45,901 nt of DNA from the NCBI RefSeq assembly GCF_003611695.1, contig NZ_RAWE01000063.1, positions 1 through 45,901 on the forward strand. The letters run 5' to 3'. Within the stretch, counting starts at the first letter, position 1, and every line of letters starts with the position of its first letter. This DNA is from Corallococcus carmarthensis (GTDB taxonomy: Bacteria > Myxococcota > Myxococcia > Myxococcales > Myxococcaceae). The notes under the pieces were generated by a model that saw nothing but the letters and a program-made list of their open reading frames with translations, was not told the DNA's origin and did no database searches. Of this stretch, positions 1-45,901 are shown piece after piece. The position numbers and the translations under genes are program-made.

Positions 1-75
1 GGCGGCGGCCGGGGCCGGGGTGTTGGCAAACGCGGCGGAGGCGGCGAACAGGGCGGCGACGATGACGGTCTTCAT
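1..75 (-). CDS. Exported protein, N-terminus only (runs off window edge)
   Basis: Only the first 25 codons are inside the window, read leftwards from an ATG at 75. They encode a clear Sec signal peptide: basic start (MKT), hydrophobic VIVAALFAASAAF, then a likely AFA-N cleavage site followed by an Ala/Pro-rich stretch. A GGAG sits six bases before the ATG, which supports this start. The mature protein is outside the window, so no function can be given beyond export to the periplasm or beyond. Confidence 0.7.
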   Translation of the reverse strand, partial: MKTVIVAALFAASAAFANTPAPAAA

Positions 76-410
76 GGATGGCTCCGGGGACGACACGCCG
101 ACGCGGGATTGCATCGGTTGATGCCAGAGCCCTAGAGCACCCGCCGTGCCAGGGCCGGTTTCAAGCAACTTCGCGGGGTTCTCCGGGTGGGAGCGGATCC
201 GCCATGGGGAGAATCTCCTCAGTTGCGATCGAAACAATGGGTGCAAGCTCCCCAGGCAGGCGCACGTTGCTTTGACGGCAACGGCGCTCTTCTGCAAGCT
301 GCACCGCGTCCATGCGTTCCGAGCGCCACGCGCCGGACGTGACATGGAGCATGAAGCCCGGTCGTCCTCGTCGTGCATGCCGCGCGGCCAGGTGTCGGGA
401 GAGATGGCGT
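76..410. other. Non-coding gap between divergent genes
   Basis: These 335 bases separate the leftward exported gene from the rightward lipoprotein gene and must hold both promoters. Open frames here have poor codon use and no good ribosome site. The only local structure I see is a short palindrome, GGAGA-A-TCTCC, near 208-218. No convincing promoter boxes or RNA gene are visible. Confidence 0.5.
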
Positions 411-872
411 ATGCGGCACCTGCTGGTGGCATGGAGTGTGGCGTGGCTCGGAGTGGGATGCGCCGCGACCATTCCCCCTGAACGCCTCCAGGCCCAGGTG
501 TCGGAGACGGAGCGCTGGCAGCGCGAGTACCAGGCCGAGCGCGAGCGCACCGAAGCGTTGGCGGCGAGGATGGCGGCCCTGGAGTCCGCGCTGGAGGAGC
601 TGGCGCAGGAGCGCGCGGAGGCGGAACAGGCGCGCGCGGAAGCGGAGCAGGCGCGCGCGACCGCGGTGGACGAGCTGGCGCGGCTGGAGACGGAGCGCCA
701 CACGCTGGAGGAGCACAACGCGCAGCTGCTGGCGCGGCAGCGCGAGCTGGCGGCGCTGCACGAGGAGCTGTCGGACGTGTGGTACGAGTCCGCGCTGGAG
801 CGCGCGCGGCGGCGCACCCAGCCTCCGCTGCCGGGCGCTTCCTCCACCGAGGCCAACGGGCCGGTGCCGTAG
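411..872 (+). CDS. Coiled-coil lipoprotein, function unknown
   Basis: The start is the ATG at 411, preceded by GGGAGAG. It begins a 153-residue protein with a short lipoprotein-like leader (RHLLVAWSVAWLGVGC; Cys17, an imperfect lipobox with Gly at -3). An earlier in-frame ATG at 312 would add an Arg-rich segment and spoil the leader. From about residue 25 to 125 the protein is an uninterrupted Glu/Ala/Arg heptad coiled coil containing two copies of RAEAEQA, encoded by a 21-base tandem repeat near 611-650. The tail is Pro-rich. It lies 65 bases before the histidine kinase gene on the same strand, so co-transcription is possible. A role as envelope spacer or kinase partner is inference only. 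Confidence 0.65.
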   Translation: MRHLLVAWSVAWLGVGCAATIPPERLQAQVSETERWQREYQAERERTEALAARMAALESALEELAQERAEAEQARAEAEQARATAVDELARLETERHTLEEHNAQLLARQRELAALHEELSDVWYESALERARRRTQPPLPGASSTEANGPVP

Positions 873-937
873 TCTCTTTTCTTTCGAAGTCTTCTCCGGA
901 TTCTTCCAGGGATTCTCCCAGGAGCGTGCCCGTGGCG

Positions 938-2365
938 ATGAACTCGCGGACCCCCATCCGTGGATACCGCGCGGGTTTCTTCTTCGTGGTGATGCTCCTG
1001 TCGGGCGTCACCGGCTTCATGCTCTGGACGGAGGTGCGCACCGGGCATCAGGTGGACGCGCTGGTGCTGGAGGCCCTGGAGCGCGCGAGCCTCATCGGCC
1101 GCATCCGCGTGGACGTGATGTCGCTGGAGTCCGCCATCGAGGCGCACGTGCGCTCCAGCGGCGACGCCGAGCGCAAGGAAGCCGACGCGGTGATGGAGGA
1201 CATCCTGGGCAGCATCCGCCAGTCCTCGGAGGCGTACATGCGCCACCTGCCGCCCGGCGAGAAGGAGGTCTGGCTGCGCTTCAACGGCGCGTGCCAGGGG
1301 CTGGCGGATCAGGTGCGCGCGGCGGCGGTGTTCTCACGTCAGCGTGACGCGGAGCGCGCCCGGCGCCACCTGGTGGAGAGCATCCGCCCGCTGGCGGCGG
1401 AGGTGGACCAGCTGGCGGGGCAGCTGGCCACGGAGAACGCGTCCGACGCGCGCGTGCTGGTGGGACGGCTGGGCACGCTGCGGGTGCGCAACACGGCCCT
1501 GGGCGCGGCCACCACGCTGCTGGCCATCCTCCTGTCCATGCTGGTGGGCTGGCACATCATCTCCCTGCTCAAGCGCCAGGACGCCACCATCCAGGGACAG
1601 TTGGAGGAGTTGGGACGGCACAACCAGGAGCTGGATGCGTTCACCCGCCGCGTGGCGCACGACCTGATGGGGCCGCTGTCTCCGCTCAAGGGCTACCTGA
1701 CGCTCATCCGGCGCTCCGGCGCGGTGAAGGACCCGGGCGCGCTGGAGATGATTTCGCAGTGCGAATCCAGCGCGGTGCGCATGGGCGAGTTGATTGAAGC
1801 GCTGCTGCGCTTCTGCCGCGCCGGCACGCGGGGCGACGGGACGATGGGGGAGCTGGACACGGCGGTGAGCACGCTGCTGTTGGAGGTGAGCCAGACGGCG
1901 ACGGCGCTGGGCGTGTCGCTGGAGCGCGAGCTGGAGCCGGGCGTGCTGGTGGACTGTCCGGCGCAGTTGCTCCAGGTGGTGGCGCGCAACCTCTTGTCCA
2001 ACGCGGTGAAGTACACGGCGGGGCGGCCGGATCCGCGCGTGAAGGTGCGGGTGGCGACGGAGGGGACGGACGCGGTGGTGGAGGTGACGGACAACGGGCT
2101 GGGGATGAGCGCGGCGACGCAGGCGTCGCTGTTCCAGCCGTTCTTCCGGGCCGCGGAGGTGCGGGGCATTCCGGGGCACGGGCTGGGGCTGGCCACCACC
2201 CGGCGCGTGGTGGAGGCGCACGGCGGCACGCTCACGGTGCATTCGGAAGAAGGCAAGGGGACGCGGATCCGCGTCCGGTTCGCGCGTGTGGCGCGCACTC
2301 CGGCGCCGCTTGTGGTGGAGTCCGGGCCGCAGCGCGACGCCCACTCCATCCGCAAGGCCTCATGA
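938..2365 (+). CDS. Membrane sensor histidine kinase
   Basis: A 475-residue sensor kinase. A first membrane segment (residues about 12-30), an extracytoplasmic helical sensor region (31-184) and a second membrane segment (187-211) lead through a short coiled coil into the HisKA dimerisation domain. The phospho-acceptor is His241 in RRVAHDLMGPL. The ATPase domain has the N box NLLSNAVKYT (351-360), G1 DNGLGM (385-390) and G2 GHGLGLAT (413-420). The ATG at 938 is used here; GTG at 932 lies 7 bases after AGGAG and may be the true start, adding two residues. The stop overlaps the next start as ATGA, so kinase and regulator are translationally coupled. The signal sensed is unknown. Confidence 0.93.
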   Translation: MNSRTPIRGYRAGFFFVVMLLSGVTGFMLWTEVRTGHQVDALVLEALERASLIGRIRVDVMSLESAIEAHVRSSGDAERKEADAVMEDILGSIRQSSEAYMRHLPPGEKEVWLRFNGACQGLADQVRAAAVFSRQRDAERARRHLVESIRPLAAEVDQLAGQLATENASDARVLVGRLGTLRVRNTALGAATTLLAILLSMLVGWHIISLLKRQDATIQGQLEELGRHNQELDAFTRRVAHDLMGPLSPLKGYLTLIRRSGAVKDPGALEMISQCESSAVRMGELIEALLRFCRAGTRGDGTMGELDTAVSTLLLEVSQTATALGVSLERELEPGVLVDCPAQLLQVVARNLLSNAVKYTAGRPDPRVKVRVATEGTDAVVEVTDNGLGMSAATQASLFQPFFRAAEVRGIPGHGLGLATTRRVVEAHGGTLTVHSEEGKGTRIRVRFARVARTPAPLVVESGPQRDAHSIRKAS

Positions 2366-3723
2366 GCACAGCTCGAATCCTCGTCGTCGATGATGACCCG
2401 CATGCGCGGGACCTGCTCCAGCGCCTCCTGGGCGTGCTGGGGCCGGTGACGCAGGCGCCGGACCCCAAGGGCGCGGCGGAGCGGATGGGCGAGCAGTCCT
2501 TCGACCTGGTGCTCACGGACATGGCCATGCCCGACCCGGGCGACGGCCTGAAGGTGCTCCAGACGGTGAAGTCGAACCTGCCGGACACGCCGGTGATTGT
2601 CGTGACGGCGTTCGGCAACATCGAGGGCGCGCTGGACAGCATCCAGCTGGGCGCCTTCGACTACCTGTCCAAGCCGTTCGACGTGGACGCCATCATGCGG
2701 GTGGCGAAGCGGGCGCTGGAGCAGAAGCGGCTGGTGGAGGAGAACCGCACGCTGCGCAAGCAGGTGGAGCGCACGTCGCTGGTGGGCCGCAGCCAGGCGC
2801 TGCTGGAGGTCTACAAGCAGGTCGCTCGCGCCGCGACGAGCAACGTGCCGGTGCTGATTACCGGTGAGACGGGCACGGGCAAGGAGATGGTGGCGCGCGC
2901 GCTGCACAAGCGTTCGGCGCGTTCGGCGGGGGCGTTCATCCCGGTGGACTGTGGCGCCATCACCGAGTCGCTGATGGAGAGCGAGCTGTTCGGCCACGCG
3001 AAGGGCAGCTTCACGGGGGCGTCGGGTGCGCGGCGCGGCCTGTTCGAGGAGGCCAGTGGCGGCACGCTGTTCCTGGACGAGATTGGCGACGTGGGGATGA
3101 AGGTCCAGTCGCAGCTCCTGCGCGTGCTCCAGGAGGGAGAGATCCGCCGCGTGGGCGAGAGCGTCCCGGTGAAGGTGGACGTGCGGGTGCTGGCGGCGAC
3201 GAACAAGGACTTGAAGGCGAGGGTGGCGGAGGGGCTGTTCCGCGAGGACCTGCTGTACCGGCTGGACGTGGTGCACCTGCACCTGCCGCCCCTGCGCGAC
3301 CGGCGTGAGGACATCCCGGCGCTGGCGGAGCACTTCGCGGCGCTGCACGCGCGGGGCGGGGTGCGGCCGGTGGTGACGGCGGACGCGATGGCGCGGCTCA
3401 CGGTGTACGACTGGCCGGGCAACGTGCGGCAGTTGGAGAACGTGATGGCGCGGGCGCTCGCGCTGAACGTCACGGGCGTGCTGGGGCCGCCGGACTTCCC
3501 GGAGCCCATCGGTGACGCGCCCAAGCGGCTGACGGGGCTCGCGGGGGATCTGCCGAGCCTCGCGGAGCTGTCGCGGCGGTACGCGGCGCACGTGCTCCAG
3601 CACGTGGGCGGCAACAAGAGCGAGGCGGCGCGCCTGCTGGGCGTGGACCGCAAGACGCTCTACAAGCTCCTGGAGACGCCGGAAGCGCCCGAGGGGATTC
3701 CGCCTGCGGAGGGGCGGAGCTGA
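2362..3723 (+). CDS. NtrC-type sigma54-dependent response regulator
   Basis: A 453-residue enhancer-binding protein. The receiver domain (1-120) has the acidic pocket at 10-12, phospho-acceptor Asp53 in LTDMAMP and Lys104 in LSKPF. The central AAA+ domain has Walker A GETGTGKE (168-175), a sigma54-contact loop written GSFTGA (215-220; usually GAFTGA) and Walker B GGTLFLDE (233-240). The C-terminus is a Fis-type helix-turn-helix, GGNKSEAARLLGVDRKTLYKLL region (417-438). It overlaps the histidine kinase gene by four bases and is its obvious partner. I see no sigma54 promoter nearby that would identify its target. Confidence 0.95.
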   Translation: MSTARILVVDDDPHARDLLQRLLGVLGPVTQAPDPKGAAERMGEQSFDLVLTDMAMPDPGDGLKVLQTVKSNLPDTPVIVVTAFGNIEGALDSIQLGAFDYLSKPFDVDAIMRVAKRALEQKRLVEENRTLRKQVERTSLVGRSQALLEVYKQVARAATSNVPVLITGETGTGKEMVARALHKRSARSAGAFIPVDCGAITESLMESELFGHAKGSFTGASGARRGLFEEASGGTLFLDEIGDVGMKVQSQLLRVLQEGEIRRVGESVPVKVDVRVLAATNKDLKARVAEGLFREDLLYRLDVVHLHLPPLRDRREDIPALAEHFAALHARGGVRPVVTADAMARLTVYDWPGNVRQLENVMARALALNVTGVLGPPDFPEPIGDAPKRLTGLAGDLPSLAELSRRYAAHVLQHVGGNKSEAARLLGVDRKTLYKLLETPEAPEGIPPAEGRS

Positions 3724-3864
3724 TCCGCGGAGTCACTTTCCGCCGTTCGTGGCAATCGCCGTTCGGGGCGCATGCCCTGCCCACCCACGCGCTTTCGCGC
3801 GCAGGAGATCGCACCTGGGCCGACGTTGAGGATGTCAGCGGGGACCCGTAGCGTTGCGGCCTGT

Positions 3865-5682
3865 ATGCGCCGCCGCTGGTTCCCCCTCGGACTCCCCCTG
3901 TTGTTCTTCGCGTGCGCTCCGGTGGAGCCCCCCATTCCCATCGCGCCGGTGGATGCGGGCACCGTGACGGCACAGGCCCCCGCGCCCGAAGCGGAGACCG
4001 CGCCGCCGACGGAGTCCGCGCAGGCGCTGCACTCCGCATGGCAGGCCACCGCGCCCGAACCGGCCGATGACGGCGGCGTCACGCATGCGACGGCTCCGGC
4101 CCTGCTTGGCGCGGTGGAGGGTTCAGAGGACGCGGGCAGTGCGCTCTCGTTGTCAGTGGAGCCTTCGCTGTCGCAATCCGCCTCCGTCGGAGGGAACTCC
4201 GAAGCCCTTCCTGGCGAAGAGGAACCGCAGGTCATCACGGAATCCGAGGTCCCCGTGCTGGAGCTGGGACCGGACGGCGAGCCGTTGATCGACGCGGATG
4301 ACTCGGCGACCGGTACGGATGCCCTCGCGCAAGCCGATGAGGATGCGCTGGACGGAGGAATCGCTCCAGGCTCGTCCGTTGTCGTGGGCACCGACGGCGA
4401 TGAGGACGCCATCGCCGATGCACCGCTCACGGACGTCGACGCGGGCATGGAGCCCTACGCCATTCCGTACTCCCCGGACGCGGGCTCTCTGCGCGTGCGC
4501 CGCTCCATCGCGGTGCGCTCGGAGCCCCGGCAGGACTCGCCTTCACTTGGCACCGTGGCCCAGGACATGCGCGTGCGCTGGAAGGGCGCGATGCGCGGAC
4601 CGGACTGCGAGACGTGGGTGGAGCTGGAGCCGCGCGGCTGGGTCTGCGAGCGCTACCTGGAACAGAACTTCCGCGAGCCCCGCGTCCGCCCGCTGCCCCG
4701 CGTGGAGGAGGGCGCGCTCACGCCCGGCATCTACGCACGCGTGGTGGGCCGCCGCGTGCGCGCCTACCCGAGCCTCGCGCTCGCCCGGAAGAAACGACAG
4801 GGCGTGCTGCTCAAGGGCTCCGTCACCGTGAAGCTCCTGGGCCAGGTGAAGGTTGGCCGGCGCACCTTCTGGCGCACCTCCGACGGCCAGTACTTCGAAG
4901 CGCGCGTGCTGCGCGAACACCGCCCCTCCGACTTCAGCGGCCTGGACGCGGAGGCCCTCGCGTCCCTGCCCATGCCCTTCGCCTGGGCGCAGTCCCGCGC
5001 CGCCCCCCGCACCGACGTGGTGGTGCGCAAAGCCCCCGACGCGCGAGCCGAACGCGAAACCGTCCTCCCTCCGCGCACGCTCGTCTCCGTGCGAGAGCTG
5101 TCCCCCGACGGCCAGTGGGTCCGCATCGCGGAGGACCACTGGGTGGCGCGCGACGACCTGCACGTCGCGTGGTCGCTGGCATCGCCGTCCATCGTGGATC
5201 CCGGCGCGCGCTGGCTGGACGTGGACCTGGAGGCGCAGACGCTCATCGCCTACGAGGGCGACCGCCCCGTCTACGCCACGCTCATCTCCTCCGGCAAACC
5301 CGGCACCGACACGCCCGAAGGCCTCTTCCGCATCTGGGTGAAGTTCGCGGAAGCCGACATGACGGGCCGCATGGGCAGCGCCAGCTACCGCGTGGCCACC
5401 GTGCCGTGGACCATGTTCTTCGAGGGCGACTTCGCCCTGCACACGGCCTACTGGCACGACCGCTTCGGCGAACCCGTGAGCCACGGCTGCATCAACCTGG
5501 CCCCGAAGGACGCGCGAGCCCTCTACGGCTGGACCACGCCTGACGTGCCCACCGGCTGGTCCATGGCCCACGCGACGCAGGACGACCCCGGCACCTGGGT
5601 GCGCATCCGAGGGCAGGCGCGCGAACAGCCGAAGAAGCGGCGCAACCGCACGGCCGTCGTCGCCACCGTGCGCGACCTCTAG
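3865..5682 (+). CDS. L,D-transpeptidase (YkuD) lipoprotein with SH3-like domains
   Basis: The ATG at 3865 starts a 605-residue lipoprotein (leader WFPLGLPLLFFAC, Cys17). A long acidic Asp/Glu/Ala-rich linker to about residue 205 could span the periplasm. Two or three bacterial SH3-like segments follow, the clearest starting at SLRVRRSIAVRSEP and another at DVVVRKAPDARAE. The C-terminal YkuD domain starts near WLDVDLEAQTLIAYEG. It carries the catalytic motif HTAYWHDRFGEPVSHGCIN with Cys542. Such enzymes form 3-3 peptidoglycan crosslinks or attach proteins to peptidoglycan, so this probably modifies the cell wall from a lipid-anchored position. Its last four bases overlap the convergent YjbQ gene. 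Confidence 0.9.
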   Translation: MRRRWFPLGLPLLFFACAPVEPPIPIAPVDAGTVTAQAPAPEAETAPPTESAQALHSAWQATAPEPADDGGVTHATAPALLGAVEGSEDAGSALSLSVEPSLSQSASVGGNSEALPGEEEPQVITESEVPVLELGPDGEPLIDADDSATGTDALAQADEDALDGGIAPGSSVVVGTDGDEDAIADAPLTDVDAGMEPYAIPYSPDAGSLRVRRSIAVRSEPRQDSPSLGTVAQDMRVRWKGAMRGPDCETWVELEPRGWVCERYLEQNFREPRVRPLPRVEEGALTPGIYARVVGRRVRAYPSLALARKKRQGVLLKGSVTVKLLGQVKVGRRTFWRTSDGQYFEARVLREHRPSDFSGLDAEALASLPMPFAWAQSRAAPRTDVVVRKAPDARAERETVLPPRTLVSVRELSPDGQWVRIAEDHWVARDDLHVAWSLASPSIVDPGARWLDVDLEAQTLIAYEGDRPVYATLISSGKPGTDTPEGLFRIWVKFAEADMTGRMGSASYRVATVPWTMFFEGDFALHTAYWHDRFGEPVSHGCINLAPKDARALYGWTTPDVPTGWSMAHATQDDPGTWVRIRGQAREQPKKRRNRTAVVATVRDL

Positions 5683-6095
5683 CCGCCCAGCACGGACACC
5701 GTGACGCGGCGGCGGTGCGGCGACGTGCGGTGCTCCCAGACGTAGACGCCCTGCCACGTGCCCAGGTCCGCCTCGCCGTCCTTCACGGGCACGCTCAGGG
5801 ACACCTGCGTCAGCACCGTGCGCACGTGCGCGGGCATGTCGTCCGGCCCCTCCGCGTCGTGCTGGAACAGCGGGTCTCCGTCCTTCACCAGCCGGGAGAA
5901 GAACGCCTCCAGGTCGCGCTGGACGACGGGGTCCGCGTTCTCGCTGATGATCAGCGACGCGCTGGTGTGGTGCAGGAACAGCGTGCACAGGCCCTCGCGG
6001 ATGCCCGTGCCCTTCACCGCCTTCTGCACCTCACCGGTGATGTCCACCAGGCCCCGGCCCCGCGTGGACACCGTCAGCTCCTTCGCCTGATACAC
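5679..6095 (-). CDS. YjbQ/UPF0047 family protein
   Basis: A complete 138-residue YjbQ-family protein, the usual family length. Family signatures are LFLHHTSASLIISENAD (39-55), HDAEGPDDMPAH (79-90) and LGTWQGVYVWEHR (111-123), which bring conserved His and acidic residues together. Members have been linked to a secondary thiamine-phosphate synthase activity, but the physiological role is unsettled. The start is GTG at 6095, six bases after GGAGG. The stop overlaps the transpeptidase stop on the other strand by four bases. It is probably co-transcribed with the esterase gene 21 bases upstream. Confidence 0.92.
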   Translation of the reverse strand: MYQAKELTVSTRGRGLVDITGEVQKAVKGTGIREGLCTLFLHHTSASLIISENADPVVQRDLEAFFSRLVKDGDPLFQHDAEGPDDMPAHVRTVLTQVSLSVPVKDGEADLGTWQGVYVWEHRTSPHRRRVTVSVLGG

Positions 6096-6116
6096 CCTGC
6101 GCCTCCGTCCCGCGGC

Positions 6117-6847
6117 TCAGCGTCCGTCCAGCCGCTTCACGAGGAACGCCGCCAGCTGCTCCAGCTCCTCGCTGATGAGGGTGTGCCCACCGTCGAAGGG
6201 TAGGAACTCCACCGGCATCCCCGCGCCCGTCAGCAGGTCACGCAGGCGCTCGGCCTCCTGGAAGGGGAGCAGCGGATCCTGCCGGCCATGTCCCTGGAAC
6301 ACCGGCAGGGACGGCCGGGCGCGGGCCTTCGCCGTCCACTCGTCCCGGGCGACCGTGGCCCCGGACAGCAGGCACAGCCCGGCGGGGCACTCCTCCAGCC
6401 GCAGCGCCACGTCCGTGGACATCATCGCGCCCTGGCTGAAGCCTCCCAGCACGACGCGATTCAAGGGCACCTGGAGCGCCGCCACCGTGCTCATCAGCGC
6501 CCGGCGCGCGGCGGGCATCCCCGCCGGCACGGCCTGGGAGTACTGCGCCCAGTCGCGCTTCTGTCCCATCAGGTACTCCATGGGGATCTCGAACCACATG
6601 CGCCCGCCGCCCATGCCCAGATGCTCCATGGTCAGCGGCGCCTCCGGGAACACGAAGCGCACGGACGAGGCCAGCCGGGGCGCGGCCGTCATCAGCTCCG
6701 GCGCCAACGCCACCAGGTCCGTGCCCGGCGCGCCCAGGCCGTGGCTCAACACCACCACCAGCTCCGGCGTCGCGCCCTCGGGGAGCGCGTCCACCACGTG
6801 GCAGTTCAACTCCCCCAGCTTCGTGCGCACGTGGCGCGGGCGGAGGC

Positions 6848-6851
<4 letters not shown>
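6117..6851 (-). CDS. Serine esterase / carboxylesterase (alpha/beta hydrolase)
   Basis: A 244-residue alpha/beta hydrolase of the phospholipase/carboxylesterase (YpfH/Est) group. The nucleophile elbow is GGFSQGAM with Ser139, the acid is Asp192 in GRQDPLLPF and the base is His223 in GGHTL. HGLG (37-40) forms the oxyanion side. There is no signal peptide, so it is cytoplasmic and probably hydrolyses short acyl or thioester substrates. Translation starts at GTG 6851, which overlaps the stop of the cyclophilin gene as GTGA, so the two are coupled. Confidence 0.9.
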
Positions 6852-7552
<701 letters not shown>

Positions 7553-7626
7553 GGGGCGCGCATCCTAGCGGCTTTCGACCGGGCTCCAGCGTGTTAAAGA
7601 GGGTGGCATCCCCGGAGGTTTTCCCT

Positions 7627-7977
7627 GTGACAACCGGACAGGAATGGCTGGTTGACGCGAGCGGCTGCGCGCCGGAGCGGCTCAAGGACGCGGCCGCGCT
7701 GGCGGGACTCTTCGAGGAGCTGGTCGTCCTGATGGACCTGAAGGTCGTGGGCCAGCCGCAGTGGCATGTCTTCCCGGAGCCCGGTGGCGTCACCGGACTG
7801 GCGCTCCTGGCCGAAAGCCACCTGACCGTCCACACCTTCCCGGAGCACGGCTTCGCCGCGCTCAACGTTTATTGCTGTCGCACCCGCGCGCGTCCGGACT
7901 TCGACGCGCTGGCGGCGAAGCATCTGGGCGCCACGTCGTGCCGCGTGCGCGAGCTGTCGAGAGGGGTGGAGGCGTGA
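7627..7977 (+). CDS. speD: S-adenosylmethionine decarboxylase proenzyme (short prokaryotic class)
   Basis: The start is GTG at 7627, eight bases after GGAGG; an upstream in-frame GTG (7591) has no ribosome site. The 116-residue protein is the size of the Thermotoga/Bacillus-type proenzyme. The self-cleavage site is in LAESHLTVHTFPEHG: Ser64 becomes the pyruvoyl group, with His69 and Cys84 in VYCC at the expected spacing. All key residues are intact, so it should make decarboxylated AdoMet, the aminopropyl donor for polyamines. It heads a compact rightward cluster and its stop overlaps the DUF4178 start as GTGA. Confidence 0.93.
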   Translation: MTTGQEWLVDASGCAPERLKDAAALAGLFEELVVLMDLKVVGQPQWHVFPEPGGVTGLALLAESHLTVHTFPEHGFAALNVYCCRTRARPDFDALAAKHLGATSCRVRELSRGVEA

Positions 7978-9890
7978 CGCAGGGGGCGTGTCCGTCGTGT
8001 GGCGCGAGCGTGGAGTTCTCCGCCGGGTCCGCGCAGGTGGTCGTCTGCGCCCACTGCCAGACGATGGTGGCGCGCGTGGGCGCGGAGCTGGAGGCCCACG
8101 GCAAGGTGGCCCGCATCGTGGAGACGGACTCCCCGCTGCGCCTGGGGCTGGAGGGCCGCGTCAACGGCACCGCGTATCAAATCGTCGGGCACCTCCAGAA
8201 GGACCACGGCGCCGGCCCCTGGGACGAGTGGTACGTGGAGATGTCCGACGGCCGCACCGGCTGGCTCAGCGAGTCCGAGGGCGCCTTCCACCTGCTCTCC
8301 GACGGGGGCGTGGAGGAGGGCCTCGCATTGCAGGACCTGCACCCCGGCGAGCGCCTGCGCCTGCGCAACCGCCCGCTGGTGGTGGAGGAGCGCGGCCACG
8401 GGCGCGTCACTTCCGCGGAGGGACAGCTCCCCAGCGACGTGGATCCGGAGGCGGACAGCTACTACGTGGACGCCACCGGCCCGCGCGGCCTGTTCGTCAC
8501 GCTGGACTTCGGCACGCGCGACCGCGACCCGGAAGTGTTCCTGGGGCAGAAACTGGAGCTCGTGCAGCTGGGCATCCCCGCGGGGGAGCTGCGCCCGCGC
8601 GTGCGCAAGGCGCAGTTGCAGCAGGCGCGCTGTACCCACTGCAACGGCCCGCTGGAGCTGCGCGCGCCGGACCAGACGCTGCGCGTGGCGTGCCCGTACT
8701 GCGGCGCGCTGATGAGCGTGGCCCAGGGCAAGCTGGCCTTCCTCAAGCTGCTCCAGAAGCCGGAGCTGCCGGCGGCCCTCGCCCTGGGGCAGAAGGGGAC
8801 GCTCGACGGCGCGGAGTGGATCTGCATCGGCTACCAGGAGCGCTCGTGCGTGGTGGAGGGCACGCGCTACCCGTGGATGGAGTACCTGCTCTACCACCCG
8901 GCGCGCGGCTTCACCTGGCTGATGGAGTCCAACGGCCACTGGGTGTTCCTGAAGCCCCTGGCCGCCGGTGACGCGAGCGTGGTGCCGCAGGTGTCCGCCT
9001 TCTACGACCGCCGCCGCTACAAGGCCTTCCAGTCCGTCACCGCCGTCACCGACGCGGTGGTGGGCGAGTTCTACTGGAAGGTCTTCCAGGGCGAGACGGC
9101 GCGCGCCACCGAGTACGTCGCGCCGCCGTACTCGGTGAACGAGGACGCCACCGACAACGAGGTCACGTACACGCACGGCGAGTACCTCACGCCAGAGCAG
9201 GTGCGCGACGCGTTCAAGCTGAAGGAGCCGCTGCCCAGGCCCCGGGGCATCGCGCCCAGCCAGCCCAACACGCGCCGCGCGGCGATGATGCGGACGCTGC
9301 GCTGGTCGGCGCTGTGGCTGCTGGGCTTGTTCGCGCTGGCGGCGGTGCTCCACGCGCGCGCGCTCAACGCGCAGGTGCTGGACATGATGGTGAAGCTGGA
9401 CCGGGACGCCGCGTCGGGCACGCCGGCCGCCATGCACTTCAGCCAACCCTTCGAGCTCACCCGGGACGGCAACGTGCGCGCCCAGGTGTCCATGGGCAAC
9501 GCCATCGACAACGCGTGGGTGGGCGTGCAGGGCGACCTGGTGAACCAGGAGACCCAGGACGTGGTGAGCTTCTACGAGGAGATCAGCTACTACCACGGGC
9601 GCGACAGCGACGGTTCGTGGAGCGAGGGAGGCCAGCAGGGCAGTGTGTTCCTGTCCGCGATTCCCAAGGGCCGGTACGTGCTGCGCACCACCACGTCGTT
9701 CGACCCCGCGCTGGGGCTCAGCGCGGCCAACGGGACAGCGCCCATCGTCTACCGGGTGGTGCTCACGCACGACACGCCCAACGAGAGCTGGTTCGGCATC
9801 GCGCTGGTGCTGCTCCTGGTGATTCCGGCGCTGTCGTTCTTCGGCGCCCACAGCTTCGAAACCGAGCGCTGGAAGGAAAGCAACCTGTAG
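7974..9890 (+). CDS. DUF4178 protein with zinc ribbons and C-terminal membrane helices
   Basis: The start is GTG at 7974 inside the GTGA overlap with the decarboxylase gene, giving 638 residues. It opens with a zinc ribbon (CPSCGASVEF, then CAHC). A first DUF4178 unit follows (YQIVGHLQKDHG, WDEWYVEMSDGRTGWL), then a second zinc ribbon (CTHCNGPLE, CPYCGALM) and a second DUF4178 unit (WICIGYQERSC, YPWMEYLLYHPARGFTWL). Near the end are two membrane helices (LWLLGLFALAAVL and GIALVLLLVIPALSFFG) flanking a beta-rich, probably periplasmic domain. The biochemical role of DUF4178 is not established. The link to a decarboxylase, DUF350 and spermidine synthase suggests a membrane partner of polyamine metabolism. 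Confidence 0.9.
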   Translation: MTQGACPSCGASVEFSAGSAQVVVCAHCQTMVARVGAELEAHGKVARIVETDSPLRLGLEGRVNGTAYQIVGHLQKDHGAGPWDEWYVEMSDGRTGWLSESEGAFHLLSDGGVEEGLALQDLHPGERLRLRNRPLVVEERGHGRVTSAEGQLPSDVDPEADSYYVDATGPRGLFVTLDFGTRDRDPEVFLGQKLELVQLGIPAGELRPRVRKAQLQQARCTHCNGPLELRAPDQTLRVACPYCGALMSVAQGKLAFLKLLQKPELPAALALGQKGTLDGAEWICIGYQERSCVVEGTRYPWMEYLLYHPARGFTWLMESNGHWVFLKPLAAGDASVVPQVSAFYDRRRYKAFQSVTAVTDAVVGEFYWKVFQGETARATEYVAPPYSVNEDATDNEVTYTHGEYLTPEQVRDAFKLKEPLPRPRGIAPSQPNTRRAAMMRTLRWSALWLLGLFALAAVLHARALNAQVLDMMVKLDRDAASGTPAAMHFSQPFELTRDGNVRAQVSMGNAIDNAWVGVQGDLVNQETQDVVSFYEEISYYHGRDSDGSWSEGGQQGSVFLSAIPKGRYVLRTTTSFDPALGLSAANGTAPIVYRVVLTHDTPNESWFGIALVLLLVIPALSFFGAHSFETERWKESNL

Positions 9891-9924
9891 TGCTCAAGGC
9901 CCTCGCGGCAAAGGGAGGTGGACG

Positions 9925-10086
9925 ATGCGGTACCTGGGAGGACTGGTGCTCATGGCGTACGCGTGGGCCACCTATACGGGTTGGGCCCCGTTCAGTGAGG
10001 AGGAGCGCGGGCGGGTGACCGGTGACGTGAAGCGCGGTCCCGGCGGCGTGCTGCTGTGGACCGGTGGATTCATGGGAGGCAAGTGA
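9925..10086 (+). CDS. Small 53-residue membrane-associated protein
   Basis: An ATG at 9925 follows GGGAGG at seven bases. The 53-codon frame stops at 10084-10086, where the TGA shares its last base with the next ATG (TGATG). The N-terminus is a short hydrophobic, aromatic segment (YLGGLVLMAYAWATYTGW) that could be a membrane helix or uncleaved signal. The C-terminus is Gly-rich and ends WTGGFMGGK. The ribosome site, coupling on the 3' side and position between the DUF4178 and DUF350 genes argue that it is real despite its size. No function is known to me. Confidence 0.75.
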   Translation: MRYLGGLVLMAYAWATYTGWAPFSEEERGRVTGDVKRGPGGVLLWTGGFMGGK

Positions 10087-10313
10087 TGCTGTTGCTCGGA
10101 GTGGTGGTCACCCTGCAGGGAGTGCTGGCGAGCATCATCTATTCGCTCATCGGCCTGGTGGTGTTCGTGGCGGGCTTCTACGTCATCCGCCTCATCCTGC
10201 CGTACGACGTGCACAAGGAGATCGAGGTCGACCAGAACGTCGCGCTGGGCATCGTCATCGGCTCGTTCATCCTGGGCCTGGCCATCATCATCGCGGCGGC
10301 CATCAGCGGCTGA
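10086..10313 (+). CDS. DUF350 family small membrane protein
   Basis: The ATG at 10086 overlaps the previous stop (TGATG), giving 75 residues; an in-frame GTG/ATG 30 bases earlier is unnecessary. Two hydrophobic helices (VLASIIYSLIGLVVFVAGFYVI and ALGIVIGSFILGLAIIIAAA) are joined by an acidic loop with YDVHKEIEVDQN. This matches one repeat unit of DUF350, the family of E. coli YjfL, which occurs beside polyamine-type enzymes and PspA-like proteins elsewhere. Being a single unit, it probably works as a multimer in the inner membrane. A role in membrane stress or polyamine handling is inferred from context. Confidence 0.85.
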   Translation: MLLLGVVVTLQGVLASIIYSLIGLVVFVAGFYVIRLILPYDVHKEIEVDQNVALGIVIGSFILGLAIIIAAAISG

Positions 10314-10326
10314 AACACGTGACGCT

Positions 10327-11823
10327 TTGAACAAGACGCTGCTCTTCCTCACCGTCCTCGTCATCGCGACGTGCGGGCTCATCTACGAGCTCATCGTCGG
10401 GACGCTCGCCAGCTATCTGCTGGGGGACAGCATCACCCAGTTCTCCACCGTCATTGGCGGCTACCTCTTCGCCATGGGCATTGGCAGCTACCTGTCGCGC
10501 TTCGTGGAGCGCGGGGTGGCCCAGCGCTTCGTGGAGATCGAGCTGGCCGTGGCCCTGGTCGGCGGGCTGTGCGCGCCGATGCTGTTCCTCACCTTCACGC
10601 TCACCGGCGTGTTCCCCGTCGTCCTGTACGGCAGCGTGTTGATCATCGGCACGCTGGTGGGGCTGGAGATTCCCCTCCTGCTGCGCATCCTGCAGGACCA
10701 GCTCAAGTTCAAGGACCTGGTCAGCCAGGTGCTGACGTTCGACTACCTGGGCGCGCTCGCGGCCAGCGTGGCTTTCCCACTGCTGCTGGTGCCGAAGCTG
10801 GGCCTGGTGCGCACGTCGCTGCTCTTCGGACTGCTCAACGCGGGCGTGGGGCTGTGGAGCACGTGGCTGCTGGCGCCCGTGCTGGCCAACCCGGTGCGCC
10901 TGCGCGTCAAGGCGGTGTTGCTGTGCGCGGGGCTGCTGGTGTGCTTCGCGTTGGGGGACCGGCTCACCACGTTCTACGAGGACCAGCTCTACGCGGATGA
11001 GGTCGTCCACGCCACGAGCTCCCCCTACCAGCGCATCATCGTCACGCGCGGCAAGCGGGGCTTCTCGCTGTTCCTCAACGGCAACCTCCAGTTCGCCAGC
11101 ATCGATGAGTACCGCTACCACGAGTCCCTGGTGCACCCCGCCATGGTGCGCGCGCAGAAGGTGGAGCACGTGCTCATCCTGGGCGGCGGGGACGGGCTCG
11201 CGGCGCGCGAGGTGCTGAAGTATCCGGAGGTGAAGTCCATCACGCTGGTGGACCTGGACCCCGCCATCACCGGGCTCGCCACGGGCTACGGGGAGCTGGC
11301 GGCGCTCAACCACCACTCCATGACGCACCCGAAGATGCGCGTCATCAACACGGACGCGATGCAGTTCCTGGCCGAAGGCGCGAACACCTGGGACGTCGTC
11401 ATCGTGGACTTCCCGGACCCCAACAACTTCGCGCTGGGGAAGCTGTACACGACGGGCTTCTACAAGATTTTGAAGAAGCGCCTGGCGCCGGGCGGGGTGG
11501 CGGTCATCCAGAGCACCAGCCCGCTGTTCGCGCGGCGCTCGTTCTGGTGCGTGGAGACCACGCTCAAGGCCGCGGGCTTCTGGACGCAGCCGTACCACGC
11601 GCTGGTGCCGTCCTTTGGCGAGTGGGGCTACGTGCTGGTGGCGCAGGAGCGCGCCGGCCGCTACCGCCCGCTGCCGGAGGGGCTGGCGTTCCTGGATGAA
11701 GACACGCTGGAGGGGCTCACGCGCTTCTCTCCGGACATGTCGCCGCTGCCGGCGGAGGTGAACCGGCTGAACAACCAGGTGCTGGTGCACTACTACGAAG
11801 AGGAGTGGCGCCGGTGGAACTGA
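10327..11823 (+). CDS. Membrane-fused spermidine synthase-like aminopropyltransferase
   Basis: Starting at TTG 10327 this is a 498-residue two-part protein. Residues 1-210 hold about six to seven hydrophobic helices. The C-terminal half is a spermidine/spermine synthase fold: the EYRYHESLVHPAM region, the nucleotide loop LILGGGDG (283-290), VDLDP (308-312) and the catalytic-region VDFPDPNNF with Asp361. It should transfer an aminopropyl group from decarboxylated AdoMet to an amine at the membrane face. The acceptor cannot be read from sequence. The donor is presumably made by the decarboxylase encoded 2.4 kb upstream. The TTG start has no obvious ribosome site, so the start is the least certain part. 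Confidence 0.9.
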   Translation: MNKTLLFLTVLVIATCGLIYELIVGTLASYLLGDSITQFSTVIGGYLFAMGIGSYLSRFVERGVAQRFVEIELAVALVGGLCAPMLFLTFTLTGVFPVVLYGSVLIIGTLVGLEIPLLLRILQDQLKFKDLVSQVLTFDYLGALAASVAFPLLLVPKLGLVRTSLLFGLLNAGVGLWSTWLLAPVLANPVRLRVKAVLLCAGLLVCFALGDRLTTFYEDQLYADEVVHATSSPYQRIIVTRGKRGFSLFLNGNLQFASIDEYRYHESLVHPAMVRAQKVEHVLILGGGDGLAAREVLKYPEVKSITLVDLDPAITGLATGYGELAALNHHSMTHPKMRVINTDAMQFLAEGANTWDVVIVDFPDPNNFALGKLYTTGFYKILKKRLAPGGVAVIQSTSPLFARRSFWCVETTLKAAGFWTQPYHALVPSFGEWGYVLVAQERAGRYRPLPEGLAFLDEDTLEGLTRFSPDMSPLPAEVNRLNNQVLVHYYEEEWRRWN

Positions 11824-13445
11824 CGCGGCGCGAGCTGGTGGCCGCGTTCCTGGGCGCCTCCGTGGCGAGCGCCTGTACGCGGCAGGCCGCTCGCGCGCCG
11901 GTGCCGGGCGCCATCGTGGACCGGGCGGTGGACACCGGCCACAAGTTGCGCACAGGACCGCTGCCGCGCGCGCAGACCTTCGAGCCGGTGGACGTGCTGA
12001 TTGTCGGCGCGGGCGCGGCCGGCCTGTCCGCCGCGTGGCGCCTGTCCGCCGCGGGCGTGAAGGACGTGCGCGTGGTGGAGCTGGAGGCGGAGGCCGGCGG
12101 TACGTCGCGCTCCGGCCGCAACGGCGTGTCCGCGTTCCCGTGGGGCGCGCACTACCTGCCGTCGCCCCTGGAGGACCGGGGGCCGGTGATGCGCCTGCTG
12201 CGGGAGATGGACGCCGTCACCGGCGTGGACGCGGAAGGCCATCCGTCGTTCGCGGAGGAGCTGCTCATCCAGGAGCCCGACGAGCGCGTCTTCTACAAGG
12301 GCCACTGGTACGAGGGGCTGTACCTGCGCGCGGGCGCGAGCCCCGAGGACCTGGCGGAGTTGGAGCGCTTCGACGCCAAGATGAACGCCTTCGCCGCCGC
12401 GCGCGACGCGAAGGGGCGCAAGGCGTTCGCGGTGCCGGGGGCGCTCTCCAGCGACGACGCGGAGTGGACCGCGCTGGACGCGGTGAGCATGGCGCGGTGG
12501 ATGGAGGTGGAGGGCTTCCGCTCGCCCCGGCTGAAGTGGTTCGTGGACTACGCGTGCCGCGACGACTACGGCGCCACCTCCGAGCACGTCTCCGCCTGGG
12601 CGGGCATCTGGTACTTCGCCGCGCGGCAGAACGGGAAGGGGGAGCGCAGCGACGGCTTCCTCTCCTGGCCCGAGGGCAACGGCCGGCTGGTGAAGCAGCT
12701 GGCGTCGTCACTGGGGCCGCGCCAGCTGGAGACCCAGGTGCTGGTGCACACGGTGGAGCCAGGGGAGGATGGCTGCCGCGTGCACGCGCTGGATGCTCGC
12801 ACCGGAGCGCCCCGGGCCTTCCACGCGCGGCAGGTGGTGCTGGCGTGCCCGCGCTTCGTCGCCGCGCACGTGGTGGCGCCCTGGCGCGAGGCTCGGCCCG
12901 CGTGGATGGAGGCCTTCGTCTACAGCCCGTGGGTGGTGGCGAACCTGACAGTGTCCGCGCCGCCAGTGTCGCGAGGCTTCCCGCTGGCCTGGGACAACGT
13001 CTTCTACGAGAGCCAGAGCCTGGGCTACGTGGTGGCCACGCACCAGTCGCTGCGCCAGGACGCGCGCGGGCCCACGGTGCTCACGTGGTACCTGCCCATG
13101 GCCGGCGCGGACGTGAAGGCGGAGCGCAATAAGGCCCTCTCCGCGACGTACGGGGACTGGGAGGCGCTGGTGATGGCGGACCTGATGCCGGCGCACCCCG
13201 GGGTGGGCGCGCTCGCGCAGCGGCTGGAGGTGCAGCGCTGGGGCCATGCCATGGTGCGGCCCCAGCCCGGCTTCCTCTGGGGCGAGGCACGCCGCGCCGC
13301 GCAACAGAGCCTGGGGCGGCACCTGCACTTCGCGCACACGGACCTGGGCGGCATGGCCCTCTTCGAGGAGGCCAACTGGTTCGGCGTGCAGGCCGCGGAG
13401 CGGGCCCTGACGGGAATGGGGCTCAAGAGCGCCAGTTGGTTGTAG
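11814..13445 (+). CDS. Tat-type FAD-dependent amine/flavin oxidoreductase
   Basis: GTG 11814 lies eight bases after AGGAG and overlaps the synthase gene by ten bases; GTG 11805 is an alternative. The 543-residue protein begins ELTRRELVAAFLGASVASAC, a twin-arginine leader with a possible lipobox (Cys21). The FAD-binding fold starts at VDVLIVGAGAAGLSAAWRL (GxGxxG, 65-70), followed by an ELEAEAGGTSRSG segment, as in flavin amine oxidases and protoporphyrinogen-oxidase relatives. Tat export would carry it folded with FAD to the periplasm. The substrate is unknown; an oxidised polyamine product is a reasonable guess from context. Confidence 0.85.
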   Translation: MELTRRELVAAFLGASVASACTRQAARAPVPGAIVDRAVDTGHKLRTGPLPRAQTFEPVDVLIVGAGAAGLSAAWRLSAAGVKDVRVVELEAEAGGTSRSGRNGVSAFPWGAHYLPSPLEDRGPVMRLLREMDAVTGVDAEGHPSFAEELLIQEPDERVFYKGHWYEGLYLRAGASPEDLAELERFDAKMNAFAAARDAKGRKAFAVPGALSSDDAEWTALDAVSMARWMEVEGFRSPRLKWFVDYACRDDYGATSEHVSAWAGIWYFAARQNGKGERSDGFLSWPEGNGRLVKQLASSLGPRQLETQVLVHTVEPGEDGCRVHALDARTGAPRAFHARQVVLACPRFVAAHVVAPWREARPAWMEAFVYSPWVVANLTVSAPPVSRGFPLAWDNVFYESQSLGYVVATHQSLRQDARGPTVLTWYLPMAGADVKAERNKALSATYGDWEALVMADLMPAHPGVGALAQRLEVQRWGHAMVRPQPGFLWGEARRAAQQSLGRHLHFAHTDLGGMALFEEANWFGVQAAERALTGMGLKSASWL

Positions 13446-13471
13446 CCATCGGAAGCGGGAGGGAAGGGCAC

Positions 13472-14758
13472 ATGAAGGACAGTCGCTTCAGCCGGGCGGA
13501 GTTCCTCGGACTCACCAGCCTGCTCGCGGGCTCCACGCTGTTCCCGGGACGGGGCGAAGCGGCTCCGGACGGGGGCACGCCCTCCCTGCGCACCGTCAAG
13601 TCGCCGGGGCTCACGGGCGTCCTTTCGCCGGACGCGGGCGTCGCGGCCCCCAGGGCAGGCGCGGCGGCGGGCTCGCAGGCGGAGTACGAACAGCTGCGGC
13701 AGGGCTGCACCGCGTCCCTGCCGGTGCGCTCCTCGTCCGATGACGGCGCGGAGTTCGTGCGCATTGGCGAGTGGATGCAGCGCCAGAAGCTGTCCAGCGA
13801 CGTCTACGGCAACGGCGACTTCGTGCAGGCCTTCGAGAAGAAGGTGGCGGACCTGCTGGGCTTCGAGGACGCGTGCTTCATGCCCACGGGCACCATGGCG
13901 CAGCTCAGCGCGCTGCGCATCTACGCGGACGCGAGCAACGTGCGCACGGTGGGCGTGCACCCGTCGTCGCACCACGTGCTGCACGAGGACGACGCCTACT
14001 CCGTGCTGCACCAGCTGCGCGCCGTGTACCTGGGCCCGTGGACGCGGCCGCTGCTGGCGGAGGACGTGGCCCAGTCCCGCGATGTGCTGGGAAGCGTCAG
14101 CGTGGAGCTGCCGGTGCGCTGGCTGGGCGGGCAGCTCCAGACGTGGGAGCAGCTCAACGAGCTCAAGCGCACCTGCCGCGACAAGAAGGTGAAGCTGCAC
14201 ATGGACGGCGCGCGGCTCTGGGAGAGCCAGCCCTTCTACGGCCGCTCCTACGCGGAGATCTGCAAGGGCTTCGACTCCGTCTATGTGTCCTTCTACAAGA
14301 TGGTGGGCGGCATCGGCGGCGCGATGCTGGTGGGCAACCGCGACTTCATCCAGGAGTCGCGCGTGTGGCGCCACCGGCACGGCGGCAACCTGTACCACCT
14401 GGCCCCGCTGGTGGCCTCCGCGGCCATGCGCTTCGACGCCGCGCTGGCCGCCGTCCCCGGCTACGTGAAGCGGGCCAAGGCGCTCACCGCGCTCATCGCG
14501 GCGGACACGCGCGTCACGGTGCTGCCGCAGCCCGTGCAGACGAACATGTTCCACGTGTTCCTGCGCGGCTCACCGCAGGCCTACAACCGCCAGCGCGACC
14601 GCATCGCGCGTGAGGACCGGGTCTGGGTGGCGGGAGGCTTCGGACAGACGCGCGTGCCCGGCGTCGTGTCCACGGAGCTGCAGGTGAGCGAGGGGCTGGG
14701 GGGCATCAGCGACGCCGACGCGGCCCGGGCCTTCCTGCGCCTGCTGGAAGCGGCCTGA
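13472..14758 (+). CDS. Exported threonine aldolase-like PLP enzyme (beta-eliminating lyase family)
   Basis: The ATG at 13472 follows a GGGAGGGAAGGG tract and starts 428 residues. Residues 1-31 look like an export leader (SRAEFLGLTSLLAGSTLFPGRGEAA) resembling a Tat signal but with one Arg of the pair replaced by Ala. After an Ala/Gly/Pro linker, the fold is type I PLP: FMPTGTMAQLSAL binds the cofactor phosphate region, HMDGARLW matches the threonine-aldolase Asp/Arg motif, and Lys276 in SFYKMVGGIGG is the Schiff-base lysine. The family cleaves beta-hydroxy amino acids or eliminates beta substituents. It lies 26 bases after the FAD enzyme and ends the cluster at a strong hairpin. Confidence 0.85.
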   Translation: MKDSRFSRAEFLGLTSLLAGSTLFPGRGEAAPDGGTPSLRTVKSPGLTGVLSPDAGVAAPRAGAAAGSQAEYEQLRQGCTASLPVRSSSDDGAEFVRIGEWMQRQKLSSDVYGNGDFVQAFEKKVADLLGFEDACFMPTGTMAQLSALRIYADASNVRTVGVHPSSHHVLHEDDAYSVLHQLRAVYLGPWTRPLLAEDVAQSRDVLGSVSVELPVRWLGGQLQTWEQLNELKRTCRDKKVKLHMDGARLWESQPFYGRSYAEICKGFDSVYVSFYKMVGGIGGAMLVGNRDFIQESRVWRHRHGGNLYHLAPLVASAAMRFDAALAAVPGYVKRAKALTALIAADTRVTVLPQPVQTNMFHVFLRGSPQAYNRQRDRIAREDRVWVAGGFGQTRVPGVVSTELQVSEGLGGISDADAARAFLRLLEAA

Positions 14759-14778
14759 AACCTGGCCGCCTGCCTTGA

Positions 14779-14807
14779 CGTCGGGTGTCAATGTCAGACA
14801 CCCGACG
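14779..14807. terminator. Perfect 11-bp hairpin between convergent genes
   Basis: CGTCGGGTGTC (14779-14789) and its exact reverse complement (14797-14807) surround a seven-base loop. The element sits between the stop of the PLP enzyme gene (14758) and the stop of the leftward cupin gene (14832), where a bidirectional terminator would be expected. There is no U-run on either side, so an intrinsic terminator is probable but not certain; a binding-site role cannot be excluded. Confidence 0.65.
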
Positions 14808-14831
14808 GGTGAAACACAGCAGGCCAGCGCG

Positions 14832-15263
14832 TCAGGCCGCCTTCTTGAGGCTGTACTGCGGCTCCTGCTCCTGAGCCTTCAGGAAGAACTCCGAGTCCAG
14901 CAGCATCACGATGCGGCCCTTGTCGTCGTGGAACGCGATGGGGCCGTGCGCGGTGAAGTGGATGAGCGACTCCTCCAGCGCGGTGGTGGCGGGGTGCTCG
15001 GCGCCCAGCGGCTCGAACTCGTAGTCGCCCGCGCGGGTGATGCCCAGGCGGTCGTGCGTCGAGCCGGAGAGGATGAAGATCTCCGCCGGGCCCAGGTGCT
15101 TGTGCGGCGCGAAGACGGCGCCCTTCTCCATCTTCAGGATGGCGCTCCACACGCCCGTCTCCGCGCTCACGCGCAGCAAGCGGTAGGAGGTTCCAGGCCC
15201 GAGCGGCTTCCACTCGAGGTCCGCGGTGTGCACCAGGCCATTCATCATCGCCATTCCGGACAT
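14832..15263 (-). CDS. Small cupin protein (dihydroxyacetophenone dioxygenase / ChrR-type)
   Basis: A 143-residue single-domain cupin. The ATG at 15263 follows GAGGAGG at five bases. The first metal motif is APHKHLGPAEIFILSG, giving two His and a Glu. The second half contains EFEPLGAEHPATT and the strand LIHFTAHGPIAF. The closest resemblance I recognise is to ChrR-like cupins and the 2,4'-dihydroxyacetophenone dioxygenase group, which use a mononuclear metal. The protein is cytoplasmic and stands alone, so the substrate is unknown. Its promoter would lie within 15264-15340; no strong promoter boxes are visible there. Confidence 0.8.
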   Translation of the reverse strand: MSGMAMMNGLVHTADLEWKPLGPGTSYRLLRVSAETGVWSAILKMEKGAVFAPHKHLGPAEIFILSGSTHDRLGITRAGDYEFEPLGAEHPATTALEESLIHFTAHGPIAFHDDKGRIVMLLDSEFFLKAQEQEPQYSLKKAA

Positions 15264-15532
15264 GACAGCCTCCTCGCTCAGCCCTGCGTCTGTGTGTCTT
15301 CAGCCATGATAACGCCCAGGAATGAAATCCTTGCAAGTTAGTCGCACGTGTCGGGTTGTTGTCTTTGACGCATCCCTTTGTCTCAGGAAGATTCCATGGC
15401 GGCTGTCCGCAGGGGCCGCTACCGGTCGCATTTTCTGATCAGGCAGCACGCGGCCGGTGTTTCCGGACCCCTGTGGAAACCCCTCATCCGAGGGCGTACC
15501 CGCAGCAAATCCGAGTCGCACTGCCCTGCCTG

Positions 15533-16687
15533 TTATCTCGTGGTGATGTCGTCCAAGCGCACCGAAGAAGGACGGCGGCTCCGGAGTCCCAGCTCCACCA
15601 GGGCCTGCCCCGCGTCCGTCACGGCCTTCTCCAGCTCCGCGGCGGCTTCCTCCTGTCCGAAGACGACACCCTTCCCGAGCCAGCCATTCAGCTCGGACGC
15701 CAACGCACGCGCCGACGGGTAGCGGTCAGCGGGCGAAGGCTGGAGGAGCTTGCGAAGCGGCAGGCGGAGGGGCTCGGGGAGCTTCGCGGTCAACGCCTCC
15801 AGGTCCGCCTGTGTGTAGGTCGCCGCGCGCCAGATGGCCGCCTCCGTCCGGACGTCGCATCCCGCCAGCCGCGCCCGGCGAATCGCGCGCCGGACTCGCA
15901 CGAGCTTCCGCTTCGACAGCGAAGCCTTCACCTCTTCGGTGACGTCGTCCGGGGCATCCAGCAGGTTCCTGCCCGTGGCCAGTTCGAGCATCACCACGCC
16001 CAGGTTGAACAGGTCCGAGCGCGCATCAACACGGCCGGACAGGAGCATCTCCGGGGATGCGTAATAGGTGTCCCCCTGCGGCCGATGCACGGTGGAGGAA
16101 ACGCGCCCCGGCAGTGAGGACAGCGCGAGCCCGAAGTCGGAGACCCGCACGTTGCCCTTCCAATCGACGAAGACGTGGTCCAGGTCGATGGCACGGTGAA
16201 CGATGTTCAAGGGATTGCCGTTCGCGTCCTTCGCCTCGTGCGCGTGCGCCAGCGCCTCCGCGACCCGCGCTCCGACGTGCAGCACGAAGAGCGGCGAGAA
16301 CCAGCGACGGCACTCCGAGACGATGGTCAGCAGGTCGCACAGGCTGTGACCGGACGGATGCTCCGTGATCACGTACCAGGAGCCTTCCGCCTTCTGCATC
16401 CCCTCGACGCGGAAGATGCCCGGGTGCTCCAGGAAGGAGGCAAGGCGCACCTGCTCCTCCAGCTTCGCTCGCGCCCGCTTCACGCGCGTCATTCCCTGGT
16501 CGCTCGAAACGCCAATCGCCTTGAGCAACACCCGGCCCTTGATCTGCCCCTCTTCCGTGCGACGCCGCGCCACCAGGAGGCTGATTCCGTGATGCGCCTC
16601 CCCCAGGTCATCGCGGAACTCGTACTGGAAGCCATCCTTCGTGAAGAGGATGGACCCTCTTGGAGCCTTGAACTCGACTGACGCCAT
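15533..16687 (-). CDS. Protein kinase-fold protein lacking the catalytic Asp (pseudokinase)
   Basis: The ATG at 16687 follows GAGGAG at nine bases; the longer frame to 16816 has poor codon use. The 384-residue protein has a Hanks-kinase fold: Lys56 in GRVLLKAIG, a C-lobe start at LHVGARVAEALAHAHE and DFG at 184-186 (VRVSDFGLAL). The SPEMLL and SDLFNLGVVMLELATG motifs correspond to APE and the F helix. The catalytic loop reads HRAIDLDHVF instead of HRDLKPxN: Ala166 replaces the catalytic Asp and the metal-binding Asn is lost. The Gly-rich loop is also unrecognisable. It probably binds nucleotide or partners but does not phosphorylate normally. It has no membrane segment. The kinase gene upstream on the same strand is 155 bases away. 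Confidence 0.85.
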   Translation of the reverse strand: MASVEFKAPRGSILFTKDGFQYEFRDDLGEAHHGISLLVARRRTEEGQIKGRVLLKAIGVSSDQGMTRVKRARAKLEEQVRLASFLEHPGIFRVEGMQKAEGSWYVITEHPSGHSLCDLLTIVSECRRWFSPLFVLHVGARVAEALAHAHEAKDANGNPLNIVHRAIDLDHVFVDWKGNVRVSDFGLALSSLPGRVSSTVHRPQGDTYYASPEMLLSGRVDARSDLFNLGVVMLELATGRNLLDAPDDVTEEVKASLSKRKLVRVRRAIRRARLAGCDVRTEAAIWRAATYTQADLEALTAKLPEPLRLPLRKLLQPSPADRYPSARALASELNGWLGKGVVFGQEEAAAELEKAVTDAGQALVELGLRSRRPSSVRLDDITTR

Positions 16688-16842
16688 CCGCCGTCTCCTC
16701 TCGCCCGGGCAACATCCCGACGCGATACCGTGCACGTTACCCAGGGGATGGGGAACATGGGAACGACCCCCTGAGGTCATGTCGCGCCACGAGCGGAATC
16801 CGGCAAGACCAACCACCTACCCAGGACGTCTCTCCGTCCCGC

Positions 16843-18657
16843 TCAGGGCCAGCGGTCCACGACCTTGCCGCGAATGATGTTCGCCACGGCCTGCACCCGG
16901 CCATCCTTGAAATCTTTGGCGGGCATCGCCACCACGAAGCAAACGGGCTGCTCGTCCTGTCCAGGGAGCTTCACGCGGTCATATCGAATGACGGCCGTCG
17001 GCCCTTCGTTAATCCCCATGGGGTGGGGGGTGTAATACGCCGTGCCGTAGAAGCGCGTTCCGGGAGGAGCCACCTGCACCGCCCGTGGATCGTCGTGACC
17101 CTTGGGAACAACAGCCACCACCGCCGCACCTGCGGTAAGCCAGGGTGACTCATTCGTGCCGTAACGGTCATCCGCGATGACGAGGAAGGTTTCGCGCACT
17201 TCCCAGTGAAGTTCTTCCCGCATGGCCCGTTCCGCACCGGCCGGGCACGTGAATGCCTCGGGGCGAATCTGGGAGCCGGGGCAGCCCGCCGCCAGCGCCG
17301 CCACCAGGGACAGCGAAGCGCACCCGGCGGCACCGGGGGGGCGCTTCTGCATGCGGGGCGCGGCCTGGGGGGGCGCTTCGAGTGACGGGGTCTTCACGGG
17401 TGAACCTTCCTTGGGGGCGGCGACGATTTCGGGTCCCGGTGTGGATACGGACGCCGGGCCAGTGGGTGACATACCAGGGGCTGGGGGCGTGGACGGCGAG
17501 GAACGAGCGGTGCCGGGTGGGGTCGGCGTGGCAATCACGGGCGGTGACTGCGGGGGCGACGCTTCAGGGCGAAACCAGAAGGCCGCAGCGGCGACGAGCG
17601 CGACGACAGCGACGACGACGCCCGCGAGCCAGCGCCGCGTATCGCGGGAGCGTGGCATCAGGCTGACGTGCCGTTTGAGCGGGGCGGGATGAAGCGACGG
17701 CACCAAGGCGGCAGGGGGCACGCTGCCAGCGGGTTCCACCTGCCGCTGTTCAGAGGGGGCATGCGCCGGCACGTCGTAGTCGCTCCCAGGAGCGGCGAGC
17801 AGCTCCGAGAACTCGCGACGCAACGCTTCGGTATCGACCGGGCGCCTCTTGGGGTCACGAGAAAGGATGTCGTCGACGAGATCACTCAGCGCTTCGGGAG
17901 CGCGGGCATTGACCGCGCGAGCAGCGGGCGGCGGCGCGACCGGGCTGTTCAGGGCAAAGCGCCCGTTGAACTCCGTCGGGCGCGGATCCGTCAGCAGCTC
18001 ATAGAGCATGGCACCGACGGCGAAGATCTCGTCCGCCACCTTGAAGGCGTACCGCGCCCGGTGCTCGTCCTTGTGCTCCCGTAGGAACTGGAACTGCTCC
18101 GGTGCACGGAAGCGATCTGTCCCCGGGGGCAACCCGCCCTCCGTCAGCTCTTCAGCGAGCGTGTGGGTCGCACAACTGAAGTCGATGATGACGGGCTCGC
18201 CGTCGCTCTTGCGGATGAGGACGTTGCTCGGCTTCAGGTCGCGATGAAGCACGCCACGCCCGTGCATGTAGGACAGCGCGGCGCAGAGCTTGTCAAAGAC
18301 CGTCAGGATCTCGCGCACCGTGGGGTGTTTGCGTTCCTTCCACTCCGCCAGCGTCCATCCCTCCACGTAGTCGAGTGCAAGGTAGGCGTTGCCGCTCTCC
18401 GCGTAGCCGTACCCCCGGTGCCCGACGATGTTGGGATGGTCCAGCAGGAGCAGCGCCGTCAGCTCGCGCAACGTGCGGGCATGGGTCTTCTTGAGGTCCC
18501 CGCTGGTTTCACGGTGACGCGCGATCTTGAGCGCGCTCTGAATTCCGTTCTTCTCCACGCGGTAGACGACGGCGAAGCCCCCATTGCCAAGCTCTCCTGT
18601 GACGCGCCATCCGTCCACGACGGCACCTGACGGAAGTCTGAGCAAGGTCGCGGTCAT
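16843..18657 (-). CDS. Membrane-anchored Ser/Thr protein kinase
   Basis: A 604-residue Hanks-type kinase. The N-terminal catalytic domain (about 15-290) has GELGNGGFAVVY, Lys44 in SALKIA, the intact catalytic loop HRDLKPSN (138-145) and APEQF. The metal-binding motif is DFS rather than DFG (159-161), a tolerated variation. A Pro/Ala-rich linker, a single membrane helix (WLAGVVVAVVALVAAAAFWF, 343-362) and a second Pro/Thr-rich stretch lead to a C-terminal domain with several Cys. That domain should be periplasmic and may be the sensor. Its start overlaps the DUF2381 stop as ATGA, so the DUF2381 protein is a likely functional partner. Confidence 0.92.
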   Translation of the reverse strand: MTATLLRLPSGAVVDGWRVTGELGNGGFAVVYRVEKNGIQSALKIARHRETSGDLKKTHARTLRELTALLLLDHPNIVGHRGYGYAESGNAYLALDYVEGWTLAEWKERKHPTVREILTVFDKLCAALSYMHGRGVLHRDLKPSNVLIRKSDGEPVIIDFSCATHTLAEELTEGGLPPGTDRFRAPEQFQFLREHKDEHRARYAFKVADEIFAVGAMLYELLTDPRPTEFNGRFALNSPVAPPPAARAVNARAPEALSDLVDDILSRDPKRRPVDTEALRREFSELLAAPGSDYDVPAHAPSEQRQVEPAGSVPPAALVPSLHPAPLKRHVSLMPRSRDTRRWLAGVVVAVVALVAAAAFWFRPEASPPQSPPVIATPTPPGTARSSPSTPPAPGMSPTGPASVSTPGPEIVAAPKEGSPVKTPSLEAPPQAAPRMQKRPPGAAGCASLSLVAALAAGCPGSQIRPEAFTCPAGAERAMREELHWEVRETFLVIADDRYGTNESPWLTAGAAVVAVVPKGHDDPRAVQVAPPGTRFYGTAYYTPHPMGINEGPTAVIRYDRVKLPGQDEQPVCFVVAMPAKDFKDGRVQAVANIIRGKVVDRWP

Positions 18658-19523
18658 CGGGCTTCCCCTGGAGTGGGTCTGGGAAAGCGCACCTTGTGGA
18701 TCGTGAGGCTTCGTCCCCCATCCCCGCGCACCTCCAGGGTGAAACTGGGGCTGGCCTCCAATCCTTGCGTATCCGCCACCACCAGCACCCGCCGCTCCTT
18801 CCCTGGAGGAATCGCTCCCTCCTGGACATTCACGAGCCGTGCCCTCAAGGGTCCCCCCACCCTGCCCAGCAACAGTGCCTCACGCGGCGTCCATTCTGGC
18901 CGGCCCACCTCGTTGAAGATTCGGAGATCCACCAGCACCCACCCCTTGCCCCTGAAGGACACGGTCTTGTCTGACGAAAGCCCCTGGGCGCCGGGCTCGA
19001 CGATATTGACCTCAGAGGTCGTGACTCCCATCTCGTCCACGTAGCCCAGCAGCACGAAGTCCTCCGGCTGCGGCACCTTGGCTTGAGCGGCGGTCTGGCA
19101 AGCACTGTCCGGAAGCGCGGGACGCTGCACGTCGATCCGCGTATCCACTTCGGCCGGGTCAGTCACCAGCGAGAAGGCGGCCCGCGCGGGTGCCCTGCCG
19201 TCCGCGAAGAAGACCCCCATCTCCTGCTGCTCGTCCTTCCGGAGGTCGGACACGGCTTGGACGATGACCGACCGCTCCCCCGCATCCAGGACGCGGATCC
19301 GCGACTCGTCGACGGTGAGGGACTTCCGTTGGATCGGAGCGGGGAACAGGAGCAGCGTCGGTGTGTCCTGGGCGATGTGGACCACGGGCAGAGCTTCACC
19401 TGTGGTACTCGCGACGGTGACAGGCCGTTCCCGTCTGACGCGGCCCCCAGGTGACGGCTCGGCGTGCGCCGCGGCTCCCCATGCGAGCGCCAGCGCAAGG
19501 GCCAATCTGAAAGGTTGGAGCAA
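18654..19523 (-). CDS. DUF2381 family exported protein
   Basis: A 289-residue protein starting at TTG 19523, ten bases after GGGAGG; no upstream in-frame ATG exists. It has a Sec signal (RLALALALAWGAAAHA-E) and then an all-beta domain with the family segments TPTLLLFPAPIQRKSL, RIRVLDAGERSVIVQ and VDLRIFNEVGRPEWTPREALL. DUF2381 is a lineage-specific family expanded in myxobacteria and repeatedly found beside membrane kinases. Here it is translationally coupled to one (ATGA). It probably acts outside the inner membrane, perhaps as ligand sensor or partner for the kinase's external domain; that role is inference. Confidence 0.87.
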   Translation of the reverse strand: MLQPFRLALALALAWGAAAHAEPSPGGRVRRERPVTVASTTGEALPVVHIAQDTPTLLLFPAPIQRKSLTVDESRIRVLDAGERSVIVQAVSDLRKDEQQEMGVFFADGRAPARAAFSLVTDPAEVDTRIDVQRPALPDSACQTAAQAKVPQPEDFVLLGYVDEMGVTTSEVNIVEPGAQGLSSDKTVSFRGKGWVLVDLRIFNEVGRPEWTPREALLLGRVGGPLRARLVNVQEGAIPPGKERRVLVVADTQGLEASPSFTLEVRGDGGRSLTIHKVRFPRPTPGEAR

Positions 19524-19623
19524 GGATGCGTGACCTCCCGGATGGGCACGCTACCATCGCGGATGCACGCGCAGTGGCGCTCTTTCCCTCAGCCCGAGCC
19601 GCATCCCAAGCCCCCTGATTGGA

Positions 19624-20379
19624 TCAAGGCGCCGCCCGTCCGCCGATCTCCGGGAAGCGCTGATAGGCGCGCTTGAGTGCATCCAAGTGGGTTGGGTTGT
19701 CCAGATCGAGCGGCGCGTCGGTGAGTTGCACAACCCACCCGCCCGACTCCGTGCGCCGCGCCCGTGAAAGCAGCTCGGCGTCACGGGTCGGGTCGGGGAA
19801 TCCAATGGTCCGCGCGGCAGCGGCTGACCAGTAGTTGAGCCACCCAAGGTAATAGGGGATCTCTGGTGCGCGTATCTGCTCGAGGAGCTTGAGGGCCGGC
19901 AGCCCCCGACGTGGGGACGGCGGCCCCTCCAGGGTGGGGGCTGTCTGATACGCGATGTCCAGCGCAGCGTCATCCGGCGTCGCATGCCCCCAGAACGCGC
20001 AGGCGCCCTCCGCTACTCGCTCCAGCATCTCCCCTGCTGCCGCGACAACGGCCGCATCTAGCGGTAACTCCGCTTGGACATCGAGCAGCGGCTGACCACC
20101 CGGTCCGAGGCGTCCCGACCTCCCCCTTCCTGAAACCGTCACGGGGTAGCTCTCCTCGCCATTGCACAGGAGTGGGAGCTTTCCGCGTGGTGTCGCCTCA
20201 ACGAGCCAGGCGTCGCGTTGAGGTAACTCGATAGGGCGCCCTCCTTTGCCCACTTCCCAATTCAGGCGCAAGCCGGGCAGCGCCCGTTCCATGCCACGGA
20301 CGACCGCGAGTGTGCGGCCATCATTGGCCACGAGCACTGGCGCGTAGACGGTCAGATCGAGGCGTTTCCGAGTGGTCAT
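19624..20379 (-). CDS. DUF5953 family protein, candidate immunity protein
   Basis: The ATG at 20379 overlaps the stop of the upstream DUF6310 gene as ATGA; ATG at 20388 would add three residues. The 251-residue soluble protein has no signal or membrane helix. Recognisable family stretches are VRGMERALPGLRLNWEV, GKLPLLCNGEESYPVTVSG, YYLGWLNYWSAAAA and PLDLDNPTHLDAL. I recall this as DUF5953, a myxobacterial family. The obligate-looking coupling behind a lipoprotein with a nuclease-like C-terminus makes a cytoplasmic immunity role the best explanation, but no direct evidence is in the sequence. Confidence 0.8.
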   Translation of the reverse strand: MTTRKRLDLTVYAPVLVANDGRTLAVVRGMERALPGLRLNWEVGKGGRPIELPQRDAWLVEATPRGKLPLLCNGEESYPVTVSGRGRSGRLGPGGQPLLDVQAELPLDAAVVAAAGEMLERVAEGACAFWGHATPDDAALDIAYQTAPTLEGPPSPRRGLPALKLLEQIRAPEIPYYLGWLNYWSAAAARTIGFPDPTRDAELLSRARRTESGGWVVQLTDAPLDLDNPTHLDALKRAYQRFPEIGGRAAP

Positions 20380-21293
20380 CGCTTGCATCCTGTGACGACG
20401 ACATTGAGGAATCGATTCGCTCGCAACAGCGCGTCCTTGTGCGCGTGGGTGCTCACCCCGATCACGTAGCCATATCCGCATGCCGCCGCAGCGTCTTGCT
20501 CCCTTTCTATTTGCTCCAGCTCCTTCGCAATCTCCTGCCTCCGGATGAAGTCATTGTACGTGTCGAATCGATGGGTCTTGATCTCCCACAGCACGCGCAC
20601 GCCAACTTGCAACGCATCGAAGCGTACGCCGCCAATGACCACATCCATTCCGGGATAACGGTTGGGCGGGAACTTGTCGGCACATTCATTATGCGGGTCG
20701 TCCTCACCCGCGTGAGGCACAGGAACAGGTTCGCAACTGGCGCGGCCCGTCCTGTCCACGGGCACGGGTGGCACTGGGGGCTGCCAGTCCTGCCCCGCTG
20801 GCTCGGGCTTCAGCTTGGGCTTGCGTTGCGCTTCAGCTTCCCGAGAGGACACCTTCGCTCCTCGTGAGGTCCCTGCTTCCTCAGGGTAGGCGTGGCGAAG
20901 TTCGTATGCATCCAGCTCTTCCTTGATGGCGACGGCGGCCACCACCACGCCAAGAACGATCACGGCTCCCACGACAATCTCAGGAGCCACCAGAACGCAG
21001 AGCCCGATTCCCATGGCACCAGCGCCAGCGGAGGCGACAGAGCATCGTCCCGTGGTGTCATGGAATTCGATCCGGTCATGGTCGAGGGCTCGATAGCACT
21101 GCTCCACGAGAACGGGCCAAGGCTGGGAAGCCTCTCGGACAACGCAACGTCCCCCGTCAGTCCAGGGCAGTCTTGCCGCTCGCTGAAGGTTGGCAAGCCT
21201 CGGGTTCCGCGTTCCCCGCACACTGGGAGGCGGTGTCGACGAAGCGCAGGCCGAGAGGAAGAGTAGGAGTGCGATGCAAGCGCGGAAACGCAT
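20376..21293 (-). CDS. DUF6310 lipoprotein with PD-(D/E)xK-like C-terminus, candidate toxin
   Basis: The ATG at 21293 gives a textbook lipoprotein leader (FRACIALLLFLSAC, Cys16); the longer frame upstream is non-coding in character. The 305-residue protein has a conserved N-terminal part (WTDGGRCVVREASQPWP, RALDHDRIEFHDTTGRC). A hydrophobic hairpin follows (residues about 88-123), then a Lys/Pro-rich linker (145-185) and a compact C-terminal domain. That domain has HNECAD (201-206), Asp226 in RFDALQ and Glu237-Ile-Lys239 in VLWEIKT. This spacing suits a restriction-endonuclease-type active site. Lipoprotein delivery, linker, nuclease-like tail and a coupled downstream gene match myxobacterial Sit-type lipoprotein toxins. 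Toxin activity is inferred. Confidence 0.8.
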   Translation of the reverse strand: MRFRACIALLLFLSACASSTPPPSVRGTRNPRLANLQRAARLPWTDGGRCVVREASQPWPVLVEQCYRALDHDRIEFHDTTGRCSVASAGAGAMGIGLCVLVAPEIVVGAVIVLGVVVAAVAIKEELDAYELRHAYPEEAGTSRGAKVSSREAEAQRKPKLKPEPAGQDWQPPVPPVPVDRTGRASCEPVPVPHAGEDDPHNECADKFPPNRYPGMDVVIGGVRFDALQVGVRVLWEIKTHRFDTYNDFIRRQEIAKELEQIEREQDAAAACGYGYVIGVSTHAHKDALLRANRFLNVVVTGCKR

Positions 21294-21381
21294 GACTACG
21301 AGCCGCCTACCGACACAGAAGAGGAAAGAAGAGCCTGGATCGCAACCAGGTCGCCGGGGCGGGCAGCGCGTAGCGTGAGGG

Positions 21382-21783
21382 TCATCGACGCCACTCCTCT
21401 TGGGACAGAAGGACCAACACCCGAGAGCGCACGTCGTCCCGGATCTCACGCACGCGCTCCAGGGATTTACCCTTGGGGTCCTCCAGAGGCCAATCTCCCC
21501 GCTTCAAGCCAGGCACGAAGGGGCACGCATCCCCGCATCCCATGGTGATGAGCCACTGTGCGTCCCGGGCGAGTTCATCCGTGAGGAGCTGGGGTTTGGC
21601 CTCCGACAGGTTGATGCCCACCTCCGCCATGACCGTCTGAACTTCGGGATGCACACGGGCCCCCGGCTGCGTACCGGCGGAAACGGCATGCGCTCGCGTC
21701 GGGTCCGCCATGGCGTTGAAGAACGCAGCCGCCATCTGGGAACGACCCGCGTTGTGCACACAGGCGAAGATGACCTTCTTCAT
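21382..21783 (-). CDS. arsC: Arsenate reductase, thioredoxin-coupled type
   Basis: A 133-residue low-molecular-weight phosphatase-fold arsenate reductase. The P-loop is CVHNAGRS with nucleophile Cys8. Cys83 and Cys87 in MGCGDACPFVPG form the shuttle used by thioredoxin-linked enzymes, followed by WPLEDPKGKS. It reduces arsenate to arsenite in the cytoplasm for export by the neighbouring transporter. Its ATG at 21783 overlaps the acr3 stop (ATGA). It is the last gene of the arsR-acr3-arsC unit. Confidence 0.95.
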   Translation of the reverse strand: MKKVIFACVHNAGRSQMAAAFFNAMADPTRAHAVSAGTQPGARVHPEVQTVMAEVGINLSEAKPQLLTDELARDAQWLITMGCGDACPFVPGLKRGDWPLEDPKGKSLERVREIRDDVRSRVLVLLSQEEWRR

Positions 21784-22901
21784 CGGGAAGACTCCTCGGA
21801 CGGGCTCTCACCGAAGCGGCGAGGAAGGACCGCGCTTCCCGCCGTGGGGAACAGCCGGCGCCGCAGCCACAGCGAGAGGTAGACGAGCGCGATGAGGGCG
21901 GGCACCTCGATGAGCGGGCCCACCACACCGGCCAGCGCTTCTCCAGAAGACATGCCGAAGACCCCCACGGCGACGGCGATGGCCAACTCGAAGTTGTTGC
22001 CCGCCGCCGTGAAGGAGAGCGACGCGGTCTCCTCGTAGCTGAAGCCCAGCTTGCGCGAGAGCAAGAAGGCGCCAGCGAACATGAGGATGAAGTAGACGAG
22101 CAGCGGAAGCGAGATGCGCAACACGTCCAGCGGCAGGCGCGTCAGCTTCTCCCCCTGCATCGCGAACATGAGGACGATGGTGTAGAGCAGGCCCAGCAGC
22201 GCCGTAGGGCCCAGTCGGGGCAGGAAGCGCTGCTCGTACCAGGCCTCTCCCTTGAGGCGGGTAAGCCCCACTCGCGTCAGCGCGCCCGCCACCAGCGGCA
22301 CGCCCAGGAAGATGAGCACGCTCCTGGCGATGCTCCACATGGACACGTCGAACGCCGCGGCATCCGCTCCCAGCCAGCCCGGGATGACGGTGAGGAAGAG
22401 CCAGCCGAGCACCGAGTAGAAGAGGATCTGGAAGACGGAGTTGAGGGCCACGAGCACGGCGGCGACCTCGTTGCTGCCGCACGCCAGCATGTTCCAGATG
22501 AGGACCATGGCGATGCAGCGGGCAAGGCCGATGAGCACCAGGCCATTCCGGTAGTGCGGCAGGTCCGGCAGGAAGAGCCACGCCAGCGCGAACATGAGCA
22601 GCGGCCCCACCACCCAGTTGAGAAGGAGGGACGTGGTGAAGAGCTTCCCCCGCGCGCGCAAGCCACCCAGCTCGCCGTAACGCACCTTCGCGAGCACCGG
22701 GTACATCATCCACAAGAGGCCCAGTGCGATGGGCAGCGAAACGGTGTCCAGCTTCACCGTGTCCAATCGGCTCCCCAGGTCCGGGAAGGCGCGGCCCAGG
22801 CCGATGCCCAGGCCCATGGCGGCGAAGATCCACACCGGCAGGAAACGGTCGATGAGGGAGAGCTTCTTGACGACGCTGTCGGAGGCGGTTGGCGAGGACA
22901 T
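21780..22901 (-). CDS. acr3: ACR3-family arsenite efflux transporter
   Basis: The ATG at 22901 gives a 373-residue polytopic protein with about ten membrane helices. ACR3 signatures are visible: SLIDRFLPVWIFAAMGLGIG near the start, ARCIAMVLIWNMLACGSNEV with the conserved Cys, and AAGNNFELAIAVAVGVFG in the C-terminal half. It exports arsenite (and possibly antimonite) using the proton gradient. It lies 32 bases behind arsR and overlaps arsC by four bases, so all three should be expressed together under ArsR control. No clear ribosome site precedes this ATG. Confidence 0.95.
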   Translation of the reverse strand: MSSPTASDSVVKKLSLIDRFLPVWIFAAMGLGIGLGRAFPDLGSRLDTVKLDTVSLPIALGLLWMMYPVLAKVRYGELGGLRARGKLFTTSLLLNWVVGPLLMFALAWLFLPDLPHYRNGLVLIGLARCIAMVLIWNMLACGSNEVAAVLVALNSVFQILFYSVLGWLFLTVIPGWLGADAAAFDVSMWSIARSVLIFLGVPLVAGALTRVGLTRLKGEAWYEQRFLPRLGPTALLGLLYTIVLMFAMQGEKLTRLPLDVLRISLPLLVYFILMFAGAFLLSRKLGFSYEETASLSFTAAGNNFELAIAVAVGVFGMSSGEALAGVVGPLIEVPALIALVYLSLWLRRRLFPTAGSAVLPRRFGESPSEESSR

Positions 22902-22933
22902 GGACGGGAGCAACCAGGGAAGGGGGATAGGCG

Positions 22934-23296
22934 CTACTTGCAGGCGTCGGGGCCACAGGACTTCAGGACGCGCGCCACTTCGCGTTGCAGCGCCGCGCGC
23001 GAGGCGAAGGCGGCGACAAGGGCCTGCACCTGGGAAGCGCACAGCGCGTCCATCTGCGGCGCCAGCCGGTAGTAGACCCAACTGCCCTCGCGACGCGCCT
23101 CGACGAGCCCAGCGGCCTTGAGGACGGAGAGGTGCCGGGAGGTGTTGGACTGAGGAATGGAGAGGGCGCTTTCCAGATGGCAGACGCACAGCTCCGAGTG
23201 CGAGAGCAGTGCCACGATGCGCAGGCGCGTCTCGTCGCCCAGGGCCTTGAGGACGCGGGTCAGCGGGCGCACGTCGAGAGAAGGAACAGAAGACAT
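22934..23296 (-). CDS. arsR: ArsR-family metalloregulatory repressor
   Basis: A 120-residue winged-helix repressor. ALGDETRLRIVALL begins the family fold. ELCVCHLE (Cys37, Cys39) is the classical arsenite-binding site, IPQSNTSRHLSVLKAAGLV is the recognition helix, and REGSWVYYRL is the wing. It represses its own operon until arsenite binds the cysteines. The ATG at 23296 is used because it starts at the conserved family length; ATG 23323 would add nine residues. Neither has a convincing ribosome site. A perfect inverted repeat lies just upstream of 23296. Confidence 0.93.
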   Translation of the reverse strand: MSSVPSLDVRPLTRVLKALGDETRLRIVALLSHSELCVCHLESALSIPQSNTSRHLSVLKAAGLVEARREGSWVYYRLAPQMDALCASQVQALVAAFASRAALQREVARVLKSCGPDACK

Positions 23297-23299
23297 GTC

Positions 23300-23313
23300 G
23301 ATATGAAGATATC
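23300..23313. promoter_or_regulatory. Candidate ArsR operator (GATAT-N4-ATATC)
   Basis: GATAT (23300-23304) and ATATC (23309-23313) form a perfect inverted repeat with a four-base spacer, immediately upstream of the arsR ATG at 23296. ArsR/SmtB repressors bind AT-rich dyads of this form, and this AT-rich island is conspicuous in GC-rich surroundings. The eight-base palindrome GACATGTC (23292-23299) abuts it. If arsR starts at 23323 instead, the dyad would lie inside the coding region. Confidence 0.55.
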
Positions 23314-23577
23314 CGCATGTCATTGTTCCGGCAACCTGTACACGGGCGCCCCCGCACGAACGGACACGGTGCGCTTCGCGGAGCTCGGCTTGCGCTTGAA
23401 GGGGCGGGTTGGTGGCATGGCGTATCGCATGAAGGGGAACGCGCTCACGGAGGGCACGCTGCCCCTGGGCGGACCGGTTTCCGGCATGCAGGGTGAAATC
23501 AAGGCGGACCCCATGTGGGGCTTTGTCCGGGATCGCTTCGTCCGGGGACGCCGGAGGTTGCTATCCTCCGCGTCCCG

Positions 23578-24720
23578 ATGCCCCGTCTCCTCTCGCCCGC
23601 GCAGGCCTGGCTGTTCGGCCGTGGCGTGGACCTCACCGTGTTCGCCGGCAGCGCGCTCGTGTCGGTGGCCTTCGTGCTGGCCGCGCCGTGGCTGGGCGCG
23701 GTGGGGGACACGCCCGCGTGGGCGTGGCTGCTGTTCGTGGTGGGCGTGGACGTGGCGCACGTCTGGTCCACGCTGTTCCGCACGTACCTGGACGGCGAGG
23801 AGGTGTCGCGCCGCCCCGGTCTCTACGTGGGCGCGCCGCTCGCCGCGTATGTGGCGGGCGTCTTCGCGTACATGGCCTCTCCCGGCGCGTTCTGGAGCCT
23901 GTTCGCGTACGTGGCGCTGTTCCACTTCATCCGCCAGCAGTACGGCTGGGTGGCGCTCTACGACCGCAAGGCGCGCGCGTCCGCCTTCGAGCGGCGCCTG
24001 GACGCGGCGGCCGTCTATGCCGCCACGCTGGGCCCCGTCGTCTGGTGGCACGCGAACCTGCCCCGCGGCTTCTGGTGGTTCGTGGAGAACGACTTCCTCT
24101 CCGGACTCCCCGCGTGGGCGGGCACGGTGGCGCTGGGCGCGCACGCGGCGGTGCTCACGCTGTGGGCGGGCTTCCAGTGTCTTCGCATCGCGCGGGGCGA
24201 AGGCGTGCAGGCCGGCAAGGTGCTGCTGGTGGCGGCCACGTGGGTGGCGTGGTTCGGCGGCATCGTGCTGGCGCGGGACGACTTCGCGTTCACGGTGATG
24301 AACGTGGTGCTGCATGGCGTGCCGTACTTCGCGCTCCTGTTCCGCTACGCGCGCGGGCGCCACGCGGAAGGTGGCTTCGGGGACCTGGGCGTGCTCCTGC
24401 GGGCGGGGCTGCCCGGCTTCCTGCTGTTCCTGACGGTGCTGGCGCTGCTGGAGGAGGGGCTGTGGGACGTGCTGGTGTGGCACGACAGCCCGGTGTTGTT
24501 CGGCGACGGTGGCCCCGTCCTGGAGGCCGATGTGCTGGCGCTCGTGGTGCCGCTGCTTGCACTGCCGCAGGCCACGCACTACGTGCTGGACGCGTTCGTG
24601 TGGAAGGCCGGGAAGGAACCCGCGCTGCTGGACAGGCTCGGCTGGTCCCGGACGGGCCAGGGTCCTGCAACCGTCAGCCAGGCGCACGAGGTGGTAGCCA
24701 TTCCCGGAGGGGGTGAATAG
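23578..24720 (+). CDS. Polytopic membrane protein with conserved His motifs, function unknown
   Basis: The ATG at 23578 starts 380 residues with roughly eight to ten hydrophobic helices. Histidines fall at helix ends in recurring aromatic settings: VDVAHVWSTLFRTYLDG, ALFHFIRQQYGWVALYD, NVVLHGVPYF and PQATHYVLDAFVWK. The pattern recalls membrane di-metal or Brp/Blh-type oxygenases, but I cannot place it in a named family with confidence. GGAGG lies 20 bases before the ATG, too far to confirm the start. It ends 13 bases before the trehalose synthase ATG, so the two are probably co-transcribed. Confidence 0.8.
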   Translation: MPRLLSPAQAWLFGRGVDLTVFAGSALVSVAFVLAAPWLGAVGDTPAWAWLLFVVGVDVAHVWSTLFRTYLDGEEVSRRPGLYVGAPLAAYVAGVFAYMASPGAFWSLFAYVALFHFIRQQYGWVALYDRKARASAFERRLDAAAVYAATLGPVVWWHANLPRGFWWFVENDFLSGLPAWAGTVALGAHAAVLTLWAGFQCLRIARGEGVQAGKVLLVAATWVAWFGGIVLARDDFAFTVMNVVLHGVPYFALLFRYARGRHAEGGFGDLGVLLRAGLPGFLLFLTVLALLEEGLWDVLVWHDSPVLFGDGGPVLEADVLALVVPLLALPQATHYVLDAFVWKAGKEPALLDRLGWSRTGQGPATVSQAHEVVAIPGGGE

Positions 24721-24733
24721 AGCTAGTGGGTCT

Positions 24734-26905
<2,172 letters not shown>

Positions 26906-26918
26906 CCGCGAGGCGCGG

Positions 26919-26945
26919 CGTGGGCTTCAGAGGTTGAAGCCCACG
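26919..26945. terminator. 10-bp inverted repeat at the convergent gene ends
   Basis: CGTGGGCTTC (26919-26928) pairs perfectly with GAAGCCCACG (26936-26945) around a seven-base loop. It lies just past the otsAB stop and includes the stop codon and last codons of the leftward gene ending at 26927. It probably ends transcription from at least the right-going side. There is no U-run. Confidence 0.5.
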
Positions 26946-29218
26946 TTGCCCACGGAGATGCTGGGTCCGAAGATGAAGGACCACTTGCTGGAGGGCACCA
27001 CGGTGTCGGTGTTGGGGTCGCCGTTGGTGCGCCGGGTGATGTCGCCCCGGAACTCACGGGCAATCCACGCCTGCGCGCCCACCGCCGCGCCCGGACCGAT
27101 GGGCACCCGCAAGCCCAGCCCCAGCACGGCCGCGAGCGTGGGCGGGAACTGGATGTCCCCGGACTGCGGCACCAGGCCCAGGCCCATCAGGCCCAGCTCG
27201 ATGCCCAGCAGGCGCTCCTGGCCCTCGTTGTTGAGCAGCGCCAGGCGCGACAGCACGCCGAAGTTGATGGCCAGCTGTCCCGTGGGCTGCGTCGCGCGGT
27301 AGAGGCCCGCGGGGATGGTGGCCATGGTGTAGAGGCGGAACATGCCGCCGCGCACGATGGCGGTCCATTGCGCGGACGGCAGGCCCGTGCGGTCCACCGT
27401 GGAGAGGGCGTAGCGGGATTCATCCGCGACGTGCGCCACCTGCACCAGGATGCGGTCGTACTGGCCCAGGTTGCCCTGCACGGGGATGACGCGCACCTCG
27501 CCCTTGGGGCGCAGGAACAGGCGCTGGTCCACGCTGCTCTCGCCCCGCGTGGAGTTGTCCGACTTCGTCACCGTGATGCGCAGGGTGATCTCCTGGTTGC
27601 CCTCCTCCGGCGTGAGGCGCTCGCGGTGGATGATGACGCGGCAGGTGTTGCGCATGGCGTAGTCCACCCGGTGCGGCCGGCTGGGCGTGAGCTTCTCGTC
27701 GTTGCCCTCCTTGTCCGCGCAGATGAACTCCACCAGGTTCTCCACGTTGGTGGGCACGCTGGCTTCCCGCACCGCGCGCTGCACGCGCTCGTTGGTGAGG
27801 AAAAGGTCGGACGTGGCCAGCTCCGCCGGCAGCGTGGGCAGACGGTAGCCGAAGCGCAGCGACACGAAGCCGCCCGCGGTGGCCTCGCCCTGGATGAGCG
27901 TGGCGGACTCGCGCGTCGTCACGGTGTACGCGCCGCCCAGCGGGCGCAGCACGAAGCGGCCCAGGCCGCCGTTGGAGGCCACCGTCACCTCCGCCGGGCG
28001 GTTGGTGGGCACGAAGTCGATGGTGCCGTGGCCGGGCAGCTCCAGCGTCGCGCGCGGATCCGGCACGGGCTTCGTGTCCGCCGTCTCCGACGCCACCACC
28101 GTGCCGTCCACGCGCGAGGTGATGGCGGTGACGGTCACCTGTGGCTCGTTGGTGCCGCTGGTGCGCAAGAGCACGTAGGTGCCGTCCTGCGCCTTCACCA
28201 CGCGCTCCACGCGCACGCGCGCGCCGTTCACCGTCCACATCAGGCCGCGCGGGTCATGCGCGCAGGCCGGGTCCAGGCGCATCACCAGCCCGGAGTCCTC
28301 CGCGTCGCGCAGCACCGTGCCCTCCACCGCGGTGAGCGGACACGCGAGCACGGGCAGCGTCTCCGTCACGGACGTCTCCAGCGCGTCACCCTTCGCGAAG
28401 AACACGCGAGGCACCAGCCGCAGCCGCAGCGTCACCGTGGGGTTCAACCCCGGCACGTTGCGGATGGACACGGCGCCTTCGGTCACCTCACAGCGCGCGG
28501 TGCCGCAGTCCACGGACGCGACGGCCTCCGAGTGCGTCACCGACGCGTAGCCGGGGCCCTTGGACAGGTCCACGCCGGAGGACTGCACCAGCGGCCGCGT
28601 GAGCACGGTGCGGCCGGGGCGCAGGCGGAAGTATTCGTCATCCAGGAAGCGCCCGTTGGCGTCGTACGTCGACACGCCCGCGCCCCTGCGACCGTAGGGA
28701 GGCACCCACGACAACGTCGCGTCCGTGGGCAGGCCGGGCGTCAGCGGGACGGCGCACTCGTTGGGCGCGTTGGGTTCCAGGCAGGCATCCTCGCCGTCCA
28801 GGGAGGCCGTCTTCGGATCCTCGCCCCGGGGCGTCCCGGACCAGGCGATGGCCACGTTCTTCAGGCCCGTGCCCTTGAGCTCCAGGCGCCCGTCGTCCGG
28901 ATAGAACGTGGTGGAGGCGCTGTCGATGCGGGGGAAGGGCCCGGTGGCCACCACCACCACGGTGTCGGTGGCCGTGGCGCACCCGGCCTCGTCGTCCGCG
29001 ACCTTCAGCTCCAGCGTACGGCTGTTTTCCTCCGCGCGCGTGGGCGGCTTGAGCGTGCGGCCCTCCAGCACCCAGCCGCCGCGCACGGGGCCGCACAGCA
29101 CGCCCTTGGGGATGACCTCCACCGCCCGTCCCCCTTCAGGAAGCTGGACGACGGGAGCGGCGGTGGCGGCCCCCGCCACCAGCAGGCAGCCAAGGACGAG
29201 CGCGCGTGCACGGTGCAT
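26927..29218 (-). CDS. Large exported protein of unknown function, barrel-like C-terminus
   Basis: A 763-residue protein with a clear signal peptide (RARALVLGCLLVAGAATA-A). The first 600 residues are rich in short beta strands with scattered Cys (for example CGTARCEV, ACAHDPRG) and resemble tandem Ig-like domains, without a family I can name. The last 150 residues alternate hydrophobic strands with Gly turns and end in VGNVGFNL, as in outer-membrane beta proteins. It therefore probably sits at the outer membrane or is surface exposed. It lies 84 bases behind the DUF3857/transglutaminase gene on the same strand and may be co-transcribed with it. Confidence 0.85.
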   Translation of the reverse strand: MHRARALVLGCLLVAGAATAAPVVQLPEGGRAVEVIPKGVLCGPVRGGWVLEGRTLKPPTRAEENSRTLELKVADDEAGCATATDTVVVVATGPFPRIDSASTTFYPDDGRLELKGTGLKNVAIAWSGTPRGEDPKTASLDGEDACLEPNAPNECAVPLTPGLPTDATLSWVPPYGRRGAGVSTYDANGRFLDDEYFRLRPGRTVLTRPLVQSSGVDLSKGPGYASVTHSEAVASVDCGTARCEVTEGAVSIRNVPGLNPTVTLRLRLVPRVFFAKGDALETSVTETLPVLACPLTAVEGTVLRDAEDSGLVMRLDPACAHDPRGLMWTVNGARVRVERVVKAQDGTYVLLRTSGTNEPQVTVTAITSRVDGTVVASETADTKPVPDPRATLELPGHGTIDFVPTNRPAEVTVASNGGLGRFVLRPLGGAYTVTTRESATLIQGEATAGGFVSLRFGYRLPTLPAELATSDLFLTNERVQRAVREASVPTNVENLVEFICADKEGNDEKLTPSRPHRVDYAMRNTCRVIIHRERLTPEEGNQEITLRITVTKSDNSTRGESSVDQRLFLRPKGEVRVIPVQGNLGQYDRILVQVAHVADESRYALSTVDRTGLPSAQWTAIVRGGMFRLYTMATIPAGLYRATQPTGQLAINFGVLSRLALLNNEGQERLLGIELGLMGLGLVPQSGDIQFPPTLAAVLGLGLRVPIGPGAAVGAQAWIAREFRGDITRRTNGDPNTDTVVPSSKWSFIFGPSISVGNVGFNL

Positions 29219-29302
29219 GCACTTGCTTGAACACGGAGGGCCGCGTCCGGGTCAAGCCCTCCGTGCGAAGCGGCGCCATTGAGGCGCCGCGAGTGTCCGC
29301 GA

Positions 29303-32300
29303 TTACCGCGAAGCCGTCTTCTGCCCCGGCCCCTGCAGCAGGATGCGGCGGCCGAAGGCGCGGTCCACCCGGCCCAGGAACTCACGGAACTGGGGGTACT
29401 CGTCCGCCTTGATGCGGGCGACGGAGAGGGCGACCTCGCCGTCGGCGACGAGCGCGCCGTTCTCCACGCGGTAGCTGAGCTTCACGTGGCCGAACTTCGT
29501 GGTCTCCTCCACGGCCTGGGGCAGCTCCGTCACCGTGTAGCCGCCGGGCAGCGTGTAGCGCAGCTTGAAGGTGTTCACCCAGGGGCTCTGCATCACCAGG
29601 TCGAAGCGGCGCTCGGCGAGCGACGCGTACGCCTGCTGATAGGTGCGCCCCGTGCCGAAGGGCAGGAAGCGCAGGCTGCCGCCGGGCAGCACCTCCGCGT
29701 AGCGCGGGATGCCCATGTTGAAGTCGAGCGTCACGTCGTCATCCAGGCGGGTGGTGTCGCTGAGCTTCACCTCGCGCACGGTGAGGCCGGGGAAGCTCTG
29801 CGCCCAGGCGCGCTCGAAGGTGGACTTGCGCGTGGACTCCGGGCGGTAGGCGCGGCGGTAGTCCGGGGCGGACTGGCCGGACACGCTGCTCTGGCCCTTC
29901 ACGTCCGCGCCACCGTCCGGACGCAGCGCCACGCTCATGGCCAGCGTCGTCTTGTTGTCGTCCGCCTTCGCTTCCGGCGTGGTGAGGAAGTTGCTCGTCC
30001 CGTTGGGGTCCACCACCAGCACGTTGGCGACGCGGTCCGCCGACGGAAGCTCCTTGGCGCCGTGGAACTCCGCGGTGCCGTCCAGGTACAGGTCGAACTT
30101 GGGCACGTACGCGATGGCGTGGTTGAAGGCCGCCAGCGACGCGGGCTCCGCGTCCAGCGCGCCCAGGTTGCGCATGCGCAGCAGCACCAGCCGGCTGTCC
30201 ACGCCTGCCACCTTCAGCATGGAGTGGATGAGGCTCGCCTTGTCCTTGCAGTCACCGAAGCGGCGGGCCAGCACGCGGTCCACGCGATACGGCTTGAAGC
30301 CGTGGATGCCGAACTCCAGCGCCACGTAGCGGGTGTTGGTGACGACGAACGAGTAGATGGCGCGCACGACGGCCAGCTGGTCCTTGCGGTCCACGCCGGT
30401 GAGCACCTGGTCCACCGTGGTCTTCAGCTCCGCGTTGGGCTGGAGCTGGTCACGCACCAGGCCCCACCAGTAGTGGCCCACCTGGTCCCACGTCTTGTAC
30501 GTGGAGATGTGCAGGTTCTGGGCGACCTCCGCCCAGCCCGGCATGCCCGGCTCAGGCACCACCTTGGAGACGTGCTTGGCGCCGAAGCGGTACACGGTGC
30601 GGCCGGACTCGGGGGCCTCCTGCTGCTGCTCCACGCCCGCCAAGCGGCTCTTGTTCCAGTACAGCGGCCGCTCCTTGGGCATGTCCACGACGTACTGGAA
30701 GCGCACCTTCGGGTAGACGCCCTGCACGCTCTCCACGTCGCCCCAGTAGTCCGACAGCAGGTTGTCCTGCGCGGTGTCGTCCAGGCGGTAGGTGAGCTCC
30801 AGCGTGTCACCGGCGGCCAGCGACGGGAACGACAGGATGCGCGCGCGGGCGTCGTAGTACATGCCCGTCCACGGCTCGTTGATGTTGCGGTCCGCGTCGC
30901 CGTAGCTGTCCACCACGGAGCCATCCGGCTTCGTCACGCGGGCGCGCAGCACGCGCACCTCCTGACGGTCCGGCGAGTAGGTGATGGGCACGCTGCGGAA
31001 CGCGTCCACGCCGCGCTGGTTGTACACGCGCACCGCCATCTGCTGCATGCGGCTGGACAGGCCGCTCTTCTGCACGCGCACGTAGGTGTTGTCCACGAGG
31101 TACAGCGCGTCCTCGTTCATGTAGCCCTCGGCCTCCTTGGACAGGGGCTTCGCGTCCACCAGGTACTGGGTGCCCGCGCTCTCGGACTCACCCTTGAGCG
31201 TGCGCAGGGCCTCCTTGAGGCCGGGGTTCTGCGGGCGCAGCACCAGCGACCGCTCGAAGGCGGCCAGGGCGGGCTCGCGCTGACCGGCGGCCAGCAGCGC
31301 GCGGCCCTCGCGCTCGTAGACTTCGGGCTCATCCGGGGAGAGGGCCTTGGCCTCGGTGAAGAGGGCGGTGGCCTCCTCCACGGCGCCGTTGGCGGCCTTC
31401 AATTCCGCCAGCCGCACGCGGCTGCCGTTGTCGAAGGGGTTCAGGTCGGTGAGCTTCGCGTACTCGCGTTCGGCGGCGTCCACCTTGCCCGCGTCCGCGA
31501 GCATGGAGGCCAGCTGCCGGCGGGTGTTGACGTCGTCGTAGCGCAGCGCCAGCACCACGCGCATGCGGTCCATCGACTCCTGGTCGCGGCCCAGCTGACG
31601 GGACGCCGCGGCGGCCACGCGCACCACGCGGGGCACGCGCGGCTGCTGGCGGAAGGCCTCCTCCACCAGGGCGTTGGCCCGGGCGCGCTCGCCCAGGGCT
31701 TCCGCCGCGCGGGCCAGCAGCAGCCGCGCGCCCGGCACGTTGCGGCCGTCCTCCACCTCCAGGATGGGGGCGAGCAGCGGCTGCACGCGCTCCGGGTGGC
31801 CGCGGTCCATCTCATGGTCCGCCAGCGCCAGGCGCGCCGGGGCGTAGGTGGGGTCCGCCTTCACGGCGGCCTCCAGGAAGCGGCGGCGCTCGTTGAGGTC
31901 GTCCGTCTGGGTGTTGGCGGCCAGGACCTGCAACCGCGCGTCGCCGGGGGCGCTCTCCGCCGCGAGCGCGGCCTCTGCGCTGGCGGTGTGCTCGCGCTCG
32001 TCATACGCGCGGAAGAAGGCCAGCACCTGGGCGTAGTCGCCTCGCAGCTGGGCGTCGTCCGGGTTCTTCTCCACCAGCGCGCGCAGCGAAGAGGTGAGGG
32101 TGGGCAAGGGCTGCGGCGCGGGCGCGGGCATGCGCTCCAGGGCGGGGGCCTTGGCGGGCAGCGAGGCGCGGGCGGAGGCCGTCTCCGAGCGCAGGTAGAA
32201 GCCCAGCGGGCCGGATTCCTGGCACACCTTCACCAGCACGCGGTTGAGGCCCTTCTTGAGCTTCACCGACACGCGCGTCTGGTCCGGGCGGGGCAGGTTG

Positions 32301-32965
32301 TAGCGGTCCTCCTTGGAGGCGAGCTGCCCGTTCACCCACAGGCGGTAGCCGCCGGAGGTGCCCAGGCCCAGCGCCACGCGCGTGTCCTGCGGAACCTCCA
32401 GCCAGGTGAGCGCGTACGCCACGGACTCCTTGTTGGGGCGCACCGCGGTGGCCAGGTCCACGTAGCCGTCCGCGGACGTGACGGAGAGCTTGCGCCAGGT
32501 GGCCTCGTGGCCCTTCGCGCCGGGGTAGCGCGCGGTGAGGTCCAGGTTGGCGGCCTCCGGACCGAAGTCCGTGTCGCAGCCGGCCTTGCCCTCGTTCTCG
32601 AAGCCGCCGACGACGTAGTAGTCGTTGACGAAGCCCAGCCACTGGCGGACCTCGTTGGCGCGCACCATGCGGCCGCGGGAACGCTCCGCGTCCATGAGCA
32701 GGATTTGAGCGGTGGTGCGCGTGTTCGCGTCCGACGTGCGGCGGGACGCGATCTGCTGGTAGGTGCTCACCAGCGGGGTGAGGTCCTCCACGTCATCCAC
32801 CAGCGCGTGCATGCGCAGGAGGGCGGCGCCGCCGCGCGGCGAGTTGGCGCCCTTGACGGCTTCGGCCGCGTACTCGCGGGCCCGGTCGTCCGCGTTCGGC
32901 TTCGCGAGCCCCAGGACGGGGCAGGTGAGCACGACAAGTGCGGCCAGCGATGTGAAACGCGACAT
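29303..32965 (-). CDS. Exported TPR / DUF3857 / transglutaminase-like protein
   Basis: A 1220-residue protein with a Sec signal (FTSLAALVVLTCPVLGLA-K). The N-terminal part includes a beta-rich segment with YRLWVNGQLASKED, like a carbohydrate-binding jelly roll. From about 290 to 580 there are several TPR-like repeats (ADAGKVDAAEREYAKLTDLNP, LAAGQREPALAAFERSLVLRP). The next region is DUF3857. A transglutaminase-like core follows: Cys906 in RRFGDCKDKASLI, with His in AAFNHAIAYV and Asp in LYLDGTAEF completing a papain-like triad. A C-terminal DUF3858-like beta domain finishes the protein. Such proteins act in the periplasm or outer envelope; the substrate is unknown. Confidence 0.9.
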   Translation of the reverse strand: MSRFTSLAALVVLTCPVLGLAKPNADDRAREYAAEAVKGANSPRGGAALLRMHALVDDVEDLTPLVSTYQQIASRRTSDANTRTTAQILLMDAERSRGRMVRANEVRQWLGFVNDYYVVGGFENEGKAGCDTDFGPEAANLDLTARYPGAKGHEATWRKLSVTSADGYVDLATAVRPNKESVAYALTWLEVPQDTRVALGLGTSGGYRLWVNGQLASKEDRYNLPRPDQTRVSVKLKKGLNRVLVKVCQESGPLGFYLRSETASARASLPAKAPALERMPAPAPQPLPTLTSSLRALVEKNPDDAQLRGDYAQVLAFFRAYDEREHTASAEAALAAESAPGDARLQVLAANTQTDDLNERRRFLEAAVKADPTYAPARLALADHEMDRGHPERVQPLLAPILEVEDGRNVPGARLLLARAAEALGERARANALVEEAFRQQPRVPRVVRVAAAASRQLGRDQESMDRMRVVLALRYDDVNTRRQLASMLADAGKVDAAEREYAKLTDLNPFDNGSRVRLAELKAANGAVEEATALFTEAKALSPDEPEVYEREGRALLAAGQREPALAAFERSLVLRPQNPGLKEALRTLKGESESAGTQYLVDAKPLSKEAEGYMNEDALYLVDNTYVRVQKSGLSSRMQQMAVRVYNQRGVDAFRSVPITYSPDRQEVRVLRARVTKPDGSVVDSYGDADRNINEPWTGMYYDARARILSFPSLAAGDTLELTYRLDDTAQDNLLSDYWGDVESVQGVYPKVRFQYVVDMPKERPLYWNKSRLAGVEQQQEAPESGRTVYRFGAKHVSKVVPEPGMPGWAEVAQNLHISTYKTWDQVGHYWWGLVRDQLQPNAELKTTVDQVLTGVDRKDQLAVVRAIYSFVVTNTRYVALEFGIHGFKPYRVDRVLARRFGDCKDKASLIHSMLKVAGVDSRLVLLRMRNLGALDAEPASLAAFNHAIAYVPKFDLYLDGTAEFHGAKELPSADRVANVLVVDPNGTSNFLTTPEAKADDNKTTLAMSVALRPDGGADVKGQSSVSGQSAPDYRRAYRPESTRKSTFERAWAQSFPGLTVREVKLSDTTRLDDDVTLDFNMGIPRYAEVLPGGSLRFLPFGTGRTYQQAYASLAERRFDLVMQSPWVNTFKLRYTLPGGYTVTELPQAVEETTKFGHVKLSYRVENGALVADGEVALSVARIKADEYPQFREFLGRVDRAFGRRILLQGPGQKTASR

Positions 32966-33145
32966 CCGTTCTCCTCAGGTAGCAGCGGCGCCCGGGGGCA
33001 GGCAGGGGGCGATGACGCCAGTGAACAGGCGGACCCGTCACGGCCTTCCCCTGCATGCGGCCCCGGACGGCGGGCAGGCAACCAATTCGCGTCCCACTCT
33101 ATGCCGGACCGGTGTGGGGCGGGGTGGGCCCGTGGAGGCAGCGGC

Positions 33146-33191
33146 GGAAAAACGCACAGGGCCGGCGCGGGCGTGATGCCCGTGCCGGCCC
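33146..33191 (-). terminator. Likely terminator after the chitinase gene
   Basis: Downstream of the chitinase stop (33222), arms 33159-33172 and 33178-33191 form a GC-rich stem with one mismatch and a five-base loop. Read leftwards, the stem is followed after six bases by five T residues (33152-33148). The distance to the T-run is a little long for a classic intrinsic terminator, but position and strand fit. Confidence 0.6.
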
Positions 33192-33221
33192 CGGTGTGTG
33201 TCCCCTGCGAGGGGGGAAGCG

Positions 33222-35258
33222 TCAGTGGAGCTTGTTGTAGAGCGCGTTGACGAGGCCGCCGTCGTCACCGCTCAGCTCCCAGAACATCGCGCCGCCCAGG
33301 CCCTTGGCCAGGATGTAGTCCGACTTGGCGGCGACGCTCTCCGGGTCGTCGTAGGCCACCCACACCTTCGTCGTGGGGCTGTAGACGTAGGCCTGCTTGC
33401 TCTCCGGGTGGAAGAACTTCGAGTAGCCGGAGCCTGCCTTCTCGAAGCGGGCCTTGATGTCCTTGTAGTCGAACACGCCGGTGAGGCCGGACTGGCCGTC
33501 ATCCCAGGTGCCCTGGGTGGGGACGCCGGTCTGGAACAGGCCGTTGTTCACGTTGGGCACGTTGCCCCAGCCGCGGCCGTAGAAGGGCACGCCCAGGACA
33601 ATCTTGGAGGCGGGCACGCCCAGCTGGAGCATCTTCGCGATGGAGCCGTCGGTGTAGAAGCCGTCGTTGGCGCCCGGGTCGCCCGTCACGCGGTTGAGCG
33701 CGGAGTGGAAGTTGACCGTGCTCTCGAAGGCACCGTGGTAGTCGTAGGACATCACGTTGATCCAATCGAGGATGCCGGCCAGCTTCACGGTCTCCTGCTT
33801 GTTGGCGAGCAGGTCCGGCGACGCGCCCGACGCGATGGTGAGCAGGTAGGGCTGGCCCGTCTGCGCCGTCACGGCGGCCAGCTGGGTGCGGAACTCCTGC
33901 ATGAGCAGGGTGTAGTTCACCTTGTCCGCGGGGCTGCTGATGTTGTCCGGCAGGCCGCCGCCGGTGGGGTACTCCCAGTCCACGTCGATGCCGTCGAACA
34001 CGCCCACGCCGTTGGCCGGGGTGACGCCGGGGAACTGGCCCTTCACGTACAGGTCCACGCAGGACTTCACGAACGCGGTGCGTGACGCGGCGGTGGCGGC
34101 CACCTGGGAGAAGTACTTGGACCAGGACCAGCCGCCAATGGAGATGAGCAGCTTGAGGTTCGGGTTCGTCTTCTTCAGCTCCTTGAACGCGCGGAAGTTG
34201 CCGCGCAGCGCGCCGGGGTCCCACTCACCGGGGTAGCCGAAGCCCTTGTCGATGTCCGCGAACGCGTCCCCGAGGATGCACTTGCCGTCCGGGGAGATGT
34301 TGGAGAAGGCGTAGTTGATGTGCGTGAGCTTCGACGCCGGGACGTTGGACACCTGGTAGTTGCGGCCGTAGATGCCCCACGCGGTGAAGTAGCCGACGAT
34401 CTTCTTGCCGCCCGGAGGAGGCGTGCCGGGCAGCTCCACCACGACGCTGACCGTCTTGGTGCCCACGTTGCCCGCGGCGTCGTACGCCTTCACGGTGTAC
34501 GTGTACGTGCCGTTCTGCGCGGACGTGGAGAACGCGCGCGTGAACGACGACGCGGTGGCGACGAGCGTGCCGTTCTCCAGGATTTCGATCTTCGTCACGC
34601 CCGTGTCGTCGGTGGCGCTGCCGGAGACGGTGACGGAGCCGGCGGCGGTGATGCGCGACGCGCTGGCGCTGGCGGTGACGACCGGGGCGGTGACGTCTCC
34701 GGTGGAGGGGATGGCGACGGTGACGGTGACCGTCTTCGTGCCCACGTTGCCGGCGGCGTCGTACGCCTTCACGGTGTATGTGTACGTGCCGTTCTGCCCG
34801 GAGCCGGAGAAGCTGCGCGTATAGGAAGACGCGGTGGCGACGAGCGTGCCGTTCTCCAGGATCTCGATCTTCGTCACGCCCGTGTCGTCGGTGGCGCTGC
34901 CGGAGATGGTGATGGAGCCGGCGGTGGTGACGCTCGTCCTGCTGCTGGTCGCGGTGACGACGGGCGCGGTGGTGTCGCCGCCGCCCGTCACGGGGCCCAG
35001 GTCGAGCCACAGCGACGCCACGGCCGACGGCGTCCAGTCCGCCTGCGACGTGTGGGCCTGACGGCACTGATAGACGCGGCCTTCATAGGTGACGCGCGTG
35101 CCCACGGAGTAGGCGACGCCCACGGCCCACGCGGCATCCAGCGGCGCCTTCATCACGCTGCCCGGGCCCTCGGCTTCGGGCGCGAAGGACTCCTGGCCAC
35201 AACCGGCGACGGTCAGCGCGGACGCCACCAGTCCCACAATCCACTTGCTACGACGCAT
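33222..35258 (-). CDS. Secreted GH18 chitinase lipoprotein with CBM and Ig-like repeats
   Basis: A 678-residue protein; the ATG at 35258 follows GAGGAG. The leader KWIVGLVASALTVAGC gives a lipidated Cys20. Next comes a CBM5/12-type chitin-binding module (WAVGVAYSVGTRVTYEGRVY), two near-identical Ig-like repeats of 93 residues and a GGG-containing linker. The GH18 catalytic barrel starts at KKIVGYFTAWG. The active site is FDGIDVDWEYP with the catalytic acid Glu429, and YDYHGAFE, VPFYGRGW and AMFWELSGDD complete the barrel. It degrades chitin outside the cell. It follows nagA and a sugar-phosphate gene on the same strand, so a chitin-use operon is likely. Confidence 0.95.
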   Translation of the reverse strand: MRRSKWIVGLVASALTVAGCGQESFAPEAEGPGSVMKAPLDAAWAVGVAYSVGTRVTYEGRVYQCRQAHTSQADWTPSAVASLWLDLGPVTGGGDTTAPVVTATSSRTSVTTAGSITISGSATDDTGVTKIEILENGTLVATASSYTRSFSGSGQNGTYTYTVKAYDAAGNVGTKTVTVTVAIPSTGDVTAPVVTASASASRITAAGSVTVSGSATDDTGVTKIEILENGTLVATASSFTRAFSTSAQNGTYTYTVKAYDAAGNVGTKTVSVVVELPGTPPPGGKKIVGYFTAWGIYGRNYQVSNVPASKLTHINYAFSNISPDGKCILGDAFADIDKGFGYPGEWDPGALRGNFRAFKELKKTNPNLKLLISIGGWSWSKYFSQVAATAASRTAFVKSCVDLYVKGQFPGVTPANGVGVFDGIDVDWEYPTGGGLPDNISSPADKVNYTLLMQEFRTQLAAVTAQTGQPYLLTIASGASPDLLANKQETVKLAGILDWINVMSYDYHGAFESTVNFHSALNRVTGDPGANDGFYTDGSIAKMLQLGVPASKIVLGVPFYGRGWGNVPNVNNGLFQTGVPTQGTWDDGQSGLTGVFDYKDIKARFEKAGSGYSKFFHPESKQAYVYSPTTKVWVAYDDPESVAAKSDYILAKGLGGAMFWELSGDDGGLVNALYNKLH
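34449..34929. repeat. Two 202-bp near-identical repeats inside the chitinase gene
   Basis: 34449-34650 and 34728-34929 are equal in length and differ at scattered bases only. They share long exact runs around the stretch encoding DDTGVTKIEILENGTLVA. The 279-base period corresponds to one 93-residue Ig-like domain. The low divergence suggests a recent in-frame duplication or ongoing gene conversion. Confidence 0.85.
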
Positions 35259-35315
35259 TCGTGTTCTCCTCGCCTGCGGTACACGCGGAAGGAGTCACGT
35301 CCCCATTTTTCCGGG

Positions 35316-36488
35316 TTAATGGCTGGCTTTGGATTTCACCTGCCCGCCCACCCAGGTGGTGTGGACGGAAAGGTCCGGCTTCAGCAGCACGAGGTCCGCG
35401 CGGTGTCCGGGAGCGATGCGGCCGCGGTGGCCGTGCACGCCGATGAACGTGGCGGGGTGGAGCGAGGCCATGCGCAGCGCTTCCTCCAGGGGGACCCCGA
35501 GCGAGTGGATGCAGTGGCGCACCGCCGCCGTGAGGTCGATGTCCGCGCCCGCGAGCGTGCCGTCCTCCGTCTCCAGGCGGCCGTGGCGGCGAAGGATGGT
35601 GCGTCCCTGGAGGGTGAAGGACGTGACGGGCGTGCCGACCGGCGGCATGGCGTCCGTGACGAGGAACACCTTGCCCTGCGGTTTGACCTTGAGGAGCAGG
35701 CGCAGGTTGTCCGCGTGCACGTGCACGCCGTCCGCGATGACGCCGCACCACGCATCGTCTTGGAGGAGCGCGGCGACGACGGGACCGGGCTGGCGGTTCA
35801 TCATCGGAGGCATGGCGTTGAACAGGTGGGTGAAGCCTCGCACGCCTGACTGCAAGGCCTGGGTGGTGCGCTCGCTGGTGGCGGCGGTGTGGCCCGCGCT
35901 GAGCACCACGCCGGAGGTGGCGAGGCGGCGCAGGGTGGCGCCGTCCACGCACTCGGGAGCGAGAGTCATCAGCACGCGGCCACCGTGCACGGCGAAGCGG
36001 CGGGGCAGGGCGGTGAGGTAGTCGAGGTCGCGAGGGTCGGGCGTGCGGATGAATGACGGCACGTGGACGCCAGCGCGCTCGTGGCTGATGAAGGGGCCTT
36101 CCAGGTGGATGCCGAGCACGCCGCTATCAGGGCGCGAGGTGGCGGTGAGCGCGGCCTCGCAGGCTTCGCGCATGCGAACGGCGTCATCGGTGATGAAGGT
36201 GGGCAGGAGGCCGGTGGTGCCGCACTCGCGCATGGCGGAGGCGATGGCGAGCGCGGCCTCCTCGGTGGGCGTGTCGTTGAAGAGCACGCCGCCCGCGCCG
36301 TTGACCTGCACGTCCACGAAGCCGGGAGCGAGCAGCGTGTCACCGGGCAGCGTGTGCACGGTGGCGCCGGTGGGGATTGCGGAGGGAGGCACGACGGCGC
36401 GGACGGTGCCGCCTTCAAGGACGACGGCGTGGCCTTCGAGGAGCTGGTCCCCGGTGAAGATGCGGGCGCCTTGAAGGACGGTGGGCAT
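35316..36488 (-). CDS. nagA: N-acetylglucosamine-6-phosphate deacetylase
   Basis: A 390-residue amidohydrolase-fold deacetylase. Family motifs are PGFVDVQVNGAGG, GIHLEGPFIS (metal-binding Glu), LSAGHTAAT and GFTHLFNAM (His ligands), and LVTDAMPPVG (catalytic Asp). It converts GlcNAc-6-phosphate to glucosamine-6-phosphate, the step after chitin breakdown and GlcNAc phosphorylation. The ATG at 36488 overlaps the stop of a short relic frame as TGATG. The chitinase gene lies 57 bases downstream and the deaminase-like gene just upstream, so these enzymes form one pathway. Confidence 0.95.
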   Translation of the reverse strand: MPTVLQGARIFTGDQLLEGHAVVLEGGTVRAVVPPSAIPTGATVHTLPGDTLLAPGFVDVQVNGAGGVLFNDTPTEEAALAIASAMRECGTTGLLPTFITDDAVRMREACEAALTATSRPDSGVLGIHLEGPFISHERAGVHVPSFIRTPDPRDLDYLTALPRRFAVHGGRVLMTLAPECVDGATLRRLATSGVVLSAGHTAATSERTTQALQSGVRGFTHLFNAMPPMMNRQPGPVVAALLQDDAWCGVIADGVHVHADNLRLLLKVKPQGKVFLVTDAMPPVGTPVTSFTLQGRTILRRHGRLETEDGTLAGADIDLTAAVRHCIHSLGVPLEEALRMASLHPATFIGVHGHRGRIAPGHRADLVLLKPDLSVHTTWVGGQVKSKASH

Positions 36489-36616
36489 CACACGGTCTCC
36501 GTGACCTTGCGCAGGAAGACGGCACGGCCTTCAAGGCGCGGGCTTCTGGTGAAGACATGCGTGCGCTGGAGAGCGACAGGCCTGGGCATCACACGGTCTC
36601 CGTGACCTTGCGCAGG
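36482..36616. repeat. Exact 34-bp direct repeat, 101-bp period
   Basis: 36482-36515 and 36583-36616 are identical over 34 bases. On the minus strand each copy encodes the last codons of the sugar-isomerase gene, its TGA, and an overlapping ATG-CCC start. The intervening bases resemble the first 75 bases of nagA. This marks an old tandem duplication of the gene junction. Confidence 0.9.
36488..36589 (-). pseudogene. Truncated nagA 5' relic from a tandem duplication
   Basis: A 33-codon frame runs from ATG 36589 to TGA 36490-36488. Its first 26 residues parallel the NagA N-terminus: ALQRTHVFT...LEGRAVFL aligns with VLQGARIFT...LEGHAVVL. The last eight residues (LRKVTETV) are a second copy of the C-terminus of the upstream sugar-isomerase gene. 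It is therefore the remnant of a duplicated junction between the two genes, not an ordinary leader. Both ends keep TGATG coupling, so ribosomes could still pass from gene to gene through it. Confidence 0.75.
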
Positions 36617-37704
36617 TGCGCGGGCGCATCCGGGTCCAGCCCGCGTGCCGCCGCGAGCTGGTGCACCGCGAAGTAGAAGCTCTGCACCTGGCACAGCGGT
36701 GCGAGCGCCGCGGGAAGGCCCGGCAGCGTGGGCAGGGGCTGCGCGCCGGGAACGGACAGGGCGGTGTGGACGCTCGCGCCCAGCTCGACCATGCGTTGCA
36801 CGACGTCGCGAGTGCCCTGCGCGGCGTTGTCCTCCTGCCCCAGCGCGAGCACGGGGAAGCCCGGCCGCACGAGCCCGAGCGGACCGTGGAGCACCTCCGC
36901 GGTGCTGAAAGCCTCCGCGTGCAAGCGGCAGGTCTCCTTGAGCTTGAGGGCCATCTCCAGCGCGGCGCCCAGGCCGCTGCCCCGGCCGACGACATAGAGG
37001 CTGGTGGCGTCCTTGAGCTTCGCGAGCGCGGGCCACCAGTCGAGCTTGCTCGCGGCCTCCAACGCGTCCGGGAACCGCCTGGCGGCGTCGTGCAGCTCCG
37101 CGGAGTCCGACCAGTGCGCGACGAGCTGGAGGAAGGCGAGGCCGGAGAGCAGATAGGACTTGGTGGCGGCGACGCTGTGTTCGGGGCCGGCGGACAGCGG
37201 GATGCGCACGTCGCACAGCGCGGCCAGCGGCGAGGCTTCATCGTTGATGAAGCCCAGCACGACGGCGCCTCCCGCGCGGGCGGCCTCGGTCATGCGCAGG
37301 AGGTCGGGGCTCTGGCCGGACTGGGAGATGGCGATGAAGAGCGCGTCGCGCAGGTCCAGGGAGCGCGTGTTGTAGATGGACGCGACACTGGGGCCCATGG
37401 AGGCCACGGCGCGCCCCAGCGTGGTTTCAATGAGGTACTTGCCGTAGACGGCGGCATGGTCGGAGCTGCCGCGAGCGCAGGTGACGACGAAGCGGGGAGG
37501 CGTGCGGCGCAGGCGGGCACCCAGGTAGGCGAAGGTGTCGCGGCACCGTTCGAGCTGGCGGCGGGCCGCGGCCGGAGCCTGGGCGGCCTCGCGAGCGAGG
37601 GCGGGGAGAGAAGGGTTCGTCTGGGTGGGGTGCACGCGCAGGGGGATAACAGCCTCCGGGGGTGGACGGGTGGAGGAAGGCGCAGGGCGTGATGCGTCCG
37701 ACAT
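36589..37704 (-). CDS. SIS-domain glucosamine-6-phosphate deaminase/isomerase-like protein
   Basis: A 371-residue protein with two sugar-isomerase domains, like the C-terminal half of GlmS but without the glutaminase domain. SIS1 has FVVTCARGSSDHAAVYGKY and AISQSGQSPDLL; SIS2 has LYVVGRGSGLGAALEMALKL and AEAFSTAEVLHGP. The end (GLDPDAPAHLRKVTETV) is typical of the family. In the GlcNAc context it most likely deaminates glucosamine-6-phosphate to fructose-6-phosphate (NagB-II type), directly after NagA. A ketose/aldose isomerase role is the alternative. It is the first gene of the leftward chitin unit; promoters for it and the divergent DUF3817 gene share 37705-37901. Confidence 0.9.
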   Translation of the reverse strand: MSDASRPAPSSTRPPPEAVIPLRVHPTQTNPSLPALAREAAQAPAAARRQLERCRDTFAYLGARLRRTPPRFVVTCARGSSDHAAVYGKYLIETTLGRAVASMGPSVASIYNTRSLDLRDALFIAISQSGQSPDLLRMTEAARAGGAVVLGFINDEASPLAALCDVRIPLSAGPEHSVAATKSYLLSGLAFLQLVAHWSDSAELHDAARRFPDALEAASKLDWWPALAKLKDATSLYVVGRGSGLGAALEMALKLKETCRLHAEAFSTAEVLHGPLGLVRPGFPVLALGQEDNAAQGTRDVVQRMVELGASVHTALSVPGAQPLPTLPGLPAALAPLCQVQSFYFAVHQLAAARGLDPDAPAHLRKVTETV

Positions 37705-37901
37705 CCCGTGAGCGGCTTGGAGGCCCTGGCGTCAGGCCGGACCTGGAGCGGGCAGGCTCGGAGGCGCCAAGGGGCATCGCGAGGACGCCCTGCGACAATG
37801 GAGCCTGTATCACCGGGGCTCACCGCGCTGACGACGGGAGCCCATACCGCTTCGGCTGCGCGCCTTGACGCCGCGGGAAGGGGCGGAGGAGAGAGGAGCT
37901 C

Positions 37902-38219
37902 ATGCTGAAGACCGCCCTGGGCCGTTTCCGCGCCGTCGCCTTCTGGGAAGGCCTGTCCTTCCTGGTGCTGCTGCTCATCGCCATGCCGCTGAAGTACGCG
38001 CTGAACATGCCCCTGGGCGTCCGCGTGGTGGGCATGGCGCACGGCCTGCTGTTCATGGCGTACCTCTACACGCTGATGATGGCGGCCATCGAATACCGCT
38101 GGGGCGTGAAGCGGATCGCCGTGGCCTTCGTGGCCTCGCTCGTGCCGGGCGGGACGTTCTGGCTGGACGGGCAGTTGCGCGGTGAGGCGCTCGCGTTGGA
38201 GACGGCGAAGACGCGCTGA
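37902..38219 (+). CDS. DUF3817 small integral membrane protein
   Basis: A 105-residue protein whose ATG follows a GGAGGAGAGAGGAG tract. Three hydrophobic helices (WEGLSFLVLLLIAMPLKY, VVGMAHGLLFMAYLYTLMMA, RIAVAFVASLVPGGTFWLD) and the GMAHG motif match DUF3817. The family is widespread, about 100 residues long and of unknown biochemical function. The gene stands alone and ends one base from the convergent zinc-finger membrane gene. Confidence 0.88.
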   Translation: MLKTALGRFRAVAFWEGLSFLVLLLIAMPLKYALNMPLGVRVVGMAHGLLFMAYLYTLMMAAIEYRWGVKRIAVAFVASLVPGGTFWLDGQLRGEALALETAKTR

Positions 38220-38220
38220 T

Positions 38221-38700
38221 TCACCACTTGTCGACGATGATCGGCAGCACGAGCAGCAGCATTCCCCAGAGGAACGGAGGGGTGTTGAGCATGATGCCGA
38301 TGATCGCGGGCACGAAGATGCGGGCACTGAGGTGGCTCCGTTCCCGGACGAGCGCCACGACGCCACAGGCGAGGCCCAGCGGGAAGCCGATCAGCAGGAG
38401 GATCAGCCACAGTGCGTCCATGTCCGTACGTTGCGCCAGGTAGATTCCCGCTGCCGTGAGGAAGGCCATCACCAGGTACTCGCCCAGGCTGGAGCGGTTG
38501 TTGGGAAGGACGGCGCCCGTTGCCAGCAGGTGCCGATGACACGTCCGGCAATGCGCGGGCTCGCTATCCGGGGCAACGCACGCCCCGCACATGAATGCAC
38601 CGCATCGCGCGCATTCCACCGCCGCGGCCCTGGAATGCGGGGCACAGCGCGGCTGCGCGTTCGCCTCATTGCCAGGGGTTGAGTCCGCGGTGGGAGTCAT
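38221..38700 (-). CDS. B-box-like zinc-finger membrane protein
   Basis: A 159-residue protein. The N-terminus has a cluster of Cys and His: CAPHSRAAAVECARCGAFMC, then GACVAPDSEPAHCRTCHRH. This spacing resembles the B-box zinc-binding segment that precedes membrane helices in many myxobacterial proteins. Three hydrophobic segments follow (LVMAFLTAAGIYLA, ALWLILLLIGFPLGLACGVVAL, FVPAIIGIMLNTPPFLWGMLLLVLP). The zinc domain should face the cytoplasm. Function unknown; it may recruit partners to the membrane. Confidence 0.8.
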   Translation of the reverse strand: MTPTADSTPGNEANAQPRCAPHSRAAAVECARCGAFMCGACVAPDSEPAHCRTCHRHLLATGAVLPNNRSSLGEYLVMAFLTAAGIYLAQRTDMDALWLILLLIGFPLGLACGVVALVRERSHLSARIFVPAIIGIMLNTPPFLWGMLLLVLPIIVDKW

Positions 38701-38807
38701 TCGCCGTGAAGCATGGACGGCGTCTGAGAGTTTCCTTGGCGTGTTGCTTGCTCATGGCCGGGTGGGGGCGATTGACCATGAGACCTACCCGACGCAGGCT
38801 TGAGGTC

Positions 38808-39602
38808 ATGGGACGTCATACCGACAAGGTTGGAGACGCCTTCCCCCGGGCGCCTTCACAGGAAGAGTGGGAGCGGATGGGGCAGGAGGAGCGGGACCGG
38901 GTGGTGGCGGCACTGCCGGGTGAGGTGACGTACGAAGAGATGGCGATGCCCGAGGGGGACAGCCATCAGGAGCCCAAGGCACTCGCACGCGAGGCGCTCA
39001 GGGGCTACTTCAAACGCCGTGGACGCAAAGCCTACGTGGGCGCGGAATTGCCTGTGTATTACCCGGCGGAACGACGCTTCGCGCCGGACCTGTTGGTCGT
39101 GCTGGACGTCGAAAACCATCGCCGGAAGAAGTGGATGGTCAGCCACGAGGGGCACGGGCTCGACTGGGTGATGGAGATCCACGTCGGGGGCGACCGGAAG
39201 AAGGACGCCGAGTTCAACGTGAGCCGGTATGCCCGGCTGGGAATCCCCGAGTACTTCATCTTCGATGGGGGACGGCTCACGCTGGAGGGCTACCGGCTGG
39301 CGACACCGGATGCGCGTGTCTATTCGCGCATGGCGTCCCGGAACGGCCGCTACGTCTCGGAGGTGCTGGGACTCGAGCTCCAGGTCGAGGGCGAGGACGT
39401 GCGTTTCTGGGCGGGCAACGCGCCGTTGCTGGTCTCCGAAGAGTTCATTGAACGCTTGGAAGACCAGACAATGAGCCTGCAACGCCGTGCCCAAGAAGAA
39501 TCCCGGCGCGCGGACGAGGAGGCCCGGCGCGCGGACGAGGCTGAACGCCGTTTCAAGGAACTCGAGGCCGAACTCGCCCGGCTCAAGCAGTCCCGGGACT
39601 GA
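38808..39602 (+). CDS. Uma2-family (DUF820) putative endonuclease with coiled-coil tail
   Basis: A 264-residue protein from ATG 38808; ATG 38778 with a better-placed G-rich ribosome site is the alternative. The core has the restriction-endonuclease-like layout of Uma2 proteins: an N-terminal acidic segment (MPEGDSHQEPK), FAPDLLVVLDV with the active-site Asp, and DWVMEIHVGGDRKKD in place of the E-x-K strand. VSRYARLGIPEYFIFD completes it. A 50-residue Arg/Glu coiled coil (repeated RRADEEA) ends the protein. Family members are very numerous in myxobacteria and cyanobacteria, and their true substrate is unsettled. Confidence 0.87.
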   Translation: MGRHTDKVGDAFPRAPSQEEWERMGQEERDRVVAALPGEVTYEEMAMPEGDSHQEPKALAREALRGYFKRRGRKAYVGAELPVYYPAERRFAPDLLVVLDVENHRRKKWMVSHEGHGLDWVMEIHVGGDRKKDAEFNVSRYARLGIPEYFIFDGGRLTLEGYRLATPDARVYSRMASRNGRYVSEVLGLELQVEGEDVRFWAGNAPLLVSEEFIERLEDQTMSLQRRAQEESRRADEEARRADEAERRFKELEAELARLKQSRD

Positions 39603-39611
39603 GCCGCTGAA

Positions 39612-40313
39612 TCAGGCGAGGGTGAAAGCCCTCGCCAACGTCAGCACTTCCACTCGCACCGCGCCCGCGTCCCGCAGCGCGACGGCGGCGGCCCGCGCGG
39701 TGGACCCGGTGGTGAACACGTCATCCAGGAGCAACACCTCCTGCCCCTTCACCGCCCGCGACGCCACGAACGCTCCGGCCACGTTGCCCGCGCGTTCCGC
39801 TTCACTCAGCCCCACCTGCCGGCGCGTCTCCCGCGAGCGCTCCAGCCAGCCCCCCGGTGCCGTCCGCCCCGTGGCCTTCGCCAGCTGCCCCGCGAGGAGG
39901 TGCGCCTGGTCGTACTTCCGCTTCCGGAAGCGCCGCACATGCAGCGGCAACGCCACCACGCACCCGGGCGCGGTCCTCAGGAACCGCCGCGCCTCGTCCG
40001 CGAGCAACGCTCCCAGCGGCGCCGCGAGGTCCGGGTGGTCCTCGTACTTGAACCGGTGGATGGCCCGAGCCACAGGCCCCTCGTGCGCGAACGGCGCCCA
40101 GGCCCGGCTGAACGGTGGTGGCACCGTCCGGCAGCGGGGACAGGTGTTCCCCGGGAACGCACCGGGCTCCGCGCACGTCCGGCAACACACCGGCGGCAGC
40201 CGCTCCAACGCCGTGTCACACGGTTCGCAGAACACCGCGCCCACGCCCGGCAGCACCTTCGCGCAGGCCAGACACATGGGCGGATATAGCAAATCCAGCA
40301 GGGCCTTCCACAT
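39612..40313 (-). CDS. ComF-family phosphoribosyltransferase-like protein
   Basis: A 233-residue double-zinc-ribbon ComF protein. The N-terminus has Cys pairs CLAC, CEPC, CCRTC and CPRC, then FKYEDHPDLAAPLG. The phosphoribosyltransferase fold carries LPLHVRRFRKRKYDQAH and the PRPP loop LLLDDVFTTGSTA. The ATG at 40313 has GGGAG upstream. ComF proteins support DNA uptake or an unknown nucleotide salvage step. No other competence gene is in the window. An 8-bp hairpin (39615-39636, loop TGAAAG) lies in its last codons and may end transcription of the convergent Uma2 gene. Confidence 0.93.
   Translation of the reverse strand: MWKALLDLLYPPMCLACAKVLPGVGAVFCEPCDTALERLPPVCCRTCAEPGAFPGNTCPRCRTVPPPFSRAWAPFAHEGPVARAIHRFKYEDHPDLAAPLGALLADEARRFLRTAPGCVVALPLHVRRFRKRKYDQAHLLAGQLAKATGRTAPGGWLERSRETRRQVGLSEAERAGNVAGAFVASRAVKGQEVLLLDDVFTTGSTARAAAVALRDAGAVRVEVLTLARAFTLA
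39615..39636 (+). terminator. 8-bp hairpin downstream of the Uma2 gene
   Basis: GGCGAGGG (39615-39622) and CCCTCGCC (39629-39636) pair perfectly around TGAAAG, 13 bases after the Uma2 stop and inside the end of the convergent ComF gene. It is a plausible terminator without a U-run. Confidence 0.4.
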
Positions 40314-40370
40314 CACCGGGACTCCCAGGGGCAGCGCATCTTCGCGCCCCTCGTGCGAGCCCCGTGCCGC

Positions 40371-41516
40371 TCACTCCGACGCGCGGCTCCGCGTCTTGTA
40401 CGTGAGCACCGGCGCCAGCGTCGCCACCACCCGCACCAGCCCCGCGTCCACCAGGTCCGTCACCACGCGGTCGATGGCCTTGTACGCGGGCGGCGCCTCC
40501 TCGAAGAGCAGGTCCCGGTCCTCGCACACGACGTGACTCTTGAAGGACGTGCGTGTCAGCGACTCCGCCGTGAAGCGCTCCTTCAGCCGCTCCCGCGCCG
40601 CCGTGCGCGTCCACTTGCGTCCCGCGCCGTGCGCCAGGCTGTGCGCGCTCTGCTCGCCCGTGCCCACCGGCAACACCAGATAGCTCAGGGCCCCACGGCT
40701 GCCGGGAATCACCACCGGCCCCTCGTCCCAGGGCGCCGCGCCCTTGCGGTGCAACCACCCCACGCGCCCGCCCTCATGCCGCGGCGTCACACTGTTGTGG
40801 CACACGTCCAACACCCGCCGCCCCGTCGCGCCAATCCCATCCAGCGCCCGTTGGGCCACCAGCGCCCGGTTCGCCTTCGCCCACAGCACCGCGCCGTCGT
40901 GCCGCGTGAGGTACGCGCGCGCCTCCTCCGAATCCGCCGCCAGGCCACCCGCCGCGTGCCGGTCCACGTGGGTGCGCAGGATGGCCTCTCCCAGTCCTCT
41001 CGACCCCGAGTGCACGAGCAATAGCAACCGCTCCTCCCGCAGGCCCAGCGCCTCGAAGACGCGCGCGTCGTGCACCTCCTCCACCCGCTGCACCTCCGCG
41101 AAGTGGTTGCCGCCTCCCACCGTGCCCAGCGCCGCCTCGAAGCCGGTACTGCTCGCGCCGTGCTCCGCGAGGACCGCGTCCGTGTCTCCCACCCACGGCC
41201 CCTCCAGGTCCAACTTCGCCGCCCACCGCTCCGCCTTCGCCTTGCGCGTCAGCAGGTCCACGTCCCACAACCCCATGCCACAGCCGATGTCGCTGCCCAC
41301 GAGGTAGGGATAGAGGAACCCCTCGGATTCGAAGGCCGCTCCCACCGGAGCGCCCTTTCCGGGATGCAGGTCCGGCAGTCCCACCGCGAGCCGCATGCCG
41401 GGCAGACGCGCCACCGCCTCCAGCTGGCGGACGGCCTCGCCCTCCACCCAGGACTGGGGCGAGGCGATGATGCGCACGGTGGCGGCCGTGGAGGTTTCAG
41501 AAGAGGGCGTGTTCAT
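40371..41516 (-). CDS. rtcB: RtcB-family RNA ligase
   Basis: A 381-residue RtcB-type protein with all signature metal and guanylylation motifs. These are LPDLHPGKGAPVG, GSDIGCGM (metal-binding Cys79), GTVGGGNHFAEV, VHSGSRGLG, DVCHNSV, HRKGAAPW, and GTGEQSAHSLAHGAGRK with the nucleophile His. RtcB joins RNA 2',3'-cyclic-phosphate or 3'-phosphate ends to 5'-OH ends using GTP, in RNA repair. It is shorter than the standard ligase, like the second RtcB type found in some bacteria. Neither a release-factor-like PrfH gene nor archease or RtcA lies beside it. It sits between rlmH and the ComF gene on the same strand. Confidence 0.93.
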   Translation of the reverse strand: MNTPSSETSTAATVRIIASPQSWVEGEAVRQLEAVARLPGMRLAVGLPDLHPGKGAPVGAAFESEGFLYPYLVGSDIGCGMGLWDVDLLTRKAKAERWAAKLDLEGPWVGDTDAVLAEHGASSTGFEAALGTVGGGNHFAEVQRVEEVHDARVFEALGLREERLLLLVHSGSRGLGEAILRTHVDRHAAGGLAADSEEARAYLTRHDGAVLWAKANRALVAQRALDGIGATGRRVLDVCHNSVTPRHEGGRVGWLHRKGAAPWDEGPVVIPGSRGALSYLVLPVGTGEQSAHSLAHGAGRKWTRTAARERLKERFTAESLTRTSFKSHVVCEDRDLLFEEAPPAYKAIDRVVTDLVDAGLVRVVATLAPVLTYKTRSRASE

Positions 41517-41597
41517 GATGGGCGCTCCCGACGCGGGGCCTTCCCACGCCCTGACGCCCCGGACTCCAGCGCCCCGGCGGACAGGCTGCCCGGCCGC

Positions 41598-42062
41598 CTA
41601 CTTGTGGTAGGGCTCGCCCTTCAGGATGGTGAACGCGCGGTAGAGCTGCTCGATGAGCACCACGCGCGCCAGCCGGTGGGGCAGCGTCATCCGCGACAGC
41701 GACATCACCTGATGCGCCGCGCCGCGCACCGAGTCATCCAGCCCCTCGTCCCCGCCAATGACGAAGAGCAGGTCCTTCGCGCCCGTCTGCGCCTTGGCGA
41801 CGTAGCGGCTGAGCTCCACGGAATCCAGCAGGGTGCCGCGCTCGTCCAGCGCCACCACCCAGTCCTGCGGCTTGCGCTTGCCCAGGATGGCGGCGGCCTC
41901 CGCGGACTTCGCCTCGCCGGGCTTGAGCTTGCGGCCCGATGCCTCGGTGAGCTCCAGCAGCTCGAAGCGCGTGTAGTGCTCGAGCCGCCGCGCGTACTCC
42001 TGCACGGCGGGCTCGAACAGCCCGGAGCGGTCCTTGCCGATGGAGAGGAGCCGGACCTTCAC
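41598..42062 (-). CDS. rlmH: 23S rRNA pseudouridine-1915 N3-methyltransferase
   Basis: A 154-residue SPOUT methyltransferase of normal RlmH length. [21 protein letters not shown], the knot segment [14 protein letters not shown] and the conserved C-terminus [28 protein letters not shown] region identify it. It methylates pseudouridine 1915 in helix 69 of 23S rRNA, at the subunit interface of assembled ribosomes. It lies four bases behind rsfS, an arrangement found across many bacteria, so the two ribosome-maturation genes form an operon. Confidence 0.97.
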
Positions 42063-42066
42063 GGGA

Positions 42067-42612
42067 CTAGGACAGCTTCACCCGGGGCGCGTCCGCCCAC
42101 AGTCCGTCCAGGTCGTAGAAGGCACGCACCTCGCCGTTGAACAGGTGCGCCACGACGTCGTCGTAGTCCAGCAGCACCCACTGGCCCGTCTCCAGGCCTT
42201 CGGTGCTGATGGGGCGCAGGGGCTGCTGCTCCTGCTTGAGCTGCACCTGGACGTTCTCCGCCATGGCGCTCACCTGGCGGTCGCTCTCGCCGGAGGCGAT
42301 GACGATGTAGTCCGCGTAGGACGTCATCCCGCGCATGTCGAGGATGACGACGTCCGTGGCCTTCTTGTCCAGCAGCAGGTCGCCAATGCGGCGCGCAAGC
42401 TCCCGTGCCTTCGGGTTCTCCGCGGGCTTGGGCAACGGGGGCGGAGGGGCGGCCTTCGGGGCCTTCTTGCGCGCGGCGGCGGTCTTCTTGCGCGGAGGCG
42501 GGCGCAGGCTGCTCTTCGCCTTCTTGGCGGCGGTCTTCTTACGGGCCGGAGCCCGGGTGCCGCTCTTCGCCTTCGCCTTCTTGGATGCAGGGGTCTTCTT
42601 CTTCGTGGCCAT
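42067..42612 (-). CDS. rsfS: Ribosomal silencing factor with long basic N-terminal tail
   Basis: Residues 68-181 are a normal RsfS domain ([63 protein letters not shown]). It binds uL14 on the 50S subunit and blocks subunit joining in starved cells. Residues 1-67 are an extra Lys/Ala/Pro-rich tail ([17 protein letters not shown], then repeated RKKTAA units) resembling histone H1-like tails. Typical RsfS proteins of 100-130 residues lack this. The ATG at 42612 is the only start that precedes the tail, and codon use is normal through it, so the tail is probably real. Confidence 0.93.
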
Positions 42613-42673
42613 GTGGCGGATACCCTATCGCACCCTTGGCAAGCTTCCAGCGCTCCTCTAATGGGTTCCGTCC

Positions 42674-42988
42674 ATGAGCGACGCCCGCCTGGAGCAGTTC
42701 AAGAAGATGGTGGCCCAGTTCCCCGACGCCCCCATGGCCTGGTTCTCCCTGGGGAAGCTCCAACTGGAGCGCAAGGAATACGACAGCGCCATCCAGAGCC
42801 TGGAAAGCGCCGTCCGCCTGGACCCGAAGTACGCCGCCGCCCTCGTCTCCCTGGGGGACGCCTACGCGGGGGCGGGCCAGACGGACAAGGCGAAAGAGGT
42901 GCTCACCACCGCCCGGGACCACGCACTCGCCCAGCAGCACCCCAGCCTGGCGGAGGAGATTGACGAGCGCATCGCCGACCTGGACTGA
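42674..42988 (+). CDS. Small TPR-repeat protein
   Basis: A 104-residue soluble protein made of about two and a half tetratricopeptide repeats: PMAWFSLGKLQLERKEYDSAIQSLESAVRLDP is one full unit with the expected W/L/G/Y/A/P positions, followed by KYAAALVSLGDAYAGAGQTDKAKEV. It likely mediates protein-protein contacts. It diverges from rsfS across 61 bases. A 10-bp imperfect inverted repeat (42977-42986 with 42994-43003) at the convergent end may act as terminator. Confidence 0.88.
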   Translation: MSDARLEQFKKMVAQFPDAPMAWFSLGKLQLERKEYDSAIQSLESAVRLDPKYAAALVSLGDAYAGAGQTDKAKEVLTTARDHALAQQHPSLAEEIDERIADLD

Positions 42989-42991
42989 CCC

Positions 42992-44047
42992 CTAGTCCTG
43001 GTCACGCCAGGTGAAGCCCACGCCGAACACCTGGCGCGTGTAGCTCAGGTTGTTGCGCGGCAGGCGCGTGCTCCAGAGGCCCCAGGACACCTCCAGGTCC
43101 ACGCGGGCGGAGACGGGCCGGGCCAGCTTGAGGGACAGCGAGTCCTGCCCCTCGTCCTCCTCCACCAGGACGATCTCCGGCGACAGGAAGATGCCGTCCG
43201 GGTAGCGCGCCAGGCCCAGCGTCCCCTGCGCCAGCAGCGTCACCCGCCACGGCAGCCGCACCCCAGCGCTGCCGGTGAGCCGGTGACGCAGCGCGGTCTC
43301 CCCGAAGCTGTTGGAGCTGACCTCCTGGAAGGCATACGTGAGCGACAGCTTCACCGGCCCCCGGTACGTGTAGCCCGCCCCCGCCACCAGCGCGCCGTCC
43401 TGCCGCCGCCCGGGGGACGTGCTGACGCCCGGGAAGGGGCGGGCGAAGGGGCCGTAGCGGCGCGAGCCCCACTCGCCGAAGACGTTCAGCGTGTGGCGCG
43501 GGCTCAGCCGGTAGCGGGCCAGCACCCCCACCTCCGCCCCTCCGAAGTCGGCCGTGTGGTCCGGGCGGTACACGAAGCGGCGCGCGCCCAGGCGCATGCG
43601 CAGGGCCAGGCGCACGTCCGGGGCGTACTCGGCGAAGAGGCTGGTGCCCAGGTCCGAGTACGCGCGGCTGCCGCCCCGCCGGTCCTTGGCGTGTGCTTCC
43701 GCGCCCACGCCCCACTCGGTGCCCAGGGCGAGCGAGCCCTCCAGCGCGCCCGCCTGCACCAGCGTGTCCTCGTTGGCGTAGTCCACGTACTTGCGCGCGC
43801 CCAGCTCGTACCGGCCCACCACCTGGGCGCGCTCGCCGGTGCCCCGGCCTTCCGCCACGCCCAGGGCGCTCAGCGCCAGGTCCGTGCTGGGGCCGGGCGT
43901 GGCGCCGTCGGAGAAGTCGCGCGGGGCGTTGCTGTCCACGAGCACCCGGCCGGTGCCCCGGAGCGAGCCCTGCCACTCGGCCGCGCGCGCACCTCCGCCC
44001 CAAGGCAACGCGAGGGCGAAGAGGAGCGGGAAGAGGCGGCGGTCCAA
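42992..44047 (-). CDS. Predicted outer-membrane beta-barrel protein
   Basis: Taken from TTG 44047, this gives 351 residues beginning DRRLFPLLFALALPWGGGARAAEW, a good Sec signal. Longer frames to 44185 lack one, although no clear ribosome site supports the TTG. The mature protein is a series of amphipathic beta strands with Gly/aromatic turns (QVVGRYELGARKYVDYAN, RLALRMRLGARRFVYRPD, LNVFGEWGSRRYGPF). It ends in VFGVGFTWRDQD, consistent with a 14- to 16-strand barrel. Transport or anchoring role unknown. It is divergent from a lipoprotein gene 136 bases away. Confidence 0.8.
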   Translation of the reverse strand: MDRRLFPLLFALALPWGGGARAAEWQGSLRGTGRVLVDSNAPRDFSDGATPGPSTDLALSALGVAEGRGTGERAQVVGRYELGARKYVDYANEDTLVQAGALEGSLALGTEWGVGAEAHAKDRRGGSRAYSDLGTSLFAEYAPDVRLALRMRLGARRFVYRPDHTADFGGAEVGVLARYRLSPRHTLNVFGEWGSRRYGPFARPFPGVSTSPGRRQDGALVAGAGYTYRGPVKLSLTYAFQEVSSNSFGETALRHRLTGSAGVRLPWRVTLLAQGTLGLARYPDGIFLSPEIVLVEEDEGQDSLSLKLARPVSARVDLEVSWGLWSTRLPRNNLSYTRQVFGVGFTWRDQD

Positions 44048-44183
44048 GACGCGCGCACCATACTCCGGCCCGCTGGCCTGCCCCACCCTCGCAAGTGTCC
44101 AGGCCGTCCGAGTCGTGCCGGGGACACCCGGGGTGCGCCCGCGGTCGGTGACGCCGCACCCGGCCGCCCGGTACATTGCGGCC

Positions 44184-44726
44184 ATGTCTTACGCGTCCTT
44201 CCTCGCGGTGGCGGCCGGCCTGTCGCTCTCCGCCTGCTCCTCGTCGTCCTTCCTCACGGAGGTCCAGGGCGAGGCGACGGTGCCCGCGAGCCCCGCGGGG
44301 ACCCCCACGCTCCTGAATGCCTTTCCCGCCATCAGCAGCTTCTCGGCGCTGGACTTCAACGAGAACCAGGACTTCAAGAACCGCGACGTCACCAAGGACG
44401 AGGTGACGCGCGTGCAGGTGAAGTCGATGACGCTCAAGATCCTGAGCCCCAACGAGCAGGACTTCGGCTTCCTGGACTCACTGGAGGCCGTGGCCCGCGC
44501 GGGAAACTCCGAGTCGCGCTTCGCGTCCCGCGAAGGTATCGCGGGCATGGGCCTGCGCCCGCCCAACCCCACGGTGGGGTTGAACACGGACGGGAGCCTG
44601 GACTTGAGGCCCTACGTGGCCGCGCCCAGCATGGCCATCATCCTGCGCGGCTCGGGGCGCCTGCCGGAGCGCGAGGTGCGCGTGCAGGCCACGGTGGTGT
44701 TGGAGGTGGAGGGCGGCCTGCTCTAG
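44184..44726 (+). CDS. Lipoprotein of unknown function
   Basis: The ATG at 44184 starts 180 residues with a compact lipoprotein leader (SYASFLAVAAGLSLSAC, Cys18). The mature part is beta-rich: FSALDFNENQDFKNRDVTKDEVTRV, MTLKILSPNEQDFGFLD and a C-terminal strand VQATVVLEVEGGLL. The layout resembles small lipoproteins of about 180 residues that are widespread in Deltaproteobacteria, without a name I can assign. It is divergent from the barrel gene and converges on the coiled-coil gene. Confidence 0.8.
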   Translation: MSYASFLAVAAGLSLSACSSSSFLTEVQGEATVPASPAGTPTLLNAFPAISSFSALDFNENQDFKNRDVTKDEVTRVQVKSMTLKILSPNEQDFGFLDSLEAVARAGNSESRFASREGIAGMGLRPPNPTVGLNTDGSLDLRPYVAAPSMAIILRGSGRLPEREVRVQATVVLEVEGGLL

Positions 44727-44745
44727 CGGCGCCCCCGCTGCTTCT

Positions 44746-45789
44746 TCAGGGCGCCAGCGTCTTCGCGCGGTGCTCCAGCGCGCCCGCGCGCCCGTCCAGG
44801 TCGCGCGCCAGGGATTCCAGCCGCGCGGCTTCCTGCTCCAGCGAGGAGAGGTCCTCCGGGCCGCCCGCGGCCAGCGCCTGGGCGCGCACCGGGTCCACCT
44901 GGGGCCGCCGGTCGCTGGCGGTGACGGTCGGCGGTGACGGCCCGCCCGCGGTCGGGTTGCCCCCAACCCCCGGACCGGGATCAGAGTAGTTCGGCGTCTC
45001 CGCCATGTCGTCCGTGGTCACCACCGGCAGCCGGCTGCCGCCGCCCCGCTGGGTGGGCGCCACCTGCAGGCCCTGGTCGCCCGACGTGCGCAGGCGCAGG
45101 CGCCGGTCCTGGTCGTCGAACATGGACTCCTCGCCCAGGAAGTCGTTCATGCGCCGGTCCAGGTCGCGCTCCTCGCGCACCTCGGTGATGCGCGCCTTCA
45201 GGGCCTGGAGCCGCTGGCGCACCTTGTCCTGGCTGTCGCGCAGCGCGTCCGCCTGCGCGAGCAGGTCCTCTGGATCATCCCCGCGCGCCGCGCCCTCCAG
45301 CGCCGGCACCTGGGAGGCGGGCAGCGCCGCGCGCACGGCATCGCGCTCGCCGCGCACCGACCGCATCTGTTCCACCAGCCGCGCCCGCTCCGCCCGGTCC
45401 GTCGTCGCGTCCCACGCCGCGCGCAGCCGCGTCAGCTCCTGGGACAGCGCGCCGTGCAGCGCCAGGTGCGCGCGCTCCACCTCGCCGTCCGCGCCGGACA
45501 CCGACTGAGCCAGCCCCGTGAGCTCCCCGCTCAGCTCCTGCGAGCGGCGCAGCGCGGACTCCAGCTCGTTGCCCGGCGTGAGCTTTCCCTGGCGCTGGGC
45601 CTTGAGGGCTTCGATGCGCGCGGCCAGGCCATTGAGTTCGTCGCGCAGCCCCTGCTGCCGGGTGCGCAGGGTGCGAACCTCCGTGCGCGCCGCCTGCGCC
45701 TTCGCGCGCGCCTGCTCCAGGCCGGACATCGCCCCGGCGGGAGCGGCCACGAACAGGCACAGGAGGAGGGGGAGGGCACGCAACATCAT
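44746..45789 (-). CDS. Exported coiled-coil protein
   Basis: A 347-residue protein with a Sec signal (LRALPLLLCLFVAAPAGA-M). The start may be ATG 45789 or 45786; neither has a clear ribosome site. Residues about 24-215 are almost continuous Glu/Arg/Ala/Leu coiled coil. A Gly/Pro/Thr-rich, probably disordered linker follows (SDPGPGVGGNPTAGGPSPP), then a short final coiled coil (LEQEAARLESLARDLD). It should be periplasmic and elongated, perhaps structural. The last 112 bases of the window beyond its start hold no further gene I can see. Confidence 0.85.
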   Translation of the reverse strand: MMLRALPLLLCLFVAAPAGAMSGLEQARAKAQAARTEVRTLRTRQQGLRDELNGLAARIEALKAQRQGKLTPGNELESALRRSQELSGELTGLAQSVSGADGEVERAHLALHGALSQELTRLRAAWDATTDRAERARLVEQMRSVRGERDAVRAALPASQVPALEGAARGDDPEDLLAQADALRDSQDKVRQRLQALKARITEVREERDLDRRMNDFLGEESMFDDQDRRLRLRTSGDQGLQVAPTQRGGGSRLPVVTTDDMAETPNYSDPGPGVGGNPTAGGPSPPTVTASDRRPQVDPVRAQALAAGGPEDLSSLEQEAARLESLARDLDGRAGALEHRAKTLAP

Positions 45790-45901
45790 CGGGGGAACAC
45801 CGTCAGCAAGGCGGATGCCAGTCCTTCCCTCCTACCCCGTTCCCTGGCCCCACGGAAAGCGCCGTGGTTCCGGGCACCTGCACGAGCAGGGTGGGGCGGG
45901 G

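Follow-up and report, generated by a model that had tools for sequence, protein, structure and literature searches.

A fossil tandem duplication at the nagB-II/nagA junction of Corallococcus carmarthensis

Main

Short tandem duplications can later contract or convert through their direct repeats. In the window analyzed here, a stretch of 45,901 nucleotides from Corallococcus carmarthensis (contig NZ_RAWE01000063.1), an exact 34-bp direct repeat with a spacing of 101 bp lies on the minus strand at the junction between a nagB-II-like deaminase gene and nagA, and its two copies bracket a frame of 33 codons that begins like the first codons of nagA and whose last codons repeat the C-terminus of NagB-II. 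A preliminary description of this DNA read the frame as the fossil of a tandem duplication, in which the repeat ends had been homogenized later by conversion or by recombination with a diverged paralogue, and which may act as a translational relay between its neighbors. The locus thereby raises the questions of whether the frame is a relic or a small gene, how identical ends came to enclose a diverged body, and what the insert means for the start of nagA. Among the titles and abstract beginnings that searches of open-licence literature listed, we found no description of this junction.

Results

Each 34-bp copy, read on the minus strand, consists of the final NagB-II codons, a GGAG, the motif TGATG and the opening bases of the frame that follows (Table 1). 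The GGAG is located 8 nt ahead of the following ATG in each copy, nagA's ATG included, and stop and start codons overlap as TGATG on both sides of the relic. The repeat and its spacing, the 33-codon frame with its NagA-like head and NagB-II-like tail, and the TGATG at either end are all as the preliminary description had given them. The junction holds two adjacent direct copies, both derived from local sequence, as is characteristic of a tandem duplication, and the sequence of repeat copy 1 varies little within the genus. The upstream product matches NCBIfam model NF046059 with 331 bits (E 7.6e-99), under the model's 430-bit cut-off, and Pfam SIS with an E of 6.8e-27. For nagA, the start that fits the relatives is the ATG at 36488, and the GTG at 36491 given in the list of open reading frames is just the first possible start codon.

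Table 1 Features at and around the nagB-II/nagA junction, in window positions
Feature	Position	Strand	Basis
GH18 chitinase gene, next after nagA	33222-35258	-	Family profile searches
nagA, N-acetylglucosamine-6-phosphate deacetylase	35316-36488	-	TIGR00221, 304.6 bits (cut-off of 225.65 exceeded)
Predicted stem: inverted repeat of relic body (36525-36547) and nagA start (36458-36480)	36458-36547	-	Repeat search, folding
Repeat copy 2: relic tail, GGAG, second TGATG, opening bases of nagA	36482-36515	-	Exact 34-bp repeat
TGATG overlap, relic/nagA	36486-36490	-	Sequence
Relic frame, 33 codons and stop; nagA-like head, NagB-II C-terminus tail	36488-36589	-	Sequence, translation, alignment to nagA start
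Repeat copy 1: nagB-II end, GGAG, TGATG overlap, opening bases of relic	36583-36616	-	Exact 34-bp repeat
TGATG overlap, nagB-II/relic	36587-36591	-	Sequence
NagB-II-like SIS-domain glucosamine-6-phosphate deaminase gene; last codons form repeat copy 1	36589-37704	-	NCBIfam NF046059, Pfam SIS

Under a dinucleotide model of the window, approximately 1e-11 exact pairs of 34 bp are expected within 500 bp. The real baseline of exact repeats lies above this expectation because genomes duplicate, and exact repeats of at least 30 bp within 500 bp form three runs in the window, four in a 253,764-base sample of the window's genome and 12 in a 400,000-base sample of the congener G005, several of these 12 lying in the same arrays. 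The junction repeat alone among the 19 runs has a spacing not divisible by three; the other 18, if they lie within genes, would be expected to have spacings in multiples of three.

A separate pair of repeats was seen in the GH18 chitinase gene, where two exact runs, one of 35 bp and one of 43 bp, recur at a spacing of 279 (34549-34627 and a copy 279 bp on) and the Pfam Big_7 Ig-like model matches two stretches of the product. Perhaps one domain was recently duplicated here, or two domains underwent conversion.

We compared the junction across 16 Corallococcus genomes, the window's included. Inserts occur in three of these, with a length of 101 bp in both the window's genome and G011 and of 176 bp in G005. 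In G005 a one-base shift fuses two relic units into one 56-codon frame, which still ends with TGATG before nagA. The remaining 13 genomes are insert-free, and nagA begins directly at the nagB-II stop codon. A survey of the family gave matches in 45 of 96 genomes at an E of 1e-20 and no match in 51; excluding the unreadable junctions of G083, G084, G093 and G099, this leaves 41 readable junctions, 16 from the genus and 25 from the rest of the family. The insert is absent from all 25 of the latter, and the single-copy state is found in 38 of the 41 readable junctions. Given that the insert is carried by 3/16 genomes of the genus and 0/25 further genomes of the family, the relic is not a conserved gene. 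The comparison in relatives, which the preliminary description had proposed, hence reveals an insert state that varies within the genus and upholds the reading as a fossil tandem duplication. The motif TGATG stands at 16/16 genus junctions, and among the 25 other family junctions there are 21 with TGATG, two with TAATG and two read as GTGA overlaps; as judged from sequence comparison, the nagB-II/nagA overlap itself is old.

The body of the relic has diverged strongly from the nagA start of the window, with 49 of 72 aligned bases matching and 23 (32%) differing. The same amino acid is encoded by 12 of 24 aligned codons, and the 16 changed codons comprise 12 non-silent and four silent ones. The window and G011 relics differ from each other at 13 codons, eight altering the amino acid and five silent. 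The nagA starts, for which only counts were compared, gave seven silent versus two non-silent differences between the window and G011 and three versus three in each of the other two pairs. By these codon counts, there is no sign that the amino-acid sequence of the relic is constrained. Profile searches gave no Pfam match at E values up to 1 and no NCBIfam match up to 0.001, and the NagA N-terminal and amidohydrolase models were likewise unmatched, such models being weak, with little power, at 33 residues.

The relics of the window and G011 share seven bases that are absent from the 16 nagA heads, compared with 1.04 expected (0/20,000 draws), and therefore the relic was most likely present in their common ancestor. 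One of these seven bases is at the tail edge, and two also occur in the first G005 unit. This unit has two derived bases in common with the window relic (P 0.13) and three with the G011 relic (P 0.012); the second G005 unit, in which nine codons are missing, was left out of this comparison. Less easily reconciled with one common duplication, the heads are reversed between the two 101-bp carriers, with MPRPVALQ in the relic and MPTVLQ in nagA in the window and the opposite arrangement in G011, which needs further exchange or repeated 6-bp insertions. The genome of G003, which is close to the window and G011, is insert-free, and its nagA starts with MPTP, a start found elsewhere in the 16 genomes only in the carriers G005 and G011. 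This is what would be expected of a deletion scar if the insert was lost through its repeats.

At the tail, the window relic is identical to the functional copy at 34/34 bases. At the rate of 23/72 seen in the body, the chance of such identity is approximately 2e-6, or 7e-5 without the nine functional bases. The corresponding tail departs from the functional copy at 5/24 bases in G011 and at 7/24 in the last G005 unit, and these two tails have five derived bases in common (5/5 of those in G011 and 5/7 of those in G005; 0/200,000 draws), the tail of the first G005 unit having been left out of the tail comparison and substitution counts owing to the one-base shift. Given that these tails have diverged with five shared derived bases, the perfect copy in the window is probably secondary, and the duplicated array either predates both lineages or was transferred between them. 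The argument for common descent with G005 is carried mainly by the tail, because the first G005 unit shares few derived bases. The later homogenization of the repeat ends put forward in the preliminary description is, by inference, borne out by the changes to this tail in G011 and G005. Most likely, the second copy in the window was renewed from the first, or was replaced together with the nagA start by DNA from an insert-free strain. Alternatively, selection rather than conversion may have kept the window tail. The donor proposed earlier, a diverged paralogue, is unsupported: besides the junction itself, a DNA search of the genome returned just two matches, both weak, 42 and 34 bp in length, and we dropped this candidate, with the reservation that a strongly diverged copy could escape such a search. 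If the exchange was intermolecular, the donor would be the homologous junction of another strain.

Trees of the locus were consistent with exchange. In the rpoB-locus tree, which covers 15 of the 16 genus genomes (G013 had no rpoB match), the window and G011 are neighbors with a support of 0.67, and G005 is found elsewhere in the tree. Unlike the rpoB-locus tree, the trees of nagB-II, of nagA and of both joined (16 genomes) place the window outside a group of G001, G011 and G003, a conflict that hints at recombination at the locus. No donor stands out by sliding identity over 11 kb against nine of the 15 congeners, and for each of the nine, identity to the window dips at the junction relative to the steps on either side. 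The patchy distribution of the insert needs several losses, lateral movement or multiple origins; the several losses that a single origin requires weigh against it unless there was lateral movement.

Another part of the window, at 38301-39600 around the gene of a Uma2-type putative endonuclease (38595-39602), either cannot be aligned with G011 and G003 or shows 76-78% identity to them, whereas its identity to G009, G010 and G005 is 90-94%, a pattern opposite to that of the rpoB-locus tree. Within it, none of the nine congeners aligns over the 400-bp step 38700-38301. This is likely an exchanged or inserted stretch.

All three inserts are open and end with TGATG before nagA, preceded by GGAG or GGGAG, with frame lengths of 33 codons in the window, 31 in G011 and 56 in G005. 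In simulations with substitutions only and no indels, 59-77% of frames are expected to stay open after 20-30 substitutions without selection. Three open frames out of three are thus weak evidence, and an open frame was rejected as proof of selection.

Folding predicted a stem between the relic body and the nagA start that would enclose the GGAG and start codon of nagA. The window has a fold z of -3.61 (0/200 shuffles), and repeat folding gave -3.56 (1/200). The stem is not conserved in the other carriers (z of -1.51 in G011 and 0.79 in G005), and the window is the most extreme of 17 junctions folded, the next being the insert-free G007 (-1.91). For these two reasons the stem is possibly accidental, and its candidacy as a conserved control element was rejected given that it is strong in the window and not in G011 or G005; it is retained as a lead for the window's species alone. 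If the predicted stem is real, nagA would depend on ribosomes crossing the relic.

Discussion

We hold, with moderate confidence, that the frame stems from an old tandem duplication followed by gain and loss of units and secondary homogenization of the repeat, and that the relic probably now serves as a passive relay to nagA. The duplication step stands, because both the anatomy of the junction and the comparison with relatives show it. In this short duplication the nagB-II end, the TGATG overlap and the opening nagA codons were copied, creating a second small frame between the genes. According to the shared derived bases, the event would predate the split of the window species and G011, and probably also the split from the G005 lineage, unless the array passed between the lineages by homologous recombination. 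Units would then have been gained and lost through the repeats, so that zero, one or two are present today. In the window species, functional sequence would have overwritten the second copy, by conversion or by recombination with an insert-free junction, and the nagA-like body presumably drifted with no sign of amino-acid constraint.

For translation, a passive relay would mean that ribosomes finishing nagB-II reinitiate on the relic, translate its 33 codons and then start again on nagA. Should ribosomes that terminate at the overlapping stop codon be the main source of nagA starts, only relics that are open and end with TGATG, with GGAG in front, would be tolerated. We favor such a relay as plausible. 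As reported in PMC10666635, coupling in six gene pairs from E. coli and Haloferax was almost lost when stop and start lay approximately 20 nt apart; a non-relaying insert would therefore come at a cost if nagA relies on coupling. The relay also agrees with the three inserts that are all open and end with TGATG, although open frames are often expected by chance. A competing account, which we consider doubtful but worth keeping in view, is that the relic is pure debris, untranslated or translated without effect, and that nagA uses its own ribosome-binding site. The GGAG 8 nt before the ATG of nagA has been retained and might allow a start without translation of the relic, open frames of such length are frequent by chance at this base composition, and the relic shows no amino-acid constraint. 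The debris account fits less well with the stop/start overlap at 16/16 genus and 25/25 further family junctions, which suggests that coupling matters, and with the TGATG kept before nagA in 3/3 carriers. At the other extreme, the number and form of units (0, 1 or 2) could be a selected tuning device that lowers NagA relative to NagB-II by one reinitiation step per frame, with the predicted stem of the window also making nagA strictly relay-dependent; we regard this as improbable.

That the frame is a real small gene with a peptide under selection is, in our judgment, very unlikely. It would agree with the open frame in all three carriers, but the frame is missing at 38 of 41 readable junctions, its lengths differ among carriers, it matches no family, and most differences from nagA change the amino acid. 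The preliminary description had held that conservation of the 33-codon frame under purifying selection would make it a genuine gene; its presence at 3/41 junctions and the mostly non-silent differences point the other way, and a conserved small gene was rejected on this patchy distribution and these differences. As to origin, the junction may have been duplicated independently and recurrently, once in the lineage of the window and G011 and again in G005, without a common ancestor; this would account for the scatter of carriers on the rpoB-locus tree of 15 of the 16 genomes and for the mere two derived bases that the first G005 unit has in common with the window relic. The five derived bases common to the G011 tail and the last G005 tail (0/200,000 draws) argue against recurrence, and we give it little credence. 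The window's genome is in 530 contigs, which might suggest an assembly artefact, but a related insert occurs in G011 and, as two units, in the single-contig genome G005, making an artefact exceedingly improbable.

The preferred reading, an old duplication relaying to nagA, has partial counterparts among known systems. As described in PMC6728339 and PMC10666635, termination-reinitiation coupling resembles the relic in its TGATG overlaps and in the purine-rich GGAG before each start; however, the partners there are whole genes, whereas here a decayed duplicate is interposed and two relays would be needed. The intercistronic frame of a Salmonella Mg2+ transporter operon (PMC8092293) is likewise short and placed between genes of an operon, where translating it could unfold structure at the start that follows, but it is a studied regulatory element that promotes translation of the transporter, whereas the relic is a recognizable duplicate of its neighbors in 3/16 species.

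Other short tandem duplications share with this junction the direct-repeat borders, the states of zero, one and two units and a close relative that lacks the insert but may bear its scar. The junction case differs in that it spans a gene overlap, so that the duplicate itself is a coupled frame.

Here, we document a true fossil duplication across relatives, one end of which was probably converted or recombined; it is present in some species and absent from others, and the relic is not an established new gene. By its states in living relatives, the case shows how the junction of overlapping genes can duplicate into a small coupled frame that is perhaps later erased. Short frames within operons can originate in this way, among others, and caution is due before they are named new genes. 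Should the relay prove real, the natural series of zero, one and two units would allow the cost of each reinitiation step to be measured directly.
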